Assembly (NCBI GenBank): GCA_017557405.1
Contig: JAFYYV010000009.1
Location: 94,721-158,720 of the forward strand
Origin: Prevotella sp.
Lineage (GTDB): Bacteria > Bacteroidota > Bacteroidia > Bacteroidales > Bacteroidaceae
DNA: 64,000 nt
Direction: 5' to 3'
In this document: positions 1 through 64,000 of the stretch, piece after piece
How positions within the stretch are numbered: the first letter of the stretch is position 1
Layout of the letters: the number at the start of each line of letters is the position of its first letter
Program-made: the position numbers and the translations under genes
Notes under the pieces: model-generated
What the model was told of the DNA's origin: nothing
The model's database searches: none
The model's input: the letters and a program-made list of their open reading frames with translations, nothing else

Positions 1-239
1 GGTCGCACCGCCTCCAGATATTTGGCAGCTTTGCCTACGACAGGGTTCATCTCGGCATCAACCCTCTGCTTGAACGGAGCGATGAATTCCATCGCCTTAG
101 CATCGGGGTTTGTGTCATAGTGTCGATCGACCAAAATCCTTGTGCGTTCCACACTGTTGAGTTCATAATGCGAGCGGCAAGATATTGCCACAAGAGACAG
201 AACGATGAGTCCTGTCATGAGATTTTTTAGTTGTTTCAT
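1..239 (-). CDS. 5'-nucleotidase C-terminal-domain-like lipoprotein (partial, 3' end outside window)
   Basis: An open minus-strand frame starts with ATG at 239 and runs off the window edge after 79 codons, so only the N-terminus is visible. Residues 1-20 are a lipoprotein signal peptide ending in a lipobox-like AISC, with Cys20 as the likely lipidated residue. The following segment (VDRHYDTNPDAKAMEFIAPFKQRVD, then MNPVVGKAA) resembles the start of the small periplasmic 5'-nucleotidase C-terminal-domain proteins that Bacteroidales encode beside a metallophosphoesterase. The assignment rests on recalled family resemblance over a short stretch; the catalytic part cannot be judged. A TAnnTTTG-type sequence (minus strand, 244-251) lies immediately before the start codon. 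Confidence 0.6.
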   Translation of the reverse strand, partial: MKQLKNLMTGLIVLSLVAISCRSHYELNSVERTRILVDRHYDTNPDAKAMEFIAPFKQRVDAEMNPVVGKAAKYLEAVR

Positions 240-310
240 GCTACAAAGATAGAGAAAAATCCTGATAATTATCACAAAAATGCAAAGATATTGAAAAAAT
301 AAATGGTGTT

Positions 311-344
311 TTGATGGTCGGATGGAAAAAAATGTGTAACTTTG
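311..344 (+). promoter_or_regulatory. Bacteroidetes-type promoter before rplS
   Basis: TAACTTTG at 337-344 fits the -7 box TAnnTTTG. A TTG at 311-313 could serve as the -33 box, but the spacer is 23 bp against the usual 19-21. The predicted leader is about 85 nt. Confidence 0.55.
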
Positions 345-366
345 CAACCGCTTTCGGCGTAACCGC

Positions 367-390
367 TGGCAATGGAAGAGTCATTGGCCA
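367..390 (+). promoter_or_regulatory. hairpin in the rplS leader, possible autoregulatory element
   Basis: TGGCAATG (367-374) pairs with CATTGGCCA (382-390), giving 8 base pairs with one bulged G and a 7-nt loop. It sits between the predicted promoter and the rplS start codon at 433, where ribosomal-protein leader structures that bind their own product are found. Function is inferred from position only. Confidence 0.35.
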
Positions 391-432
391 TGTTGCGCAC
401 GAACAATCAACAATTATAAAATCATCATCAAA

Positions 433-795
433 ATGGATTTAATCAAGATTGCTGAAGAAGCATTTGCAACAGGTAAAGAGTTCCCCCAGTTTGGTCCGGG
501 TGATACCATCACTGTTGCTTACAAAATTATCGAGGGTTCAAAGGAGCGCATCCAGCTCTATCGTGGTGTGGTAATCCGCATCTCGGGAGAAGGAAAGAAA
601 AAGCGTTTCACTGTTCGCAAAATGTCTGGCACCGTGGGTGTGGAGCGTATCTTCCCCATCGAGTCGCCCAACATTGAGAGCATCGAGGTGAACAAGCGTG
701 GTAAGGTTCGTCGTGCTAAGCTTTACTATCTGCGCAAGCTCACTGGTAAGAAGGCTCGCATCGCTGAGAAGCGTTCACCGATTGCCAAAGATTAA
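433..795 (+). CDS. rplS: 50S ribosomal protein L19 (bL19)
   Basis: The 120-residue product is L19 along its whole length: N-terminal [14 protein letters not shown], the central [10 protein letters not shown] segment, the conserved [21 protein letters not shown] block and the basic [18 protein letters not shown] end. L19 lies at the 30S-50S interface of the ribosome. Length matches Bacteroidetes L19. The start follows an A-rich leader without a Shine-Dalgarno site, as is normal in this phylum. The gene appears monocistronic, with its own promoter and a strong terminator at 843-880. Confidence 0.97.
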
Positions 796-842
796 AAAGC
801 ACAGACTCTCAGAATGCAGAGAACATAGTTCTCGTAAGTATA

Positions 843-880
843 AAAAAGATTCATTCCTCATATGTGGAATGAATCTTTTT
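843..880. terminator. bidirectional Rho-independent terminator
   Basis: AAAAAGATTCATTCC (843-857) pairs perfectly with GGAATGAATCTTTTT (866-880), an 8-nt loop between, with A and T tracts on the two sides. It lies between convergent rplS (+) and the small minus-strand gene ending at 897, and can serve both. Confidence 0.85.
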
Positions 881-896
881 TTGTCCTTGTCGTAGC

Positions 897-1154
897 CTAA
901 CCTTTTGAATCGTCTTTCGGCTCTTCGTAGTTTTCGTTGGCACTAGCCTCACCGTGCAAGGCTTTTTGGAAACTATCCCAATCTTGGAATCCTACAAAAA
1001 GCGACAGGTGGTCGAGGGTCTCCTTCTTGGGCTTCTCCAATCCCTGCAGATATGCCTTCACTTTTTCCAAAGCCACAGGTTTTGCGGGTTTCCAATTCAT
1101 TTCGCGCTCGATGGCTTCGCGCAACTTCCGCAGTTCCCAATGTTTCTTCTCCAT
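897..1154 (-). CDS. small hypothetical protein
   Basis: 85 residues, charged and mostly helical in character, no signal peptide or membrane segment. The C-terminal half (PKKETLDHLSLFVGFQDWDSFQKAL) resembles a short helical module found at the N-terminus of various Bacteroidetes proteins, in which a hydrophobic helix is followed by a G-[YF]-x-[DS]-W motif. Function is unknown. It begins 48 bp after the GH127-type gene on the same strand and could be co-transcribed with it; no promoter is visible in the gap. Confidence 0.6.
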   Translation of the reverse strand: MEKKHWELRKLREAIEREMNWKPAKPVALEKVKAYLQGLEKPKKETLDHLSLFVGFQDWDSFQKALHGEASANENYEEPKDDSKG

Positions 1155-1202
1155 GGTCTTTATTATAATATTAGTAAGAATGTTATCTAAGAACGATGTT
1201 TA

Positions 1203-3749
1203 CTAATGAGCACCGCTGGTGAGCAGTCGAATGTAATAGATACCAGGACACATGGTTTCGTTGGAGGCTTGCAACTTAACGACAAGCTTGTTTTTCGCTG
1301 TTCCATCGGCACGGGTTACAATCGATTTCGGCAATGGAAACTCTAAGTTGAAGAAACCATTGCGGTCGGCACTTTCCATTCTTGCTGGGATTTCTATTTG
1401 CGCAATAGTCTCACCGTCCACGGTAAGTGTTGCTTTGCGCCCGCGATCAGTGGTGATGAATCGACAGAACAGCGAGAGACCTTCGGTGACACCCTTGTTG
1501 TTGAACAAGGAGTATTGGATGTATCCCCCTGCACGTGCATCGCGATAGCTTTCGCTACGGAAGTTGCCTTTACTAGAATCGCTACTGTAGTTGTATTCAT
1601 GTCCGGCCTCACTTTGTTGTTCGCCAGGTACCACGAAGTCGAGCGTTCGGGCTTGTAGGCGTTCGTTGGCAGCTTCGCTGATGGCCATGTCGCTGCGGGC
1701 ATAATTATCTGCTGTCTGCTGATACCAATAGCATATGTAACGGGCATGTTGGATGGAGTAGAAGGGCAGGAGCGTGAGCGATTTCCATTGATAGGAAGGA
1801 GCATCGGTGCGGCTAGCATCAATGGTGAATCGCAGTTTGCTTGTGTCGAGGGGTTTGATGCGTTGCAAAACGTTGCTTCGACTACCTATCAGCAATGGTG
1901 CCGATGTGAGGCTGAGGCTAGCAGTCATGCTGCCTGGAGCATGATCCATTCGTCCTTCATGTCCGTATTCGTTCTTCATAACCTCCACCGGAAGATTTGC
2001 CAAACTGTTGTCGGAATGGTCGGGGATAGTGGTTTGCGCTGCCAGAAGGATGGGACCATATTCGAAAGCCACGTAATCGCCATAGTTGGGGCATTCCTCA
2101 TAACGTAGTTGCATAGGCAGGTCGATGGTCACCATATCGCCTTTGCGCCATTTACGTTGCAGTGTCACATAGCTAGCTTTACCTTGCTCCACGCTGATGT
2201 TCTGCCGCTGTCCGTTCACGCTGATGGCGAATCCGTTGGTGGTCCACCAAGGATGGCGGATGGCCAGTGTGAACTTACCACCACGATCAATGGTCAGTCG
2301 TGTCTGCTGTTCGTATGGATAGTTGGTTGTCTGTGTCAGAGCGAATTTCTTCGATGCGAGTCGGCTGGGCGTGAAAAGATTAACATACAGAGTCTCGTCG
2401 CCATCGTGGGTGTAGATGAAATGTCCGTATTTGGAGTGGTTCTCCATACCAGTTCCCACACAGCACCACATCGATTCGTTCACTGTGGAATAGATGCGAT
2501 AACCTTGTGGGCGCAACGTTGTGAAATAGACATAACCGCCAGTCTTGGGATCTTGTGTGGAAAGGATGTGATTCCACATCGTGTATTCGTAGAAGTCGGC
2601 GTAGCGAGCATCATGAGTACGGTCGGAGAGCATTTCCGAGAGTTTCAGCATGTTGTTCGAGTTGCAACTTTCAGGACCGTCCAGATGGTCGATGTACCGA
2701 TTCGAGTTCTCCTTGGAAAGAAAATGCTCACCTACACTGTTTCCTCCTATGCACACCGTTCGATTCTCGGCCACATCACGCCAGAAGTTCTCTGCAGCCA
2801 CGCGGTATTCTTTGGCAGCAGCGTCTAGTTCGCCGATGCGCTCAAAGCCAATGTACTTGGGCACCTGCGTGTTGGCGTGTTTGCCATCGAGGAAAGTGGG
2901 GTTCAGTGTCTGCATACCGTTAAGCATGACCTTGTGGCTGTATTTATATGCAGCATCTAAATATTTCTTGTCACCGAAGAGCTGATAAGCGTCGAGCATC
3001 GACTCGTTCATGCCACCGTGCTCAATACCTAATATGCGCTCCATGTCTTCAGCAGAGACGCGAGATACTACATTCACACTCCATTCAGCCAACGAACGGA
3101 ACAATTCCAAAGCAGTCTTGTTGCCTGTATAGAGATAGGCGTCGCGCAATCCTGCCAACACCTTGTGCTGGCAATAGAAAGGCACCCAACCACCTCGCCT
3201 TTGGAACTTCGTAATGTCGCCTTGGGCAAGAGCCTCCCATGCTTCGCGTATGGGCTGTCCGCCAATGAATCCTTTGAAATTGTCATCGATGGAACTGTGA
3301 GCCGAGCAGTCTGACAATACTTTCAGCATGTATTCCAGCCGCTCCATCATTTTTTGTTTCACCGCAGGGTCGTCGTTGGCAGCGTAAGCCAAAGCGAGGG
3401 CAGAGAGATAGTGGCCGCCTACATGTCCGCTAAGGTCGAATCCGGCTGCACCGCCCCAGTTGTCGAAGTTAGGATGTTTCTTCAGCCACCCTTCGTAGGC
3501 GCTTCCTTCAGTGTCGAGTCGGGCTTCGCGAATGAAAGGAGCCAGCAGTCGGTCTGCATCGTATTCCAACAACAATTTGTTGTTGACTAGCATGGCCTGT
3601 TTCATTGGGCCGTCAGTCAACGTCACTTCATTCAGGTTGAAATGTCCAGGATACAATTGGCTTTGTGCCAGGCTTTTGGTTGGCGATGTCAGGATGGTTG
3701 TCAGTCCTATTACTCCAAACAATAGTGTGCGGATTTTGATTCGTTTCAT
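1203..3749 (-). CDS. secreted glycoside hydrolase, GH127/DUF1680 type (probable beta-L-arabinofuranosidase)
   Basis: 848 residues with a signal peptide of about 28 residues ending SLAQ. The following about 600 residues are the DUF1680 (alpha/alpha)6-barrel catalytic domain of GH127 and relatives, beginning FNLNEVTLTDGPMKQA. The family's active-site residues appear to be present: E360 and C362 in GPESCNSNNML, and the pair C429-C430 in SMWCCVGTGMENH. Known members use a cysteine nucleophile held near a zinc ion by neighbouring Cys and Glu residues. The remaining about 200 residues form C-terminal beta-rich modules. It probably removes L-arabinofuranose from plant glycans outside the inner membrane; the exact linkage cannot be read from sequence and GH146 is an alternative. 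No SusC/SusD pair lies nearby. Confidence 0.88.
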   Translation of the reverse strand: MKRIKIRTLLFGVIGLTTILTSPTKSLAQSQLYPGHFNLNEVTLTDGPMKQAMLVNNKLLLEYDADRLLAPFIREARLDTEGSAYEGWLKKHPNFDNWGGAAGFDLSGHVGGHYLSALALAYAANDDPAVKQKMMERLEYMLKVLSDCSAHSSIDDNFKGFIGGQPIREAWEALAQGDITKFQRRGGWVPFYCQHKVLAGLRDAYLYTGNKTALELFRSLAEWSVNVVSRVSAEDMERILGIEHGGMNESMLDAYQLFGDKKYLDAAYKYSHKVMLNGMQTLNPTFLDGKHANTQVPKYIGFERIGELDAAAKEYRVAAENFWRDVAENRTVCIGGNSVGEHFLSKENSNRYIDHLDGPESCNSNNMLKLSEMLSDRTHDARYADFYEYTMWNHILSTQDPKTGGYVYFTTLRPQGYRIYSTVNESMWCCVGTGMENHSKYGHFIYTHDGDETLYVNLFTPSRLASKKFALTQTTNYPYEQQTRLTIDRGGKFTLAIRHPWWTTNGFAISVNGQRQNISVEQGKASYVTLQRKWRKGDMVTIDLPMQLRYEECPNYGDYVAFEYGPILLAAQTTIPDHSDNSLANLPVEVMKNEYGHEGRMDHAPGSMTASLSLTSAPLLIGSRSNVLQRIKPLDTSKLRFTIDASRTDAPSYQWKSLTLLPFYSIQHARYICYWYQQTADNYARSDMAISEAANERLQARTLDFVVPGEQQSEAGHEYNYSSDSSKGNFRSESYRDARAGGYIQYSLFNNKGVTEGLSLFCRFITTDRGRKATLTVDGETIAQIEIPARMESADRNGFFNLEFPLPKSIVTRADGTAKNKLVVKLQASNETMCPGIYYIRLLTSGAH

Positions 3750-3794
3750 CGGTGAGAGTTTGAGTTTTGATTGTTGGGTTTACAATTAACGATA

Positions 3795-3802
3795 CAAATA
3801 TA
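3795..3802 (-). promoter_or_regulatory. -7 box before the GH127-type gene
   Basis: The minus strand reads TATATTTG, an exact TAnnTTTG match 46 bp before the start codon. No well-spaced -33 TTG is evident. Confidence 0.45.
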
Positions 3803-3933
3803 CGAAAAAACAAATTAACAAACGAACTTTTTCAGAACATTAACTTAAAAAGCCATGTAGGTTTGATATTTGAATATGATACGCGAGTGTAGAAATGATG
3901 AAAGGGAAAGTGCCTTCATTCTTTTTGAGTTTG

Positions 3934-4016
3934 TCATTTGTGGCTTTTGACCGTCCCATTGCATAGCTTTGACGCTCTCATTGCATAGCTTTAACAACGT
4001 CATTTGTGGTCTTTGA
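3934..4016. repeat. 22-nt periodic palindrome array, locus 1 (4 units)
   Basis: Four 17-nt cores start at 3934, 3956, 3978 and 4000, exactly 22 nt apart, separated by 5-nt spacers CCGTC, CGCTC and CAACG. The cores are TCATTTGTGGCTTTTGA, CCATTGCATAGCTTTGA, TCATTGCATAGCTTTAA and TCATTTGTGGTCTTTGA. A further in-phase degenerate unit ending TTTTTGA may lie at 3912-3928. The array lies between the terminator of the TPR gene and the promoter of the GH127-type gene. Same family as the arrays at 15319, 33383, 55226 and 63738. Confidence 0.85.
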
Positions 4017-4023
4017 CAGGAAT

Positions 4024-4059
4024 AAAAAAACGAACCGATTGTCTGCCAACCGGTTCGTT
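4024..4059 (-). terminator. terminator of the Ton operon
   Basis: Read on the minus strand, AACGAACCG and CGGTTCGTT form a 9-bp stem with a 13-nt loop, followed by a T-rich tract. It lies 32 bp after the TPR gene stop. Confidence 0.8.
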
Positions 4060-4091
4060 CGATTATAATAATGTTTCTAATGTTTTACATA

Positions 4092-5510
4092 TTACTTCAC
4101 ACCAAGAGCTTCAAGAGCGGCCTTTGCAGCTTCATCCTCGGGTGCAATTTCGAGAATCTTCTTGAAGTTGGCGATAGAGGTAGCCTCGTCCTTGTTCAGA
4201 TAATAGTAAGAGCCGAGATAACGATAGGCCTCAATCAGACGCATGTTGTCGCCGTTATCGCGTGTTGTGGAGTTAGCAAGATGGTCAACGATAGCCTGAT
4301 AGAAGGGTTTAGCCAAACCTTTCTCGCTGTCGGGGTCCATTGCACCAGCCAAACGAGCACGCATGAAGTTAGCGTAGTCAATCTGCTCAGGATATGTCTC
4401 ACCCAGCTTTGCGTATGTGGCATCAGCCTTCGCGAAAGCAGCAGCTTGCTCGTCACCCGTCTTGTCGGCACCCATCTTCTGGTAGATGCTTGCAAGACCT
4501 GCGATATCGTATGCACTGGCTTTTTCTTTTGCTGAGAGATAGAGATCGTAATACTTGGTTCCATTCTCGAAGTCGTCCATAGCAATGTAGGTATCAGAGA
4601 GGTTCTTGTGGGTCATGCCGAGCTGATCCTTGTTGTCCTTGTTAGCCTCTTCTGCCTTGTGGAACATCTCGATGGCGCGGCTGAACTGCTTGGCATTCTT
4701 CAGAGCGGTGCCATAGTAGGTGTAGTCGAAACCAGAGATCTTGGCACTGTCGGAACGGTTGAACAGGGCGTCGGCATACTCAAGGGCCTCGTCCGTGCGC
4801 TCCATATCGGTGAGGTTATAGAAGGCCAGACGGTTCCAGGCAGCCTTACGGGCATCGCGTGTCAGACCGTACTTGGCGAGCTCTAGGCTCTTATCGCGAT
4901 CCTGATGCATCCAGGAGGCCATTGCATAGTTGGTGATATCGACATCCTCAAGCTTGGTCTTGTCAACCTTGCTATAGTAATCGATAGCCTGATCCAAACG
5001 GTTGGAGTTGTAGTAGATGCGGCCAGCCAAAGCGTCGACAGCGATGTCGGGACGCTGGGTGCGAAGGTCGTTGAGGTTGGCAACAGCCTCTTCAGGACTA
5101 CGACCACGCAGGATGTTGGCATACTTGAAATAGCCTTCAGGATCTTTCGGATCGAAGTATTTGGCCTGCTGATACCACTCGGCAGCCTTACCACCATCGT
5201 CGTTGGCAACAGCAACGTCGCCGAGAAGGATATAAGCCTTGGCATACTTCTTGTCGCGTGCCATAGCCATTTCAGCATACTTTGTTGCGTTCACTTTGTC
5301 GTTGGCGTCCAAGAAAGCACGACCAATGGCTGTGAGCATAGCGGGGTCCTTCTTGTTGGCGTTGACAATGGGTTTGAGTTGTTTGTCAACATCAGTCTTC
5401 GACTGGATGATTTTTGTTACCTGATCAATGACGGCCTTGTCTTGGGCCATCGCAGGAGCGCTGAAGCCTAGCATCAATGCTCCCATCACTAAATATTTGA
5501 TAGCTTTCAT
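4092..5510 (-). CDS. periplasmic tetratricopeptide-repeat protein of the Ton cluster
   Basis: 472 residues: a signal peptide (cleavage after PAMAQ, about residue 23), then almost continuous helical TPR-type repeats, for example AKAYILLGDVAVANDDGGKAAEWYQQAKYFDP around residues 90-125 and YRYLGSYYYLNKDEATSIANFKKILEIAPED near the C-terminus. No catalytic domain is seen. It is the last gene of the operon running from exbB, 73 bp after the PstS-like gene, and ends at a strong terminator. Proteins of this kind accompany TonB clusters in Bacteroidetes; a scaffold role in the periplasm is an inference. Confidence 0.8.
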   Translation of the reverse strand: MKAIKYLVMGALMLGFSAPAMAQDKAVIDQVTKIIQSKTDVDKQLKPIVNANKKDPAMLTAIGRAFLDANDKVNATKYAEMAMARDKKYAKAYILLGDVAVANDDGGKAAEWYQQAKYFDPKDPEGYFKYANILRGRSPEEAVANLNDLRTQRPDIAVDALAGRIYYNSNRLDQAIDYYSKVDKTKLEDVDITNYAMASWMHQDRDKSLELAKYGLTRDARKAAWNRLAFYNLTDMERTDEALEYADALFNRSDSAKISGFDYTYYGTALKNAKQFSRAIEMFHKAEEANKDNKDQLGMTHKNLSDTYIAMDDFENGTKYYDLYLSAKEKASAYDIAGLASIYQKMGADKTGDEQAAAFAKADATYAKLGETYPEQIDYANFMRARLAGAMDPDSEKGLAKPFYQAIVDHLANSTTRDNGDNMRLIEAYRYLGSYYYLNKDEATSIANFKKILEIAPEDEAAKAALEALGVK

Positions 5511-5583
5511 AATTCTCTCTCTTTTAAGTTAAACGTATGAGTTTTAATCTTATGACGTGAATGTATGAGAAATGTTCAATCCT

Positions 5584-6540
5584 TTAGTTTACATTAACAC
5601 TTCTGATGGTGATTTGTCCATTCACTGGAAGCAAACCTGCTTTCAGAATAATCATTTGGCCTTTCGCAGACTCTATAAAGTGGGCAAATCCCCAAGGTAA
5701 TCCATTGCGTGGGTCGTTGAGTAATCCGTAGATAGTGCGAATGAGAGGATAGTTATTGTTGTAAATGTAGTATTGGTAGGGCTTCCAACTGTTGTTTGGA
5801 GTAGCTGTGTCGAGCCTACTTACTGACATTAAGCGAATATTCTTATTGAATGTGAGGTTGGTGGTGTCGCGCTTGTCGTTGAGCCAGTTGCTACCGATGA
5901 TACCGATGGCATTTGGCGTCTTGGCAACGTAGTTGACCACCTCAGCGCTAGTCTTGGCCGCGGTGACATTCTTGCTGGTAATAGGTTTGCCGCCAAGAAT
6001 GGAATCTTCGGCATAGTGGACAGCCGATGATTTCTCGTTGTCGAATACAAGTGCGATGTCGCCTCGTTTAGAACCGGGATAGATGTCGCTCCATTTGGTG
6101 GCAGATCCATCGAGTATGCGTGCGATGTCCTTGACGGTGATGCATGAGTCAGTGTTCCCCTTGTTGATAATGAGGGCTAACCCATCATATGCCAAGCGAA
6201 TGGTGCGTGGTGCATATCCACGGTCTTTCAGGTTCTTGAGCTCTTCTGGTTTGAAGTCTCTTGCGGTGATGAGAAGGTAGACCTTCTTGTTTAGCAACAT
6301 CTCCATGCCGTCAGACTCATTTGTGTAGATGGGGTTGACTTTTGCTTTGGGATAAGTTGCCTCGAAGACTTCTCTTTCTTCTTCAATAATGGGACTAAAA
6401 CTTTCGTCAGAGGCGAAATCAATCACCCCTGACGAATAAGTATCTGTACGGCCACTTTTGGACTTATTGTCTGAGCACGAAGCCCAAAAGCAAGCCGACA
6501 GTGTTAATCCTACGATAGTGTAAGATAAGCTGCGTTTCAT
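5584..6540 (-). CDS. PstS-like substrate-binding lipoprotein of the Ton cluster
   Basis: 318 residues with a lipoprotein signal (WASC, Cys22). The rest is a PBP-like fold of the phosphate-binding PstS type: FASDESFSPIIEEEREVFEATYPKAKV near the N-terminus, LAYDGLALIINKGNTDSCITVKDIARIL in the middle, and NAIGIIGSNWLNDKRDT later. The gene starts 3 bp after tonB, and no permease or ATPase genes lie nearby, so classical phosphate import is doubtful. It is a fixed member of the Bacteroidetes exbB-exbD-exbD-tonB cluster. The ligand is unknown. Confidence 0.8.
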   Translation of the reverse strand: MKRSLSYTIVGLTLSACFWASCSDNKSKSGRTDTYSSGVIDFASDESFSPIIEEEREVFEATYPKAKVNPIYTNESDGMEMLLNKKVYLLITARDFKPEELKNLKDRGYAPRTIRLAYDGLALIINKGNTDSCITVKDIARILDGSATKWSDIYPGSKRGDIALVFDNEKSSAVHYAEDSILGGKPITSKNVTAAKTSAEVVNYVAKTPNAIGIIGSNWLNDKRDTTNLTFNKNIRLMSVSRLDTATPNNSWKPYQYYIYNNNYPLIRTIYGLLNDPRNGLPWGFAHFIESAKGQMIILKAGLLPVNGQITIRSVNVN

Positions 6541-6543
6541 GTT

Positions 6544-7377
6544 TTACTGCAATCTGAATGAAACAGGAACATTGTACTTCACACGAACAGCCGATCCGTT
6601 CTGTTTACCAGGAATCCAACGCGGCATCGACTTCACGACGCGAGCGGCTTCCTTGTCAAGTGACGGGTCTACCGAGCGAACGACCTTCACGTCGGTAATC
6701 GAACCATCCTTCTCAACGACGAATGACACGACAACACGACCTTGAACACCGTTCTCCTGAGCGACAACAGGATATTTCACGTTATTCTGCAGATACTCCA
6801 TCAGAGCGGCGTTACCGCCAGGGAATGATGGCATCTGTTCTACAACGTCGAACACCTTGTTCTCAACCTCAGGTTTGGGTTCGGGCTGTGCGACAGCTTC
6901 CTTCAGTTTGAGCACCTCACCGTTGGCATCGTCATTACCCTTCACATCGAGGGCACCGATGGCGGTCTTGGTGTTCATAAGTTCGTCCTGCGTCTTCAAC
7001 TCATCCTCAGGCTTCACATCATCGTCTTTCTTGATGACAGGAGCCGTGAACTTCACAGAGCTCTTTACACGCTCAACGACCTTTTCAGGTTGCTGGATTT
7101 CAACTTTCTTCTGCTTCACTTCAGCCTTCTCTTTCGGTTTCTCAAGAGCAGAAAGCTCCTGCACCTGAGTAACGGCAACTTTCTTGCTGTTGCTCTCAAT
7201 GAAAGTTTTCAGACTGATTCCTACGAATACGAGTGCAGCTAAAGCAAGCATGGCGATGATGGCGAACACGTTTCTCTTGGAAGTGCCTTTACGAAGTTTG
7301 TAAGCTCCGTATTCTTGGTTTCTTCCTTCGAACACAATGTCTACCCAATCATTGTTTACCAAATCGATTTTAGACAT
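6544..7377 (-). CDS. tonB: TonB energy-transducing protein
   Basis: 277 residues. The cytoplasmic N-terminus (VNNDWVDIVFEGRNQEYGAYKLRK) is typical of Bacteroidetes TonB. One membrane helix spans about residues 37-58; then comes a Lys/Glu/Pro-rich periplasmic spacer with repeated PEPKPE-like text. The C-terminal TonB domain begins at about 187 (MPSFPGGNAALMEYLQNNVKYP) and contains GRVVVSFVVEKDGSITDVKVVRS and MPRWIPGKQNGSAVRVKYNVPVSF. It couples the proton gradient, through ExbB/ExbD, to outer-membrane TonB-dependent receptors. It lies 38 bp after the second exbD. Confidence 0.93.
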   Translation of the reverse strand: MSKIDLVNNDWVDIVFEGRNQEYGAYKLRKGTSKRNVFAIIAMLALAALVFVGISLKTFIESNSKKVAVTQVQELSALEKPKEKAEVKQKKVEIQQPEKVVERVKSSVKFTAPVIKKDDDVKPEDELKTQDELMNTKTAIGALDVKGNDDANGEVLKLKEAVAQPEPKPEVENKVFDVVEQMPSFPGGNAALMEYLQNNVKYPVVAQENGVQGRVVVSFVVEKDGSITDVKVVRSVDPSLDKEAARVVKSMPRWIPGKQNGSAVRVKYNVPVSFRLQ

Positions 7378-7415
7378 GATCTTTACTTTTTAAATGGTTA
7401 GTAATTAGCCCCGAC

Positions 7416-8069
7416 TTATTTAATTCCACGTTGCTCAAGCAACTTCTCGTCGTCCGAATTAATGTCGTCGATGACATATTTACCAATACTGCAAATCTGC
7501 ATCTCGTCGAGAGCTTCCACTACGTTCTTGTAACTAGCACCTTCGGTGGGCTTGATGATGACGGTCATGGTCTGGATTTTTTCTCCAGTTCCAGTGACAT
7601 CACCGCCTTTGATCTTCGCCAACTCTACATTGTAAATAGAGTCATTCCAAGTCTTCGGATCAGCGAGTTTCTTTTCATCGAGCTTTGCCTTTGCCAGCAT
7701 AACCTGTTGCACAGGCTGTGTGCCGTCTTCAGTGACGTGTGTGATAAGTACTTTGCGGATACCTTCTTTTCCCCATGTGGTCTCTTTGATACAGTCGGGG
7801 TTGTTGTAATCGGGTATTCCTGCAACATAGTAGAGTTTGTCGTTGGCACCCACATACATCGTGATGGTGTAAGAGGCTTTTGTCACCGACTTGTCTTCGT
7901 CTTGCATGTTCTTGTCGTTACTAGGCATCGTCAACTCCATTGTCTGAGGCTTAGCCAAAGAGGTACAGAGCATGAAGAACGTGATAAGAAGCATCATCAT
8001 GTCCACCATCGGCGTAAAGTCGACTCGGACAGTCATCTTCTTCTGCTTACTTGCTTTTTGTTTTGCCAT
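7416..8069 (-). CDS. exbD: ExbD/TolR family biopolymer transporter, second copy
   Basis: 217 residues. A single membrane helix near residues 20-40 is preceded by the ExbD motif VDFTPMVDMMMLLITFFM; Asp23 is the conserved membrane aspartate that carries protons. The periplasmic domain is longer than in proteobacterial ExbD (about 140 residues) and ends with VVEALDEMQICSIGKYVIDDI. The gene starts 3 bp after the first exbD. Two different exbD genes in a row is the usual Bacteroidetes arrangement. Confidence 0.92.
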   Translation of the reverse strand: MAKQKASKQKKMTVRVDFTPMVDMMMLLITFFMLCTSLAKPQTMELTMPSNDKNMQDEDKSVTKASYTITMYVGANDKLYYVAGIPDYNNPDCIKETTWGKEGIRKVLITHVTEDGTQPVQQVMLAKAKLDEKKLADPKTWNDSIYNVELAKIKGGDVTGTGEKIQTMTVIIKPTEGASYKNVVEALDEMQICSIGKYVIDDINSDDEKLLEQRGIK

Positions 8070-8072
8070 GCT

Positions 8073-8684
8073 TTAGTCCTCCTGTGTCTTGTATTGAGTG
8101 ATGAGGTAGTAACGGTTCTCATTGATGTCACGCAATTCGTTCATAATGAGCTTGATGGTTTTGTAAGGAGTGTTTCCATCGGCTTTGATGGCCACTTTCA
8201 GTTCGTCGTTGACGCCCTTGGCGGCTTTCACCCAGTTCTGGAACTCACTTAATCCACCGTCAATACTGTCGAGAGGGATGCCTTCGTTTTTAATGGTGGC
8301 GTTCATCTCGTTGATGTCGAGATTCAGATAAGCAGAAAGCTTGCTCATTGGAACACCCCACATGGCATCTTGCAGGAACTTGGCTTGCTGCTCTCCATTC
8401 AAGGACACGCCGAACGCGCCTGTCATGTCAGCGAGCACTTCCTTGATCTGCCCCTGATTGTCCATACCCATGAATACCTTGCCAACTGAATCGACAAGAA
8501 TATTCAGCACATCTTTCTCTGGCACTTTGATCTCCGAGACAGAAGCCGGGGTGAGTACTTTTGCCGGTTCATTCTTCACGAACGTAGATGTCATCATGAA
8601 GAACGTCAGCAGAAGCACCATCACGTCTGACATAGGAGTCATGTCGATCCAGACGTCTTGTTTCTTAATTTTTACTTTACCCAT
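8073..8684 (-). CDS. exbD: ExbD/TolR family biopolymer transporter, first copy
   Basis: 203 residues. WIDMTPMSDVMVLLLTFFMMTSTF carries the proton-relay aspartate (Asp20) at the start of the only membrane helix. The periplasmic part contains VAIKADGNTPYKTIKLIMNELRDINENRYYLIT, the typical C-terminal ExbD block. It follows exbB by 31 bp and precedes the second exbD by 3 bp. The two ExbD proteins are clearly different in sequence and probably form a heteromeric complex; that is an inference. Confidence 0.92.
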   Translation of the reverse strand: MGKVKIKKQDVWIDMTPMSDVMVLLLTFFMMTSTFVKNEPAKVLTPASVSEIKVPEKDVLNILVDSVGKVFMGMDNQGQIKEVLADMTGAFGVSLNGEQQAKFLQDAMWGVPMSKLSAYLNLDINEMNATIKNEGIPLDSIDGGLSEFQNWVKAAKGVNDELKVAIKADGNTPYKTIKLIMNELRDINENRYYLITQYKTQED

Positions 8685-8715
8685 AGCGATAAATGTTTTA
8701 AAGGGTTAGCAAAAA

Positions 8716-9555
8716 TTAAGCCTCTTCTGTGTGGTTTGCTTCGTATGTCTGAGCGATTGAATAACCAACCTCGTCGAGGGCGTATGTCAACTTGTCAATC
8801 TTATTCGTGTAGTAGTTGTAGGCGATCACAGCACCCCACGATGTCAAGATACCAGAAGCTGTGTTCACCAGAGCCTCAGAAATACCTTGTGACAGGGCGA
8901 GAGAGTCACCACCACCACCAGCAGCCAGAGCTGCGAATGAACGAATCATACCAACCACAGTTCCGAACAGAGCGGTCAGTGTACCCAGAGTAACGATAGT
9001 AGCCAGAATCGGCATGTTCATCTGCAAGGTAGGCATCTCAAGCTGAGTGGCCTCTTCGTGAGCCTGCTGGATCTTAGCAATCTTCTGAGATTTCTTCAGA
9101 CCAGTAGTAGCCTCCATGTCCTTGTAAGCCTTCAGAGAAGCGCCTACAACGTTAGCAACAGTACCTCTCTGGTCGTCGCAAAGCTTCTGAGCCTTAGCGA
9201 AGTCACCTTCTGCGAGAGCTGCCTTGATGTTAGACACAAATTTGGGGAGCTTGCCCTTACCGAAAGCGGTGCGGAGAGCGAGCCAGCGCTCAATGCTGAG
9301 TGCGATCACGGTGAACAACAGGGTGATGATCACAGGCACCACGATACCGCCTTTGTAGACGAGACCGAGGAGACTTCCGTCTTTCACTGCGTTAGAAGGA
9401 TCGCCATCAACGAAGTTTGCGGGGTTACCCAACACGAACTTGTAGAAGCAAACGGCTGCAATGAAACAGAATACGATGATCCAAATTGCTGCTTGAACTC
9501 CCTGGAAGCCCTGAGATTTTTTCTTCGGGGCTGCTGCTTTTTGTGTAGTTGCCAT
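8716..9555 (-). CDS. exbB: MotA/TolQ/ExbB proton channel protein
   Basis: 279 residues with four predicted membrane helices: about 20-40, 68-92, 180-205 and 222-245. The MotA/TolQ/ExbB signature lies in the third and fourth helices (PTLQMNMPILATIVTLGTLTALFGTVVGMIRSF, then GISEALVNTASGILTSWGAVIAYNYY). It forms the inner-membrane proton channel that drives TonB. An extra N-terminal helix relative to E. coli ExbB is usual in Bacteroidetes. First gene of the operon. Confidence 0.94.
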   Translation of the reverse strand: MATTQKAAAPKKKSQGFQGVQAAIWIIVFCFIAAVCFYKFVLGNPANFVDGDPSNAVKDGSLLGLVYKGGIVVPVIITLLFTVIALSIERWLALRTAFGKGKLPKFVSNIKAALAEGDFAKAQKLCDDQRGTVANVVGASLKAYKDMEATTGLKKSQKIAKIQQAHEEATQLEMPTLQMNMPILATIVTLGTLTALFGTVVGMIRSFAALAAGGGGDSLALSQGISEALVNTASGILTSWGAVIAYNYYTNKIDKLTYALDEVGYSIAQTYEANHTEEA

Positions 9556-9672
9556 AATTTAATTTTTTAATTTTTTGGTTATTAATAAATTTAAGTTGTT
9601 GAATATCGGATTTAATGTCAGTGTGCCAAGTACACAGTTTTTCTTCTTGTGATACTTTTCACAATCAACACG

Positions 9673-9680
9673 CAAAGATA
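9673..9680 (-). promoter_or_regulatory. -7 box before the exbB operon
   Basis: The minus strand reads TATCTTTG, an exact TAnnTTTG match, 118 bp before the exbB start. No clear -33 TTG is found at the usual distance. The leader it implies is long and AT-rich. Confidence 0.45.
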
Positions 9681-9787
9681 GTAAAATATGAGAAACTAAT
9701 CATTGAATTAAGGATATTTAACGATGTATTTCGTTTTTTCTTATTATTCGATGAATTGTTTTTTCCTTTTTTCACATCCTTGTTTTC

Positions 9788-10993
9788 TTATCCTAGTTGA
9801 GCCAATGCATTTTTGATTCTGCTTATGGCCTCGCGGATGTTTTCGTCGCTAGTAGCATAACTCATGCGGAAACATTCAGGATCGCCGAATGCATCGCCAC
9901 CTACCGTAGCCACATGTCCCACTTCTAGCAGATACATAGCTAGGTCGGTGCTGTTGTTGATGGTTCTAACGGTATTGCCCTCTTTATAGCTTTTTCCGTA
10001 GAAACTACTGCATTTTGGGAACAAGTAGAATGCTCCTTCGGGTTTGTTCACCTCCAATCCTGGAATGTCTCTAGTCAACTCCACTATGAGATCGCGTCTG
10101 CGTTCAAACGCTTGGCGCATTTCCTCCACACAACCTTGGTCGAGCGTATAGGCAGCTTCGGCGGCTTTCTGACTCACCGAACAAGGTCCGCTGGTGTATT
10201 GTCCTTGCAGTTTGTTGCAACCTTTCACAATCCATTCAGGAGCGGCGATGTATCCAATACGCCAACCAGTCATAGCATAGGCTTTTGACACACCATTGAC
10301 GATGATGGAGCGTTCTTTCATTCCTTCGAATTGGGCAATCGACTCGTGTTTGCCGATATAGTTGATGTGCTCATAGATCTCGTCTGCCAGCACAAAGAGG
10401 TCCTCGTGTTTCAAGATGACTTTGGCAAGTTCTTCGAGTTCATTTTTAGAATAGACGCTTCCAGTAGGATTACTAGGAGAACAGAGAATGAGCATTCGCG
10501 TTTTCGGTGTGATAGCTGCCTCCAGTTGCTCGGGTGTCATCTTGAAGTTCTGCTCGAATCCCGCGTTCACGATGACAGGTTCTCCGCCAGCCAACTTCAC
10601 CATCTGCGGATAGCTTACCCAATAGGGGGCTGGTATGATGACCTCATCACCGTCGTTGACAAGTGCCATGATGGTGTTGCACACGCTCTGTTTAGCGCCG
10701 TTCGACACAAGCACATCGTTAATGGTATAGTCGAGGTTGTTCTCGTTTTTCAGTTTGGCGACGATGGCTTTGCGCAAGTCGGGGTAACCTGGAACGGGCG
10801 AATAACGCGACCAGTTGTCGTCTATGGCTTTCTTGGCAGCTTCTTTGATGTCGTCGGGAGTGTTGAAATCGGGTTCTCCGACGCTCATGTTGATGACGTC
10901 AATGCCTTGCGCCTTCATTTCACTGCTTTTCTGCGACATAGCCAGCGTTGCTGATGGAGCCAGTCGGTTCAGACGGTTTGATAATTGTGCCAT
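9788..10993 (-). CDS. aspC: pyridoxal-phosphate aminotransferase, aspartate aminotransferase type (class I)
   Basis: 401 residues, full length for the family. The PLP-binding lysine is K237 in NGVSKAYAMTGWRIGY. Other class I landmarks are SVGEPDFNTPDDI, SNGAKQSV (phosphate binding), CSPSNPTGSVYS and LADEIYEHI. It transfers the amino group between aspartate and 2-oxoglutarate in the cytoplasm. Closely related class I enzymes share these motifs, so substrate preference is not certain. Its start lies 196 bp after the ribBA stop on the same strand and it has its own promoter. Confidence 0.9.
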   Translation of the reverse strand: MAQLSNRLNRLAPSATLAMSQKSSEMKAQGIDVINMSVGEPDFNTPDDIKEAAKKAIDDNWSRYSPVPGYPDLRKAIVAKLKNENNLDYTINDVLVSNGAKQSVCNTIMALVNDGDEVIIPAPYWVSYPQMVKLAGGEPVIVNAGFEQNFKMTPEQLEAAITPKTRMLILCSPSNPTGSVYSKNELEELAKVILKHEDLFVLADEIYEHINYIGKHESIAQFEGMKERSIIVNGVSKAYAMTGWRIGYIAAPEWIVKGCNKLQGQYTSGPCSVSQKAAEAAYTLDQGCVEEMRQAFERRRDLIVELTRDIPGLEVNKPEGAFYLFPKCSSFYGKSYKEGNTVRTINNSTDLAMYLLEVGHVATVGGDAFGDPECFRMSYATSDENIREAISRIKNALAQLG

Positions 10994-11027
10994 ATTGTTT
11001 TGAAACTCCTATTTTAAATTCAAGCTG

Positions 11028-11035
11028 CAAAATTA
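11028..11035 (-). promoter_or_regulatory. -7 box before aspC
   Basis: The minus strand reads TAATTTTG, matching TAnnTTTG, 34 bp before the start codon. A TTCG about 19 bp further upstream is only a poor -33 match. Confidence 0.45.
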
Positions 11036-11189
11036 AGCATTTTATTCGTTAAAACGAAAAATTCCTTTCATTATTTCACTAAATCCCGCATTTTTCTTCC
11101 TTCATGCCCGATAATTCCCCTTTTTCCTTATTATTCGTAATCGGGCTTTTACTGTTTGTTTTTAGTTTTTTATCAGGAATCTACCCGTT

Positions 11190-12401
11190 TTATTTCAAAT
11201 GCAGAGTGTGCCCCATGCGGTCTTGCTTTGTTTTCAAATAACGGTAGTCGTATTGGTTGGGCGTGATTTCGATGGGCACGTTCTCTACGATTTCCAATCC
11301 GTAGGCTTCCAATCCGACGCGTTTGGTGGGGTTGTTGGTCATCAATCGCATTTTGTGCACACCGAGATGGCGTAGCATCTGAGCACCGCAGCCATAATCG
11401 CGTTCGTCGGGTTTGAATCCCAAGTGTACGTTGGCCTCAACAGTGTCCATACCTTCTTCCTGTAGTTTGTAGGCAGCGATTTTGTTCATCAAGCCGATAC
11501 CGCGACCTTCCTGCTGCATATAGACGAGCACACCTTTTCCTTCTTTTTCAATCATCTGCAACGATTTGTGCAGTTGTTCGCCACAATCGCATCGCATACT
11601 GCCTAAGATGTCGCCCGTAGCACACGAAGAGTGAACACGCACCAATATGGGCTCGTTTTCACGCCAGGTGCCTTTGATGAGCGCCATATGCTCCAATCCG
11701 TTGCTTTTTTGACGGAAAGGAATCAAACGGAAATGACCGTATTGTGTGGGCATATCCACCTCGCTCCCCACCTCAATGAGCGATTCCCGTTGCAATCGAT
11801 AGGCTATCATATCGCGGATGGAGATGATTTTCAAGCCCCATTCCTCAGCTCGTTTTATCAGTTCGGGCATACGGGCCATATCTCCGTTATCGCTCATGAT
11901 TTCCATCAGTGCGGCTGCAGGATAGAGTTCAGCCATCTTGCAAAGGTCCACAGCTGCTTCGGTGTGGCCGCTTCGGCGCAACACGCCGTTGTCTTGGGCG
12001 TAGAGCGGATTGATGTGTCCAGGTCGTCCGAAAGTCTGTGGAGTGCTTTTCGGGTCAGCGAGAGCTAGGATGGTGGCAGCGCGGTCGTGAGCCGATACAC
12101 CAGTTGTGCACCCTTCGAGTTTATCAACAGTGACCGTGAAGGGAGTTCCCAACACCGATGTGTTATCTTGCACTTGATGGGGTAGGTCGAGTTCCTCGCA
12201 GCGAGAGAGCGTGATAGGGGCGCACAGCACGCCACGAGCGTGCTTGAGCATGAAGTTCACTTTCTCGGGTGTTATCTTTTCTGCGGCGATAATGAGGTCG
12301 CCTTCGTTTTCGCGATCTTCGTCGTCAACCACAATGACAAACTTCCCTTCTTTGAAGTCTTCGATGGCAGCTTCGATGCTACTGAGTTTGAATTCTTTCA
12401 T
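11190..12401 (-). CDS. ribBA: bifunctional 3,4-dihydroxy-2-butanone-4-phosphate synthase / GTP cyclohydrolase II
   Basis: 403 residues with both riboflavin-pathway domains. The N-terminal DHBP synthase (about 1-205) has [17 protein letters not shown], the acidic metal and substrate loop, and [13 protein letters not shown]. The C-terminal GTP cyclohydrolase II (about 210-400) has [24 protein letters not shown], with the three zinc-binding cysteines, and [13 protein letters not shown]. The two activities supply both precursors of riboflavin from ribulose 5-phosphate and GTP. Start lies 45 bp after the LptF/G-type gene, probably one transcript. Confidence 0.96.
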
Positions 12402-12446
12402 ATACCTTATTATATATAGGGTGTTGGTCGAGTCGTGTAAAAGGAA

Positions 12447-14351
12447 TCAAGATTTTTGGTTGAGCAACTTGATTCGATTGATAATGTTCGTGCTGGTTAA
12501 CTTGATGGTTCGCAGGTCGCGGAGCAGTCGCAGACGGAACATCCACATGCGAATGTAGAGGAACAAGCCCACAGGAACGATGATGGCCGCCACGATGTTC
12601 ATCCATCGACGTTCGAAAGGCCGCGTGTGGGCTTTCACCGAGAGGATGGGGTAGTGGTTGAGTTCCGTGAGGATGTGTTTGTCCTTCGTGTTCGACAAAT
12701 CTTCGATTACTTCCTCCATCTCGTCGCTGATGCGTTCGATTTCGTGGTCGGGCTCGTAGCGGAAGAACACTTTGATGGGGTTGGGCATCAACATCAGTTT
12801 GTGCTGGTGTGAATAGTCGGTCACTTCTTTGTTGATGATGCTCAAACGTGAAGCATCGGTGGGATAGTCGGGATCGTTGATGATGACTTCCTTTCCGAAT
12901 ACATGACGTTTCAGTCTCAGTCCCAGCAATCGCATGAAGAAATTGCGATAAGCGTCGAGGTTGAACACCACAGAGTCGTTGTTGGCCTTGTAGGTCACAA
13001 ACACCGCGATAGGCGTCAATACGGCGGTAGCGAGTCCTTTTCCGAACCAAACCGTCCACATTCCTCCACGCGACATTCGGTAGCCGGTGTTGTCGAGAAT
13101 GTAGAAAATGATGAACACGATGACCGATATGATGACGGGAATACCCAGTCCTCCTTTTCGGATGATGGCTCCCAATGGGGCTCCGATGAAGAAGAAGATG
13201 AGACACGAAAGAGCCAACGTGAACTTGTTGATGGCCTCGATGTCGTGCTGTCGGATGATCTTGTCGCCGTCGCTGGTCATCATCGAGTTGAATGTGAGTT
13301 CACTGCTTTGCGACCTCACGTTGCCCAATGCGATGTTCACCACGTTTTGTTTCTCCTCGGTAGTCATTTTCGCATAGACCGAATCAATGCTCATCGACTT
13401 GTTTTCGGCTCGTTTCAAAGCTATGAGCGAGTCTTTCTTCGACACGCTGTGCAGGCGGTAGTATCTTTGTTTAGCGCTTTTGTAGAACTGAAGTCCAATG
13501 CTGTCGTAGATCTGCACCATCGAGTCCTTGTCGTGGAATATCTGAGCGAGACTCTTACCGCGTGCGTTGTTTGAAAGGGTAGTGGCGTCGGTCAGATTGA
13601 AGTCGCCGTCGTAGTCGAGCACCAGCTTCTTTGTGACAAACGCCTGTCGCTGATAAGGAACAGCCGCCGTACGACCCATCTCGGTTTGCAAGTTTCCGTA
13701 CCACATGCCGTCCCAGAGGCTGAGCACCAAGTGCTTCTTCTCGGCAGTTGCCTGCAGCATACCCGAGTCGGCGAGAATGATTTCCTGATCCTCATAGCTT
13801 CCCGACATGCGGTAGATCATGATGCCGTAGAGTTTGCCCGTCTTCATGTCTTTCTTCTGCACGTAGAGGTTGCAGTTGGGTATTCCGTCGTAGAAGATGC
13901 CTTCAGGAATCTCCAGTTCAGGGCTTTTTTGCTTCATCGAGATGAGCAGCTGCGTCATCTTCATGTTGGCCTTCGGCCCTATGTCGTTTTGGAAGAAGAA
14001 GGAGACGAGGGTGATGAGGATGGAGATGAAGATGAGCGGTCGGAATGTCTGCATCAACGAGATGCCTGCCGACTTGATGGCGGTGAGCTCAGAGCTTTCT
14101 CCCAAGTTTCCGAAGGTGATGAGCGAAGAAAGAAGAATGGCCAGCGGCAATGCTTGAGGCACAAGCATCAGACTCATATACCAGAAGAACTGGGCCATCA
14201 CTTCCATCGAGAGACCCTTTCCGATGAGTTCGTCGATGTATCGCCACAGGAATTGCATCATCAGCACAAACTGGCAGATGAAGAATGTGGCGACGAATAG
14301 CAGCCCGAATTGCTTGGATATGAAAATGTCTAATTTCTTGATTCGAAACAT
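12447..14351 (-). CDS. LptF/LptG (YjgP/YjgQ) family permease
   Basis: 634 residues. Three membrane helices lie in the first about 120 residues ([60 protein letters not shown]), then a long soluble beta-rich periplasmic part, then further helices ([42 protein letters not shown]). These are hallmarks of LptF/LptG, the membrane halves of the lipopolysaccharide exporter. It is longer than E. coli LptF or LptG (about 360) by an inserted and a C-terminal segment, as usual for Bacteroidetes. Whether it acts as F, G or a homodimer cannot be told. Confidence 0.9.
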
Positions 14352-14400
14352 TTCACCTTATAAAAATAGCGCGTGCGCGTTCGTGCGCACAATCAGGCTG

Positions 14401-14408
14401 CAAAGGTA
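14401..14408 (-). promoter_or_regulatory. -7 box before the LptF/G-type gene
   Basis: The minus strand reads TACCTTTG, 49 bp before the start codon. A GC-rich inverted repeat, TGCGC/GCGCA, lies in the leader between it and the gene. Confidence 0.45.
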
Positions 14409-14447
14409 ATAAAAAAGGTTGTAACGCCGAAAGACTTTACCATTTTT

Positions 14448-14846
14448 TCACAGTCCAGTGGAGTGGCGCAGTCGATTCAGGTTGTCGTCCCACAAGTCGT
14501 AGAGTGTGTCGACGTCTTCTTCAAGAGCGTAGTCGGTGATCGAGAGGATGTAGTCGTTGGTGATGTTGCTGTGCTCCATCCTCAGTTCCAAGTAGGCGTC
14601 TTCGTCGGTCTCGTCGGCCCATCTGATTCTGAACCTGTGGTTTCGCTCGGTCTCTATGATGACGGCTTGTCGCGTTTCGTGGTGTTTCCACACTTCGCCC
14701 CACGTGAACGTAATGGTGTCGCCATCCTGTTGCACGTCGTCGGCAATCCATCTGGCCAGTCCTTCGGGGGTGCTAATGAGCTGCCAGATGATGGGTTGCG
14801 AATTCGACCTCAGTTCGTGTTCGATGATGATTTTCTGCTTTTTCAT
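14448..14846 (-). CDS. START-like (SRPBCC fold) domain protein
   Basis: 132 residues from the ATG at 14846; an upstream in-frame ATG would put the promoter box inside the gene and was not used. The sequence begins KKQKIIIEHELRSNSQPIIWQLISTPEGLARWIADDV and continues with beta-strand-rich TFTWGEVWKHHETRQAVIIE and HRFRIRWADE, the pattern of small Bacteroidetes START-like proteins related to AHSA1. These have a hydrophobic ligand cavity, but no ligand is established. No export signal. The gene ends 96 bp before the LptF/G-type gene, which has its own -7 box. Confidence 0.78.
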   Translation of the reverse strand: MKKQKIIIEHELRSNSQPIIWQLISTPEGLARWIADDVQQDGDTITFTWGEVWKHHETRQAVIIETERNHRFRIRWADETDEDAYLELRMEHSNITNDYILSITDYALEEDVDTLYDLWDDNLNRLRHSTGL

Positions 14847-14890
14847 GCGCTGGGGTTGTTGTTTTGTTTGTAGACGTGACTTCTTCGTTG

Positions 14891-14921
14891 CAAAAATAAT
14901 AAAAAAATATTCCCTATACAA
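14891..14921 (-). promoter_or_regulatory. promoter of the START-like gene
   Basis: On the minus strand TTG (14919-14921), a 20-bp spacer, then TATTTTTG (14891-14898): a full Bacteroidetes -33/-7 match, 44 bp before the ATG at 14846. It is divergent from the tRNA promoter 18 bp away. Confidence 0.75.
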
Positions 14922-14938
14922 ATTATTTGCATGTTTTT

Positions 14939-14969
14939 TTGGTGAATTAAAAAGTTTATATTACCTTTG
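14939..14969 (+). promoter_or_regulatory. promoter of tRNA-Met
   Basis: TTG (14939-14941), 20-bp spacer, TACCTTTG (14962-14969); transcription would begin about 20 nt before the tRNA. Confidence 0.8.
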
Positions 14970-14992
14970 CACCCGCATTCAAGAAAATGGAT

Positions 14993-15066
14993 GGCGGGAT
15001 AGCTCAGTTGGTTAGAGCGTCGGATTCATAATCCGGAGGTCGAGGGTTCGGGTCCCTCTCCCGCTA
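14993..15066 (+). tRNA. tRNA-Met (CAT anticodon), elongator type
   Basis: A 74-nt cloverleaf. The acceptor stem GGCGGGA pairs with TCCCGCT (G1-U72 wobble) and A73 is the discriminator. The anticodon stem TCGGA/TCCGG encloses the loop TTCATAA, giving anticodon CAT. The T arm is GAGGG-TTCGGGT-CCCTC. CCA is not encoded. Initiator features (C1xA72) are absent, so this is the elongator form; an Ile2 tRNA with modified CAT cannot be fully excluded by eye. Confidence 0.96.
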
Positions 15067-15079
15067 CATCGGATGTGAA

Positions 15080-15109
15080 AGCCCTGCAGATGGTCTGCAG
15101 GGCTTTTTT
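15080..15109 (+). terminator. terminator of tRNA-Met
   Basis: AGCCCTGCAGA (15080-15090) and TCTGCAGGGCT (15094-15104) form a perfect 11-bp stem with a 3-nt loop, followed by a run of T. Confidence 0.92.
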
Positions 15110-15318
15110 GTTTTCAATTGTCATTTGTTCGCGCGAACATTCGCCCATCATGCTCTCTTAAGGTCATTTTTGGCTTTAAATTTGTTGATTTTTTTCCGAA
15201 TTTTTAATACATTTTAGTTAATTGTTCTAGAAATTTAATAGGCTGGTTTTGTAAAGAATTACGAAAAAAATGACGCATTCTGCGCGTTTTCAAGTGGGTT
15301 TCGTGGTCGGTTTCTGCA

Positions 15319-15423
15319 TGAAAGCTATGCTTTGACCTTGTCAAACGATAGCTTTGAGGGCGCAATATGTATGCTTTGACCTCGTCAAAGCTATGCTTTA
15401 GCAGGGTCAAAGCATAGCTCTGA
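15319..15423. repeat. 22-nt periodic palindrome array, locus 2 (5 units)
   Basis: Five 17-nt cores start at 15319, 15341, 15363, 15385 and 15407, exactly 22 nt apart. Examples are TGAAAGCTATGCTTTGA, TCAAAGCTATGCTTTAG and TCAAAGCATAGCTCTGA; spacers are CCTTG, GGGCG, CCTCG and CAGGG. The centre words CTATG and CATAG are reverse complements, so units of both orientations are mixed. The rest of the gene-free stretch 15110-15676 is AT-rich and holds a perfect 12-nt palindrome, GGATTGCAATCC (15466-15477). I see no gene in it. Confidence 0.88.
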
Positions 15424-15676
15424 CAAAGAGAAGAAAGACGTTTTGGTTGTCATTTTACGGTAATAGGATTGCAATCCGTTGATTTCCAGCTAGTTGCGAA
15501 AATTGCGAGAAAATGCCGATTTTTGACCATTTTTCGACCATTTGGCCGTCTATTTCCCATTTTTGAGGGCGTTTTGTAAAATAAATTAGTAATTAATTGA
15601 AAAATGTTTACAAAGTGACATAAATTGACTTGTGATAATTTCTCACTTCGAAATGAAAATTTTCCGCAAAAAACAG

Positions 15677-15707
15677 TTGCTCAATCCGATGGATTTTCTT
15701 ATCTTTG
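15677..15707 (+). promoter_or_regulatory. promoter of the purH-type gene and probably the mre operon
   Basis: TTG (15677-15679), 20-bp spacer, TATCTTTG (15700-15707). The start codon at 15740 would give a leader of about 30 nt. Confidence 0.8.
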
Positions 15708-15739
15708 CAGTTCCAAAATATATAATGTACGAAGAAAAT

Positions 15740-16336
15740 ATGGCTGCAACAAAGAAAATCAAGACTGCATTGGTATCGGTGTTCCATAAAGATGGCTTGG
15801 ACGAACTGCTCGCCAAGCTGAATGCCGAGGGCGTGAAATTCCTTTCTACAGGCGGCACCCAGAAGTTCATTGAGTCGCTGGGCTACGACTGCCAGACCGT
15901 GGAGAGTGTGACTACTTATCCTTCGATTCTCGGAGGGCGCGTGAAGACGCTCCATCCGAAAGTGTTCGGAGGCATTTTGGGTCGTCGTGAAAACGAGGGC
16001 GACCAGCAACAAATGAAGGAGTATGAGATTCCTGAAATCGATTTGGTCATCGTGGATCTTTATCCATTCGAACAGACAGTGGCCAGCGGTGCATCTGAGC
16101 CCGACATCATCGAGAAGATTGATATTGGCGGCATTTCGCTCATTCGTGCCGGCGCCAAGAACTTCAACGATGTGGTTATCGTTCCCAGCAAGGCCGAATA
16201 CGCCGTTCTGCTCGACATCTTGAACCGCAAGGGCGCACAAACCGACATTGAAGACCGCCGCATGTTTGCCGAGCGCGCTTTCGGTGTGAGCAGCCACTAT
16301 GATACAGCCATCCACGAGTGGTTCTGCAAGAAATAG
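15740..16336 (+). CDS. IMP cyclohydrolase domain of PurH, standing alone
   Basis: 198 residues from the ATG at 15740; the alternative ATG at 15725 would leave only a few nucleotides of leader. The protein is the methylglyoxal-synthase-like N-terminal domain of PurH: KTALVSVFHKDGL, FLSTGGTQKFIESLGY, the signature TYPSILGGRVKTLHPKVFGGIL, DLVIVDLYPFEQTVASGAS and IEKIDIGGISLIRAGAKN. This domain closes FAICAR to IMP. Usual PurH has about 510-530 residues with a C-terminal AICAR formyltransferase domain. Here the gene stops cleanly at the domain linker (HYDTAIHEWFCKK) and only 149 bp separate it from mreB, too little for remains of the missing domain. The formyltransferase must be encoded elsewhere or be replaced. 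Confidence 0.9.
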   Translation: MAATKKIKTALVSVFHKDGLDELLAKLNAEGVKFLSTGGTQKFIESLGYDCQTVESVTTYPSILGGRVKTLHPKVFGGILGRRENEGDQQQMKEYEIPEIDLVIVDLYPFEQTVASGASEPDIIEKIDIGGISLIRAGAKNFNDVVIVPSKAEYAVLLDILNRKGAQTDIEDRRMFAERAFGVSSHYDTAIHEWFCKK

Positions 16337-16485
16337 GGTTTCATTCATTTAGCAGGACATACACGATTTTGCCCGACCGCCACATCGTAAGAGGCAAAGG
16401 GCGCGGGCGATAGAAAGATGATTCTAAAGGAAACAGTAGAGACGTGATAATAAATTATTAAAAAAAGAAATTTTAGCTATAGCTT

Positions 16486-17508
16486 ATGGGATTTTTTTCA
16501 TTTATCCAGGAAATTGCAATGGACCTGGGCACGGCCAACACCATTATTATCAGTGATGACAAGATTGTGGTTGACGAGCCCTCTGTTGTGGCATTGAATC
16601 GCCATGATGGCAAGATGATTGCCGTAGGCGATGAAGCCAAGTTGATGTACGAGAAGACTCACGAGAACATCAAGACCGTTCGCCCGTTGCGCGACGGCGT
16701 GATTGCCGATTTCTCGGCTTGTGAGCAGATGATGCGCGGATTGATCAAGAAAGTACATACGGGCAGCCGCCTGTTCTCTCCGTCGCTCCGCATGGTGATT
16801 GGCGTACCTTCGGGTTCTACCGAAGTGGAATTGCGTGCTGTTCGCGATAGTGCTGAACATGCTGACGGACGCGACGTATACTTGATTTTCGAGCCGATGG
16901 CTGCCGCTATTGGTATTGGCATTGATGTGGAGGCTCCGGAAGGAAATATGATTGTTGACATTGGTGGTGGCTCGACCGAGATTGCTGTGATTTCGTTGGG
17001 TGGCATTGTGTCGAACAACTCCATCCGTACTGCCGGCGACGATTTGAACGCCGACATTCAGGAGTACATGAGCCGTCAGCACAATGTGAAGGTCAGTGAG
17101 CGTATGGCCGAGCGTATTAAGATTCATGTAGGAAGCGCCCTCACCGATTTGGGCGACGAGGCTCCTGAAGACTATATCGTGCACGGCCCGAACCGTATTA
17201 CCGCTCTGCCGATGGAGGTGCCCGTTTGCTATCAGGAGATTGCCCACTGCATCGACAAGACCGTTGCGAAGATTGAAAACGCCGTACTCTCGGCTCTCGA
17301 GAATACGCCGCCTGAGCTTTATGCCGATATCGTGAAGAATGGCATCTACCTGACTGGTGGTGGAGCATTGCTTCGCGGTCTTGACAAGCGTTTGAAGGAC
17401 AAGATCAACATCGACTTCCACATTGCCGAAGATCCTTTGCACAGTGTGGCTAAGGGCGCTGGAATCGCTCTGAAGAACGTAGATCGTTTCTCGTTCCTCA
17501 TGCGATAA
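16486..17508 (+). CDS. mreB: rod shape-determining protein MreB
   Basis: 340 residues of actin-like fold. The N-terminal phosphate-1 region is AMDLGTANTIIISDDKIVVDEPSVVAL, the second phosphate region is MIVDIGGGSTEIAVISLGG, and the adenosine region is GIYLTGGGALLRGLDKRL. It forms membrane-associated filaments that place cell-wall synthesis and keep the rod shape. First of five consecutive plus-strand elongation genes (mreB-mreC-mreD-mrdA-rodA). No promoter box was found in the 149-bp gap, so it may be read from the purH promoter. Confidence 0.97.
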   Translation: MGFFSFIQEIAMDLGTANTIIISDDKIVVDEPSVVALNRHDGKMIAVGDEAKLMYEKTHENIKTVRPLRDGVIADFSACEQMMRGLIKKVHTGSRLFSPSLRMVIGVPSGSTEVELRAVRDSAEHADGRDVYLIFEPMAAAIGIGIDVEAPEGNMIVDIGGGSTEIAVISLGGIVSNNSIRTAGDDLNADIQEYMSRQHNVKVSERMAERIKIHVGSALTDLGDEAPEDYIVHGPNRITALPMEVPVCYQEIAHCIDKTVAKIENAVLSALENTPPELYADIVKNGIYLTGGGALLRGLDKRLKDKINIDFHIAEDPLHSVAKGAGIALKNVDRFSFLMR

Positions 17509-17540
17509 ACCTCTTAGTCGTTCATCAAAAGCTCTGAGCG

Positions 17541-18407
17541 ATGCACAATCTGATGGATTTCCTGCAGAAACACAACCACTGGTTTGTGTTTCTGCTGCTT
17601 GAAGTGGCCAGCCTTGTGATGCTGTTCAAATACAACAGCTACCAAGGTAGCGTCTGGTTCACATCGGCTAATACCGTCTCGGGAAAAGTCTACGAGATGG
17701 GTAGCGATGTGGAGCAGTTTTTCTCGCTTGTCAAAGTGAATGAGGAACTCACCCAGCGCAACGCTTACTTGGAGCAGCAGGTGGCACGAATGGGCGAGCG
17801 GCTTGTCGATATGACGGGCGATTCGGCTATCATGCACAGCAGTCAGATTGAAATGCTTTCGCAATATAAGCTCATCCCCGCGAAGGTGGTCAGTAACGAA
17901 TTGGGTCGCCCCGACAACCTCATCACTATTAACAAAGGTGAGAACGACGGCGTAAGATGCGATATGGGAGTGGTGAGCGGAAACGGTATTGTGGGAATTG
18001 TTTATCTCACTTCGCCCAACTATTCGGTCGTTATTCCCGTGCTCAACACCAATTCGTATATTAGTTGCGCTATCAAAGATCGTGGCTACTTTGGCTATCT
18101 GCATTGGAATGGGGGAGACCCAGGAATGGCATTTGTAGATGATATTCCTCGCCATGCGCGTTTCAAACTCTATGAGCAGGTGGTTACAAGCGGTTATTCA
18201 TCAGTGTTTCCTCCGGGAATACTCGTTGGAAAGATCATGCACGTCTATAACTCGGGCAATGGTTTGTCTTATCGCTTGCAAGTGAAATTGGCAACCGATT
18301 TCGGTCGTCTGCGTGATGTGTGTGTCATTGACGACGCTACGATGGACGAACGACTCAAAGTGCTGAGGGCAGCACAAGATTCCATCAAACCCAAAGAGGG
18401 ACGTTGA
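17541..18407 (+). CDS. mreC: rod shape-determining protein MreC
   Basis: 288 residues. One N-terminal membrane helix (about 12-32, WFVFLLLEVASLVMLF), a coiled-coil segment at about 60-90 (EELTQRNAYLEQQVARMGERL), then the double beta-barrel MreC domain: PAKVVSNELGRPDNLITINKGENDGVRCDMGVVSGNGIVGIVYLTSPNYSVVIPVLN and VVTSGYSSVFPPGILVGKI. It bridges MreB and the periplasmic wall synthases. Start lies 32 bp after mreB. Confidence 0.94.
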   Translation: MHNLMDFLQKHNHWFVFLLLEVASLVMLFKYNSYQGSVWFTSANTVSGKVYEMGSDVEQFFSLVKVNEELTQRNAYLEQQVARMGERLVDMTGDSAIMHSSQIEMLSQYKLIPAKVVSNELGRPDNLITINKGENDGVRCDMGVVSGNGIVGIVYLTSPNYSVVIPVLNTNSYISCAIKDRGYFGYLHWNGGDPGMAFVDDIPRHARFKLYEQVVTSGYSSVFPPGILVGKIMHVYNSGNGLSYRLQVKLATDFGRLRDVCVIDDATMDERLKVLRAAQDSIKPKEGR

Positions 18408-18459
18408 GATTGTTAAAGGAACAAGGTAAAAGAAACGAAAACGGAGAAAGGACGCTGAA

Positions 18460-18972
18460 ATGAATGTCGAATTGATGAAGGGCATAGTGGCTTTTGCCAT
18501 TCTCGTCTTGGTGCAGGCGCTTGTGTTGAATCACATCCACCTTTTCAACTGCGCCACACCGATGCTCTATATCTATTTGGTATTGCTGTTCCGACGTGGA
18601 TATCCGCGTTGGGCAGTCATTTCCTTGTGTTTTATCATGGGCCTTTGCGTTGATATCTTCTCCAACACTCCTGGTGTTGCCGCAGGCGCAATGACATTCG
18701 TTGGTTTTCTGCAACCCTATTTGTTGGAAGTATTTGTTCCTCGCGATAGTGCGGAAGATCTTTGGCCATCGATGCGCACGCTGGGTATCGGCAAATTCAT
18801 AGCTTATGCGGCTGTCTGTGTTTTGATATTCTTCGTTCTCTTCTATACGCTCGAGACTTTCAATTTCTTCAATTGGCTGCAATGGTTGGAGGCCATAGGT
18901 GGAAGCTTTGCCATCACCATGATTTTGTTGTTGGTCATTGAGAATTTCAGAAGCCATGCTCGGACTGCGTAA
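18460..18972 (+). CDS. mreD: rod shape-determining protein MreD
   Basis: 170 residues, almost wholly hydrophobic, with about five membrane helices: AFAILVLVQALVLNHI, MLYIYLVLLFRR, WAVISLCFIMGLCVDIF, YAAVCVLIFFVLFY and FAITMILLLVIEN. The motif GLCVDIFSNTPGVAAGAMTFVGF is characteristic of MreD. It belongs to the elongasome membrane complex with MreC and RodA. Identification rests on position, length and hydrophobic pattern as well as this motif. Confidence 0.9.
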   Translation: MNVELMKGIVAFAILVLVQALVLNHIHLFNCATPMLYIYLVLLFRRGYPRWAVISLCFIMGLCVDIFSNTPGVAAGAMTFVGFLQPYLLEVFVPRDSAEDLWPSMRTLGIGKFIAYAAVCVLIFFVLFYTLETFNFFNWLQWLEAIGGSFAITMILLLVIENFRSHARTA

Positions 18973-19038
18973 AATCCTTGCTTCATCCCGAATCTCTGTA
19001 TCTTTTATCTCCATATCTTCTAAATAGTTAGTCAGCTC

Positions 19039-20889
19039 GTGAAGGATTTCAATCTATCAAATCGGCGATTAGTTATAGGTGGCGTTGCGATTATTATCGT
19101 AGCCGTCTATATCGTTCGATTGTTCATGTTGCAGTTGATGAGCGACGACTATAAGAAGAATGCCGACTCCAATGCTTTCCTAAAACGCATTGAGTTCCCT
19201 TCTCGTGGCGTGATTTATGACCGAACGGGCAAGTTGATGGTCTATAACCAGCCCGCCTACGATATCATGGTGGTCATGAACGAGGCCAAGGGACGTCTTG
19301 ATACTGCGGAGTTCTGTAGGTCGATAGGTGTGACAAAAGAGTTTTTCGAGCAGCGGATGAAAGACATTATGGACCGCTCGAAGAATCCGGGTTACTCGCC
19401 TTACACGCAACAGATATTCATGAGTCAGTTGAGTGATAAGGAGTTCAGTATCTTCCAGGAGAAAATGTATCGCTTCCCAGGCTTCTACGTGCAACGCCGT
19501 ACGGTCAGGGAATACCGTTATCCGTATGCTGGACACGTTCTAGGCGATGTAGCTGAGGTTTCCCCGAGTGATATCGAGGAAGATGACTACTATCAACCAG
19601 GCGACTACATCGGAAAACAAGGTGTGGAACGTTCCTATGAAAAGCAGCTTCGTGGACAGAAAGGTGTGCAGATTCTGTTGCGCGATGCTCATGGTCGTGT
19701 ACAGGGGAAATACATGAATGGTGCTTACGACCAGAAACCTATTGCTGGAAAAGACCTTACGTTAAGCATTGACCTTGATTTGCAGGCGCTCGGCGAGCGA
19801 TTGTTGGAAGGAAAGATAGGCTCCATCGTGGCCATCGAGCCCTCCACAGGCGAAGTGCTTTGTATGGTCTCCTCACCTTCATACGACCCTCGGTTGATGA
19901 TTGGTCGACAACGCGGAAAGAATCAGAAAGAACTCTCGCTTGACCCGTGGAAGCCTTTGCTGAACCGTTCCATCATGGGACAGTATCCTCCTGGTTCCAC
20001 CTTCAAGACCTCGCAGGGTCTGACATTCTTGACTGAAGGCATCATCACCACCGAGACTCGCTATCCTTGTAGTCACGGTTTCCGCTATGGAAGTTTGAAG
20101 GTAGGTTGTCACGGGCATCCTGCACCTCTTCCACTTGTGCCAGCCCTGAGTACCTCATGCAACGGTTATTTCTGTTGGGGACTCTATCATATGTTGGGCA
20201 ACCGTAAGAAGTACCCCACGGTACAAGATGCTATGAACACATGGCGCGACTATATGGTCAGCATGGGTTTTGGCTATAAGTTGGGTGTTGACTTGCCAGG
20301 CGAAAAGCGTGGACTCATTCCCAATGCACAATTCTACGATAATGCCTATAAAGGTTCATGGAACGGTTTGACCATCATCAGTATTGCCATAGGTCAGGGT
20401 GAGGTGAACCTCACGCCCTTGCAAATTGCCAACCTCGGTGCCACTATTGCCAACCGCGGATACTATTATGTGCCTCATGTGGTAAGGAAAGTGAAGGGCG
20501 AACCGCTTGACACCACGTTCACACGCCGCCATTACACAAAGGCTAGTCAACGTGCCTACGAATACGTGGTGAAAGGTATGCGCTCGTCAGTAATGGGTGG
20601 AACGTGTAAACGCCTGAATCGAAGTGACATCATCATCTGCGGTAAGACAGGAACAGCCCAAAACCGCGGCCACGACCATTCGGTCTTCATGGGTTTCGCT
20701 CCGATGGACAATCCGAAAATTGCCATTGCGGTGTATGTGGAAAATGGTGGATTCGGTGCTGAATATGGTGTGCCCATTGGTGGCCTCATGATAGAACAAT
20801 ATTTGCATGGTAAGCTTTCACCTGGCTCACAGGCGCAAGCTTCTGTATTCCAAAAACGAAGAATTGGTTATGGCTCGCGAAACAGATAA
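19039..20889 (+). CDS. mrdA: penicillin-binding protein 2 (elongation transpeptidase)
   Basis: 616 residues beginning with GTG. One membrane anchor (about 11-32), the PBP dimerisation domain (RIEFPSRGVIYDRTGKLMVYNQPAYDI from about 50), then the transpeptidase domain. The active-site serine is S320 in GSTFKTS, with K323; the SxN motif is S373-C374-N375; the KTG motif is K536-T537-G538. It crosslinks peptidoglycan during side-wall growth and is a beta-lactam target. It overlaps rodA by 20 bp, which suggests translational coupling. Confidence 0.95.
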   Translation: MKDFNLSNRRLVIGGVAIIIVAVYIVRLFMLQLMSDDYKKNADSNAFLKRIEFPSRGVIYDRTGKLMVYNQPAYDIMVVMNEAKGRLDTAEFCRSIGVTKEFFEQRMKDIMDRSKNPGYSPYTQQIFMSQLSDKEFSIFQEKMYRFPGFYVQRRTVREYRYPYAGHVLGDVAEVSPSDIEEDDYYQPGDYIGKQGVERSYEKQLRGQKGVQILLRDAHGRVQGKYMNGAYDQKPIAGKDLTLSIDLDLQALGERLLEGKIGSIVAIEPSTGEVLCMVSSPSYDPRLMIGRQRGKNQKELSLDPWKPLLNRSIMGQYPPGSTFKTSQGLTFLTEGIITTETRYPCSHGFRYGSLKVGCHGHPAPLPLVPALSTSCNGYFCWGLYHMLGNRKKYPTVQDAMNTWRDYMVSMGFGYKLGVDLPGEKRGLIPNAQFYDNAYKGSWNGLTIISIAIGQGEVNLTPLQIANLGATIANRGYYYVPHVVRKVKGEPLDTTFTRRHYTKASQRAYEYVVKGMRSSVMGGTCKRLNRSDIIICGKTGTAQNRGHDHSVFMGFAPMDNPKIAIAVYVENGGFGAEYGVPIGGLMIEQYLHGKLSPGSQAQASVFQKRRIGYGSRNR

Positions 20890-22339
20890 ACAACCTGGTG
20901 TACTCGCCTCGCTTGATTGGGTCACCATCATCATCTATCTGGCACTGCTCACTTTTGGATGGGTCAGTGTCTGTGGCGCGTCCTATACCTATGGCGACAC
21001 CGATATCTTCAGTCTCTCCACGCGTTCGGGTATGCAGATTGTGTGGATAGGCGCTTCGATAGTCATTGGATTCGTTATTCTTTTGCTCGACGACCGATTC
21101 TACGACACGTTCTCCTATATTATCTATGGGTTATTGCTCATTGTACTTGTGCTCACCATCTTCAACCCTCATGAAATCAAGGGCTCGCGGTCGTGGTTGG
21201 TCATCGGTCCCTTGCGAGTGCAACCAGCAGAGTTTGCGAAGTTTGCAACAGCATTGGCGGTATCGAAGTTCATGAGCACCTATGGCTTTAATATCCACAA
21301 CTGGAAGAACTTTGCCATTGCCTGTCTCATTGTGTTGGCGCCCATGTGTATGATTGTGTTGCAGAAGGAGACGGGTTCGGCATTGGTATATCTGTCGTTC
21401 TTCCTCATGTTCTATCGTGAGGGAATGACAGGCAGTATCCTCTTTGCGGCCGTTGCAATGGTGTTTTATTTCGTCTTTGGTATCAAGTTCGAGAGTCTTT
21501 TTCTGTGGGACACACCCACATCGGTTGGCAAGTTCGTTGTGCTTTTGCTCGTCCAGATATTCTCAGCGATTATGGTCTACATCTATTGTGAAGACAAAAA
21601 GCGCGCACTCACCATCATTGGCTACTGTCTTGGTATCACGTTGCTGTTTCTGCTTTTCTCCGAATACGTTATTCCGTTCGACATCGTGTGGGTGCAGTTG
21701 GGCATCAGTGCAGCCATGATCGGCTATTTGGTTTACCAGGGATTGAGCGCCCGAGTGGCCAATTATTTTTATATAGCCCTCTTCTCCCTTTCCTCCATCC
21801 TCTTTTTCTATTCGGCCGACTACGTGCTCAACGATGTTCTGAAGCCCCACCAGCGTGTGCGTATCAACGTGCTTCTTGGACTAGAAGAAGACCTCGCGGG
21901 CGCTGGCTACAATGTGCACCAGAGTGAGATTGCCATTGGATCGGGCGGACTTAAGGGAAAAGGATTCCTTAATGGCACACAAACGAAACTGAAGTTCGTT
22001 CCTGAGCAAGACACCGACTTCATTTTCTGCACCGTAGGCGAAGAAGAAGGATTCCTTGGTTCAGCGGGCGTACTCCTCTTGTTCTTAGCCTTGATATTGA
22101 GGCTTATACACTTAGCCGAGCGACAACCATTCAAATTTGGCAGAGTCTATGGCTACTGTGTGCTCAGCATCTTCCTCTTCCATGTGTTCATCAACGTGGG
22201 GATGGTGTTGGGATTGACGCCAGTCATTGGTATCCCGCTACCTTTCTTCAGCTACGGTGGAAGTTCTCTTTGGGGTTTCACCTTCTTGCTGTTTATCTTC
22301 CTGCGCATCGATGCAGGCCGCAACCTTGTGCGCACTTAG
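20870..22339 (+). CDS. rodA: rod shape-determining protein RodA (SEDS glycosyltransferase)
   Basis: 489 residues from the ATG at 20870 (MARETDKQ); longer versions of the frame run further into mrdA. About ten membrane helices. SEDS landmarks: KGSRSWLVIGPLRVQPAEFAK, EDLAGAGYNVHQSEIAIGSGGLKGKGFLNGTQTKLKFVPEQDTDFIFCTVGEEEGFLG, and GMVLGLTPVIGIPLPFFSYGGSSL. It polymerises lipid II into glycan strands together with PBP2. Between the two conserved regions is a longer hydrophobic segment than in E. coli RodA (370 residues), typical for Bacteroidetes. Confidence 0.96.
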   Translation: MARETDKQPGVLASLDWVTIIIYLALLTFGWVSVCGASYTYGDTDIFSLSTRSGMQIVWIGASIVIGFVILLLDDRFYDTFSYIIYGLLLIVLVLTIFNPHEIKGSRSWLVIGPLRVQPAEFAKFATALAVSKFMSTYGFNIHNWKNFAIACLIVLAPMCMIVLQKETGSALVYLSFFLMFYREGMTGSILFAAVAMVFYFVFGIKFESLFLWDTPTSVGKFVVLLLVQIFSAIMVYIYCEDKKRALTIIGYCLGITLLFLLFSEYVIPFDIVWVQLGISAAMIGYLVYQGLSARVANYFYIALFSLSSILFFYSADYVLNDVLKPHQRVRINVLLGLEEDLAGAGYNVHQSEIAIGSGGLKGKGFLNGTQTKLKFVPEQDTDFIFCTVGEEEGFLGSAGVLLLFLALILRLIHLAERQPFKFGRVYGYCVLSIFLFHVFINVGMVLGLTPVIGIPLPFFSYGGSSLWGFTFLLFIFLRIDAGRNLVRT

Positions 22340-22366
22340 GATTTCTATTAATTTTAAAAATATAAA

Positions 22367-22391
22367 GCGCCACTTAATAAGTGACGCATTT
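22367..22391. terminator. terminator between convergent rodA and gldH
   Basis: GCGCCACTT (22367-22375) pairs with AAGTGACGC (22379-22387) with one C-A mismatch, followed by a short T tract; A-rich on the other side. Confidence 0.6.
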
Positions 22392-22427
22392 TGTATTATG
22401 TAGGAAGTCCGATAGATGATACTCCTT

Positions 22428-22931
22428 TTATTCTCGATACAACTGGATTCCAACTTCTGCGACGCCAGGTAGAATTTCGCGTTTCATGTCGTGGCGCACA
22501 CAGATATGTAGTGAATCGGTAGGTTGCAGCGGCATTTCGCTGACATTGAATCGGTATTGGAAATGGCTCACGCCAGCACCTCGCGCATTACCACGCTCGT
22601 CGATGAGTTTGCAACTCAGGGTATCGGTTTGTTGGCGAAAGATGATATGGCTGGCGTTGTCGGTCTGGCGGAAGATGGTCTGTTCCACAACGAGTGTCAA
22701 TCCTGTAAAAGGATACGAAGGGTTGATGCGCAAACCGAGGTCGATGATGTAGTCGCCGCCAGTGATGGCCGACTTGGGCACACCAAATATGAGGGTGTCG
22801 TTTTTCTCCCATCCGGCCAGCGGAGCATGCTCGTAGTGGTCGTACACCTTATTGCCGATACATGCCGATAGCAAAAAGGTGATTGCCATCAGCACGAGAG
22901 GAACCAATATGTTGCGAAAACGCGTTCTCAC
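22428..22931 (-). CDS. gldH: gliding-motility-associated lipoprotein GldH
   Basis: 167 residues starting with GTG, overlapping the stop of ricT by 3 bases (GTGA). The lipobox is LLSAC with Cys24. The GldH pattern follows: VYDHYEHAPLAGWEKNDTLIFGVP, YIIDLGLRINPSYPFTGLTLVVEQTIF and the C-terminal PLQPTDSLHICVRHDMKREILPGVAEVGIQL. GldH is needed for gliding in flavobacteria, but it is also conserved beside the PSP1 gene in non-gliding Bacteroidales, where its role is unclear. Confidence 0.9.
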   Translation of the reverse strand: MRTRFRNILVPLVLMAITFLLSACIGNKVYDHYEHAPLAGWEKNDTLIFGVPKSAITGGDYIIDLGLRINPSYPFTGLTLVVEQTIFRQTDNASHIIFRQQTDTLSCKLIDERGNARGAGVSHFQYRFNVSEMPLQPTDSLHICVRHDMKREILPGVAEVGIQLYRE

Positions 22932-24169
22932 TCTTTGTTATCTTCCTTTCTTCTTGGTGCGTTGTAGTTGTTGCGGCGGTTCTGGTTTTTGAACGCAGGT
23001 TGCCCTTGTGCGGGCTTGTTATTCTGTTGTGCCTGTCTGTCGCTGTTGGCTGAGTTGCGATTGTCGTTGTGCTTATGCTTGTTCTTCTTCCGCTTGCTCT
23101 TGTCAAATCGACTGAGGTCAGCATCGGCCAACAAGTCAATGGGGCCTTTGGCTCCCTTCTGCTCGCTGTCATCGGTCAAGGTTAGCGGTTTCTCACCTCG
23201 TTTGTTCATCTCGATGATTTCACGAGCTCGCTCGGCGGTGATTGTCTCGAGGTTGGCAGCCATCTTCTTGTCAGTGGAATAAGTAACTAACCCTGCTAGA
23301 ATATCTGTTTTGAAGACATAGTAGTCGCTGTCGGCGGTTTCTAGCACGATGTCCTTTCCGGGCAGTCGGCGACCAGCCTCCACATAGTCATCAACCTCGT
23401 AATTTAGACAGCATTTCAGTTTGGCGCACATACCCGCAAGTTTCTGCGGATTGAGCGAGATGTCCTGGAAGCGGGCAGCGTTGGTGGAGACGCTAACAAA
23501 GTTCTTCATCCATGTAGCACAGCACAGTTCGCGTCCGCAAGGCCCTGTTCCTCCTATGCGTCCAGCCTCTTGACGAGCACCAATCTGTTTCATCTCGATA
23601 CGCACGTGGAAGGTCTCGGCGAGCACCTTGATGAGTTGTCTGAAGTCCACACGCTCGTCGGCGATGTAGTAGAAGATGGCCTTGTTGCCGTCGCCTTGGT
23701 ATTCCACATCACCAATCTTCATCTTCAACCCGAGATCTTTGGCGATTTGCCTACTTTGAATCATCGTACCATGTTCGCGACTTTTTGCCTCGCGATATTT
23801 GTCCATATCCACCTGCTTGGCGTGGCGATAAACGCGTTTGATGTCATCAGCCGACTTCAAGTTTGCCTTCTTCACCTGTAGGTTCACGAGTCTACCCGTG
23901 AGTGTAACCACACCGATATCATGACCTGGGCTTGCCTCCACGGCCACGATGTCGCCCTTCTTGAGGTCGAGGTTGTTGACATTATGATAATATCCTTTAC
24001 GCGTGTTCTTGAACTGCACCTCCACAAGATCGGTGTCCTCGGCGTTGCCAGGCACGTCAGCCAGCCAGTCGAAGGTGTTTAGCTGGCGGTCTTGCCTTCC
24101 ACATCCACGTCGGCACAGTCCACGGTCACATCCGCGCGATATCTCGAATTTCATGTCTTTATAGTCCAT
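22928..24169 (-). CDS. PSP1 domain protein, RicT/YaaT-like
   Basis: 413 residues. The N-terminus is cysteine-rich (CDRGLCRRGCGRQ, residues 14-26). The PSP1 domain spans about 45-300 and holds further cysteine clusters in GPCGRELCCATWM and GMCAKLKCCLNYE. Homologous RicT of Bacillus is part of a cytoplasmic Fe-S complex that affects RNA maturation. The C-terminal about 75 residues are basic and low in complexity (KRKKNKHKHNDNRNSANSDRQAQQNN), suggesting nucleic-acid contact. The role in Bacteroidetes is not established. Overlaps gldH and begins 41 bp after holB. Confidence 0.85.
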   Translation of the reverse strand: MDYKDMKFEISRGCDRGLCRRGCGRQDRQLNTFDWLADVPGNAEDTDLVEVQFKNTRKGYYHNVNNLDLKKGDIVAVEASPGHDIGVVTLTGRLVNLQVKKANLKSADDIKRVYRHAKQVDMDKYREAKSREHGTMIQSRQIAKDLGLKMKIGDVEYQGDGNKAIFYYIADERVDFRQLIKVLAETFHVRIEMKQIGARQEAGRIGGTGPCGRELCCATWMKNFVSVSTNAARFQDISLNPQKLAGMCAKLKCCLNYEVDDYVEAGRRLPGKDIVLETADSDYYVFKTDILAGLVTYSTDKKMAANLETITAERAREIIEMNKRGEKPLTLTDDSEQKGAKGPIDLLADADLSRFDKSKRKKNKHKHNDNRNSANSDRQAQQNNKPAQGQPAFKNQNRRNNYNAPRRKEDNKE

Positions 24170-24210
24170 ATCCTTATGATTTATATTGAGTTTTGGGGCT
24201 TTTCCATTGT

Positions 24211-25338
24211 CTATTTCCTTATGATGAGCACGATGATCTGTAGTGCCATCTCATAGAACACCACCTTAGCGTTGGCGTTCTGACCAATATCACGATGTGC
24301 CTTCTGCATCAGTTCGAACAACTCCACAACGTTAGTCTCGTTGATGAATCTTGCGAAGTTACGCGAGAAATCCTCTTCGTCTTGCGTCATGTAGTTCAGT
24401 TCAGGGTTCTTGAAGTTGTAAACGAAGTTCTCCCTCACCATTTGCATGAAGTAGACCAACATGCGCTTCTGACGTTCTCTGCCGTAGGCAGCCACAGTAT
24501 CGCTCCATTTCTTCAGTTCCTTCACGTTCTTCATGTAGGCCAAACGCATGAGCATGATAAACATGTCGAGGAATGTGCGGTTCTCGTTGTCTGCGTTCAG
24601 TGCCTCGATGGCTTTTGTCCAGTTTCCATTGGCAGCCCTTGCCAATCGGTGTGCCATGTCAGGTTCAATGCCTCGTCGTTCCACCAATGCCTGCTCAATA
24701 GCCTCCACGTCAATGCGTTTCACGTCGATGCGTTGGGTGCGGCTGCGAATGGTATCGAGCAACGTGTCTGGGTTTTCGCTTACCATGATGAACACCGTCT
24801 GCTGAGGCGGTTCCTCAAGCAGTTTCAGCAATTTGTTGGCGCTCGTTGCGTTCATTCGTTCAGGCAACCAGATGATGCTAACCTTGTATCCTCCTTGGCT
24901 CGATTTCAGGCTCAGTCGGCGGCTCAGTTCATCGCTCTCGGCTCCAGTAATGATGGCTTGCTGGTTGGCTGCGTTCATGGCGCTCATCCATTGATCCATT
25001 GTGAAGTAAGGACCTTGGGCAATCAGTTCGCGCCACTCGCGGATGAAGTCATCGCTCACGGGTTGGTGCTCACTGCCCATACCAGGACCTTTGATGGTAG
25101 GAAATGTGAAGTGCAAGTCAGGATGTTCCATCTTCTCCAGCATGGCCTCCGTGTTGGCATTCTCGTGGCCCTGTCTCAGCAAAGTAGAGGCAAATGCCAT
25201 TGCCAATGCCATCTTCCCGCAGCCTTGCGGACCGCAGAGCATGACAGCATGGGGAACCCTTCCATCATCGACCATCTGGAGCAGCCGCTCCTTCACGTCG
25301 TTTTGTCCTATGACCTCATTCCAATTCACAATTGACAA
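24211..25338 (-). CDS. holB: DNA polymerase III delta' subunit
   Basis: 375 residues. AAA+ clamp-loader fold: Walker A GPQGCGK at 36-42, the long central part with FTFPTIKGPGMGSEHQPVSDDFIREWRELI, the sensor region KVSIIWLPERMNATSANKLLKLLEEPPQQTVFIMVSENPDTLLDTIRSRTQRI, and a helical C-terminal collar. The RSRTQ sequence corresponds to the conserved SRC-like arginine motif. It loads the sliding clamp within the replisome. The zinc cysteines of E. coli delta' are absent, as in other Bacteroidetes. Confidence 0.9.
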   Translation of the reverse strand: MSIVNWNEVIGQNDVKERLLQMVDDGRVPHAVMLCGPQGCGKMALAMAFASTLLRQGHENANTEAMLEKMEHPDLHFTFPTIKGPGMGSEHQPVSDDFIREWRELIAQGPYFTMDQWMSAMNAANQQAIITGAESDELSRRLSLKSSQGGYKVSIIWLPERMNATSANKLLKLLEEPPQQTVFIMVSENPDTLLDTIRSRTQRIDVKRIDVEAIEQALVERRGIEPDMAHRLARAANGNWTKAIEALNADNENRTFLDMFIMLMRLAYMKNVKELKKWSDTVAAYGRERQKRMLVYFMQMVRENFVYNFKNPELNYMTQDEEDFSRNFARFINETNVVELFELMQKAHRDIGQNANAKVVFYEMALQIIVLIIRK

Positions 25339-25420
25339 TTAAACTACGTTTGAATATCGGCTGCACCTCAGCAATTAAAACCAAGTTTTATTGCATTCGG
25401 TTTGCACGATATTTCACAAT

Positions 25421-26383
25421 TTACAGTACTCTCTTTGCCACTTCCTTCACCGATTCCACAGCCGAGACCGTGTAGAAGTGTATGTTGTTCACGCCGGCAG
25501 CATAGAGTTGGCGACATTGTTCGGTTGTCCACTCAATGCCCAGTTGTCGAGCGTCATCATCAGTCTTGCATTTCACGACTTCAGCAGCCAACTCCTGTGG
25601 TAGGTCGCAATGGAAAGTCTGCGGCACTACAGTCAGTTGCGAGAGTTTCGCAAAAGGTTTCACGCCAGGTACGATGGGAATGGTGATACCCATCTGGCGA
25701 GCACGAGCCACGAAGTCGAAGTATTTTTTGTTGTCGAAGAACAGTTGTGTCACAGCATATTCAGCACCCAATTGTTGCTTCTCCAACAGATGCTGCATGT
25801 CCATTTCAAGGTTGGGAGCCTCCTCGTGTTTCTCGGGGTAGCAGGCCACACCATAGCTGAAAGGCTCACCAGGATTCTGGATTTCAGTCCCATCAGCGAA
25901 AAAACCTTCGTTGAAACGGTTCACCTGCTGAATGAGGTCGGTCGTATGGCGATGTCCGCCACGCGTTGGCTTGAACGTACGATCGTCTTTTGCCTTGTCA
26001 CCTCTCAGTAAGAGCACATTGCTGATACCCAGGAATTGCAAGTCAAGCAACTCGTATTCAATGTCTTCGATGGTCGCTCCGCTACATATCACGTGGGGAA
26101 TCACCGAGATGCCGTAGCGCTGCTGTATGGCGGCTGCAATAGCCACCGTGCCAGGGCGACGGCGAATACGCTGTCGTTCAAACTGTCCGTTATCCAGTTC
26201 CTTGTAAACAAATTCGCTATGATGAGTCGTTATGTTGATGAAGAGTGGGGTGAACTCTTGCAGCTGGTCGATTGTGGCAAACAGGCTGTCAGTGCCTGTG
26301 CCTTTCAGAGGTGGCAACACTTCGAACGAGAAATGCCGCGTTCCGCTGTCGTCTTTGAGCAAGTCGATGACCTTCATTTTCAA
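25421..26383 (-). CDS. metF: 5,10-methylenetetrahydrofolate reductase
   Basis: 320 residues forming one TIM barrel. Landmarks are FSFEVLPPLKGTG (catalytic Glu of the N-terminal strand), IPHVICSGATIEDIEYELLDLQFLGISNVLLLRGD, GEPFSYGVACYPEKHEEAPN, and QLFFDNKKYFDFVARARQMGITIPIVPGVKPF. It reduces methylene-THF to methyl-THF for methionine synthesis, with FAD. Length agrees with bacterial MetF. It lies 82 bp before holB on the same strand. Confidence 0.95.
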   Translation of the reverse strand: MKMKVIDLLKDDSGTRHFSFEVLPPLKGTGTDSLFATIDQLQEFTPLFINITTHHSEFVYKELDNGQFERQRIRRRPGTVAIAAAIQQRYGISVIPHVICSGATIEDIEYELLDLQFLGISNVLLLRGDKAKDDRTFKPTRGGHRHTTDLIQQVNRFNEGFFADGTEIQNPGEPFSYGVACYPEKHEEAPNLEMDMQHLLEKQQLGAEYAVTQLFFDNKKYFDFVARARQMGITIPIVPGVKPFAKLSQLTVVPQTFHCDLPQELAAEVVKCKTDDDARQLGIEWTTEQCRQLYAAGVNNIHFYTVSAVESVKEVAKRVL

Positions 26384-26405
26384 TTCTTATTGGTACATTT
26401 GGATG

Positions 26406-26413
26406 CAAAGTTA
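26406..26413 (-). promoter_or_regulatory. -7 box before metF
   Basis: The minus strand reads TAACTTTG, 22 bp before the start codon. No clear -33 at the normal spacing. Confidence 0.45.
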
Positions 26414-26559
26414 ATGAAAAAGGTGCAAAAAAAACACTTTTTTGGGAACATTAACGCGTAAATGTGGCATCAAGTTGTTTTTCTGTTTTCCTAAAACGCC
26501 ACTTTAGTGTCATAAAAGGGTCGCTTTACTAATAATTCTTAATAAATAATGTTCGCGTG

Positions 26560-26589
26560 TTGTTCTATGTGCATTAATTTGTATATTTG
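26560..26589 (+). promoter_or_regulatory. promoter of the GH128-like gene
   Basis: TTG (26560-26562), 19-bp spacer, TATATTTG (26582-26589); leader about 65 nt. Confidence 0.78.
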
Positions 26590-26656
26590 CAAAGATATGA
26601 TGTTATGTTTTCCAACATCCCGATGTAAACCAATGATAACTAACAACTGATTCAAT

Positions 26657-29440
26657 ATGAAAAAACTTACCCTTCTTTCGCTGCTATCCCTGTTGATGAC
26701 AAGCGCGTTTGCCGTGAACACCAAGACTGTGGTCGAGCAGGTTTCGCAGGCGATAGTGCTGAACGATAATGTGGACTTCCACATCACTTCGGAAGAACCC
26801 TTCACAACGACAGGCAGTCTCGACATCAAGAACGTTGACCAGGCGGTCGTCATCTTCGACAATCTGCGTCCTAGCCAGGCTTTGGCTTATCTGGGATTCA
26901 TTACCATCGATGGCCAGAAGGCGGCGAACCGAGTGAATTGTTATTTGAAGATCTACAATCGTGGTGCCATCTTGATGCCTCATAGCCCCAACCTCAAGCC
27001 GCTGACCACCTACACCGAACCCAATTTCGAGGGTGAGTCGTGTTCCAACTACTCCATCGGGCACAACAACGGTTTTATGCGCACGCTCTCGGCAGCACAG
27101 CTGAACAATCGTATCAAGTCGTTCAAATTGAAGCGTGGCTACATGGTGACATTCTCCCTGCGTGATGAGGGGCGTGGCTACAGCCGCTGCTTCATTGCCG
27201 ACGACCGTGATATAGAGGTCAATCTGCCGCCATTGATGGCTGGCCGTGTGTCCTCCTATCGTCTTTTCCATTGGAACGACTGCAGTAAGTCGGGTATTGC
27301 CGACAACCTGAATCAGAGCGTCAACGCGCTGCTCCACACCACATGGAGTTACACTTGGAGCGCTGGCAGTAGCATGGGAACCGATTTCGAGTGCGTGCCC
27401 CACATGAACCACATCTATGGTCCGTCGGCCTCTGATTTGGGTAAGGCTGATTATTCCGCACATATCAAGACCGACAACGAGCCTGGCAACAGTGCCGATC
27501 CGAACCCCGCCACCGTTGATCAAGTGCTCGCACGTTGGGAAGACCTGATGCGCACGGGCAAACGACTCATGACACCCTCTTCCCACGATGGTTCCATCGG
27601 TTGGATGACCGCCTTTGTCGACTCCATTGACAAGCGTGGTTGGCGTTGCGACATTGTGGACGTTCACTCCTATTGGACCGAAGGCACTTACAACGGACTA
27701 GAGAACAACTGGTACAAGAAATACAAGCGACCCATCTGGATTTCGGAGTTCGTTTGGGGAGCATCGTGGAACAAGAATGGCATCTTCAGTACTGACGTCA
27801 ACTGGGATAACCCGACAGCTGCCGACCTGCAGTTGAACCTGACGAACATGTCGCGCATTCTGAACAACCTGAACAAATGGGGCTTCATCGAGCGATACGC
27901 CTATTGGAACGGTGAGCGCAACTGTTCGAAGATCTATATGAATGGCAAGCTGACACCGCTGGGTGAGTTCTATTCGAAGATGGACACGGGCGTGGGCTAC
28001 AATTCGGCTTACGAATACATTCCTTCTGCACCGCCCCTCACTGCACCGCGCATCATCACCTATTCGTTCACGCCCAGCACGCAGGTTTTCAAAATGACAT
28101 TCCGCGACAGCAATGGTGAGCTCAACGACGCTGTGTACGTGGAACGCAAGGTGGGCGATGGCCCGTGGGAGCCCATCTATACGGCTCAAATCTATGAGAA
28201 CGGATATACTTACTTGGTTACCGACACCATCACGAAGGGTGGCAATTATGCTTATCGCACCCACGCCAAGGCTTATAATGGCGCCAATTATTATTCGTCT
28301 GAGGTCTATAACATGATTGGAATGACCCAAGGAGAAGGCACCTTGCAATATGGCGATCTTACGACTTCAGTGTCCGACAACATCGTCAACTTCTTCTCGC
28401 AGCCCCTCGACAATCCGCCTGTGGTGGTCTTTGGAGGTCCTACCGTGAAGACGCTCACCACCTACCCTGTTGAGCAGGTGACAGAGGTGACCAAAGACGC
28501 CGATACTTATACCAGCTTCGGAGCCAAGATGATGACATGGACAGAATCGATTGATGAAACGCCGTTCACCGATGGAGCCGAAACGAGTTCTTATCTGGTC
28601 ATCGAGCCAGGTAATGGAAAGATAGGCGATCTGAACTACGAGGCTGGAATGGTGTCCGATGAAGAAGGAAACCTGTTGGGCGTGTCCACCGACCTGGTGG
28701 AAGTGAAGTTCAAGCAGCCGTTTGCTGAGGTTCCTGTGGTGATGGTCACGACCTATAACAACAAGAACAAATACCCCATTTCAGGTCGTGCGTTCGATGT
28801 GACAACCGAAGGCTTCAAGCTCATCGCTCGTCGCCAACATGGCTTGACTGGAACCATGCAACCTGTCAACTTCTCCTATTTCGCCATCAACAAGGGTGAG
28901 GGTGAGACACCCGAGGGCAAGAAGCTCACGGTCGGTGTGGAGGACCTGACCTTCAAGGGAGTGATGGTGCAGATACAATATGGTTCGACACTCACCAACC
29001 CCATTCCTTTCGTGCAACTTCAGAGTCAGAACCGCGATGCTGCCGGCATCATCCGAATCCAGATGCAAGACGATTCCTACATGCGTGTCAGGCTGCAATT
29101 CGACCCCAGTTCGCCCAATGGAACGATCAATCGCACAAATCCAGCCACCGAGGCTGTGGGATGGTTGGTGCTCAGCGACAATCCGACTGCCACCGCCATT
29201 CGCGACCTTGCCACTCCTGCAGGCCGTCGTTTGAACATCTGGCCCACCGTGGCCACGCATGCTGTAGCCGTGAAAGACGCCTCTGCCACCACAGCCAGCG
29301 TCTATTCTACGAGTGGCGCACGGTTGTTGACGGTCGATTTGGTGGAAGGACAAGCCACCATCGACATCACCTCGCTGCCAGCAGGTATCTACGTGGTGCG
29401 CACGAACGCCCAGCATAGCGGGAAGATTGTGAAGCGTTGA
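26657..29440 (+). CDS. secreted GH128/Asl1-like glycoside hydrolase with type IX secretion C-terminal domain
   Basis: 927 residues. Signal peptide of about 19 residues (MKKLTLLSLLSLLMTSAFA). Residues about 20-195 form a beta-rich region including TYTEPNFEGESCSNYSIGHNNGFM, which resembles a carbohydrate-binding or crystallin-like module. The catalytic (alpha/beta)8 region follows: LFHWNDC, IKTDNEPGN (E275, likely acid/base), DIVDVHSYW and PIWISEFVWGASW (E364, likely nucleophile), the layout of Asl1/GH128 enzymes, several of which cut beta-1,3-glucan. A fibronectin-like part and further beta domains follow. The last about 65 residues (VYSTSGARLLTVDL to IDITSLPAGIYVVRT) match a type A Por/T9SS sorting domain, so export to the cell surface by type IX secretion is predicted. 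Substrate is an inference. Confidence 0.78.
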   Translation: MKKLTLLSLLSLLMTSAFAVNTKTVVEQVSQAIVLNDNVDFHITSEEPFTTTGSLDIKNVDQAVVIFDNLRPSQALAYLGFITIDGQKAANRVNCYLKIYNRGAILMPHSPNLKPLTTYTEPNFEGESCSNYSIGHNNGFMRTLSAAQLNNRIKSFKLKRGYMVTFSLRDEGRGYSRCFIADDRDIEVNLPPLMAGRVSSYRLFHWNDCSKSGIADNLNQSVNALLHTTWSYTWSAGSSMGTDFECVPHMNHIYGPSASDLGKADYSAHIKTDNEPGNSADPNPATVDQVLARWEDLMRTGKRLMTPSSHDGSIGWMTAFVDSIDKRGWRCDIVDVHSYWTEGTYNGLENNWYKKYKRPIWISEFVWGASWNKNGIFSTDVNWDNPTAADLQLNLTNMSRILNNLNKWGFIERYAYWNGERNCSKIYMNGKLTPLGEFYSKMDTGVGYNSAYEYIPSAPPLTAPRIITYSFTPSTQVFKMTFRDSNGELNDAVYVERKVGDGPWEPIYTAQIYENGYTYLVTDTITKGGNYAYRTHAKAYNGANYYSSEVYNMIGMTQGEGTLQYGDLTTSVSDNIVNFFSQPLDNPPVVVFGGPTVKTLTTYPVEQVTEVTKDADTYTSFGAKMMTWTESIDETPFTDGAETSSYLVIEPGNGKIGDLNYEAGMVSDEEGNLLGVSTDLVEVKFKQPFAEVPVVMVTTYNNKNKYPISGRAFDVTTEGFKLIARRQHGLTGTMQPVNFSYFAINKGEGETPEGKKLTVGVEDLTFKGVMVQIQYGSTLTNPIPFVQLQSQNRDAAGIIRIQMQDDSYMRVRLQFDPSSPNGTINRTNPATEAVGWLVLSDNPTATAIRDLATPAGRRLNIWPTVATHAVAVKDASATTASVYSTSGARLLTVDLVEGQATIDITSLPAGIYVVRTNAQHSGKIVKR

Positions 29441-29481
29441 CCTTTCAACAGGAAAACAAAAGCAAAAACAAAGGAAAATGA

Positions 29482-29515
29482 AAGAAGGCCGCATCCCATC
29501 AGATGCGACCTTCTT
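29482..29515. terminator. bidirectional terminator between the GH128-like gene and tRNA-Lys
   Basis: AAGAAGGCCGCATC (29482-29495) pairs with GATGCGACCTTCTT (29502-29515), one mismatch, 6-nt loop, T-rich end. It can serve the plus-strand gene and the minus-strand tRNA, which ends at 29523. Confidence 0.78.
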
Positions 29516-29522
29516 GTTTGTG

Positions 29523-29595
29523 TGACTCGCTTGGGGCTCGAACCCAAGACCCCAACATTAAAAGTGTTGTGCTCTACCAACTGAGCTAGCGAGTC
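29523..29595 (-). tRNA. tRNA-Lys (TTT anticodon)
   Basis: A 73-nt cloverleaf on the minus strand. The acceptor arms GACTCGC/GCGAGTC pair perfectly, and A73 follows. The anticodon stem CAACA/TGTTG encloses CTTTTAA, giving anticodon TTT. The T arm includes GGGTTCGAGCCC. CCA is not encoded. Confidence 0.96.
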
Positions 29596-29633
29596 TCCCG
29601 TTATTTTTATGCCCTCATTTCTAAAAGCGAGTG

Positions 29634-29641
29634 CAAAGGTA
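29634..29641 (-). promoter_or_regulatory. -7 box before tRNA-Lys
   Basis: The minus strand reads TACCTTTG, 38 bp before the tRNA; no well-placed -33 seen. Confidence 0.5.
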
Positions 29642-29716
29642 CAACAAAAAGTTGAAAGGAGGCATATTTAATCGTTTGAAAAGCAGAATATTAAACAAAA
29701 TTAACAGGCAATTGCC

Positions 29717-30865
29717 CTAATCTGCCACTTCCTCCGTGTCAATCTCTTGGTTTTCCTCGCTTCCTTCTTGGTTCTTTTTCATCTCCAGCCGCAGGTCGAT
29801 TTCATGTTCTCGCGTCACATATCGTTGCCAATAAGCCATGATGAGGGTCGTGAGCGGCAGGGCGATAATCAGTCCGATGAAACCCAGCAAGGCGCCCCAG
29901 ATGGAGAGCGACAGCAGGAGGATGGCCGGGTTGAGCCCCATGGCCGTTCCCATGATTTTGGGAGTGACCACCATGTCGATGATGACCTGCACAATGGCAA
30001 ACACAGCCACAGCCATCGCCAGGATGGCCCAGAAGTTCTGACCCGTGTCAGCGGCTTTCAGCAGGGCGAGGAAAGCGGTCGGAATCAGTGCGAAGGTGTG
30101 CAGATAGGGCACAAGGTCGAGTATTCCGATGAGGATTCCCAAACCTATTGCCATCGGGAAGTCGATGATGGTGAAACCAATGCAGAAGAGAATGCCCATC
30201 GTGAGCGCCACGAGGCCCTGACCGCGGATGTAGTTGTTCAGCTCGCGCTCCACGTCCTTCATCAGCTCCGTCCAGAACGGGCGCGACTTCTTGGGGAATA
30301 TCTTGATCCAGTTGTTGGTCAGATACTCGTAGTCGAGCAGGATGAAGAACATATACAACAGGGTGATCAGCGAAGCCACGATGCTGATGACCACGCTCGC
30401 CGTGTGTCCTAAGAAGGAGAACAGCTTGGGCATGGCCGTCTGCAGGGCATCCGTAAAATCCTTGCTTTTGAAGAAGTCGGTGATGGCCGTCTGGTTTTCC
30501 TTCACCCAGTTGTTGATGGTCTCCGGAATGCTTGTGATGTGGGTGGTCGACTGGATGTATTTCGTTGACAGCTCCACCAGCTTCTGGAATTGCTCAATCA
30601 TGGGCGGTATGATGAGCCAAATCACACCCGTGATGATGGCGATGACGGCGATGAGCGTGATGAGGATGCTCACCACACGGTTGCGCACGTGCATCTTGTC
30701 TTGCACGAACTTCACGGCAGGGTAGAGCAGATAGGCCAGGAACCACGCGATGAAGAACGGCAACAGCACGCTGCTGAGGCGATTCACCAGGAACAGAACT
30801 CCAAAGATGAGCAATCCTATTCCTACCCATCTCACTAATTTGTCGAATGTGATTTTTTCTTGCAT
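29717..30865 (-). CDS. AI-2E family transporter (PerM/YdiK type)
   Basis: 382 residues with about eight membrane helices. The N-terminal part has IGLLIFGVLFLVNRLSSVLLPFFIAWFLAYLLYPAVKFVQDKMHVRN, then a soluble helical loop (about 85-150). Conserved C-terminal blocks are GQGLVALTMGILFCIGFTIIDFPMAIGLGILIGILDLVPYLH and GTAMGLNPAILLLSLSIWGALLGFIGLIIALPLTTLI. Family members include the E. coli autoinducer-2 exporter TqsA and sodium/proton antiporters, so the substrate is uncertain. The last about 20 residues are acidic (EEVAD end). Confidence 0.9.
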   Translation of the reverse strand: MQEKITFDKLVRWVGIGLLIFGVLFLVNRLSSVLLPFFIAWFLAYLLYPAVKFVQDKMHVRNRVVSILITLIAVIAIITGVIWLIIPPMIEQFQKLVELSTKYIQSTTHITSIPETINNWVKENQTAITDFFKSKDFTDALQTAMPKLFSFLGHTASVVISIVASLITLLYMFFILLDYEYLTNNWIKIFPKKSRPFWTELMKDVERELNNYIRGQGLVALTMGILFCIGFTIIDFPMAIGLGILIGILDLVPYLHTFALIPTAFLALLKAADTGQNFWAILAMAVAVFAIVQVIIDMVVTPKIMGTAMGLNPAILLLSLSIWGALLGFIGLIIALPLTTLIMAYWQRYVTREHEIDLRLEMKKNQEGSEENQEIDTEEVAD

Positions 30866-30914
30866 TGGTCGTCGATTAGCGATTCAACTCATGTGTTGTG
30901 GGACGTTGAGGCCG

Positions 30915-31496
30915 TTATTCCTCACTTCCCACGGCGGCTTTGTAGCACTCACGGCAGAGGGGCTCATATTCCTGTGTCTCGCCCAGCAACACCCGTTTGT
31001 CGCCCGGTACCAGACGGTGGCTCACATAGGCCAGATTGCCGCATTTCACGCAGATGGCATGCACCTTGGTCACGTCGTCGGCAATGGCGCACAAGGCAGG
31101 CATAGGGCCAAACGGCTTTCCACGGAAGTCCATGTCGAGACCTGCCACGATGACGCGCACGCCACGGTTAGCCAACTCGTTGCAGACGTCAACAAGACCC
31201 TCGTCCATGAACTGAGCCTCGTCAATGCCCACCACCTCGATGTCGGCCGACAGCAGCAATATTGCCGATGAATGCTCGACAGGCGTGGACGGGATGGCGT
31301 TCTGGTCGTGGCTCACCACGTCGGCATCTGAATAGCGGGTGTCGATGGTCGGTTTGAAAATCTCCACCTTCTGTTTGGCGAACTTCGCCCGCTTCAATCT
31401 TCGGATGAGTTCTTCGGTCTTGCCCGAGAACATCGACCCGCACACCACTTCAATTCTTCCGGGTCGGTGTGGCTCCCCTGCTAAATTTCCTATCAT
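30915..31496 (-). CDS. tdk: thymidine kinase
   Basis: 193 residues from the ATG at 31496; a frame extended 13 codons upstream would include the promoter. P-loop [14 protein letters not shown], the DEAQF-type motif [14 protein letters not shown], and the lasso/zinc cysteines in CVKCG and [19 protein letters not shown] is the usual C-terminal block of type II thymidine kinases. It phosphorylates thymidine (and deoxyuridine) for salvage. The start codon lies only about 8 bp after the promoter box, so the transcript may be almost leaderless. Confidence 0.95.
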
Positions 31497-31504
31497 ATTG
31501 TTTG

Positions 31505-31535
31505 CAAAAATACAAAGACGTTTTAAAAATTGCAA
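31505..31535 (-). promoter_or_regulatory. promoter of tdk
   Basis: On the minus strand TTG (31533-31535), 20-bp spacer, TATTTTTG (31505-31512). It stands back to back with the rsmI promoter at 31553. Confidence 0.72.
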
Positions 31536-31552
31536 AGAAATAGAGTGTTTTT

Positions 31553-31583
31553 TTGCAAGTAAAGATTATTTAACCTATATTTG
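31553..31583 (+). promoter_or_regulatory. promoter of rsmI
   Basis: TTG (31553-31555), 20-bp spacer, TATATTTG (31576-31583); the ATG follows after only 9 bp. Confidence 0.75.
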
Positions 31584-31592
31584 TCCCCTGTT

Positions 31593-32288
31593 ATGGGCAT
31601 ATTGTACATTGTACCCACCCCCGTGGGCAATATGGAGGACATGACGCTACGCGCCATTCGCGTCTTGAAAGAGGCCGATGTGGTGTTGGCAGAAGACACC
31701 CGCACGTCGGGCATTCTGTTGAAACACTTCGACATTCAGCAGCATCTGATGTCGCACCACAAGTTCAACGAGCATGGCACCGCTTCGGGCATCGTCGAGC
31801 GGCTGAAGGCTGGACAGACAGTGGCCCTCATTAGCGACGCCGGCACCCCAGGCATCAGCGACCCAGGTTTCTTCCTCGTGCGTGAGGCCGTCAAGGCTGG
31901 CATAGAGGTGCAGACGTTGCCTGGTCCCACGGCTTGCATACCCGCCCTCGTGTCGTCAGGATTGCCCTGCGACCGCTTTTGCTTCGAAGGCTTCCTGCCC
32001 CAGAAGAAAGGACGGCAGACCCATCTCGAGTCGTTGCGCGAAGAGCCTCGCACCATGGTGTTCTACGAATCGCCCTACCGGCTGTTGAAGACCCTCCAGC
32101 AATTGGCCGACGTCATGGGTGGCGAGCGTCAGGTGAGCGTATGTCGGGAGATCTCAAAAGTGCACGAAGAGAGCGTTCGCGGAACGCTAGATGAGGTCAT
32201 TGCCCATTTCACACAGACCGAGCCACGCGGCGAGATTGTCATCGTGCTGGCAGGATGTGGCAAGAAAGAGAAAACAAAAACCAAATAA
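31593..32288 (+). CDS. rsmI: 16S rRNA (cytidine-1402-2'-O)-methyltransferase
   Basis: 231 residues from the ATG at 31593. The SAM-dependent tetrapyrrole-methylase-like fold is clear: ILYIVPTPVGNMEDMTLRAIRVLKEADVVLAEDTRTSGILL at the N-terminus, VALISDAGTPGISDPGFFLVREA, VQTLPGPTACIPALVSSGLPCDRFCFEGFLP and RTMVFYESPYRLLKTLQ. It methylates C1402 at the ribosomal P site. Length is slightly below E. coli RsmI (286), lacking the C-terminal extension, as usual in Bacteroidetes. Confidence 0.95.
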   Translation: MGILYIVPTPVGNMEDMTLRAIRVLKEADVVLAEDTRTSGILLKHFDIQQHLMSHHKFNEHGTASGIVERLKAGQTVALISDAGTPGISDPGFFLVREAVKAGIEVQTLPGPTACIPALVSSGLPCDRFCFEGFLPQKKGRQTHLESLREEPRTMVFYESPYRLLKTLQQLADVMGGERQVSVCREISKVHEESVRGTLDEVIAHFTQTEPRGEIVIVLAGCGKKEKTKTK

Positions 32289-32301
32289 GAAAAAAAAGAT
32301 T

Positions 32302-33159
32302 ATGAAGAAATTGTTTTTTGTGGCAGCAGCATTGTTGATGCTCGTTGCAACAGGTTGTAAAGAGGATCAGCGCCAACAGGCAGCCCTGGCCGAATCGTCA
32401 CAGGTCGACTCTCTGGAGCGTATCATTTCCCAGAAGGACAATGAGATCAACGACATGATGTCCACGCTGAACCAGATCCAGCAGGGATTTCGTGAAATCA
32501 CCGAGGCCGAGAACCGTGTGACCATCGCCAAGGATGGTGAGCGTGCCGACAAGGCTCAGCAAATCCGCGAGAACATGAAGTTCATCGCCAACACCATGAA
32601 GCAGAACCGCGACCTCATCAACAAGCTTCGCCAGCAGGTGCGCGAGAGTTCAGTGAAGAGCGACCAGCTGAAGAACACCATCGAAGAGATGATCAAGCAG
32701 CTCGAGGAGAAAGACAAGCAGCTCGAGCAGCTGCGCGCTGAGCTCAACACCAAGGACATCCACATCGCCGAGCTCGACGAAACCATCACCAACCTCAACA
32801 CCAACGTCACCACGCTGACCGAGGACAACCAGCAGAAGTCGCAGACCATCAGCACGCAGGACAAGCAGCTCAACACCGCTTGGTTCGTCTTCGGCACCAA
32901 GAAGGAGCTCAAAGAGCAGCGCATCCTTGACGGCGACCGCGTCTTGCAGGCCAACTTCAACAAGAGCTACTTCACGAAGATTGACATCCGCGTTGACAAG
33001 GAAATCAAACTCTATTCGAAGTGGGCGAAGATTCTCACCTCGCACCCCGCCAGCAGCTATACCTTGCAGCAGGACGCCAACAAGCAGTACGTGCTTCGCA
33101 TCACCAACCCCCAGATCTTCTGGTCCACCAGCAAGTATCTCGTTGTCATGGTGAAGTAA
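32302..33159 (+). CDS. coiled-coil lipoprotein of unknown function
   Basis: 285 residues from the ATG at 32302, 13 bp after rsmI. Signal peptide with lipobox LVATGC (Cys19). Residues about 30-190 form a long heptad coiled coil rich in Glu, Lys, Gln and Asn (IISQKDNEINDMMSTLNQIQQG; IEEMIKQLEEKDKQLEQLRAEL; ITNLNTNVTTLTEDNQ). The last about 90 residues form a compact beta-rich domain (NTAWFVFGTKKELKEQRILDGDRVLQANFNKSYFTKIDIR, SSYTLQQDANKQYVLRITNPQIFWSTSKYLVVMVK). Similar lipoproteins occur in Bacteroidales. A structural envelope role is a guess. Confidence 0.82.
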   Translation: MKKLFFVAAALLMLVATGCKEDQRQQAALAESSQVDSLERIISQKDNEINDMMSTLNQIQQGFREITEAENRVTIAKDGERADKAQQIRENMKFIANTMKQNRDLINKLRQQVRESSVKSDQLKNTIEEMIKQLEEKDKQLEQLRAELNTKDIHIAELDETITNLNTNVTTLTEDNQQKSQTISTQDKQLNTAWFVFGTKKELKEQRILDGDRVLQANFNKSYFTKIDIRVDKEIKLYSKWAKILTSHPASSYTLQQDANKQYVLRITNPQIFWSTSKYLVVMVK

Positions 33160-33207
33160 ACAACATTGTCATTAATCGATTATAGTTTAAAATATTCACT
33201 TAAAAAC

Positions 33208-33240
33208 AATAAGGGTGCTCACATGAGCACCCTTATTTGT
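33208..33240 (+). terminator. terminator after the coiled-coil lipoprotein gene
   Basis: AATAAGGGTGCTC (33208-33220) and GAGCACCCTTATT (33225-33237) form a perfect 13-bp stem with a 4-nt loop; moderately T-rich at the end. Confidence 0.85.
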
Positions 33241-33241
33241 T

Positions 33242-33619
33242 AAATAAATTCTGAATTTTGGTGCCACGAGAAGGCCAACGTTTTGAAAAAATCTTCCTCG
33301 TGGGCAAATACGCGAGTTTTGAGCGTTTTTGGAAATCGTTGATAATCAGTGGTTTCCGTTTCCTTTACATTATATAGCGTTGTCAGAGCTATGCAATGAC
33401 CTTGTCAAAGCTATGGAATGAGCTTGTCATAGCTATGCTTTGAGGGTGTCAGATGCCACAAGTAAGCGTGTCAAAGCATAGCTATGAGCGCCTCAGGTGC
33501 CACATGTGACAATTTCCTATGTGGGAAATGAGGAAATTGGAAAGAAAAAGTCGTTTTCTCACTCCATTTTTTTTCTAGATTGAACGAAAAAGTCAACAAC
33601 TTTTTGTCGTGTTTTTTCA
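33242..33619. repeat. about 380-bp intergenic element, copy A (contains array locus 3)
   Basis: Aligned by eye with 55115-55494 read in reverse, this block has the same parts in the same order. They are AAATAAATTCTGAATT (33242-33257); hairpin 1 with arms CCACGAG (33264-33270) and CTCGTGG (33297-33303); a conserved AAATACGCG; hairpin 2 (33331-33357); a CTTTACAT stretch; the 22-nt array (33383-33531); a poorly conserved part; and a conserved right end from TTTTCTAGATT (33571) to TTTTTTCA (33619) containing ACGAAAAAGTC and TTTTGTCGTG. It fills the space between two convergent genes and has no coding potential that I can support. Confidence 0.85.
33383..33531. repeat. 22-nt periodic palindrome array, locus 3 (7 units)
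   Basis: Seven 17-nt cores start at 33383, 33405, 33427, 33449, 33471, 33493 and 33515, exactly 22 nt apart. Examples: TCAGAGCTATGCAATGA, TCATAGCTATGCTTTGA, TCAGATGCCACAAGTAA, TCAAAGCATAGCTATGA, TCAGGTGCCACATGTGA; the last is degenerate, TCCTATGTGGGAAATGA. Both centre words (CTATG/CATAG and GCCAC/GTGGC) occur in the same array. An in-phase degenerate unit at 33361 (TCCTTTACATTATATAG) is also conserved in copy B. Confidence 0.9.
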
Positions 33620-33639
33620 TCGCTATGGAATATCGTCCT

Positions 33640-34074
33640 TTATCTCTTTTCCTTGAAGAACTGTTGCATGAGGGATTTGCATTCTTCTTCGAGGACTCCG
33701 CGGGTGACGGTGCATTTGGGATGGAGGGCGTGGGGAGCGTAGCGCTGGAAGCCTCGTTTCTCGTCGTCGGCTCCATAGACGAGGCGGCCTATCTGTGCCC
33801 ATCCGATGGCTCCGGCGCACATGGTGCAGGGCTCGACAGTGACGTAGAGGGTGCATTGGGGCAGGTATTTACCTCCGAGTTGGTTGGCTGCCATGGTGAT
33901 GGCTTGCATCTCGGCATGGGCGGTGACATCGATGAGGGTCTCGGTGAGGTTGTGGGCGCGTGCGATAATGCGGTCGCCGCACACGATGACGGCTCCGATG
34001 GGAATCTCGCCAGCGGCGCCTGCGGCTCGAGCCTCTTCAAGGGCTTTGCGCATGTATTGTTCGTCGAGGTCCAT
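33640..34074 (-). CDS. tadA: tRNA-specific adenosine deaminase
   Basis: 144 residues of the cytidine-deaminase fold. The zinc and catalytic motif is HAEMQAI (H53, E55), with PCTMCAGAI (C83, C86) completing the site. The N-terminal MRKALEEARAAGAAGEIPIGAVIV and the C-terminal LMQQFFKEKR agree with TadA. It converts A34 to inosine in tRNA-Arg(ACG). A related purine or guanine deaminase would be the alternative, but the TadA C-terminus favours this call. Confidence 0.92.
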   Translation of the reverse strand: MDLDEQYMRKALEEARAAGAAGEIPIGAVIVCGDRIIARAHNLTETLIDVTAHAEMQAITMAANQLGGKYLPQCTLYVTVEPCTMCAGAIGWAQIGRLVYGADDEKRGFQRYAPHALHPKCTVTRGVLEEECKSLMQQFFKEKR

Positions 34075-34552
34075 ATAATTAATTTTTAATTTACAATTTA
34101 CAATTTACAATTTAAAATTTATTGGACGATTTTACGATTTCACTATTTCACGGGCTAACGTCCCTTTAACTCCTTTTTAACCATTCCCCTCACTTCCTAC
34201 TCCCCCCTTTTGGGAAAGGCTACGGGTAGGCGAGCCTTGCTCGGGAATGAGGATGGGAGGGGGCTTCCTTTTTTATTCTAACGCGCGCGAGGCGTCAGTA
34301 TTGTGTGGAAAAATGAGATCTGACGGAAAAAGTTGCAAAAAATGCCTCGGTTTTGCAAAAATAGTAGTAAATTTGTAAGCGAAACAGAAGGAAAGAGTAT
34401 AAAGAGCATAAAGTGGAGTGGAAGAGTATAAAGGGACATTAGCCCCAGATAATGAGATAAAAGGGTATTCTCTTACCTCTCACCTCTTAATTCTTACCTC
34501 TAAGATTTTAATCTTACCAACTTAGAAACTCAAAAACTTATAAACTTAAATA
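34075..34552. other. 478-bp gene-free region with low-complexity sequence and a distant inverted repeat
   Basis: Next to tadA are three heptamer copies of AATTTAC (34086-34115 region). A 17-nt sequence GGGCTAACGTCCCTTTA (34152-34168) recurs inverted as TAAAGGGACATTAGCCC (34429-34445), 16 of 17 matching. Between them are C-rich and G-rich tracts, a TAAATTTG box (34368-34375) that could be a weak -7 element for the GH95 gene, and repeats of AGAGTATAAAG. No open frame here is convincing. Confidence 0.6.
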
Positions 34553-37003
34553 ATGATGAAAAAACTGATGATGTTGCTGCTCATGTTGGTGGCAATGGTT
34601 GAAGTAGCTCAGGCTCAGGACCGCAAGTTGTGGTATAGTGCTCCCGCGAAGAGCTGGCTGGAAGCAATGCCCGTGGGCAACAGCCGCTTGGGAGGAATGG
34701 TCTATGGTGGTGCAGAGCGCGAGGTGATTGCGTTGAACGAAGAGACCTTCTGGTCGGGTGGACCTCACAACAACAATTCGGAGGAGGCGCTGCCTTATCT
34801 GAAAGCTGTGCGCGACAGCATCTTTGCCGGCAACGAGATGTATGCACAAGACATCACCGCCAAGCATTTCGTGGTGGGACCTCACGGCATGCGCTTCCTG
34901 CCGCTGGGAAATGCCGTGCTGACCTTCCCAAAGGTGGGCGAGGTGGACGGCTACTACCGCGACCTCAACCTGGAGAACGCCACCGCTACCACGCAATATC
35001 AGTCGAATGGAGTGGGCTACAAGCGCACGGTGCTGGCTTCGATTCCCGATGGCGTCATCGTGGTGAGGATAGAGGCCGACAAGAAGGGCGCACTCGACTT
35101 CGCGTTGGGTTTCGAGGGTGAGCTGAAGCATGAAGTCAACGCCGAGAAAGGGACGCTGACAGCCGTTGTGGACGGTGTGGACCAAGAGGGCGTGAAGGCA
35201 GGCTTGAAGGCCGAGTGCCGCATGGTGGTGGAGAGCGATGGCCGCACGGAGAGCCGTGAGGGCAAGGTGGTGGTGGAAGGAGCCACAACAGCCACCATCC
35301 GCATTGTCGCCGCCACGAACTTCGTGAACTACCACGACGTGAGCGGAAACGCCCATGCACGCAACGAATCGACGTTGGCAAGCACTGCCCGCATGAAATA
35401 CGACCAACTGCTAAAACGCCACATCGCCGCCTATCGGGAGCAGTATGCCCGTGTGAGCCTTGTGCTGCCCACATCGGAGGCCTCGACATTGGAGACCGAC
35501 AAGCGTTTGGAACTCTTCGCCAAGGATGAGAACGCCATCAGCGATATGGATTTGGTGGCCCTGATGTTCCAGTTCGGTCGCTATCTGCTCATCTCCTCGT
35601 CGCAACCTGGAGGACAGGCAGCCAACCTGCAAGGCGTGTGGAACGACAAACTGAACGCCCCTTGGGACAGCAAATACACCATTAACATCAACGCCGAGAT
35701 GAACTACTGGCCAGCCGACATCACGAACCTGGGAGAGACGCAGATGCCGCTGTTCACGATGATGAAGGACCTGAGCGAGACAGGTGCCATTACAGCCCGC
35801 AAACTCTACGACTGTGGGGGATGGGTGGCGCACCACAATACTGACATCTGGCGCATTGCAGGACCGGTGGATGGCCCGCAGTGGGGTATGTTCCCCACAG
35901 GAGGCGCATGGCTCACCACACACATCTGGCAACATTACCTCTATTCGGGCGACAAGAAGTTCCTGACGGAGATGTATCCCGTACTGAAGGGTGCTGCCGA
36001 CTTCCTGCTCGACTTCCTGCAGACCGACCCGCGCACAGGGTGGTTGGTCACAGTGCCTACGGTATCGCCCGAGCATGGTCCTATGGGTACCAACACGCCT
36101 CTGACGGCTGGTTCGACTATGGACAACCAAATCGTGTTCGACGTGCTGACAGCCACCCGGAAGGCCACGCAAATCGTGAACCCCAATGCTGCCTATGAGC
36201 AACGCCTGAAGGCCGCCATTGACAAGCTGCCGCCGATGCAGGTGGGACAGTACGGTCAGTTGCAGGAGTGGCAGCAGGATGGTGACGACCCGAACGACCA
36301 GCATCGTCATGTGTCGCATCTGTATGGATTGTATCCCTCGAACCAGATATCCCCTTACCGCAATTCGCAACTGTTTGCCGCCGCTGCCACCACGCTGCGC
36401 CAGCGTGGCGACATGGCCACCGGTTGGAGCCTAGGTTGGAAAATCAACTTCTGGGCTCGTTTGCAGGATGGCGACCACGCTTTCAAGATCATCAGCAACA
36501 TGCTTCATCTGCTGCCCGATGACCGGTCGGCACGCAGATATCCCAACGGTCGTACCTATCCCAACCTCTTCGATGCCCATCCACCTTTCCAGATTGATGG
36601 CAACTTCGGTTGCACGGCAGGTGTGGCTGAGATGTTGGTGCAGAGCCACGATGGTGCCGTCCACTTGTTGCCCGCCCTGCCTGCAGCATGGAGCAATGGC
36701 GAGGTGAAGGGCCTGCGTGCACGTGGAGGATGCGTGGTTGACATGACGTGGGCAAACGGGAAACTGCAGAAGGCGAACGTTCGTTCAACGTTGGGTGGTG
36801 TGATTCGCATTCGTTCTTATGTGCCCCTGAAAGACTTGAAAGCCGCCCAGGGCGACTGTCCGAACGAGTTGTTGGCTCCTGCCGAGGTGAAGACCCCGCT
36901 GAAATCGCCCAAATTCAAAGGCGCCCAGGCAATACCTCTGAAGGTGTACGAATACGACCTGCCGACGAAGGCCGGAAAGACCTATACACTCGTGGCTGAA
37001 TAA
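34553..37003 (+). CDS. glycoside hydrolase family 95 protein (probable alpha-L-fucosidase)
   Basis: 816 residues with a signal peptide ending VAQAQ (about residue 22). The GH95 N-terminal beta domain begins [46 protein letters not shown]. The (alpha/alpha)6 barrel has [54 protein letters not shown] and the catalytic region [27 protein letters not shown], where E572 corresponds to the general acid. [23 protein letters not shown] and LLPALPAAW follow. It should release terminal L-fucose (some members galactose) from glycans by inversion. It stands alone, without SusC/D genes. Confidence 0.92.
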
Positions 37004-37029
37004 AGCGGACAAGAGGGAGGCGTACGGAG

Positions 37030-37410
37030 ATGGCTGAACACAACGAAACAGGAAAATGGGGTGAGCAGAAGGCTGTGGAATGGCTCCACAAGCGAGGCTA
37101 TACCATTCGTGAGTGCGATTGGCGGATTGGTCATCGTGACATTGACATCATCGCCCTTACCGAGGACATGCGGACCGTGGTGTTCATTGAGGTGAAAACG
37201 CGCAGCAGTTCGATGGTGATCAATCCTGAAGACGCCGTGGACCGGAATAAGATTCGGAATCTTGCCAAGGCCGCCAATGCCTATGTGAAGATGAACAAGA
37301 TCACGCTCGACATTCGTTTCGACATTCTGACTGTGGTAGGGATGGAGGGCGACGAGCATCCTGTGGTTGAGCATTGGGAAGACGCCTTCAACCCCATGTT
37401 GGCCTTTTAA
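37030..37410 (+). CDS. YraN/UPF0102 family endonuclease-like protein
   Basis: 126 residues. The family pattern is complete: GKWGEQKAVEWLHKRGYTIRECDWRIGHRDIDIIAL, then VVFIEVKTRSS, and DRNKIRNLAKAANAYVKMN. The D-x(n)-E-x-K residues (D in RDIDII, EVK) match the catalytic layout of restriction-like nucleases. The biological role is unknown. It lies 26 bp after the GH95 gene and 11 bp before birA. Confidence 0.93.
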   Translation: MAEHNETGKWGEQKAVEWLHKRGYTIRECDWRIGHRDIDIIALTEDMRTVVFIEVKTRSSSMVINPEDAVDRNKIRNLAKAANAYVKMNKITLDIRFDILTVVGMEGDEHPVVEHWEDAFNPMLAF

Positions 37411-37421
37411 ACGGAAAACGG

Positions 37422-38165
37422 ATGAAGATAGACTACCAGTTCCTGCCTGAGACCGACTCTACCAACAGGTGGTTGAAAGACTACGAAGCCGCCAACGTTG
37501 AAGAGGTGGTGGTTTGTTGGACGGACTACCAAACGGCAGGGCGTGGTTGTGGGGCGAACACGTGGGAAAGCGAGCGAGGGAAGAACCTTCTTTTCTCAGT
37601 GCTCGTACATCCCACCTTTCTGGATGCTGGTAGTCAGTTTGTGATCTCGATGATGATGGCCAATGCCATCTGCCAGCAGTTGTCGGCACTGCTGCCTACT
37701 GAGTCCATCAGCGTGAAATGGCCGAACGACATCTATGTGGGCGACCAGAAGATTTGCGGGATACTGATTGAAAACCACCTGCGTGGGCGCAACATAGCCG
37801 ATAGCGTGCTGGGCGTGGGGGTGAATGTCAACCAGACCGCTTTCGTGAGCGACGCTCCCAATCCTGTCTCACTCGCCCAGTTGATGGGGCACGAAGTGGA
37901 ACGTCTTCCTTTGCTGGAGACGATTGTGGAGTCGTTCTGCAAAGATTTGAAACAGTTGGAGGCGAATGCAAGCCATGTCGAGGCAGTTCGCTCGAACTAT
38001 CTCGCTCGTCTGTATCGTCGTGAAGGTTTTCATGCCTATCGTGATGAACAGGACGACTTTGAGGCCGAACTGATGACTGTGGAAACAGATGGCCATCTGG
38101 TGCTTCGCGACAAAGAGGGCAAGACACGTCGATATGCTTTCAAAGAAGTTCAGTTCGTTTTGTAA
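37422..38165 (+). CDS. birA: biotin--[acetyl-CoA-carboxylase] ligase
   Basis: 247 residues from the ATG at 37422 (MKIDYQFLPETDSTN). The catalytic loop is AGRGCGANTWES, close to the consensus GRGRxGRxW, followed by GKNLLFSVLVHPTFL, ISVKWPNDIYVGDQKICGILIENHL and VLGVGVNVNQT. It attaches biotin to the carboxyl-carrier protein of acetyl-CoA or related carboxylases. There is no N-terminal helix-turn-helix, so it is an enzyme only, not a repressor. Ends with the typical small C-terminal SH3-like domain. Confidence 0.94.
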   Translation: MKIDYQFLPETDSTNRWLKDYEAANVEEVVVCWTDYQTAGRGCGANTWESERGKNLLFSVLVHPTFLDAGSQFVISMMMANAICQQLSALLPTESISVKWPNDIYVGDQKICGILIENHLRGRNIADSVLGVGVNVNQTAFVSDAPNPVSLAQLMGHEVERLPLLETIVESFCKDLKQLEANASHVEAVRSNYLARLYRREGFHAYRDEQDDFEAELMTVETDGHLVLRDKEGKTRRYAFKEVQFVL

Positions 38166-38299
38166 ATACAGAAATAATAAAAATAATTCTTTTAGTCGGC
38201 TGACGCCTTTGTAAAAGCGGCAAAGCCGAGCGGTAAAATCGTCAAATCGTCAAATAAATTGTACATTGTAAATAGTTAAATAGTAAATATTAAATTATC

Positions 38300-39010
38300 A
38301 TGGCTCGATTTAAACGTATTCTTTTGAAGCTCAGCGGTGAGAGTTTGGCTGCTGGAACAGGTTTTGGTATTGATCCGCAACGCCTCTCGGAGTATGCACA
38401 ACAAATCAAGGAGGTGCACGAGATGGGAGTGCAGATAGGCATTGTCATCGGTGGTGGCAACATCTTCCGTGGTTTGAAAGGCGCTCAGAAAGGTTTTGAT
38501 CGCGTGAAAGGCGACCAGATGGGTATGATGGCGACAGTCATCAACTCGTTGGCATTGAGTTCGGCTTTGGACACGGTTGGCGTGAAGAACAAGGTGCTCA
38601 CGGCCATTCGTATGGAGCCCGTTGGTGAGTTCTATTCGAAGTGGAAGGCTATCGATGCGATGGAGGCTGGTTTCGTGTGCATCTTCTCGGCAGGAACAGG
38701 TTCGCCCTATTTCACTACCGACACAGGTTCAAGCCTGCGTGGTGTGGAGATTGAGGCCGATGTGATGTTAAAAGGTACGCGCGTGGATGGTGTCTACACG
38801 GCTGATCCCGAAAAAGACCCCACTGCCACGAAGTTCACCGACATCACCTACACCGAGGTGCTCAAGCGTAATCTGAAGGTGATGGACCTCTCGGCCGTCG
38901 TGATGTGCGACGACAACAATCTGCCCATCTATGTCTTCAACATGGATGTGGTGGGTAATCTGAAACGTGTGATGGAGGGTGAGGAGATTGGAACGCTGGT
39001 TCACAAATAA
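38300..39010 (+). CDS. pyrH: UMP kinase (uridylate kinase)
   Basis: 236 residues of the amino-acid-kinase fold: KRILLKLSGESLAAGTGFGIDPQRL, GVQIGIVIGGGNIFRG, GDQMGMMATVINSLALSSAL, GTGSPYFTTDTGSSLRGVEIEADVMLKGTRVDGVYTADPEKD and the C-terminal NLPIYVFNMDVVGNLKRVMEGEEIGTLV. It makes UDP from UMP and ATP. The 134-bp upstream region contains repeated ATCGTCAA and TTGTAAAT-like text but no clear promoter. Confidence 0.97.
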   Translation: MARFKRILLKLSGESLAAGTGFGIDPQRLSEYAQQIKEVHEMGVQIGIVIGGGNIFRGLKGAQKGFDRVKGDQMGMMATVINSLALSSALDTVGVKNKVLTAIRMEPVGEFYSKWKAIDAMEAGFVCIFSAGTGSPYFTTDTGSSLRGVEIEADVMLKGTRVDGVYTADPEKDPTATKFTDITYTEVLKRNLKVMDLSAVVMCDDNNLPIYVFNMDVVGNLKRVMEGEEIGTLVHK

Positions 39011-39028
39011 GAGTGCCAGCGGCTTGTC

Positions 39029-39289
39029 TTAAGCATCTTCGTATTCCACGTATTCCCCCTCTTCTTTGGGAATGATTTTCTTACCAATCTCTTCGGCTGG
39101 CCGGCTGTCGATGATAACGTTACCATCGGCTTGTGTGGCTTGCCGAGGCTGATTGCCGCGTGTTTTTTGCTTTGTGGTCTTGGCATTGTTGTGCAACTTC
39201 CTGATGGCCAATACGACAAACAAGGAAATGAAGAGAACGACGAGTAACCCAAAGAGGAGAACGTAGAAAAGGAATCGGAGTATGAACAT
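39029..39289 (-). CDS. DUF4834 family membrane protein
   Basis: 86 residues: one N-terminal membrane helix (about 3-29, LRFLFYVLLFGLLVVLFISLFVVLA), then a basic stretch and an acidic C-terminus (IIPKEEGEYVEYEDA) typical of the DUF4834 proteins of Bacteroidetes. Function unknown. It is the last gene after psd and pssA, 30 bp downstream of pssA, so it may be linked with phospholipid synthesis; that is only an inference from position. Confidence 0.82.
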   Translation of the reverse strand: MFILRFLFYVLLFGLLVVLFISLFVVLAIRKLHNNAKTTKQKTRGNQPRQATQADGNVIIDSRPAEEIGKKIIPKEEGEYVEYEDA

Positions 39290-39319
39290 GGTGGCTGGTG
39301 GGTGTTTGGTGTTGGGGTG

Positions 39320-40063
39320 TTAATTTGGGGTGTTAGCTTTGGAGGGTAGGTGTCGGCTGATGATGGAGAGTGCGACATACCACGCGATGATGATGGCCAA
39401 ACCAGCAATGCCGAAGTACAACAACAGGGGTATGCACGAGAGCAGGAATATGTATTTCACTTCATTGCCTTTCCATCCCCAATGTTTGAACTTCAGGGCA
39501 AACATGGGTATTTCGGCCACGAGCAGCCAACAACTCACGCAAACCATGAACAACAAAACTGGATATGCAAAGGAGTCTTTCTCCAAATAGGGTGAAAGGC
39601 CTACGATGAGCGATCCCCAATATAGTGCGTTGGCTGGGGTAGGCAAGCCGATGAACGATGATGTCTGTCGTTCGTCAAGGTTGAATTTCGCCAACCTCAA
39701 CGCTGAGAAGGCTGCCATCACGAAGGCGAAGTAGGGGATGATTTGACGCAGACTGATGCCGAAAAGGGTATGGCTTGTCACTGCCGCTGGAGCGTCCATG
39801 ACATACAGCTCGGAAAAGATAATGGCTGAAGGCGCCACTCCGAATGTAACAACATCAGCCAGTGAATCGAGTTCCTTGCCTATGGGCGAACTAACATGCA
39901 ACAGTCGTGCACTCATGCCATCGAAGAAATCGAAGGCCGCACCGATGACAATCCACAACAACGCCATGCGTGGATTGCCTGCAAAAGCCATTGAGGTGGC
40001 AATGCACCCTGAAATGAGGTTGCAGCAAGTCAGCGTGTTGGGAATGTGCTTCTTTAACATCAA
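39320..40063 (-). CDS. pssA: CDP-diacylglycerol--serine O-phosphatidyltransferase
   Basis: 247 residues, hydrophobic, with about six to eight membrane helices. The CDP-alcohol phosphotransferase motif D-G-x2-A-R-x8-G-x3-D-x3-D is present: FDGMSARLLHVSSPIGKELDSLADVVTFGVAP. It joins serine to CDP-diacylglycerol, giving phosphatidylserine, which the neighbouring psd product decarboxylates. The gene starts 16 bp after psd. Confidence 0.95.
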   Translation of the reverse strand: MMLKKHIPNTLTCCNLISGCIATSMAFAGNPRMALLWIVIGAAFDFFDGMSARLLHVSSPIGKELDSLADVVTFGVAPSAIIFSELYVMDAPAAVTSHTLFGISLRQIIPYFAFVMAAFSALRLAKFNLDERQTSSFIGLPTPANALYWGSLIVGLSPYLEKDSFAYPVLLFMVCVSCWLLVAEIPMFALKFKHWGWKGNEVKYIFLLSCIPLLLYFGIAGLAIIIAWYVALSIISRHLPSKANTPN

Positions 40064-40079
40064 AGATAAAGATTAAGAA

Positions 40080-40778
40080 TTAAACATTACGAAGCTTGGC
40101 AATCACAGTCTGGTCGCCAGTGGTGGATTGACCCATTTTCACGCAAACCTCAGTGCCTATAGGCAGATAGACATCTACACGGGAACCGAATTTGATGAAG
40201 CCCAGATGTTCGTCAATATAGCAGTCTTCTCCTTCCTTGGCGTAGGTGACAATGCGTCGAGCCACGGCTCCTGCAATTTGTCGACAGAGGATGTCAACGC
40301 CGTCGGGGGTGGTGATCATCACGTCAGCGTGTTCGTTCTCTTCGCTGGCTTTGGGCAACCAAGCCTTGTGGAAGTTGCCGTTATGATGTGTAACGGACTT
40401 CACTTGTCCATCAACGGGGAACCAATTGGCGTGTACGTTCCACAGGCTCATGAAGATGCTGATCATCAGTCGGCGGTCGTGGAAATATTCATCTTCATCT
40501 ACTTCTTCGACGACAACAATCCTACCATCGGCAGGTGCCACCACAATGTTGTCGGTGTCTTCCTGAGGAAAATAGCGGATGGGACAACGGAAGAAATTCA
40601 GTACGATGGAATAGATGGTTCCAAAGACGATGATGAAGATGGCAAAAGGTATTTTCGTATCGAATGAACGCCATAGTAGAAGAGCGATGGCCGCCAATGC
40701 AATGCCACCCCATAGAAGGGTGTTGGTACCTTCGCGGTGTATTCTTATCTTTTTTAGTTTCTTGATTCTTTTTCCCAT
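40080..40778 (-). CDS. psd: phosphatidylserine decarboxylase proenzyme
   Basis: 232 residues. A hydrophobic N-terminal segment (about 20-65) is followed by the catalytic domain: [39 protein letters not shown], and the self-cleavage site GS (G198-S199) in [15 protein letters not shown]. Cleavage leaves a pyruvoyl group on the small subunit. This is the short, bacterial type II (psd-A-like) form. It makes phosphatidylethanolamine. First gene of psd-pssA-DUF4834. Confidence 0.95.
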
Positions 40779-40807
40779 GATTTAGATGAGTAGTTCTTTC
40801 CAAAGTG

Positions 40808-40838
40808 CAAAGGTAATGTTTTTTTACCAAAGTGACAA
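40808..40838 (-). promoter_or_regulatory. promoter of the psd operon
   Basis: On the minus strand TTG (40836-40838), 20-bp spacer, TACCTTTG (40808-40815); leader about 30 nt. Confidence 0.78.
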
Positions 40839-40855
40839 ATTTTTGCTTTGTTTCT

Positions 40856-40885
40856 TTGTCGTTTCGATTAAAAACGCTATCTTTA
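40856..40885 (+). promoter_or_regulatory. promoter of dnaE
   Basis: TTG (40856-40858), 19-bp spacer, TATCTTTA (40878-40885), one mismatch from TAnnTTTG. It is divergent from the psd promoter. Confidence 0.65.
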
Positions 40886-40904
40886 CACCTCGAAAAATAT
40901 CATT

Positions 40905-43900
40905 ATGGAAGACTTTGTACATTTACACGTTCATACCTATTATTCTATTCTAGACGGACAATCGAGCATTTCCAGGCTGGTGAACAAGGCGTTGGCTGAT
41001 GGCATGCGTGGTATGGCCATCACCGACCACGGCGACATGTTCGGCATCAAAGAGTTTTGCGACTATGTGGCTGGCGTGAATGAGGGACGTGAGAAGGAAG
41101 GTAAGGAACCCTTCAAGCCCATCATTGGCTGCGAGATGTATGTGGCTCAACATCGGAAAGAAGACAAGGTGAAGGAGCATGGCGACATGGGTGGCTACCA
41201 CCTCATCGTGTTGGCCAAGAACTATCATGGTTATAAGAATCTCATCAAATTGGTCAGTCGTTCGTGGGTGGATGGTTTCTATCAGCGTCCGCGAACTGAC
41301 CGTTTCGATTTGGAGAAATATCATGAGGATTTGATTGTTTGTTCGGCTTGTATCGCGGGTGAGGTGCCCAGGAAGATTCTGCAAGACGACATTGCTGGCG
41401 CCCGTGAGGCCATTGAGTGGTATCATCGTGTTTTCGGCGATGACTATTATCTGGAACTACAGCGCCATGAGGTCACCGATCCTTCAGTCATAGCCAATCG
41501 TGAGACATTCCCCATGCAACAGAAGGCGAATAAGGTGCTCATTGAGTTGGCCCAGGAATATGGCATCAAACTTGTTTGCACGAATGACGCTCACTTCGTT
41601 GACAAAGAAAACGCTGAGGCCCACGACCATCTGTTGTGTCTTTCCACCCAAGCTGACCTCGACGATCCTAATCGATTGCGCTACTCCAAACAAGAGTGGT
41701 TCAAGACGCGTGAGGAAATGAATGCCATTTTCAGCGATGTTCCTGAGGCGTTGTCGAACACATTGGAGATTCTTGACAAGGTCGAGATTTATAGCCTTGA
41801 CCATGATCCCATCATGCCATTCTTCCCTATCCCCGAGGATTTTGGAACTGAAGACCAATGGCGGAAGAAATACACGGAAGAACAGCTTTTCAAGGAGTTC
41901 ACCACCGACGAGAATGGTGAGAACCCGCTTCCGAAGGAGGAGGCTGAGAAGAAAATCGCCCATTTGGGTGGCTACGAAAAGCTATATCGCATCAAATTCG
42001 AGGCCGATTACTTGGCCAAGCTTGCCTACGAAGGAGCTGCCAAGCGTTACGAGACGCCTTTGACGAAAGAAGTTGACGACCGCATTCGTTTTGAGCTTCA
42101 CATCATGAAAACGATGGGTTTCCCTGGCTACTTCCTCATCGTTCAGGACTTCATTAACTCCGCTCGTAACGAATTGGATGTGATGGTGGGGCCCGGACGT
42201 GGCTCGGCGGCAGGAAGTGTGGTGGCCTATTGTCTGGGTATTACGAAAATCGACCCGTTGAAATACGACTTGCTGTTCGAGCGTTTCCTGAATCCTGACC
42301 GTATCTCGTTGCCTGATATCGATACCGACTTCGACGATGACGGACGTGGCCGTGTGTTGAAATGGGTGGAAGACAAGTATGGGCATGAGAATTGTGCGCA
42401 TATCATCACCTATAGCTCGATGGCCACCAAGAACTCCATCAAGGATGTGGCGCGCGTTGAAAAACTGCCGCTTGAGAAATCTCTTGCTCTCTGTAAGGCC
42501 ATTCCCGACCGTTTGCCTGATGGCATGAAGATGAATCTGAACAATGCCATCAAGTGCACACCCGAACTGCGTGAGGCCGAGGCTAGCACCGATCCTCGAT
42601 TGAGCAACACCATCAAATATGCCAAGATGCTTGAGGGTACTGTTCGTGGAACGGGTATTCATGCCTGCGGTTTCATTATCTGCCGCGACCCCATTAGTGA
42701 TTGGGTACCAGTATCGACAGCCGACGACCCTGACTTCAAGGACACGAAGACCAACTGCACGCAATACGATGGCCACGTTATTGAATCGACAGGACTTATC
42801 AAGATGGACTTCTTGGGATTGAAAACCCTTTCGGAGTTGAAGGAAGCTGTTGCCAACGTCAAACTGACACGCGGTATTGATGTTGACCTCGACAATATTC
42901 CCATCGACGACCCCAAGACCTACCAGCTTTACCAACAGGGCCGCACAGTCGGTACATTCCAGTTTGAGTCGGCTGGTATGCAGAAGTATTTGCGCGAACT
43001 GAAGCCCACGGTGTTTGAAGACCTCATCGCTATGAACGCGCTCTATCGGCCAGGTCCTATGGAATACATCCCATCATTCATCAAGCGCAAGGCTGGTGTT
43101 GAACCCATTACCTACGACATCCCCTGCATGGAGAAGTATTTGAAGGACACCTACGGCATCACCGTTTATCAGGAGCAGGTGATGTTGCTCTCACGACAAT
43201 TGGCTGATTTCACCCGTGGTCAGAGTGACGCTCTGCGAAAAGCGATGGGTAAGAAGAAAAAGAAGATTGTCGATGAGATGAAACCCATGTTCATCGAGGG
43301 TGGAAAGAGAAACGGACATGACCCGAAAGTGCTCGAGAAGATATGGAGCGACTGGGAGAAGTTTGCCTCATACGCCTTCAACAAGTCTCATGCCGCATGT
43401 TATTCGTGGGTGGCTTTCCAGACGGCTTACATGAAGGCCAATTATCCCGCTGAGTACATGGCTGCTATCATGAGCCGACGCCGCGATCAGATTACTGAAA
43501 TCACGAAGCTGATGGACGAGTGTCGTTCTATGGGCATTCCAACTTTAGGACCTGACGTGAACGAAAGTTATCAGAAGTTTGGTGCCAACCATAAAGGCGA
43601 GATTCGTTTCGGATTGGCAGCCATCAAGGGAATGGGCGATGGTGCCGCATTGGCCATCATCGAAGAGCGTGAGAAGAATGGTCCATATCGCGACATTTTC
43701 GATTTCGCCCAGCGTGTCGACTTGACGATTTGTAATAGAAAGACGTTCGAAAGTCTTGCATTGAGTGGCGGATTCGACAGCTTTGGCATTCCACGCGAGA
43801 GCTATTTCGTTGCCGACAACAAAGGAATGACTTTCCTTGACTCGCTCGTCCGTTATGGCCAGCTTTATCAAGCTGAGCAGCAGCAGGCTCAGAACTCTCT

Positions 43901-44612
43901 CTTTGGCGGTCTTGATGCTGTGGAGATTGCAACTCCTGCCATACCCAAAAGCGAACCGTGGAGTACCATCGAGAAACTCAATCGTGAGCGCGACTTAGTG
44001 GGTATCTATCTCTCTGCTCATCCGCTCGATGAATATAGTTTTATCCTCAAATCCCTTTGCAATACGCATTGTACTGAGTTGACTGACAAATTGGCACTTG
44101 TCCAAAAGAGTGAAGTGGTACTTGGCGGTATTGTGACAGAGGTGAAGCAGAAGTACACCAAACGTGGCACTCCCTGCGGATTTGTCACCATCGAGGACTT
44201 CGAAGGGCAAGGCGAATTAGCGCTCTTTGATGAAGAATGGGGAAAATGGCGTGGCATGTTCACCGAGGGCAGTGTTGTTTTTGTAAAGTGTAAATTCTCG
44301 CAGAGATACTCAACCAGTATGTACGTCGACATGCATATCTTGGAAGTGCAATATATGCAAACCGTCAAAGACGACCGGATAGAGAAATTCACCATTTCTT
44401 TCGATCGCGAAAGCATCGATGAAAGTACTGTCAATGATATTATAACTATGGTAAATGACAGTCCTGGCAATACGGAACTGTATTTCCATATCGTCGACCG
44501 CAAACACAACTCTAATCTTCTCTTGAGATCGGCCACCAAGACCATCAATCTGAAGCGTGACTTGCTGCAATATATCGAAACAAACGACAAACTGTCATAT
44601 CACATCAACTAA
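40905..44612 (+). CDS. dnaE: DNA polymerase III alpha subunit
   Basis: 1235 residues. The N-terminal PHP domain starts FVHLHVHTYYSILDGQSSISRLV. The polymerase core has MVGPGRGSAAGSVVAYCLGIT and the catalytic PDIDTDFDDDGRGRV, with D471 and D473 as metal ligands. The fingers and tandem helix-hairpin-helix regions include MNALYRPGPMEYIPSFIKRK, YGITVYQEQVMLLSRQLADFTRGQSDALRKAMGKKK and FNKSHAACYSWVAFQTAYMK. An OB-fold lies at about 1050-1150. It is the replicative polymerase of the DnaE1 type. Somewhat longer than E. coli DnaE (1160). Confidence 0.98.
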   Translation: MEDFVHLHVHTYYSILDGQSSISRLVNKALADGMRGMAITDHGDMFGIKEFCDYVAGVNEGREKEGKEPFKPIIGCEMYVAQHRKEDKVKEHGDMGGYHLIVLAKNYHGYKNLIKLVSRSWVDGFYQRPRTDRFDLEKYHEDLIVCSACIAGEVPRKILQDDIAGAREAIEWYHRVFGDDYYLELQRHEVTDPSVIANRETFPMQQKANKVLIELAQEYGIKLVCTNDAHFVDKENAEAHDHLLCLSTQADLDDPNRLRYSKQEWFKTREEMNAIFSDVPEALSNTLEILDKVEIYSLDHDPIMPFFPIPEDFGTEDQWRKKYTEEQLFKEFTTDENGENPLPKEEAEKKIAHLGGYEKLYRIKFEADYLAKLAYEGAAKRYETPLTKEVDDRIRFELHIMKTMGFPGYFLIVQDFINSARNELDVMVGPGRGSAAGSVVAYCLGITKIDPLKYDLLFERFLNPDRISLPDIDTDFDDDGRGRVLKWVEDKYGHENCAHIITYSSMATKNSIKDVARVEKLPLEKSLALCKAIPDRLPDGMKMNLNNAIKCTPELREAEASTDPRLSNTIKYAKMLEGTVRGTGIHACGFIICRDPISDWVPVSTADDPDFKDTKTNCTQYDGHVIESTGLIKMDFLGLKTLSELKEAVANVKLTRGIDVDLDNIPIDDPKTYQLYQQGRTVGTFQFESAGMQKYLRELKPTVFEDLIAMNALYRPGPMEYIPSFIKRKAGVEPITYDIPCMEKYLKDTYGITVYQEQVMLLSRQLADFTRGQSDALRKAMGKKKKKIVDEMKPMFIEGGKRNGHDPKVLEKIWSDWEKFASYAFNKSHAACYSWVAFQTAYMKANYPAEYMAAIMSRRRDQITEITKLMDECRSMGIPTLGPDVNESYQKFGANHKGEIRFGLAAIKGMGDGAALAIIEEREKNGPYRDIFDFAQRVDLTICNRKTFESLALSGGFDSFGIPRESYFVADNKGMTFLDSLVRYGQLYQAEQQQAQNSLFGGLDAVEIATPAIPKSEPWSTIEKLNRERDLVGIYLSAHPLDEYSFILKSLCNTHCTELTDKLALVQKSEVVLGGIVTEVKQKYTKRGTPCGFVTIEDFEGQGELALFDEEWGKWRGMFTEGSVVFVKCKFSQRYSTSMYVDMHILEVQYMQTVKDDRIEKFTISFDRESIDESTVNDIITMVNDSPGNTELYFHIVDRKHNSNLLLRSATKTINLKRDLLQYIETNDKLSYHIN

Positions 44613-44684
44613 ACTGGATGGCATGCGGTTTGCTCTCCTAGACAATAGAAAAGAAATACATTTATTCATAAAAACAATATCAAT

Positions 44685-44999
44685 ATGGAAGTTACAATCA
44701 CAAGTGAGAATTTTGAGAGCCTGAAGAATGGCTCCCTGCCTATGGTTGTCGACCTTTGGGCACCTTGGTGTGGCCCCTGCCGTATGGTAGGCCCCGTCAT
44801 CTCTGAGTTGGCAAATGACTATGATGGTCGCATCGTGGTCGGAAAATGCAATGTTGACGAAGAGGAAGATCTTGCCATTGAGTTTGGTGTGCGCAACATC
44901 CCTACCATCTTGTTCTTCAAAGATGGAAAACTTGTTGACAAGTTTGTAGGTGCCGCCACCAAGGCAACACTCGACGAGAAATTCAGTGCATTGCTCTGA
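44685..44999 (+). CDS. trxA: thioredoxin
   Basis: 104 residues with the active site WAPWCGPCRM (C29 and C32), the cis-proline segment VRNIPTILFFKDGK, and the usual C-terminal helix. It reduces protein disulfides in the cytoplasm; there is no signal peptide. It lies 72 bp after dnaE. It ends at a terminator shared with the convergent patatin gene. Confidence 0.96.
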   Translation: MEVTITSENFESLKNGSLPMVVDLWAPWCGPCRMVGPVISELANDYDGRIVVGKCNVDEEEDLAIEFGVRNIPTILFFKDGKLVDKFVGAATKATLDEKFSALL

Positions 45000-45042
45000 T
45001 AAGTCTTTCTTCCCCTGAGGAAGTAAAGGTAATTGAAAAACC

Positions 45043-45081
45043 AAGAGGAAGCAAGACCATTGTCGGTTTTTGCTTCCTCTT
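45043..45081. terminator. bidirectional terminator between trxA and the patatin gene
   Basis: AAGAGGAAGCAA (45043-45054) pairs perfectly with TTGCTTCCTCTT (45070-45081), T-rich after and A-rich before. Confidence 0.85.
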
Positions 45082-45095
45082 TCTTTATCATAGGC

Positions 45096-46148
45096 TTATT
45101 TGCCGTAAATTCGCTTGCGTAGTTGTTTGAGTTCTTTCCATTGGCGTAATGCGGCTTGCTCGCCAATGTCAATCATTTCGATGATGGATTGCCTACTAAA
45201 CTCCGTAACGGCATAACCATCAAGGTCGGGGTTGATGTAGAGGTCGGCACTCTTGCTATTTTGTGCGTATTTCTCTAAATCGGGGCGAGAGAATACCCAG
45301 TCGATGATGCCCCACAAACCGTTTTTTCCGAAAAGAGAACCCCAAGGTACAGAACCTATTAGGTTGTCATCATCGTCGTCGTGATGGTTCACGGTGAGAT
45401 CGATGGCGATAACAATGTCAGCTCCCATATTTCGCACGATGTCAACGGGTAGGTTGTTGAGCATTCCACCATCAAGCAGAGTGCTGTCGCCCATCTCAAC
45501 GGGTTTGAACAAGCCTGGGATGGCCATGCTGGCACGCATGGCGAGTGGAAGATTGCCACTGCCGAGTTCCACTTCGCTGAATGTGCTTGCATCCACTGCT
45601 ACGCAACGGAAGGGGATGGGCAGACTGTCGAAAGTGGTGAGCGTGGAGCATTGGATGCTGTTTGTCACCATGCTGTCTAACAATGCCACGATATTATCCC
45701 CCCTGATAGCTCCAAACCGGAAACGACCATCGGGATTTGGACGTTGGCTAGCACTTCTATCACGGAAGATGGGGAATCCGAATACGTAGGTCACACCATC
45801 GCGTCGGATGATGGGCTCGTCTTGCACTTCACGTTTGCGGTCTGCTAACAGCGACAACCACTCTTGTGATTTGAACAACGAGTCGAGTGTTTCTGAACGA
45901 TATCCCACGGAATAAAGTCCACCAACGATGGCACCGATGCTAGAACCTGCAATGTAATCGATGGGAATGCCCGCCTTCTCAATGACTTTCATCACCCCCA
46001 CCTCGGCTGCTCCTTTGGCACCTCCACCACCAAACACAATTCCCACACGAGGTCGTGACTCGGGATTCGAGCCTCGACTGTGTGGGACGTTTGCGACGAT
46101 AGGCGACGCAACGACCATGATGAACAGGGTGATCAATACTTTTTTCAA
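45096..46148 (-). CDS. patatin-like phospholipase
   Basis: 350 residues with a signal peptide (ending about IVAN). The patatin fold: glycine-rich oxyanion loop VGIVFGGGGAKGAAEVGVMKVIEKAG, the nucleophile S70 in GSSIG, and the second dyad residue D226 in LLDGGMLNNLPVDIVRNMGADIVIAID. It should hydrolyse acyl chains of lipids in the periplasm or outer membrane. It lacks the C-terminal beta-barrel of the larger Bacteroidetes patatins. It is the last gene after acrAB, the outer-membrane factor and lpxA. Confidence 0.9.
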   Translation of the reverse strand: MKKVLITLFIMVVASPIVANVPHSRGSNPESRPRVGIVFGGGGAKGAAEVGVMKVIEKAGIPIDYIAGSSIGAIVGGLYSVGYRSETLDSLFKSQEWLSLLADRKREVQDEPIIRRDGVTYVFGFPIFRDRSASQRPNPDGRFRFGAIRGDNIVALLDSMVTNSIQCSTLTTFDSLPIPFRCVAVDASTFSEVELGSGNLPLAMRASMAIPGLFKPVEMGDSTLLDGGMLNNLPVDIVRNMGADIVIAIDLTVNHHDDDDDNLIGSVPWGSLFGKNGLWGIIDWVFSRPDLEKYAQNSKSADLYINPDLDGYAVTEFSRQSIIEMIDIGEQAALRQWKELKQLRKRIYGK

Positions 46149-46191
46149 GGGAGTTGCGTTACTTTAATGTCAATTGATAAGCGAGAATGCT

Positions 46192-46974
46192 TTACAATTT
46201 ACTGATGATTCCTTGTTTGGTAGTGTTGATGAACTCGATAATGTTGTGAATCTCGGTGCTGTCGGGCACTTGTTCTTTGATTTGCAACACTGCATCGAAC
46301 ACACTATTCTGTCCATTAAACACCAATCTGTAGGCATTGGCGATGTGCTTCTGCACTTTCTCTGAGATGCCGTATGCTGTCATCATAGTGGTGTTGGGAC
46401 CATTGTATTTCACAGGCTTTCCACCTGCAACGATGTATGGAGGCACATCCTTGGAGAAGGTGGTACCAGCTTGAATCATGGAACCTTCACCAACGCGAGT
46501 CTTGGCGTTCTCAATAACCGACGAAGAGAAGATCACACCATTGCCAATCTCGCAGTCGCCGGCAATCTTCGTACCATAACCCAACACACAGTTGTCTCCA
46601 ATCTTGGTGTCGTGGCTGACGTGGGCGCCTTCCATCAGGAAGTTTCCGTTGCCAATGACGGTCTGTCCGCCAGCGTGAGTGGCTCGGTTGATGACCACAT
46701 TCTCGCGTATTACATTGTTGTCACCAAGCACACATTCCGACTTCTCACCTATGAAATCGAAATCCTGCGGCAGGGCGGCGATAACGGCTCCTTGGTGTAT
46801 CTTGTTGTTGGAACCCATACGTGTGCCATTCAGAATGCTCACGAATGGGAAGATGATGCAATTGTCGCCAATGACCACATCGTCTTCGATATAGACGAAT
46901 GGGAATATCTTGCAGTTATTGCCGATATGAGCGTTGGGGCTGATTTCGGCTTTTGGACTTATATCACTTGCCAT
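46192..46974 (-). CDS. lpxA: acyl-ACP--UDP-N-acetylglucosamine O-acyltransferase (LpxA family)
   Basis: 260 residues from the ATG at 46974. A left-handed beta helix of hexapeptide repeats fills residues 1-180; the C-terminal helical domain is usual for LpxA. The catalytic region is NFLMEGAHVSHDTKIGDN with H118 and H121, matching H122/H125 of E. coli. It adds the first acyl chain in lipid A synthesis. Bacteroidetes often carry more than one LpxA-like gene, and this copy is not beside lpxD or lpxC, so it may be a paralogue. It starts 23 bp after the efflux outer-membrane factor. Confidence 0.88.
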   Translation of the reverse strand: MASDISPKAEISPNAHIGNNCKIFPFVYIEDDVVIGDNCIIFPFVSILNGTRMGSNNKIHQGAVIAALPQDFDFIGEKSECVLGDNNVIRENVVINRATHAGGQTVIGNGNFLMEGAHVSHDTKIGDNCVLGYGTKIAGDCEIGNGVIFSSSVIENAKTRVGEGSMIQAGTTFSKDVPPYIVAGGKPVKYNGPNTTMMTAYGISEKVQKHIANAYRLVFNGQNSVFDAVLQIKEQVPDSTEIHNIIEFINTTKQGIISKL

Positions 46975-46997
46975 AATTATCAATTTTAAATTATCAA

Positions 46998-48389
46998 TTA
47001 TTTTGCACCGCCTCCCAAAGCCTGATAGAGGTTCACCACTGCTTGCATCTTATAGAAGTCGTCGGTGACTTTGGAGATCTCGGCATTGAGCAAACTACTC
47101 TGTGCTTGGATGACCTCAAGATAGGTGGTGTTCGACGAACTGGCCATCAATGCCTTGGTGTCTTCCACGTTCTTGCGCAGAATCTCAACCTGCTGTGCCT
47201 CGATAGCACTCTTCTCGGCACTTGCGTTGTAGAGGACAAGAGCATTGCTGACTTCGCTACCTGCTTGCAAGATGGTATTCTGCCAAGTGTTATATGCTTG
47301 GTCGTATTGCATCTGAGCCACTTTCAAACCAGCAACAATCTGACCATGTTGGAAGATGGGTTGCACAAGGCTTCCCACTGCCGACAACAGAACCTTGCCT
47401 GGGTTCACCAATCCGTTGTTGTTGGTGAAGGCGCCAGTGCCAGTGATGGTGATGTTGGGGTAGAAGCGGCTGCGAGCCTGGTTCACATTGTAGAAACATT
47501 GTGCCAGTTGCATCTCTGCGGCATGCACGTCAGCGCGGTTTTGCAGCAATTGAATGCCTACGCCTGCACTGAACTTCTGAGGTAGTGATTGTTGGTCGAA
47601 CTTTCCACGAGCAATAGTTTGGGCTGGTTGTCCCATGAGCAGTGAAAGGGCGTTCTCCATCTCACGAATCTGACGTGTCATCTCCACCTTCTGAGCCTGA
47701 ACTGACAAATATCCCGACTCGGCGCTCTGAACAGCAGTTGAACGATAGCCGATGCGTGTCTGTTGCATCACTTTCATCTTCTCCCACGTGTCTTTGGTCA
47801 GCGTGGACATGTCGTTCAAGATTTCCATTTGACGGTCGAGCATCAGCAGCGTGTAGTAGAGGTTTGCGACATTCGACACGATGTTTGTCTGCACTACAGT
47901 CTGGTAGTCTTTCGTAGCCAACAATTGCATTTGCGCACTGCGCTTGGCATTGAGCAACGAGCCGAAAAGGTCAACATTCCACGATGCCGAGATGGGCAGG
48001 GAGTAAGCCTTGGTGGCTTTTCCGAAATCGAACGAGGACAGAGTTCCTTGCGGGGAGAAAGATACACCAGGCAGGAATGCCAACTTGGCCACTTTCAGTT
48101 GTTCCTCCACCATCTTCACATTCAAGGCTGCGTTCAACAGGTTGGCATTGTTGTTGAGTGCAGTTTGGATGTGTTGTTGCAATAGTGGGTCGGTAAACAA
48201 CTCACGCCAAGGCAGGTTGCCGAAGCTAGCGGTATCGTTGGTAGCAAGCGTATCGGTGAGCGACATAGGGTCGCGCACAAGTCCGTTGGTCTTCACATCA
48301 GGACGCTCATATTTTCCATATAGGCTCTTGCAGCCGGTGAGTACCACAGCTGCAAGAACCATCATCATCAATATGCTAATTTTCTTCAT
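46998..48389 (-). CDS. outer-membrane efflux lipoprotein (TolC/OprM/NodT family)
   Basis: 463 residues. Lipobox VVLTGC (Cys20). Two repeats of the TolC-type long helical hairpins with beta segments: NLLNAALNVKMVEEQLKVAKLAFLPGVSFSPQGTLSSF in the first half and RADVHAAEMQLAQCFYNVNQARSRFYPNITITG in the second, the signature of RND outer-membrane factors. It forms the outer-membrane channel for the AcrA-AcrB pair encoded just upstream, 3 bp from acrB. Confidence 0.93.
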   Translation of the reverse strand: MKKISILMMMVLAAVVLTGCKSLYGKYERPDVKTNGLVRDPMSLTDTLATNDTASFGNLPWRELFTDPLLQQHIQTALNNNANLLNAALNVKMVEEQLKVAKLAFLPGVSFSPQGTLSSFDFGKATKAYSLPISASWNVDLFGSLLNAKRSAQMQLLATKDYQTVVQTNIVSNVANLYYTLLMLDRQMEILNDMSTLTKDTWEKMKVMQQTRIGYRSTAVQSAESGYLSVQAQKVEMTRQIREMENALSLLMGQPAQTIARGKFDQQSLPQKFSAGVGIQLLQNRADVHAAEMQLAQCFYNVNQARSRFYPNITITGTGAFTNNNGLVNPGKVLLSAVGSLVQPIFQHGQIVAGLKVAQMQYDQAYNTWQNTILQAGSEVSNALVLYNASAEKSAIEAQQVEILRKNVEDTKALMASSSNTTYLEVIQAQSSLLNAEISKVTDDFYKMQAVVNLYQALGGGAK

Positions 48390-48392
48390 AAT

Positions 48393-51300
48393 CTATTCCT
48401 CCACTTTATATTCTTCAGGAACGACACCATGGGCGTATTGTGCCAGTTCGGCGGCAGCTTCCTGATCGGTTTCATCTTCAAACTTCATCGGACGGAACTT
48501 CTCCTGTAGACTCTGGAAGAGAGTGAACAGTGTGGGCACAACGAACAATTGGCACAGCGTACCGATTAACATACCACCCACAGCGGCAGCACCCAAAGTT
48601 TGGTTACCGTTCTTTCCTACACCCGTAGCAAACATCATTGGCAGAAGACCGACGATCATAGCCAACGAAGTCATCAGGATAGGACGCAGACGGGCTGCTG
48701 CACCGAGTACTGCCGACCACGAGATGGCCATACCAAGTTCGCGACGTTCAAGGGCGAACTGCACAATAAGGATGGCGTTTTTGGCCAACAGACCAATCAG
48801 CATGATAAGCGAAATCTGCATGTAGATGTCGTTGGAGTGACCAAACAACTGTGTGAACAAGAAGGCACCAGCCAATCCGAACGGAACTGAGAGAATCACG
48901 GCCAACGGCAAGATGTAACTTTCGTACTGAGCTGACAGAATCAGATAGATGAAAATGAAGCAAAGCACGAAGATGAGCGCTGTAGAGTTCGATGACTGTG
49001 CCTCCTGACGTGTTAGACCTTGGTAGTCGTAAGTATAGCCTGCGGGCAATTGCTCGCGAGCCACTTCCTCGACGGCCTTGATGGCCTCACCTGTCGAGTA
49101 ACCATCGGCAACGGTAGCCGTGACAGTAATAGAGGTAAACAGATTGAAGCGCGTGATGTTCGTCGGACCATATACGCGGTCAACGGAACAGAACTCCTTG
49201 ACTGGAGACATTCCATTTGGTGTACGTACATAGATACCGTTCAACGACTCTGCAGTCATACGGGTTTCGGGCGATGCCTGAATCATCACGCGGAATAGTT
49301 TTCCGTAGGCGTTGAAGTTTGAGGCATAGAGTCCGCCGTAGTATCCCTGCAGGGTGCTTAGCACCGTAGCAGGCGAAATGCCACTCTGCTTACACTTGGC
49401 CACATCGACGTGAACCATATACTGCGGGTAGTTGGGGTTGTATGAAGTTTGTGCCGTCTGTATCTCCGGGCGCTTATTCAGCTCGGCTAGATAGTTCTTG
49501 GTGATATCGAAGAACTTGGTCAGGTCACCACCAGTACGGTCCTGCATGACAAGCGACACACCCGAGTTAGCTGAGAAACCAGGAATCATAGGTGGCGAGA
49601 AAGCCAGAATTTGGGCGTCCTTGATGTGGGCCGTCTTGATGAATATCTGTGCAGCCACCATCTGGGCTTCCTGCGGGTTGATGAGGAAGCGGTAGATGCC
49701 GTCGCCCTGCCACAATCCACTGAGTTTCCACCAGAATCCCTTTTGGCGCTCAGAGAACGGCTTCAGCTTAATAATAAAGGTTGCTTGGTCGGAACCGGCT
49801 CCTGCAATGAAGTTGTAACCCTGAATCTGCTCACGACTCTGGATGGCAGGGTCGGCAGCTAAGATGGAGTCCACCTGGTTGATAATCTGCTTTGTGCGGG
49901 CCACCGACGTTGCAGGCGGCATGGAGATGGTACAGAACATCGTACCAGTGTCCTCGTCGGGCACCAGACCTGTCTTCGTGGTGAACATCGTTGCTGCCAA
50001 GACCACTATACCGATGATGGCAGCGATGATGATGGCAACAGGCTTCTTCACCAGCTTCTCCACTCGATTCTTATATTTGCCCAACACCTTTTCGTAAGCA
50101 GTGTTGAACGAAGCATGGAAGCGGTCGATGCGTGACATTACTCGCTCATTGCCGTTCTCATCCTTTGGTTTCAGGAAGATAGCACACAAAGCGGGCGACA
50201 GCGTCAGGGCGTTCAAAGCCGAGATGAAGATGGAAACGGCCATCGTCACACCGAATTCGCGGTAGAATGTTCCCGTTGTACCACCAATGAAAGACACTGG
50301 GATGAACACCGAAGCCATCACCAAAGTAATGGAGATGATAGCGCCTGAAATCTCGTTCATAGCATCGATAGACGCCGTGAGTGATGATTTGTATCCTTGG
50401 TCAAGTTTTGCATGGACGGCTTCCACTACCACAATGGCATCATCCACTACGATGGCAATAGCCAAAAGCAGGGCCGACAGCGTCAGTAGGTTAATTGAAA
50501 AACCGAAGACGCTCAGGAAGAAGAACGTACCAATCAGCGACACAGGAACAGCAATCAGCGGAATGAGGGTCGAACGCCAGTCCTGGAGGAAGATGTAAAT
50601 CACGATGAACACCAGAATGAGCGTGAACATGAGAGTAAATACCACCTCTTCGATGGAGGCATACAAGAACTCTGTCACGTCATAGTTGATTTTGTATTCC
50701 ATACCCGGCGGGAACAGTTTGGCCTGTTCCTCAAGTTCAGCCTTCACCTGCTTGGCAATCTCGTTGGCGTTCGAGCCGGCAATCTGCTGCACCATACCCA
50801 TCACAGAGGGCAGGTTGTTGTTCTTCATCGAAACGGAATACTGCAGACCACCTAGTTCGATTCTCGCAACATCCTTCAGTTTCAGCGTGTTACCGTTGGC
50901 GTCGCTCGAAATGATGATGTTGCCAAACTCTTCCTCAGTCTTCAGACGACCGGTGTAGCGCATAGCATACTCGTAGGCAACGTTGGCCTCTTCACCGAAC
51001 TTACCCGGAGCAGCTTCGATATTCTGTTCGGCCAGCACAGCACTAATGTCCGAGGGCATCAGGTTGTATTGCTTCATCACCTCGGGCTTCAGCCAGATAC
51101 GCATAGAGTACGACTTCATACCTGGTGAGTTCACGTCACCCACGCCTTGGATACGCTTGATAGCCGGTATGATGTTGATATTGTTGTAGTTCGTCAAGAA
51201 CTCGTCGTCGTAACGGCCATCAGAGGTCAAGGTGAACATCAACACCTGAGAAGTCTGGCGCTTCATGACCGTCACACCGATACGGGTCACTTCGGCAGGC

Positions 51301-51653
51301 AACAAAGCCTGTGCTTGCTGTACGCGGTTCTGAACGTTCACCGCACACATGTCGGCGTTCAGTCCTTGTCGGAACAGGATGCTCAGATTGGCCGAGCCTG
51401 ATGAGGCCGTCGAGCTGATATAATCCATTCCTTCCACACCATTGATGCTTTCCTCAAGAGGTACCAGCACAGAGTTCTTCACCGTCTCTGCATCAGCACC
51501 AGGATAACTGGTGTACACCACGACGGTGGGTGGTGCAATGTCGGGATATTGCTCGATGGGTAGTGTGGCCAACCCAATGAAACCCAGTAGTACGATGGCG
51601 ACGGAAATCACCGTCGACAGCACTGGGCGTTTTATAAATGTTGTAAATGTCAT
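48393..51653 (-). CDS. RND efflux transporter, AcrB/HAE1 family
   Basis: 1086 residues with the duplicated 6+6 membrane helix layout. It begins MTFTTFIKRPVLSTVISVAIVLLGFIGLATLPIEQYPDIAPPTVVVYTSYPGA. The proton-relay aspartate pair lies in LLAIAIVVDDAIVVVEAVHAKL. Helix 11-12 text includes NDIYMQISLIMLIGLLAKNAILIVQFALERR. It exports hydrophobic or amphiphilic compounds from the inner membrane and periplasm. Substrates cannot be read from sequence. Middle gene of the operon. Confidence 0.96.
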   Translation of the reverse strand: MTFTTFIKRPVLSTVISVAIVLLGFIGLATLPIEQYPDIAPPTVVVYTSYPGADAETVKNSVLVPLEESINGVEGMDYISSTASSGSANLSILFRQGLNADMCAVNVQNRVQQAQALLPAEVTRIGVTVMKRQTSQVLMFTLTSDGRYDDEFLTNYNNINIIPAIKRIQGVGDVNSPGMKSYSMRIWLKPEVMKQYNLMPSDISAVLAEQNIEAAPGKFGEEANVAYEYAMRYTGRLKTEEEFGNIIISSDANGNTLKLKDVARIELGGLQYSVSMKNNNLPSVMGMVQQIAGSNANEIAKQVKAELEEQAKLFPPGMEYKINYDVTEFLYASIEEVVFTLMFTLILVFIVIYIFLQDWRSTLIPLIAVPVSLIGTFFFLSVFGFSINLLTLSALLLAIAIVVDDAIVVVEAVHAKLDQGYKSSLTASIDAMNEISGAIISITLVMASVFIPVSFIGGTTGTFYREFGVTMAVSIFISALNALTLSPALCAIFLKPKDENGNERVMSRIDRFHASFNTAYEKVLGKYKNRVEKLVKKPVAIIIAAIIGIVVLAATMFTTKTGLVPDEDTGTMFCTISMPPATSVARTKQIINQVDSILAADPAIQSREQIQGYNFIAGAGSDQATFIIKLKPFSERQKGFWWKLSGLWQGDGIYRFLINPQEAQMVAAQIFIKTAHIKDAQILAFSPPMIPGFSANSGVSLVMQDRTGGDLTKFFDITKNYLAELNKRPEIQTAQTSYNPNYPQYMVHVDVAKCKQSGISPATVLSTLQGYYGGLYASNFNAYGKLFRVMIQASPETRMTAESLNGIYVRTPNGMSPVKEFCSVDRVYGPTNITRFNLFTSITVTATVADGYSTGEAIKAVEEVAREQLPAGYTYDYQGLTRQEAQSSNSTALIFVLCFIFIYLILSAQYESYILPLAVILSVPFGLAGAFLFTQLFGHSNDIYMQISLIMLIGLLAKNAILIVQFALERRELGMAISWSAVLGAAARLRPILMTSLAMIVGLLPMMFATGVGKNGNQTLGAAAVGGMLIGTLCQLFVVPTLFTLFQSLQEKFRPMKFEDETDQEAAAELAQYAHGVVPEEYKVEE

Positions 51654-51687
51654 GTTGATTTACGATTTATCCATTAACGATTTACGA

Positions 51688-52872
51688 TTACTTCTTCATT
51701 GCGTTCACGATGTCGCTGGCCGTCATAGACTTGGCTTGTTCGCTGATTTTCTGTTGATAACGCTCAGGCGTGATGGGGACAATGGTCTGTCCATCCTTCA
51801 ACTTGGTGATACCATTGGTTATATAGCGGTCGCCAATATTCAAACCCTCGGTCACAACATAGTTGACACCGTCGTTCTGGGGAGCCACCTTGATTTCGGT
51901 GAACTTCACTTTGTTGTCCTTGTCGACAATATACATGAACTTCTTGTCCTGTACCTCAGAGACACAAGACTGTGGGATGACGATGGCTGAAGAGGTCTCA
52001 TGGGGTACTACAATAGAACCGCTACCACCACTCTTCAACAGACGCTCGGGGTTGGGGAATACGGCGATGAGCTGGGCAGAACCCGTAGCGGGATCAATCA
52101 CACCACTCATCTTGGTCACTTTGCCCGGATGGTTGTAAATGCTACCATCAGCCAGTTGCAGTTTCACGGTAGGCATAGAAGCCACAGCAGCCTGAGCTGA
52201 ACCGCTGTTCTTCGTCATGTCTAGGATGTCTTTCTCGGTCATAGAGAAGTAAACCTCCATCGACGAGTTGTTGGAAACGGTCGTCAAAGCCTGACCTGAA
52301 CCACTTACCAAAGCACCCACTTTGAAAGGCAATGTACCCACTACGCCAGAAGAAGGACTCTTCACGTAGCAGAAAGACAAAGCCTCTTTGGCTGATGCCA
52401 AAACTGCTTGTGCCTGAGAAACAGCAGCCTGAGCGGTGTTGAAGGAGTTCTGGGCAGTTTGCAGCTCGTATTCTCCGATAACGTTCTGCTCATACAACTT
52501 CTTGTTGTTCTCGTAAGTCAATTTTGCTGTGTTCAACTGGGTTTGAGCCGTGTTGACGGCAGCTTGAGCCTGTCTCACAGCCTGCATTTGTTGCTGGTTG
52601 TCAATCACGAAGAGCACCTGTCCAGCACCCACCGACTGACCTTCCCTCACGTTGACGCGAGTAAGGAAGCCACTCACTTTTGGGCGAATCTCAACATCCT
52701 GAATACCCTTGATGGTGGCAGGATAAGTGGTTTGCGAGGCCGACGACGACGTTCCAACCGTCAAGACGGGATATTCGTCATCGCCAAAGTTAGGTTGTCC
52801 ACCGCGCTTTCCGCCACATGACACCATGAGAGCAGCAACTGCTGCTACGAACAAATAATTGTAAATTTTCAT
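51688..52872 (-). CDS. RND efflux periplasmic adaptor (AcrA/MFP family)
   Basis: 394 residues from the ATG at 52872 (MKIYNYLF). Lipoprotein signal with VSCGG (Cys19). The lipoyl/biotinyl half-motif VRPKVSGFLTRVNVREGQSVGAGQVLFVIDNQQ type text is followed by an alpha-helical hairpin (QAVRQAQAAVNTAQTQLNTAKLTYENNKKLYEQNVIGEYELQTAQNSFNTAQAAVSQAQAVL) and beta-barrel and membrane-proximal domains. It links the AcrB-type pump to the outer-membrane factor. First gene of the five-gene run; no regulator gene adjoins it. Confidence 0.95.
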   Translation of the reverse strand: MKIYNYLFVAAVAALMVSCGGKRGGQPNFGDDEYPVLTVGTSSSASQTTYPATIKGIQDVEIRPKVSGFLTRVNVREGQSVGAGQVLFVIDNQQQMQAVRQAQAAVNTAQTQLNTAKLTYENNKKLYEQNVIGEYELQTAQNSFNTAQAAVSQAQAVLASAKEALSFCYVKSPSSGVVGTLPFKVGALVSGSGQALTTVSNNSSMEVYFSMTEKDILDMTKNSGSAQAAVASMPTVKLQLADGSIYNHPGKVTKMSGVIDPATGSAQLIAVFPNPERLLKSGGSGSIVVPHETSSAIVIPQSCVSEVQDKKFMYIVDKDNKVKFTEIKVAPQNDGVNYVVTEGLNIGDRYITNGITKLKDGQTIVPITPERYQQKISEQAKSMTASDIVNAMKK

Positions 52873-52999
52873 ACCTATACTTAATATAACGTTAATATTT
52901 TCGCATTTACGAGGCCGCGCCATTCTACGTTTCAGGCGCCTTTGCCTTGCTTGAAAGAGTTGAAAACTAATTAAAGTCTGTTAGTTTTTGCAACGAGTG

Positions 53000-53007
53000 C
53001 AAAATTA
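53000..53007 (-). promoter_or_regulatory. -7 box before the efflux operon
   Basis: The minus strand reads TAATTTTG, 128 bp before the acrA-type start; no -33 at the usual spacing. Confidence 0.4.
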
Positions 53008-53066
53008 CAAATAATTCGTTAAAATTGTTGTTTGCCGCTGCAACATTTAACAATAATTGTCAGTAT

Positions 53067-54569
53067 TCATGGGCGAAGCCCCATTTCCTTGGCCTTTTCC
53101 ATGAGTAGTTCCATCAGCGGCTCGCGTTCGTTGGGCACACGATTGTCGAGCACAGCGTCCTTCAAAGCCTTCTTCAGTTCACCCACTTCTCGGCAAGGCG
53201 TCAGATGGAACATCTCCATGATTTCGTTGCCGTCGATTACGGGTTGCAACAGACGTTTGTAGTCGCGCACCTTGAGGTCGGCCAACTTCTCGCGAACAAT
53301 GCGGAAATTATCCAGAAACTTAGCCTTTCGCACTTGGTTCTTGCTGGTTATGTCGGCTTCGCAGAGCATCATCAAATCGTCGATGTCGTCGCCAGCATCG
53401 TTCATCAGTCGTCGAACGGCGCTGTCGGTAACTTCCTCATCGGCAATCACAATGGGACGCATGTGTAGGTCAACCATTTTCTGAACGTACTTCATCTTAG
53501 CGTCCATCGGCAGTTTCAGGCGACGGAAAATGTCGGCAACCATCTTCGCGCCGATGAAGTTGTGATTGTGGAACGTCCATCCTTGCAGGGGTTCCCACCG
53601 CTTCGAGCGCGGTTTTCCGATGTCGTGAAGTAGGGCGGACCATCTGAGCCAAAGCGAAGCATCGTTCTTGGCGACGTTGTCGAGCACCTCCAGCGTATGA
53701 TAAAAATTGTTCTTGTGCGCTTTGCCGTTGCGCGTCTCCACGATGTCAAGGGCGCAAAGTTCGGGCAAGATGATTTGCAGAAGTCCGCAACGCTGCAAAT
53801 CGACGAGCCCTCGGCTGGGTTGAGGCGCCATCATGATTTTGTTCAGTTCCTCCTGAATGCGCTCTCCGCTGATGATCTTGATGCGCTCGGCATTGCGTCC
53901 GAGAGCCTCGAAAGTCTCTTCATCAATATAGAACCTCAACTGGGTGGCGAACCTCACGCATCGCATCATGCGCAAAGGGTCGTCGCTGAAGGTGATGTCG
54001 GGATCGAGTGGAGTGCGGATGATGCCGTCTTCCAAGTCGTAAAGGCCATCGAAGGGGTCCACCAACTCGCCAAATCTGTCTTTGTTCAAGCAGATGGCCA
54101 TCGCGTTGATAGTGAAGTCGCGGCGGTTTTGGTCGTCCTGCAAAGTGCCGTCTTCCACAATAGGCTTGCGTGAATCGTGGCTATAGCTTTCGCGACGGGC
54201 GCCCACGAATTCCACTTCTATTGGGTGTTGGGTGGGAGGTGTTGGCTTTTGGTGGTCACAATTGTTATCACTATCACCCTTCATCCAACACCCATCACCC
54301 ACGATTTTCACCTGCGCCGTACCAAAATTGCGGAACACAGACAGATGGGCTTTCCTGCCCAGCCGATTCTTCAACTCCTCGGCGATGCGAATACCGCTTC
54401 CAACGACCACCACGTCGATGTCGTTGCTGGGACGTTCCAGAAACAAATCGCGCACATAGCCGCCCACGACGTAGCATTCCATTCCCAATTGGTCGGCCGC
54501 ATCGCTGATTTGATGAAATATGTCTTTATCGAGTAGTTGCGCCAGTTCGGCGTCGCTGAGGTTCCTCAT
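53067..54569 (-). CDS. cca: CCA tRNA nucleotidyltransferase with HD domain
   Basis: 500 residues. The nucleotidyltransferase head has YVVGGYVRDLFLERPSNDIDVVV, with the metal-binding D50 and D52. Then come RRDFTINAMAICLN, the flexible-loop region DPLRMMRCVRFATQLRF and the HD hydrolase segment ALLHDIGKPRSKRW. It adds or repairs the 3' CCA of tRNAs, which both tRNA genes in this window need. Residues about 91-116 (GDGCWMKGDSDNNCDHQKPT and on) are an extra, low-complexity insertion between AQVKIV and IEVEFVGARRES that I do not recall in homologues; its DNA is bounded by an inverted repeat (see findings). Confidence 0.93.
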   Translation of the reverse strand: MRNLSDAELAQLLDKDIFHQISDAADQLGMECYVVGGYVRDLFLERPSNDIDVVVVGSGIRIAEELKNRLGRKAHLSVFRNFGTAQVKIVGDGCWMKGDSDNNCDHQKPTPPTQHPIEVEFVGARRESYSHDSRKPIVEDGTLQDDQNRRDFTINAMAICLNKDRFGELVDPFDGLYDLEDGIIRTPLDPDITFSDDPLRMMRCVRFATQLRFYIDEETFEALGRNAERIKIISGERIQEELNKIMMAPQPSRGLVDLQRCGLLQIILPELCALDIVETRNGKAHKNNFYHTLEVLDNVAKNDASLWLRWSALLHDIGKPRSKRWEPLQGWTFHNHNFIGAKMVADIFRRLKLPMDAKMKYVQKMVDLHMRPIVIADEEVTDSAVRRLMNDAGDDIDDLMMLCEADITSKNQVRKAKFLDNFRIVREKLADLKVRDYKRLLQPVIDGNEIMEMFHLTPCREVGELKKALKDAVLDNRVPNEREPLMELLMEKAKEMGLRP

Positions 54570-54596
54570 CCTTTGTCATCTTTGATTTTGAGAGTG

Positions 54597-54604
54597 CAAA
54601 GGTA
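54597..54604 (-). promoter_or_regulatory. -7 box before cca
   Basis: The minus strand reads TACCTTTG, 27 bp before the start codon; -33 unclear. Confidence 0.45.
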
Positions 54605-54615
54605 CTATTTTTTTT

Positions 54616-55002
54616 TCAATAATGCACATTATAACTGTATTGAATTTCTTTCTCATCGCAGAACTCCTGAATCTTTTCAAACGCTGACGCCCCATGTTTC
54701 TTGAATCGTTGAGCTAAAGCGGCCACCATATCGGCGGCGTTGTGAGTACCTGTCCGAAGCATCAGTTTCTGCGTGTTCTCCTTGTTGAATCCCATTGCAA
54801 TCTCCACCTCGCCATCACGCGAGTACTCGTAGTCGATGTCGGCTCCCCAGTTCACTTTCAACACTCGGCAGCTATCGTCAAAGAACGTCACAGAAATAGT
54901 GGTGCCCATCGAGCCGTTTTTGCCCGTTTTTGTCTCTTTCTCATAGATGATTTCCGAGAAATAATCGAATGGTTTCTTGTAACCGTAGTTTTTTCGTGTC
55001 AT
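54616..55002 (-). CDS. hypothetical protein
   Basis: 128 residues from the ATG at 55002 (MTRKNYGYKKPFDYF); a longer frame to 55125 would overlap the promoter and the repeat element. The product is a soluble, mixed alpha/beta protein without signal peptide: SMGTTISVTFFDDSCRVLKVNWGADIDYEYSRDGEVEIAMGFN, then a helical C-terminus. I do not recognise a family. It ends 47 bp before cca on the same strand. Confidence 0.7.
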   Translation of the reverse strand: MTRKNYGYKKPFDYFSEIIYEKETKTGKNGSMGTTISVTFFDDSCRVLKVNWGADIDYEYSRDGEVEIAMGFNKENTQKLMLRTGTHNAADMVAALAQRFKKHGASAFEKIQEFCDEKEIQYSYNVHY

Positions 55003-55031
55003 AGTCCTTTCATTTTGTTCCTTTACGTTTG

Positions 55032-55039
55032 CAAATATA
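55032..55039 (-). promoter_or_regulatory. -7 box before the hypothetical gene at 55002
   Basis: The minus strand reads TATATTTG, an exact match, 29 bp before the start. Confidence 0.5.
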
Positions 55040-55114
55040 GCAAAAAAACGCGAAACCATTTCTTTTGTTTTGAGAAAAATGGCAGAAATGAGTTTTTCAG
55101 TCAATGGTTTGATG

Positions 55115-55494
55115 TGAAAAATCACGACAAAATGTTGTCGACTTTTTCGTTTAATCTAGAAAAGGAAAATGTAAAATATTTTCATTTTACATCTCTTTCG
55201 CCTCGTTTTTTATGCTCGCAAATCGTCAGATGCGGCATGTGAGGTTGTCAGATGTGGCATTTGAGACGCTCACTTGTGGCATTTGAGGGCGTCAGATGCC
55301 ACATATAGCGAGCTCAAAGCATAGCTCTTGCAAGATGAAAGCATAGCTTTGACAATCCTATAAGATGTAAAGAAAACGGAAGTTGTTGATAGTCAGCAAC
55401 TTCTGGAAATGCTCATTTTTCGCGTATTTACCCACGAGGAAGATATTTTCTAAAACGAAGGCTGTCTCATGGTATTAGAATTCAGAATTTATTT
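55115..55494. repeat. about 380-bp intergenic element, copy B (contains array locus 4)
   Basis: Inverted relative to copy A at 33242-33619. In plus coordinates the conserved end runs from TGAAAAATCACG (55115) through ACAAAATGTTGTCG to TCTAGAAAA (55163). The array is at 55226-55352, hairpin 2 at 55379-55403, a conserved CGCGTATTT follows, hairpin 1 has arms CCACGAG (55432-55438) and CTCATGG (55466-55472), and AATTCAGAATTTATTT (55479-55494) closes it. The two copies are almost equal in length although they hold seven and six array units. It lies between divergent genes. Confidence 0.85.
55226..55352. repeat. 22-nt periodic palindrome array, locus 4 (6 units)
   Basis: Six 17-nt cores start at 55226, 55248, 55270, 55292, 55314 and 55336, exactly 22 nt apart: TCAGATGCGGCATGTGA, TCAGATGTGGCATTTGA, TCACTTGTGGCATTTGA, TCAGATGCCACATATAG, TCAAAGCATAGCTCTTG, TGAAAGCATAGCTTTGA. 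The first four have the GCCAC/GTGGC centre (or close to it), the last two CATAG. An in-phase remnant at 55358-55374 corresponds to the one at 33361 in copy A. Confidence 0.9.
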
Positions 55495-55567
55495 GACAAA
55501 AGAGATGTTTCGAGAAAGCTTTGAATGGAGAGATTAATTTGACAAAGAGATAAAAACACGGTTTCGT

Positions 55568-55598
55568 TTGGTTATTTGCGCAAATTGCATTATCTTTG
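55568..55598 (+). promoter_or_regulatory. promoter of the small lipoprotein gene
   Basis: TTG (55568-55570), 20-bp spacer, TATCTTTG (55591-55598). The first ATG is only 6 bp further, at 55604. Confidence 0.75.
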
Positions 55599-55603
55599 CT
55601 CCC

Positions 55604-56020
55604 ATGATGAAGAAGATGATGTTGATTGCGGTTGTGGTGCTGGCTTTCGTGGCTTGCACACAGCAAAAGACTGAGGACGACAAGGCCGCTCCACTATTGC
55701 AGAAGATTGAGAAGTTGAACCGCGAGGGTGCCTACGCGGCTGTGCTCGATTCCATTGCGTCGTTGCGCCAGCAGTTTCCAAAAGCCCTTAATGCGCGGCG
55801 TCGTGCGTTGGAGATTTGGCAGGATGCGTCGCTGAAGATGACGCAAGACGATATTGGCCGCACCGACTCGGCTTTGCAGGCGGTGACTCAGCAGATGCAA
55901 CGTGAGGCCGACATTTACAAACGTAATATGCTCGGTGTGAAACGCGACTCGTTGCAGGCGCGTTATGAGGGGCTCATCGGTACGGTGAGGGTGATACGGA
56001 AGAAAATGGAGGAGAAGTGA
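55604..56020 (+). CDS. small lipoprotein of unknown function
   Basis: 138 residues from the ATG at 55604 (MMKKMMLIAVVVLAFVAC); upstream in-frame starts lie inside the promoter. Lipobox FVAC with Cys18. The mature part is highly charged and helical, with coiled-coil character (LLQKIEKLNREGAYAAVLDSIASLRQQFPKALNARRRALEIWQ; LQAVTQQMQREADIYKRNMLGVKRDSLQARYEGL). No family recognised with certainty. Since the promoter nearly touches the start codon, the transcript may be leaderless or a later Met (55607, 55616) may be used. Confidence 0.78.
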   Translation: MMKKMMLIAVVVLAFVACTQQKTEDDKAAPLLQKIEKLNREGAYAAVLDSIASLRQQFPKALNARRRALEIWQDASLKMTQDDIGRTDSALQAVTQQMQREADIYKRNMLGVKRDSLQARYEGLIGTVRVIRKKMEEK

Positions 56021-56111
56021 AAGAAAAAGAATAATTCTTTTGTTCTGCTCTCGATTTTTCGTAATTTTGGCTTCGCCGAAGTTACTCTCGTTCGGAAAAT
56101 TGCAAATAAAT

Positions 56112-56142
56112 TTGCATTTTCTCTCTCTTATTCGTAACTTTG
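56112..56142 (+). promoter_or_regulatory. promoter of the DUF1599 gene
   Basis: TTG (56112-56114), 20-bp spacer, TAACTTTG (56135-56142); the start codon follows after 10 bp. Confidence 0.78.
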
Positions 56143-56152
56143 CACACAAAAT

Positions 56153-56731
56153 ATGACAGGAACGAATACAGAACAACAGTTCCGAGGCGTGATGGCCGAG
56201 TGCCGCGCGCTGTTCGAGAAGAAGTTGCACGACTATGGAGCGTCGTGGAGAATCTTGCGTCCGTCGTCGTTGACTGACCAGTTGCTCATCAAGGCAAAGC
56301 GCATCCGTTCGCTCGAAGTGAAGCGCGAGTCGAAGGTGGGCGAGGGTATCCGACCTGAGTTCGTGGCGCTCATCAACTACGGAATCGTGGGGTTGGTTCA
56401 ACTGGAACTCGGTTTCTCCGATACGGTCGATATGTCGCCCGAAGTGGCTATGACCCACTACGACCGACATGCGCAGGAGGCTTTGGAGCTCATGCTGCGC
56501 AAGAACCACGATTACGACGAGGCGTGGCGCTCGATGCGTGTGAGTTCGTACACCGACTTCATACTGACAAAAATACAACGTGTGAAAGAGATAGAGGACC
56601 TCTGCGGAGCAACGCTCGTCAGCGAGGGAATCGACTCCAACTATATGGACATCATCAACTACGCCGTCTTCGGAGTCATCAAACTCACGGAGAATGGCGA
56701 GGATGCCGCCCTCGTAGGAGGGGGGAGTTGA
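56153..56731 (+). CDS. tandem DUF1599 domain protein
   Basis: 192 residues made of two copies of the same module: residues about 10-88 (FRGVMAECRALFEKKLHDYGASWRILRPSSLTDQLLIKAKRIRSLEV) and about 102-178 (YDRHAQEALELMLRKNHDYDEAWRSMRVSSYTDFILTKIQRVKEIE). Each has the K-x(2)-DY-x(3)-WR pattern, then an S-x-TD segment, and ends with an NY-hydrophobic helix (FVALINYGIVGLVQLEL; YMDIINYAVFGVIKL). DUF1599 is also named nucleotide modification associated domain 1; its biochemical role here is unknown. The next gene starts 3 bp after its stop. Confidence 0.85.
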   Translation: MTGTNTEQQFRGVMAECRALFEKKLHDYGASWRILRPSSLTDQLLIKAKRIRSLEVKRESKVGEGIRPEFVALINYGIVGLVQLELGFSDTVDMSPEVAMTHYDRHAQEALELMLRKNHDYDEAWRSMRVSSYTDFILTKIQRVKEIEDLCGATLVSEGIDSNYMDIINYAVFGVIKLTENGEDAALVGGGS

Positions 56732-56734
56732 GCG

Positions 56735-58099
56735 ATGGCGTCAACAAACGACTCTCGCGGCGGCGGGCAATCTGTGCGTGGATGGCAGCGGCTGCTCGTG
56801 AACGTCTGCCGCATGGTTTTGGCAGTTGCCTTCGTGTTCTCTGGATACGTGAAGGCCATCGACCCATTGGGTACGCAATACAAGATACAAGACTATCTGG
56901 AGGCGCTGGGAATGCCAGGCCTGCTACCCGACTGGGCGACGCTGGCCACTTCAGTTTGCCTCTCGGCATTGGAGTTCTCGTTGGGCATCTTCCTGCTGTT
57001 CGCCATCCAACGGCGCGTCACATCGCGCACGACGGTGGTCTTCATGGCGGTAATGACGCTCATCACGCTGTGGTTGGCAATAGCCAATCCCATCTCCGAT
57101 TGCGGATGCTTCGGCGATGCCGTGAAACTGACGAACACGCAGACGCTCCTGAAGAATGTCGTGTTGCTGGCATGTGCTTTGGTGGTGGCGTGGAAGCCTA
57201 CGGCGATGTTCCGTTTCATATCAGAAACCAACCAGTGGATAGCCGTCAATGTAACGATATTGTTCATCGTGTTGTCGAGTGCCTATTGCCTCTACTATCT
57301 GCCGTTGTTCGACTTCCGCCCCTATCACATAGGTGCCAACATCAAGCAAGGAATGCTGATGCCCGAGGGAGTGGAGCAGCCGGAGTTTGAGACGACGTTC
57401 ATTCTGCGGAAAGACGGTGAGGAGCGAGAGTTCACGTTGGAGGAATATCCCGATTCGACTTGGGAGTTCGTGGACAGTAAGACCGTACAGACGAAAGAAG
57501 GTTATGTGCCTCCCGTTCACGACTTCTCAATCACTACCGTCGAAGAGGGTGAAGACATCACCGAGCAGGTGTTGGACGATGAGGGTTACACCTTCCTGCT
57601 TGTGTCGCCCCATTTGGAAGATGCCGATGATACGAACTTCGGTGAGATCGACCAACTCTACGAGTATGCGTTGGAGCATGGATATCCTTTCTACTGTCTG
57701 ACGGCAAGCGGAACACAAGCCATCGAACAATGGCGAAGCATCACGGGGGCGGAATACCCCTTCTGCCACACCGACGAGACGACGTTGAAGACCATTATCC
57801 GCTCGAATCCAGGACTCCTGTTGCTCAAGAAGGGAACCGTCATTCGCAAATGGAGCCACAACGGTTTGCCGAAACTGGAGGCTGATCAGGCTTTGCTGCC
57901 TTTGGAGAAGACCGCCATTGGGCAGATGCCGAGCGACAATATAACGGCCAAGATCGTGCGCATACTACTTTGGTTCTTCCTGCCTTTGCTGCTGCTGTCA
58001 TTGGCCGACCGCACATGGGCGTGGACAAAGTGGGTGCGCAGAAAAAGAAGACGCAAAACAAGATCTAACATCAATCATATTATTAAAAACGAAAAGAAA
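56735..58099 (+). CDS. DoxX/MauE-like membrane protein, in frame with tpiA (no stop codon)
   Basis: About 455 residues before the tpiA start. Five membrane helices lie in the first 190 residues (about 22-40, 68-92, 99-118, 138-154, 168-190), with the MauE/DoxX-type motif [13 protein letters not shown] (C123, C125). A periplasmic, probably thioredoxin-like domain covers about 195-400, and a sixth helix about 405-425. A strongly basic tail ([13 protein letters not shown]) marks the cytoplasmic side. In other Bacteroidales the homologous gene precedes tpiA as a separate gene. Here the frame continues into tpiA without a stop: either a real fusion or a frame change near the tail, where the +1 frame has TAA just after AAGATC. 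The end given is the last base before the tpiA ATG. Confidence 0.82.
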
Positions 58100-58861
58100 A
58101 TGAGAAAGAAAATTGTAGCAGGTAACTGGAAAATGAACATGAACCTGCAGGATGGAATTGCTTTGGCAAAAGAGTTGAATGAAACATTGAAGGCCGACAA
58201 GCCCAATTGTGGTGTGGTCATCTGCACACCGTTCATCCACTTGGCCAGCATCGCACAGTTCCTCGATCAGGACATCATTGGATTGGGTGCCGAGAATTGC
58301 GCCGACAAGGAAAAAGGTGCTTTCACAGGCGAGGTTTCTGCTGAAATGGTGAAGTCGACTGGTGCACAATACGTCATTCTGGGTCACTCGGAGCGTCGTG
58401 AATATTACAAAGAGACTCCCGAAATCCTGAAAGAGAAAGTGCTGTTGGCACAAAAGAACGATTTGAAGGTGATCTTCTGCATCGGCGAAAGCTTGGAAGA
58501 GCGCGAGGCTGGCAAGCAGAACGAGGTTGTGAAGGCCGAACTCGAAGGCAGCGTGTTCAACCTGTCGGAAGAGGACTTCCGTAAGATTGTCATCGCCTAC
58601 GAACCCATCTGGGCCATCGGAACTGGTAAGACCGCCACAGCTGAGCAAGCCGAGGAGATTCACGCTTACATCCGTTCAATCATCGCCGAGAAATATGGTG
58701 AGGCTGTTGCCGACGACACCACCATCCTCTACGGTGGCTCGTGCAAGGCTTCCAATGCACCTGAGTTGTTCGCTAAGCCCGACATCGACGGTGGACTCAT
58801 TGGTGGCGCTTCGTTGAAGGCTGCCGACTTCAAGGGCATCATCGATGCTTGGAAGAAGTAA
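58100..58861 (+). CDS. tpiA: triosephosphate isomerase
   Basis: 253 residues from the ATG at 58100, full length for the enzyme. Active-site residues are all present: N9 and K11 in VAGNWKMN, H96 in ILGHSERR, E168 in [14 protein letters not shown], then YGGSCKASN and the phosphate-binding GLIGGASL. It interconverts DHAP and glyceraldehyde 3-phosphate in glycolysis. The start is chosen because the sequence before it (ATTATTAAAAACGAAAAG) looks like an A-rich ribosome entry region, although it is also read in frame from the upstream gene, giving a possible 708-residue fusion starting at 56735. Confidence 0.95.
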
Positions 58862-58885
58862 ATGACTCTTGCGAAAAGACTGGCA

Positions 58886-58911
58886 GGTGGCCAGACAGCA
58901 GTTTGGCCACC
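58886..58911. other. perfect hairpin between tpiA and the SPOR gene
   Basis: GGTGGCCA (58886-58893) and TGGCCACC (58904-58911), 10-nt loop, no T run. It may attenuate read-through or shape mRNA ends; it is not a standard terminator. Confidence 0.4.
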
Positions 58912-58957
58912 GCCCTTCGCTTCGTGAAATCACCCTAAAACTAAAATCTTAATCAAA

Positions 58958-59629
58958 ATGAAACAATTCGTCACTTTGTTGTTTGTCGCGTTATGCTCTA
59001 CACTTGCTGCCAACGCACAAAACTACCTTGACCATCTGCAACAGAAAACAGAAGGCCCAGGAACTGTCACCGTGACCCAAAGCAAAGAGATAGACGACTT
59101 GGTCAATGGTAGCAATCAGGTGCAACAACCCACGACAACCAACACGGGAAAGCCTGCAACCGCCGAACAGCGGACCAATGCAACCAATGTTGACACAAGC
59201 AAGAACCTGGCTCGACAGAACGAGAAGAGCGAGTCGGAGAAGAAAGACGAAGAGGAAAAGAAGGAGGAACACAAAGCTGAACTGCCTGTGGCCAAGAAAA
59301 CCGAGACAACAGGTGAGGAAACCGCTCCTATTGTGGACACGAGCAAGAAGGTCATGAGGAACAGCCGCAAGGTGAAAGGCTATCGTGTGCAGGTGTTTGC
59401 TGGAGGTAACTCGCGTGCTGACAGGGAGAAGGCTGAGCAGGCGGGAAATGCCGTGAAGCGTAAATACCCCACAGAACCTGTCTATGTGCATTTCTATTCA
59501 CCCCGATGGGTGTGCCGAGTGGGCAACTATCGCACGCTCGAGGAGGCCAATCGGATGATGCGCAACGTGCGCAACATGGGCTTCAAGGAGGCTTGTGTCA
59601 TCACGGGGCAAATCACGGTGCAGTATTAA
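58958..59629 (+). CDS. SPOR domain protein
   Basis: 223 residues with a signal peptide (ending AANAQ, about 21). Residues 25-140 are low in complexity, Thr/Gln-rich and then Lys/Glu-rich (EKSESEKKDEEEKKEEHKAEL). The C-terminal about 75 residues form a SPOR domain, GYRVQVFAGGNSRADREKAEQAGNAVKRKYPTEPVYVHFYSPRWVCRVGNYRTLEEANRMMRNVRN, which binds denuded peptidoglycan glycans at division sites. It lies 96 bp after tpiA and 27 bp before folE. Confidence 0.9.
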   Translation: MKQFVTLLFVALCSTLAANAQNYLDHLQQKTEGPGTVTVTQSKEIDDLVNGSNQVQQPTTTNTGKPATAEQRTNATNVDTSKNLARQNEKSESEKKDEEEKKEEHKAELPVAKKTETTGEETAPIVDTSKKVMRNSRKVKGYRVQVFAGGNSRADREKAEQAGNAVKRKYPTEPVYVHFYSPRWVCRVGNYRTLEEANRMMRNVRNMGFKEACVITGQITVQY

Positions 59630-59656
59630 GGGATGTAATCAAACAAACAAGAATCA

Positions 59657-60250
59657 ATGAATCCGGAAATAGAATACCGCGACGGACTTGAGGAACTCGC
59701 GGCTCATTATAAAGAAGTCATCAAACTGCTCGGAGAGGATCCCGAGCGTGAGGGTTTGGAGAAGACTCCGATGCGTGTGGCAAAAGCCATGCAAATCCTG
59801 ACACGTGGTTATACGCAAGATCCTCACAAAGTGCTGACTGACGCCCTTTTTGAGGAGAAATACAACCAGATGGTCATTGTCAAGGACATCGACTTTTTCT
59901 CGATGTGCGAGCACCACATGATACCTTTCTACGGCAAGGCTCACGTGGCATATATTCCTAATGGCTACATCACGGGTCTTTCGAAGATTGCCCGCGTGGT
60001 CGACATCTACAGCCATCGTCTGCAAGTGCAGGAACGTTTGACACAACAAATCAAGGATTGCATCCAGAATACACTCAAACCGTTGGGTGTGATGGTCGTC
60101 ATCGAAGCCAAGCACATGTGCATGCAGATGCGGGGTGTGGAGAAGCAGAATGCCATCACCACGACGAGTGATTTCAGTGGGGCTTTCAATCAAGCGAAGA
60201 CGCGCGAGGAGTTCATGAACTTGTTGCGTGGCGAATCGAAGAGAATATAA
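59657..60250 (+). CDS. folE: GTP cyclohydrolase I
   Basis: 197 residues, type IA. Zinc ligands are in [20 protein letters not shown] and in the later [50 protein letters not shown] and [26 protein letters not shown] are also diagnostic. It makes 7,8-dihydroneopterin triphosphate from GTP for folate (and queuosine) synthesis. Its stop is 15 bp before xth. Confidence 0.96.
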
Positions 60251-60265
60251 ATAATGTAGGCGCCT

Positions 60266-61015
60266 ATGAGGTTTATTTCTTGGAATGTCAACGGTCTGCG
60301 CGCATGCGAGGGAAAAGGGTTCAGCGAGCAGTTCAAAGCGCTCGATGCCGACTTCTTCTGTCTGCAAGAAACGAAGATGCAGGAAGGGCAGCTCGATCTG
60401 CAGTTCCTTGGTTACCAGTCGTATTGGAATTATGCTGAGAAGAAAGGTTACTCTGGTACCGCCATCTTCACGCGCCACCAACCTTTGAGCGTGAGTTATG
60501 GCATTGGCATTGAAGAGCACGACCACGAAGGACGAGTCATTACACTCGAGATGCCCGACTTCTTTTTGGTCACTTGCTACACACCCAACTCACAAGACGA
60601 GTTGCGCCGCCTTGACTATCGCATGAAGTGGGAAGACGCATTCCGCGACTATTTGTTGAGGCTTGACGCCCAGAAACCTGTCATCGTGTGTGGCGACTTG
60701 AACGTTGCACACGAGGAGATTGACCTGAAGAACCCAAAGACCAATCGTCGTAATGCGGGCTTCACAGACGAGGAGCGTGAGAAGATGACCATTTTGTTGA
60801 ATAGCGGCTTTACCGATACTTTCCGTTCGCTCTATCCCGAGCAGGTGACCTATTCGTGGTGGTCATATCGTTTCCGTGCCCGTGAGAAGAATACAGGGTG
60901 GCGCATCGATTATTTCTTGATTTCCAACCGACTAAAAGACCGCTTGGCAGATGCCGTCATTCACACCGAAATCATGGGAAGCGACCATTGCCCAGTAGAA
61001 CTGGCGCTAAGATAA
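60266..61015 (+). CDS. xth: exodeoxyribonuclease III / AP endonuclease
   Basis: 249 residues of the exonuclease-endonuclease-phosphatase fold. SWNVNGLRACEGKGF (metal-binding Asn), FFCLQETKMQEGQ (catalytic Glu), CGDLNVAHEEIDLKNPKTNRRNAGFTDEERE, STWW-like YSWWSYRFRAREKNTGWRIDYFLIS and the final catalytic GSDHCPVEL. It cuts DNA at abasic sites and digests 3' ends in repair. Confidence 0.96.
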   Translation: MRFISWNVNGLRACEGKGFSEQFKALDADFFCLQETKMQEGQLDLQFLGYQSYWNYAEKKGYSGTAIFTRHQPLSVSYGIGIEEHDHEGRVITLEMPDFFLVTCYTPNSQDELRRLDYRMKWEDAFRDYLLRLDAQKPVIVCGDLNVAHEEIDLKNPKTNRRNAGFTDEEREKMTILLNSGFTDTFRSLYPEQVTYSWWSYRFRAREKNTGWRIDYFLISNRLKDRLADAVIHTEIMGSDHCPVELALR

Positions 61016-61044
61016 AAAGAAATAAGATAAAAGATATAAAAGAT

Positions 61045-61075
61045 AAGGCGAACTCCTCGAAAAGGAGTCCGCCTT
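61045..61075. terminator. bidirectional terminator between xth and the GH25 gene
   Basis: AAGGCGAACTCCT (61045-61057) and AGGAGTCCGCCTT (61063-61075), one mismatch in 13, loop CGAAA, T-rich after. Confidence 0.8.
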
Positions 61076-61101
61076 TGTTTGTAAAAGCATGTTCTGATTA
61101 T

Positions 61102-61971
61102 TTACTCCGCACTCTCTCCGTTTTTCCTCAGGAGGATGTCGTTGAGCGTTGTACCCTTTGCAAATGCATCCAAGTCCACTTCGTGAGGAATACCGGTTAC
61201 GTGTCCGTGCTCCTCGCGCTGCCAGATATAGTGCTTGTGGGCACCCTTCACCTCAGGCTCCAGTTCGTCGTAGTGTGCGATGAACAGGGGATAGGAGTCG
61301 AAACGGGGCGTCAGATACATGTTGTAGAACCGAGTGTCGGCATAGATCAGCGGCTCTTGTCCGTAATCGCGGGCAATCATATTGCAGAACTTAGCCAAGT
61401 TCTCTTGCAGTTGTTCCTTTGTCCAGGCTTCCACACCGCTCCATTCCACGTCCACCATTGGCAAAAGGTCTTGCAAAGCGGGGTCCACATGGTTGCGGAA
61501 GTTGCGATATTGCTCTTCCACCGAACTGGCCGATGTCAGGAAATGATAGGAGCCGACCAGCAAGCCAGCGTCTTTGGCGCCATAAACGTTGGTGTCGTAT
61601 TTCACGTCCACGTAGGTGCTTCCTTCCGTTGCTTTGATATAGACGAACTGGATGCAAGTGTCGCCAGCCACCACGTCCCAACGGATGTTTCCCTGATGGT
61701 GAGACACGTCGATACCGTTGTAGTTGGCAGCTTGTGTGTAAGTGATTTTCGGCTTGTTGGTGCCGAACCAACTGTCAATTTTCTGCGGCATGAGGAATAC
61801 CATGAGAAGGAAGCACAAGACTCCCACACCCAAGATGATTCCAATCCATCTCAACCACTTCTCGCGCTGTTGTTTCTTCCTTCTGCTGCTATGGCGATGA
61901 TGGTGGTGATGATGAGGGTGATGATGGGAGCTATGGCTCCCTGAACTGTGATTTGATTGTTGATCGCTCAT
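61102..61971 (-). CDS. membrane-anchored GH25 lysozyme with histidine-rich N-terminus
   Basis: 289 residues. Residues 1-40 are cytoplasmic and unusual: 12 histidines within residues 8-27 (H16-18 and H20-25 in runs), then a basic stretch RRKKQQREK. One membrane helix spans about 42-62. The GH25 barrel follows: YNGIDVSHHQGNIRWDVV (D88), FVYIKATEGSTYVD, AGLLVGSYHFL, and the catalytic pair D174/E176 in MVDVEWSG, later WQREEHGHVTGIPHEVDLDAF. It should cut the MurNAc-GlcNAc bond of peptidoglycan from the periplasmic side. Last gene after the DUF4251 and TonB-domain genes. Confidence 0.9.
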   Translation of the reverse strand: MSDQQSNHSSGSHSSHHHPHHHHHHRHSSRRKKQQREKWLRWIGIILGVGVLCFLLMVFLMPQKIDSWFGTNKPKITYTQAANYNGIDVSHHQGNIRWDVVAGDTCIQFVYIKATEGSTYVDVKYDTNVYGAKDAGLLVGSYHFLTSASSVEEQYRNFRNHVDPALQDLLPMVDVEWSGVEAWTKEQLQENLAKFCNMIARDYGQEPLIYADTRFYNMYLTPRFDSYPLFIAHYDELEPEVKGAHKHYIWQREEHGHVTGIPHEVDLDAFAKGTTLNDILLRKNGESAE

Positions 61972-61983
61972 TATGTTTAATTA

Positions 61984-63063
61984 TTATTTAAATTCTATGG
62001 GGATATTCACTCGTGAACACACATTCTGACCATCTACGACAGCGGGTTTCCATCGAGGCATGGCCTTCACTACGCGCACCACTTCGCGGTCGATGCTGGG
62101 AGAGCAAGGAGCGGTAACAGACACGTCGACCACTTGCCCAATCTCGTCGATGACCAACGAAAGTGCCATCTGATTCCCAACGTTATGCTCCGCTGGTTCG
62201 TCAGGCAGCTGCAGGTATTTCGTCAGATAGTGCTTGAAATCCATTCCGTTGGATGAGAAAGTGGCGGGCTGGTCCACCTTCTCAAAAACGTGCTTGCCAG
62301 CGAACGTGTTGTCCAGCGTGTAATTGACGACATTGGCAGGTTTCTTGGCCTTCTTCATCATCAACCTGTGAGCGGCAGGGGTGACATAGGGCTCTATGAG
62401 CGGCCATCCCAGTTTGTAGCACGTCCCGTCGAGGGAGCTCACATACATGCTTCCTTGTCCCAGACAGGCGCCGTCGACGATGATGACATTCGTCTCGCCA
62501 TCTTCTTCCAGATAGAACACATGCTTTCCCTTGTAAGTGTCGTCAAGTTTCTTCAGGTTGATGACATCTTTCAGTTCCAGCAGCTTCCCATTGGCAATAT
62601 CGTAGGTCACGAACACACAGCGATTCGTCTCCACCTGCTTCGAACGTGGCATTGGGTTGCAGTCGTATTCGGCGAACATGGCGATATATCTGCCTGGCTG
62701 GTATCCCAGCAACATCGTCTTCGCCTTCACGTAGCAGAAAGCGCTGTCGTCGGGTAGGGTGTCGAACTGCTTAGTCACAGGCGTTCCGAAACGTTGCAGG
62801 AAATGCTCCACGGCGTCGTCATAGTTGGAGTCTCCGAGGCTCATCAGTGCGGTTGAGGCCAAGAGGGTCTGCAAGGGTGCGATGTCAGCATGACTGGCAG
62901 CCAACGGCCATTCCATGTCGATGTCAATTACGTTCACCCCGCCGTCTTTCTGATAGAGCCAGTGCCGTTGGTCGTACCTCACGCAATAGCCCGTCACTGT
63001 TTGTGCAGCGACCGACAAACTGCTCAGAAGCAGCACGACGACAGCAGTCGATATCCTTTTCAT
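61984..63063 (-). CDS. exported protein with TonB C-terminal domain
   Basis: 359 residues from the ATG at 63063, which gives a clean signal peptide (MKRISTAVVVLLLSSLSVAAQ); two earlier in-frame ATGs exist. The main part (about 25-265) is a beta-rich domain resembling DUF3298-like or unknown periplasmic domains (YIAMFAEYDCNPM, VFVTYDIANGKLLELKDVINL). The last about 90 residues are a TonB C-terminal domain: LTKYLQLPDEPAEHNVGNQMALSLVIDEIGQVVDVSVTAPCSPSIDREVVRVVKAMPRWKPAVVDGQNVCSRVNIPIEF. Having a cleavable signal and no anchor, it is unlikely to act as a classical TonB. Function unknown. Confidence 0.8.
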   Translation of the reverse strand: MKRISTAVVVLLLSSLSVAAQTVTGYCVRYDQRHWLYQKDGGVNVIDIDMEWPLAASHADIAPLQTLLASTALMSLGDSNYDDAVEHFLQRFGTPVTKQFDTLPDDSAFCYVKAKTMLLGYQPGRYIAMFAEYDCNPMPRSKQVETNRCVFVTYDIANGKLLELKDVINLKKLDDTYKGKHVFYLEEDGETNVIIVDGACLGQGSMYVSSLDGTCYKLGWPLIEPYVTPAAHRLMMKKAKKPANVVNYTLDNTFAGKHVFEKVDQPATFSSNGMDFKHYLTKYLQLPDEPAEHNVGNQMALSLVIDEIGQVVDVSVTAPCSPSIDREVVRVVKAMPRWKPAVVDGQNVCSRVNIPIEFK

Positions 63064-63102
63064 TCCATGCACCATTTCGTTCATCTAGTCAATTCCTATG
63101 GC

Positions 63103-63603
63103 TCATTTCAGTTTCACGTTCATCTGTCCCGTATAGCTGATGAAGTCGCGATTGCGGCAGCTGACCTTCAGACTCGCGCGCCCGTTGTCGAAGATGTCGA
63201 AGGTGTAGACGTAGCTATCTTCGGAGCGGTTCATGTAAACTACCACTCGATACATGTCGCTCTTCACCTTCTGGCACTGGTATCCATCGATGTGGGCATC
63301 GAAAATCAATCCTTCGCCTCCGCCGTATGGCACCGAATAGACCACTCCGAAATAGGGAAGGTGCGATTTCAGCAGGTCGCCTTTCACACACACGTCGTAC
63401 GGCGTCGTGAGATGTCGGGGCTGCATACGCGTGGGTATTACGTAGTCGAACGTCACTGTGAAGTTTGCGGCCTCGAGTGAGTCGGCCACCATCTGCGCCA
63501 CCTGTTGCTGGCGTGCCTTCTTCTCAGTGGGAGTCAGTCGTTGCGTTGCGCACGACGCGCACACTGCTACCATCACCACCATTCCTATCATCCTCGCTTT
63601 CAT
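63103..63603 (-). CDS. DUF4251 family lipoprotein
   Basis: 166 residues from the ATG at 63603; the promoter at 63636 rules out the longer frame. Lipobox CASC (Cys18). The DUF4251 pattern follows: QVAQMVADSLEAANFTVTFDYVIPTRMQPRHLTTPYDVCVKGDLLKSHLPYFGVVYSVPYGGGEGLIFDAHI, then alternating beta strands to the end. The family is common in Bacteroidetes and of unknown function. It ends 39 bp before the TonB-domain gene and is the likely first gene of a three-gene operon. Confidence 0.88.
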   Translation of the reverse strand: MKARMIGMVVMVAVCASCATQRLTPTEKKARQQQVAQMVADSLEAANFTVTFDYVIPTRMQPRHLTTPYDVCVKGDLLKSHLPYFGVVYSVPYGGGEGLIFDAHIDGYQCQKVKSDMYRVVVYMNRSEDSYVYTFDIFDNGRASLKVSCRNRDFISYTGQMNVKLK

Positions 63604-63635
63604 TGTCAACTCCTTTCTTTTTCCTTTTGCCGCTG

Positions 63636-63666
63636 CAAAGTTACTAAATAAAAACCACACCTCCAA
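63636..63666 (-). promoter_or_regulatory. promoter of the DUF4251 operon
   Basis: On the minus strand TTG (63664-63666), 20-bp spacer, TAACTTTG (63636-63643); leader about 30 nt. Confidence 0.8.
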
Positions 63667-63737
63667 ATTTCAAGTGCTCTAGCTAGTGAAAATTTGTAAA
63701 AACATCGCTAATCTTTTATCTCTATTCTTTTTATTTG

Positions 63738-63820
63738 TCAAAGGCCATCAATGAGCCGCTCAAAAGCCACAAATGGCAGGCTCAAAGCTATGCAATGACT
63801 TGGTCAAAGATGGTCTATGA
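63738..63820. repeat. 22-nt periodic palindrome array, locus 5 (4 units)
   Basis: Four 17-nt cores start at 63738, 63760, 63782 and 63804, exactly 22 nt apart: TCAAAGGCCATCAATGA, TCAAAAGCCACAAATGG, TCAAAGCTATGCAATGA, TCAAAGATGGTCTATGA. A degenerate in-phase unit may follow at 63826. It lies upstream of the DUF4251 promoter. From here to the window end (63843-64000) I see no gene. Confidence 0.85.
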
Positions 63821-63910
63821 CACAGACAAAATGATGCTTGCAGAAAAAGCGTATTGCTTGAGCTGGCCTGTAAAACATTTAACATCGGAAAGGCGAAGGG
63901 AGCAATTTTG

Positions 63911-63938
63911 CAACATGCAACATGCAACATGCAACATT
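63911..63938. repeat. heptanucleotide tandem repeat
   Basis: Four copies of CAACATG (the last ends in T) in a row. The last 30 bases of the window are strongly AT-rich. Confidence 0.85.
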
Positions 63939-64000
63939 TAGTACCTTCCACATGTGCAAAATGCCTCCCTCTACTATGGGTTATTATAATATATAATATA

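Follow-up and report, generated by a model that had tools for sequence, protein, structure and literature searches.

REP elements and BIMEs, known together with the RAYT proteins, comprise short, dispersed, extragenic palindromes that are clustered and species-specific. Dispersed architectural sites have also been recorded in bacterial chromosomes and, to our knowledge, each of those known is tied to one sequence. PINSR is a 188-bp repeat of the Prevotella intermedia/nigrescens group, with 177 and 184 copies in two strains and about three quarters of its places common to both, according to its description (PMC4755523). BrickBuilt of Porphyromonas gingivalis is described as a dispersed intergenic element in which a tandem short repeat lies between leader and tail segments; its authors found none outside P. 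gingivalis and P. gulae, and the same report mentions 22-nt repeats in P. gingivalis W83 (PMC4596501). Oligomers of the Lrp type are described as binding imperfect dyads of 13-17 bp placed two or three helical turns apart, with the DNA wrapped (PMC2995911).

In this study, we analyzed a stretch of 64,000 nucleotides from a Prevotella sp. genome (G000; 3,557,533 bp in 54 contigs), hereafter the window, in which a sequence-only reading had reported intergenic arrays of degenerate palindromes, TCA-N11-TGA, at an exact 22-nt period. The arrays resemble PINSR in being intergenic, non-coding repeats of Prevotella, the PINSR copy number is close to the roughly 200 arrays per genome extrapolated for G000 from 68 in 1.23 Mb, and PINSR is without terminal inverted repeats, like the type A element described below (PMC4755523). 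The difference is one of description only, PINSR being presented as one 188-bp sequence with 22-bp units unmentioned in that account (PMC4755523); PINSR may be a member of the same class, and if it proves to be one, such an element is already known while its nature is not. BrickBuilt, likewise dispersed, intergenic and built on a short tandem repeat, differs in having a period of 23 nt, no spacer, 19 copies and, in some copies, IS5-like inverted ends, as described (PMC4596501); our arrays lie at 22, with no comparable excess at a period of 23 nt. Multi-site operators of Lrp/AsnC proteins share with the arrays the imperfect 13-17-bp dyads and the two-turn spacing, and are described as bound by wrapping oligomers at two- or three-turn spacing; theirs are described at regulated genes, whereas the arrays are dispersed and come in several unrelated spellings per genome (PMC2995911, PMC10201364). 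A REP/BIME-like nature had been proposed for the arrays, which are likewise short, extragenic, imperfect palindromes, but they lack a fixed tetranucleotide and have a strict 22-bp period and an exclusion zone, and no RAYT link was found, which weakens this proposal: the domain PF01797 was present in five of eight genomes chosen for their arrays and in four of eight chosen as TCA-array-poor, and in none of G409, G332 and G032. No 22-bp dyad array, and no period-locked dyad array with changing sequence, was found in a literature search whose coverage leaves most subscription journals outside. Since the defining features tested for known families (MITE, REP/RAYT and BrickBuilt) fail, we regard the class as categorically new, although it is set apart from PINSR by description only.

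Identification of arrays in Prevotella sp.

The five arrays of the window are real: the recount gave 26 dyad units at the positions first reported, with a TCA start in 21 of 26, a TGA end in 20 of 26 and a start-to-start distance of 22 nt throughout each array. The features of the window are as follows (arrays by profile and recount, no strand assigned).

3934..4016, array of 4 dyad units, TCA type, without backbone motif
15319..15423, array of 5 dyad units, TCA type, without backbone motif
33236..33625, + strand, type A dispersed element, about 385 bp, with an array inside, outer ends approximate (matches and alignments)
33305..33324, + strand, backbone motif CAAATACGCGAGTTTTGAGC, 0 mismatches (motif search)
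33383..33531, array of 7 dyad units (the 7th starts TCC), TCA type, within type A
33571..33582, + strand, right-hand motif TTTTCTAGATTG of type A (alignment)
55115..55500, - strand, second type A copy, about 71% identity to the first, ends approximate (sequence match)
55226..55352, array of 6 dyad units, TCA type, within the second type A copy
55411..55430, - strand, backbone motif with 4 mismatches in the second type A copy (motif search)
63738..63820, array of 4 dyad units, TCA type, without backbone motif

The exact doublet TCA-N11-TGA-N5-TCA-N11-TGA occurred 278 times in the 3.56-Mb genome, and the pattern read backwards did not occur. A position-weight profile of units chained at 22 bp was employed to scan the window and further stretches of G000, 1,227,247 bp (1.23 Mb) in total, with the reversed sequence as control. 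At thresholds of 18, 22, 26, 30 and 35, the profile found 71, 69, 68, 67 and 61 arrays in the forward sequence and 1, 0, 0, 0 and 0 in the control, respectively. The 68 arrays at threshold 26 were used throughout; they consist of imperfect 17-bp dyads at a 22-bp period, with three units (1 array), four (19), five (26), six (11), seven (8) or eight (3). The arrays are therefore beyond chance, by the doublets (278 vs 0) as well as by the profile (68 vs 0), and are not confined to the window, two points on which the sequence-only reading had made the idea of a functional family depend. The intergenic position it had noted is general: genes were called by a home-made codon-usage method, no standard gene finder being used, and none of the 68 arrays overlapped a predicted gene by more than 20%, so that essentially all are intergenic. 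The flanking genes were divergent at 20 arrays, tandem at 28 and convergent at 15, the remaining 5 lying at contig or stretch ends. The ideal core with perfectly pairing arms, TCAAAGCTATGCTTTGA, turned out to be rare, being missing from the 60 commonest of 62 unit kinds, and the commonest full unit with both strands pooled, TCAAAGCTATGCAATGA (29 of 176), has two unpaired arm positions.

The type A element and its backbone in other genomes

Two of the window loci, 33383 and 55226, belong to the type A element, and the other three are without its backbone motif. The 33-kb copy matched 44 places in G000, many of them partial, at 65-100% identity. Two alignments were made, of 30 and 27 copies; in the former, units 3, 4 and 5 change as whole words, and exactly 22 nt are missing in two copies and 10 nt in one. 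Other arrays of G000 are without type A flanks. The backbone motif CAAATACGCGAnTTTTGAGC was found within 160 bp of 17 of the 68 arrays and of none of 68 random places (at most 5 mismatches).

When the type A sequence was compared with 16 genomes, short matching stretches were obtained in G409 (52), G016 (12), G029 (3) and G026 (1). A period-22 dyad array in other words was present at all six G016 loci and at the G026 locus, which scores at period 21 too, and the G029 locus failed. The 20-bp backbone motif was detected in 54 of 181 genomes of the genus with at most 2 mismatches, the reversed control being detected in five genomes, once each; among the matches listed, 22 genomes including G000 had five or more. 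From the matches listed, 20 backbone loci of 11 further genomes, one of which (G012) had one TCA doublet in the doublet search, were picked before their arrays were seen. The best array period among 17-27 was 22 at 16 of the 20 loci (binomial P 7e-14), and the mean score was 0.53 at period 22 and 0.36-0.40 at other periods. One G319 locus and the loci of G419, G394 and G265 had another best period, and the G219 locus, counted as period 22, is marginal (0.43 vs 0.42). Array words vary between species at these loci; within species they are alike in G016, G303, G403 and G421 and unlike between the G319 loci and at one of three loci in G012.

Conservation of the period across changed sequences

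The TCA doublet was searched for in 398 genomes of the family and was most frequent in G409 (332), G000 (278), G254 (67), G397 (64), G028 (35) and G327 (23), the six genomes with at least 20; G332 (8, control 26) and G396 (7) ranked next. Control-pattern hits in G351, G332 and G032 led to the same 22-bp geometry there with AGT...ACT ends. A motif-free detector was used, in which half-sites are pooled, the motif is ignored and period 22 is compared with the highest other period among 18-26 at a score of 0.54; other periods served as control because a reversed dyad is still a dyad. G409 was also scored in this way because the profile retrained on it gave 7 reversed hits from AT-rich units. G409, G332, G351, G327 and G397 were sampled because exact patterns pointed there, G024, G367 and G276 through contig positions known from one to three doublet hits, and G016, G010 and G003 as TCA-array-poor genomes, G016 also for its type A flank match. 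Hits at period 22 and at the best other period, respectively, were 76 and at most 9 in the 1.23 Mb of G000; 35 and 7 in G409 and 13 and 5 in G332 (400 kb each); 10 and 0 in G351, 4 and 0 in G327, 0 and 1 in G397 and 2 and 0 in G024 (100 kb each); 6 and 1 in G367 and 1 and 0 in G276 (40 kb each); and 2 and 0 in G016, 0 and 1 in G010 and 2 and 0 in G003 (20 kb each). A clear excess at period 22 is thus present in most, not all, of the sampled relatives: no array was found in the 100 kb sampled from G397, though TCA arrays are present elsewhere in that genome, or in the 20 kb sampled from G010.

Mutually unrelated half-sites occur at period 22, including TCA, AGT, TTGA, TTACC, GTACA and TAAAA, and TTGA...TCAA and CGGAA...TTCCG are further non-TCA end pairs at the same geometry. 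G000 itself contains TTACCA, GTAC, TTACATG and TAAAATA arrays beside those of TCA type. Identity between adjacent units generally peaks at the outer bases and falls to its minimum in the spacer and the inner positions, although some small or near-identical sets are exceptions. The modal array size is five units, not four, in the two commonest sets. TCA-N11-TGA, taken as the defining feature in the sequence-only reading, is only one lineage's spelling, and the absence from close relatives that would have counted against a functional family holds for that spelling only, the 22-bp class occurring respelled in relatives. The drifting sequence noted earlier reflects in part the common descent of dispersed copies, but unrelated families do keep the period. 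One geometry, a 17-bp dyad at a 22-bp period, persists across unrelated spellings, among elements with a common backbone and in places where one family has taken the position of another.

Several further repeats were noticed during these searches. TAAAATA-N3-TATTTTA blocks of about four units occur in G409 (C1 65069, C2 101208 and others) and G000 (C16 54127, C44 84677), several of them standing between TCA-type units and keeping their 22-bp register. A pair of nearly identical TTCCCA...TGGGA arrays of four units, with flanks in common, lies near 874283 and 923136 of G332 C1 (L276 and L279), and the gene adjoining one of them resembles, by eye, a DNA methylase. The 67 doublets of G254, and L041, L069 and L080 of Phocaeicola oris, involve TCAACTCATCCGCATGA-like units whose spacers appear as constant as the cores, and these arrays may be a different repeat. 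A phage origin was considered and rejected; matches to four exact units were seen in three viral contigs, and the motif-free hits there resemble ordinary near-identical tandem repeats.

Positional conservation and mutual exclusion

The compared stretches of G000 and G409 (RUG11493) had 163 reciprocal best hits with a median identity of 88.7%. With a minimum length of 100 bp in both genomes, 34 syntenic gaps were compared; arrays were present at 13 in G409 and 10 in G000, and all 10 were shared (expected 3.8, P 2e-6). The result was similar with a minimum of 150 bp (22 gaps, 9 of 9 shared, expected 4.5, P 1e-4) and of 250 bp (12 gaps, 8 of 8 shared, expected 5.3, P 0.002). Three of the ten shared pairs can be aligned as one and the same array, in about four the two genomes have different families in that position, and the rest are ambiguous; at one of the ten loci (gene 62 of G409 C2) the array call is doubtful. 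The swaps comprise TTACCA against TCA type A, GTAC against TCA, and two of TAAAAT-containing against TCA-like arrays. Seven G409 arrays have no partner in G000, where the gap is then shorter (16-221 bp vs 179-673), which indicates that single sites are dispensable. Each of the 11 gaps of at least 150 bp in both genomes that were empty in both had a G409 array no more than about 5 kb away.

Arrays exclude one another in four genomes. The coefficient of variation of inter-array gaps was 0.57 in G000, 0.52 in G409, 0.33 in G332 (nine arrays, P 0.002) and 0.45 in G351 (ten arrays, P 0.04), compared with 0.94+-0.11, 0.92+-0.15, 0.86+-0.24 and 0.74+-0.19, respectively, for random intergenic placement. 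Only 1 gap in G000 was shorter than 5 kb, against 14.7 expected. Suitable intergenic gaps were grouped by distance to the nearest other array (0-2.5, 2.5-5, 5-7.5, 7.5-10, 10-15 and 15-40 kb), and the fractions occupied were 0/55, 2/66, 6/43, 14/41, 19/55 and 15/40 in G000, which is 2/121 up to 5 kb and 48/136 beyond 7.5 kb, and 0/24, 5/27, 14/19, 8/15, 4/7 and 0/2 in G409. Exclusion also holds between element types: for type A and the remaining TCA arrays, 0 of 20 lay within 5 kb (random 5.2+-1.9, P 0.002), and none of the seven AT-unit arrays of G409 lay within 5 kb of another array (random 3.6, P 0.004), an effect gone at 8 kb (5 of 7 vs 5.1 expected). The ten non-TCA arrays of G000 showed no clear exclusion from TCA arrays within 5 kb (3 vs 4.1).

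Possible function of the arrays

The geometry, dispersion, exclusion, positional conservation and respelling within related elements demonstrated here fit best, among the readings considered, with a dimeric protein bound at every second helical turn, as the sequence-only reading had suggested; the binding itself, its dimeric and cooperative nature and a chromosomal role are what we infer. Arms were compared with shuffled halves in six genome sets and were no better in three, marginally better in two and better in G000. Arms being little or no more complementary than shuffled in five of the six sets, the symmetry appears to come mainly from a common half-site set, as for a protein dimer. Each dyad would take one dimer of an oligomeric DNA-binding protein, and dyads two turns apart would place the dimers on one face of the DNA and allow a cooperative assembly over 4 to 8 dyads, a length of at least about 88 bp. 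Such platforms, some riding on small dispersed elements with a conserved backbone, would be spread over intergenic DNA, mostly at least 5 kb apart, as docking sites on the chromosome, and when the recognition sequence of a lineage changes, its arrays would be respelled with the 22-bp geometry kept. We tentatively take the arrays as putative binding platforms of this kind. The earlier suggestion of a chromosome-organizing site gains support from the kilobase-scale exclusion and the positional conservation. Lrp-type genes numbered 2-3 in each of 16 genomes and were equally common in those chosen as TCA-array-poor; against several unrelated spellings per genome, so few such genes count against the docking explanation. 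The same holds for the non-TCA arrays of G000 without clear exclusion, the AT-unit arrays of G409 at 8 kb, the G409 arrays without partners, the modal size of five units, the stretches of G397 and G010 in which no array was found and the absence of a widely shared neighbor gene. The fuller version, in which a fast-changing DNA-binding protein co-evolves with its many dispersed sites, the words being rewritten in concert in each lineage, and an exclusion radius of about 5 kb marks chromosomal intervals, is more doubtful.

A somewhat less probable reading is that the arrays belong to a superfamily of small selfish mobile elements and are sites for the transposition machinery or for an immunity protein, the exclusion being transposition immunity. 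Type A is indeed a coherent dispersed element, the short G000 gaps facing the seven partnerless G409 arrays are as insertions would leave them, and shared immunity sites would account for the mutual avoidance of type A and the other TCA arrays. However, type A has neither terminal inverted repeats (score 8 vs 6.1 shuffled, P 0.12, examined for type A only) nor an excess of 4-6-bp target duplications (13 of 30 copies vs 12 of 30 with shuffled flanks), an unsystematic look found no transposase near arrays, different families at one syntenic place are unexpected from random insertion, and one period is kept by unrelated spellings. A chromosomal docking role is narrowly preferred over pure selfish mobility, and it is likely that the arrays are cooperative dimer-binding arrays under one or the other. 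If nucleoid organization is involved, the arrays would make the chromosomal domains of a genus prominent in gut and rumen accessible through sequence; if transposition immunity is, a mobile family spaces itself along the chromosome.

Action at the RNA level seems unlikely, whether the units fold as a row of small hairpins, as had also been proposed, or as one larger structure of the transcript. The window copy does outscore shuffled sequences in folding (z -2.41 on the + strand and -3.97 on the - strand), and arms in G000 pair better than shuffled halves (2.14 vs 1.69 of 4). In type A, where whole words of units 3 and 5 change together, 12 of 55 predicted pairs show changes on both sides, and for the five of these that lie in the two units such double changes occur in 6-7 of 27 sequences. 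These same pairs are, however, broken or absent in 4-7 of 27 copies, the often non-complementary arms elsewhere argue against hairpins, 20 of 68 arrays lie between divergent genes, and no array of the window had an Rfam match at the gathering score. That each array is an operator of its adjoining gene is improbable as well: all are intergenic and many have a gene start at most a few hundred bp away, but exclusion zones would be unexpected of operators, the neighbors of the rarer families are varied, several arrays start 5 bp past a stop codon, and no neighbor gene was common to more than three of the compared species, the best cluster joining three loci in three species. A six-frame stop barrier was also considered, as TCA and TGA give a stop codon on one strand each and the frame moves by one with every 22-nt step; in its favor, 29 TAA and 6 TAG are among the 91 non-TGA ends in G000, but families with AGT...ACT, TTGA...TCAA and CGGAA...TTCCG ends rule it out.

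Other repeats and RNA genes of the window

The only Rfam matches in the window are two tRNA genes, 14993-15066 (+) and 29523-29595 (-). Intergenic 7-bp tandem repeats, AATTTAC and TGCAACA, were noted at 34088-34121 and 63909-63937. Another dispersed repeat (gcacatgtgg...aggtgctt plus short tandem words) adjoins the last window array at 63891-64000, and was also seen near the starts of L127 and L132, in L142 and where contigs C1 and C3 end.
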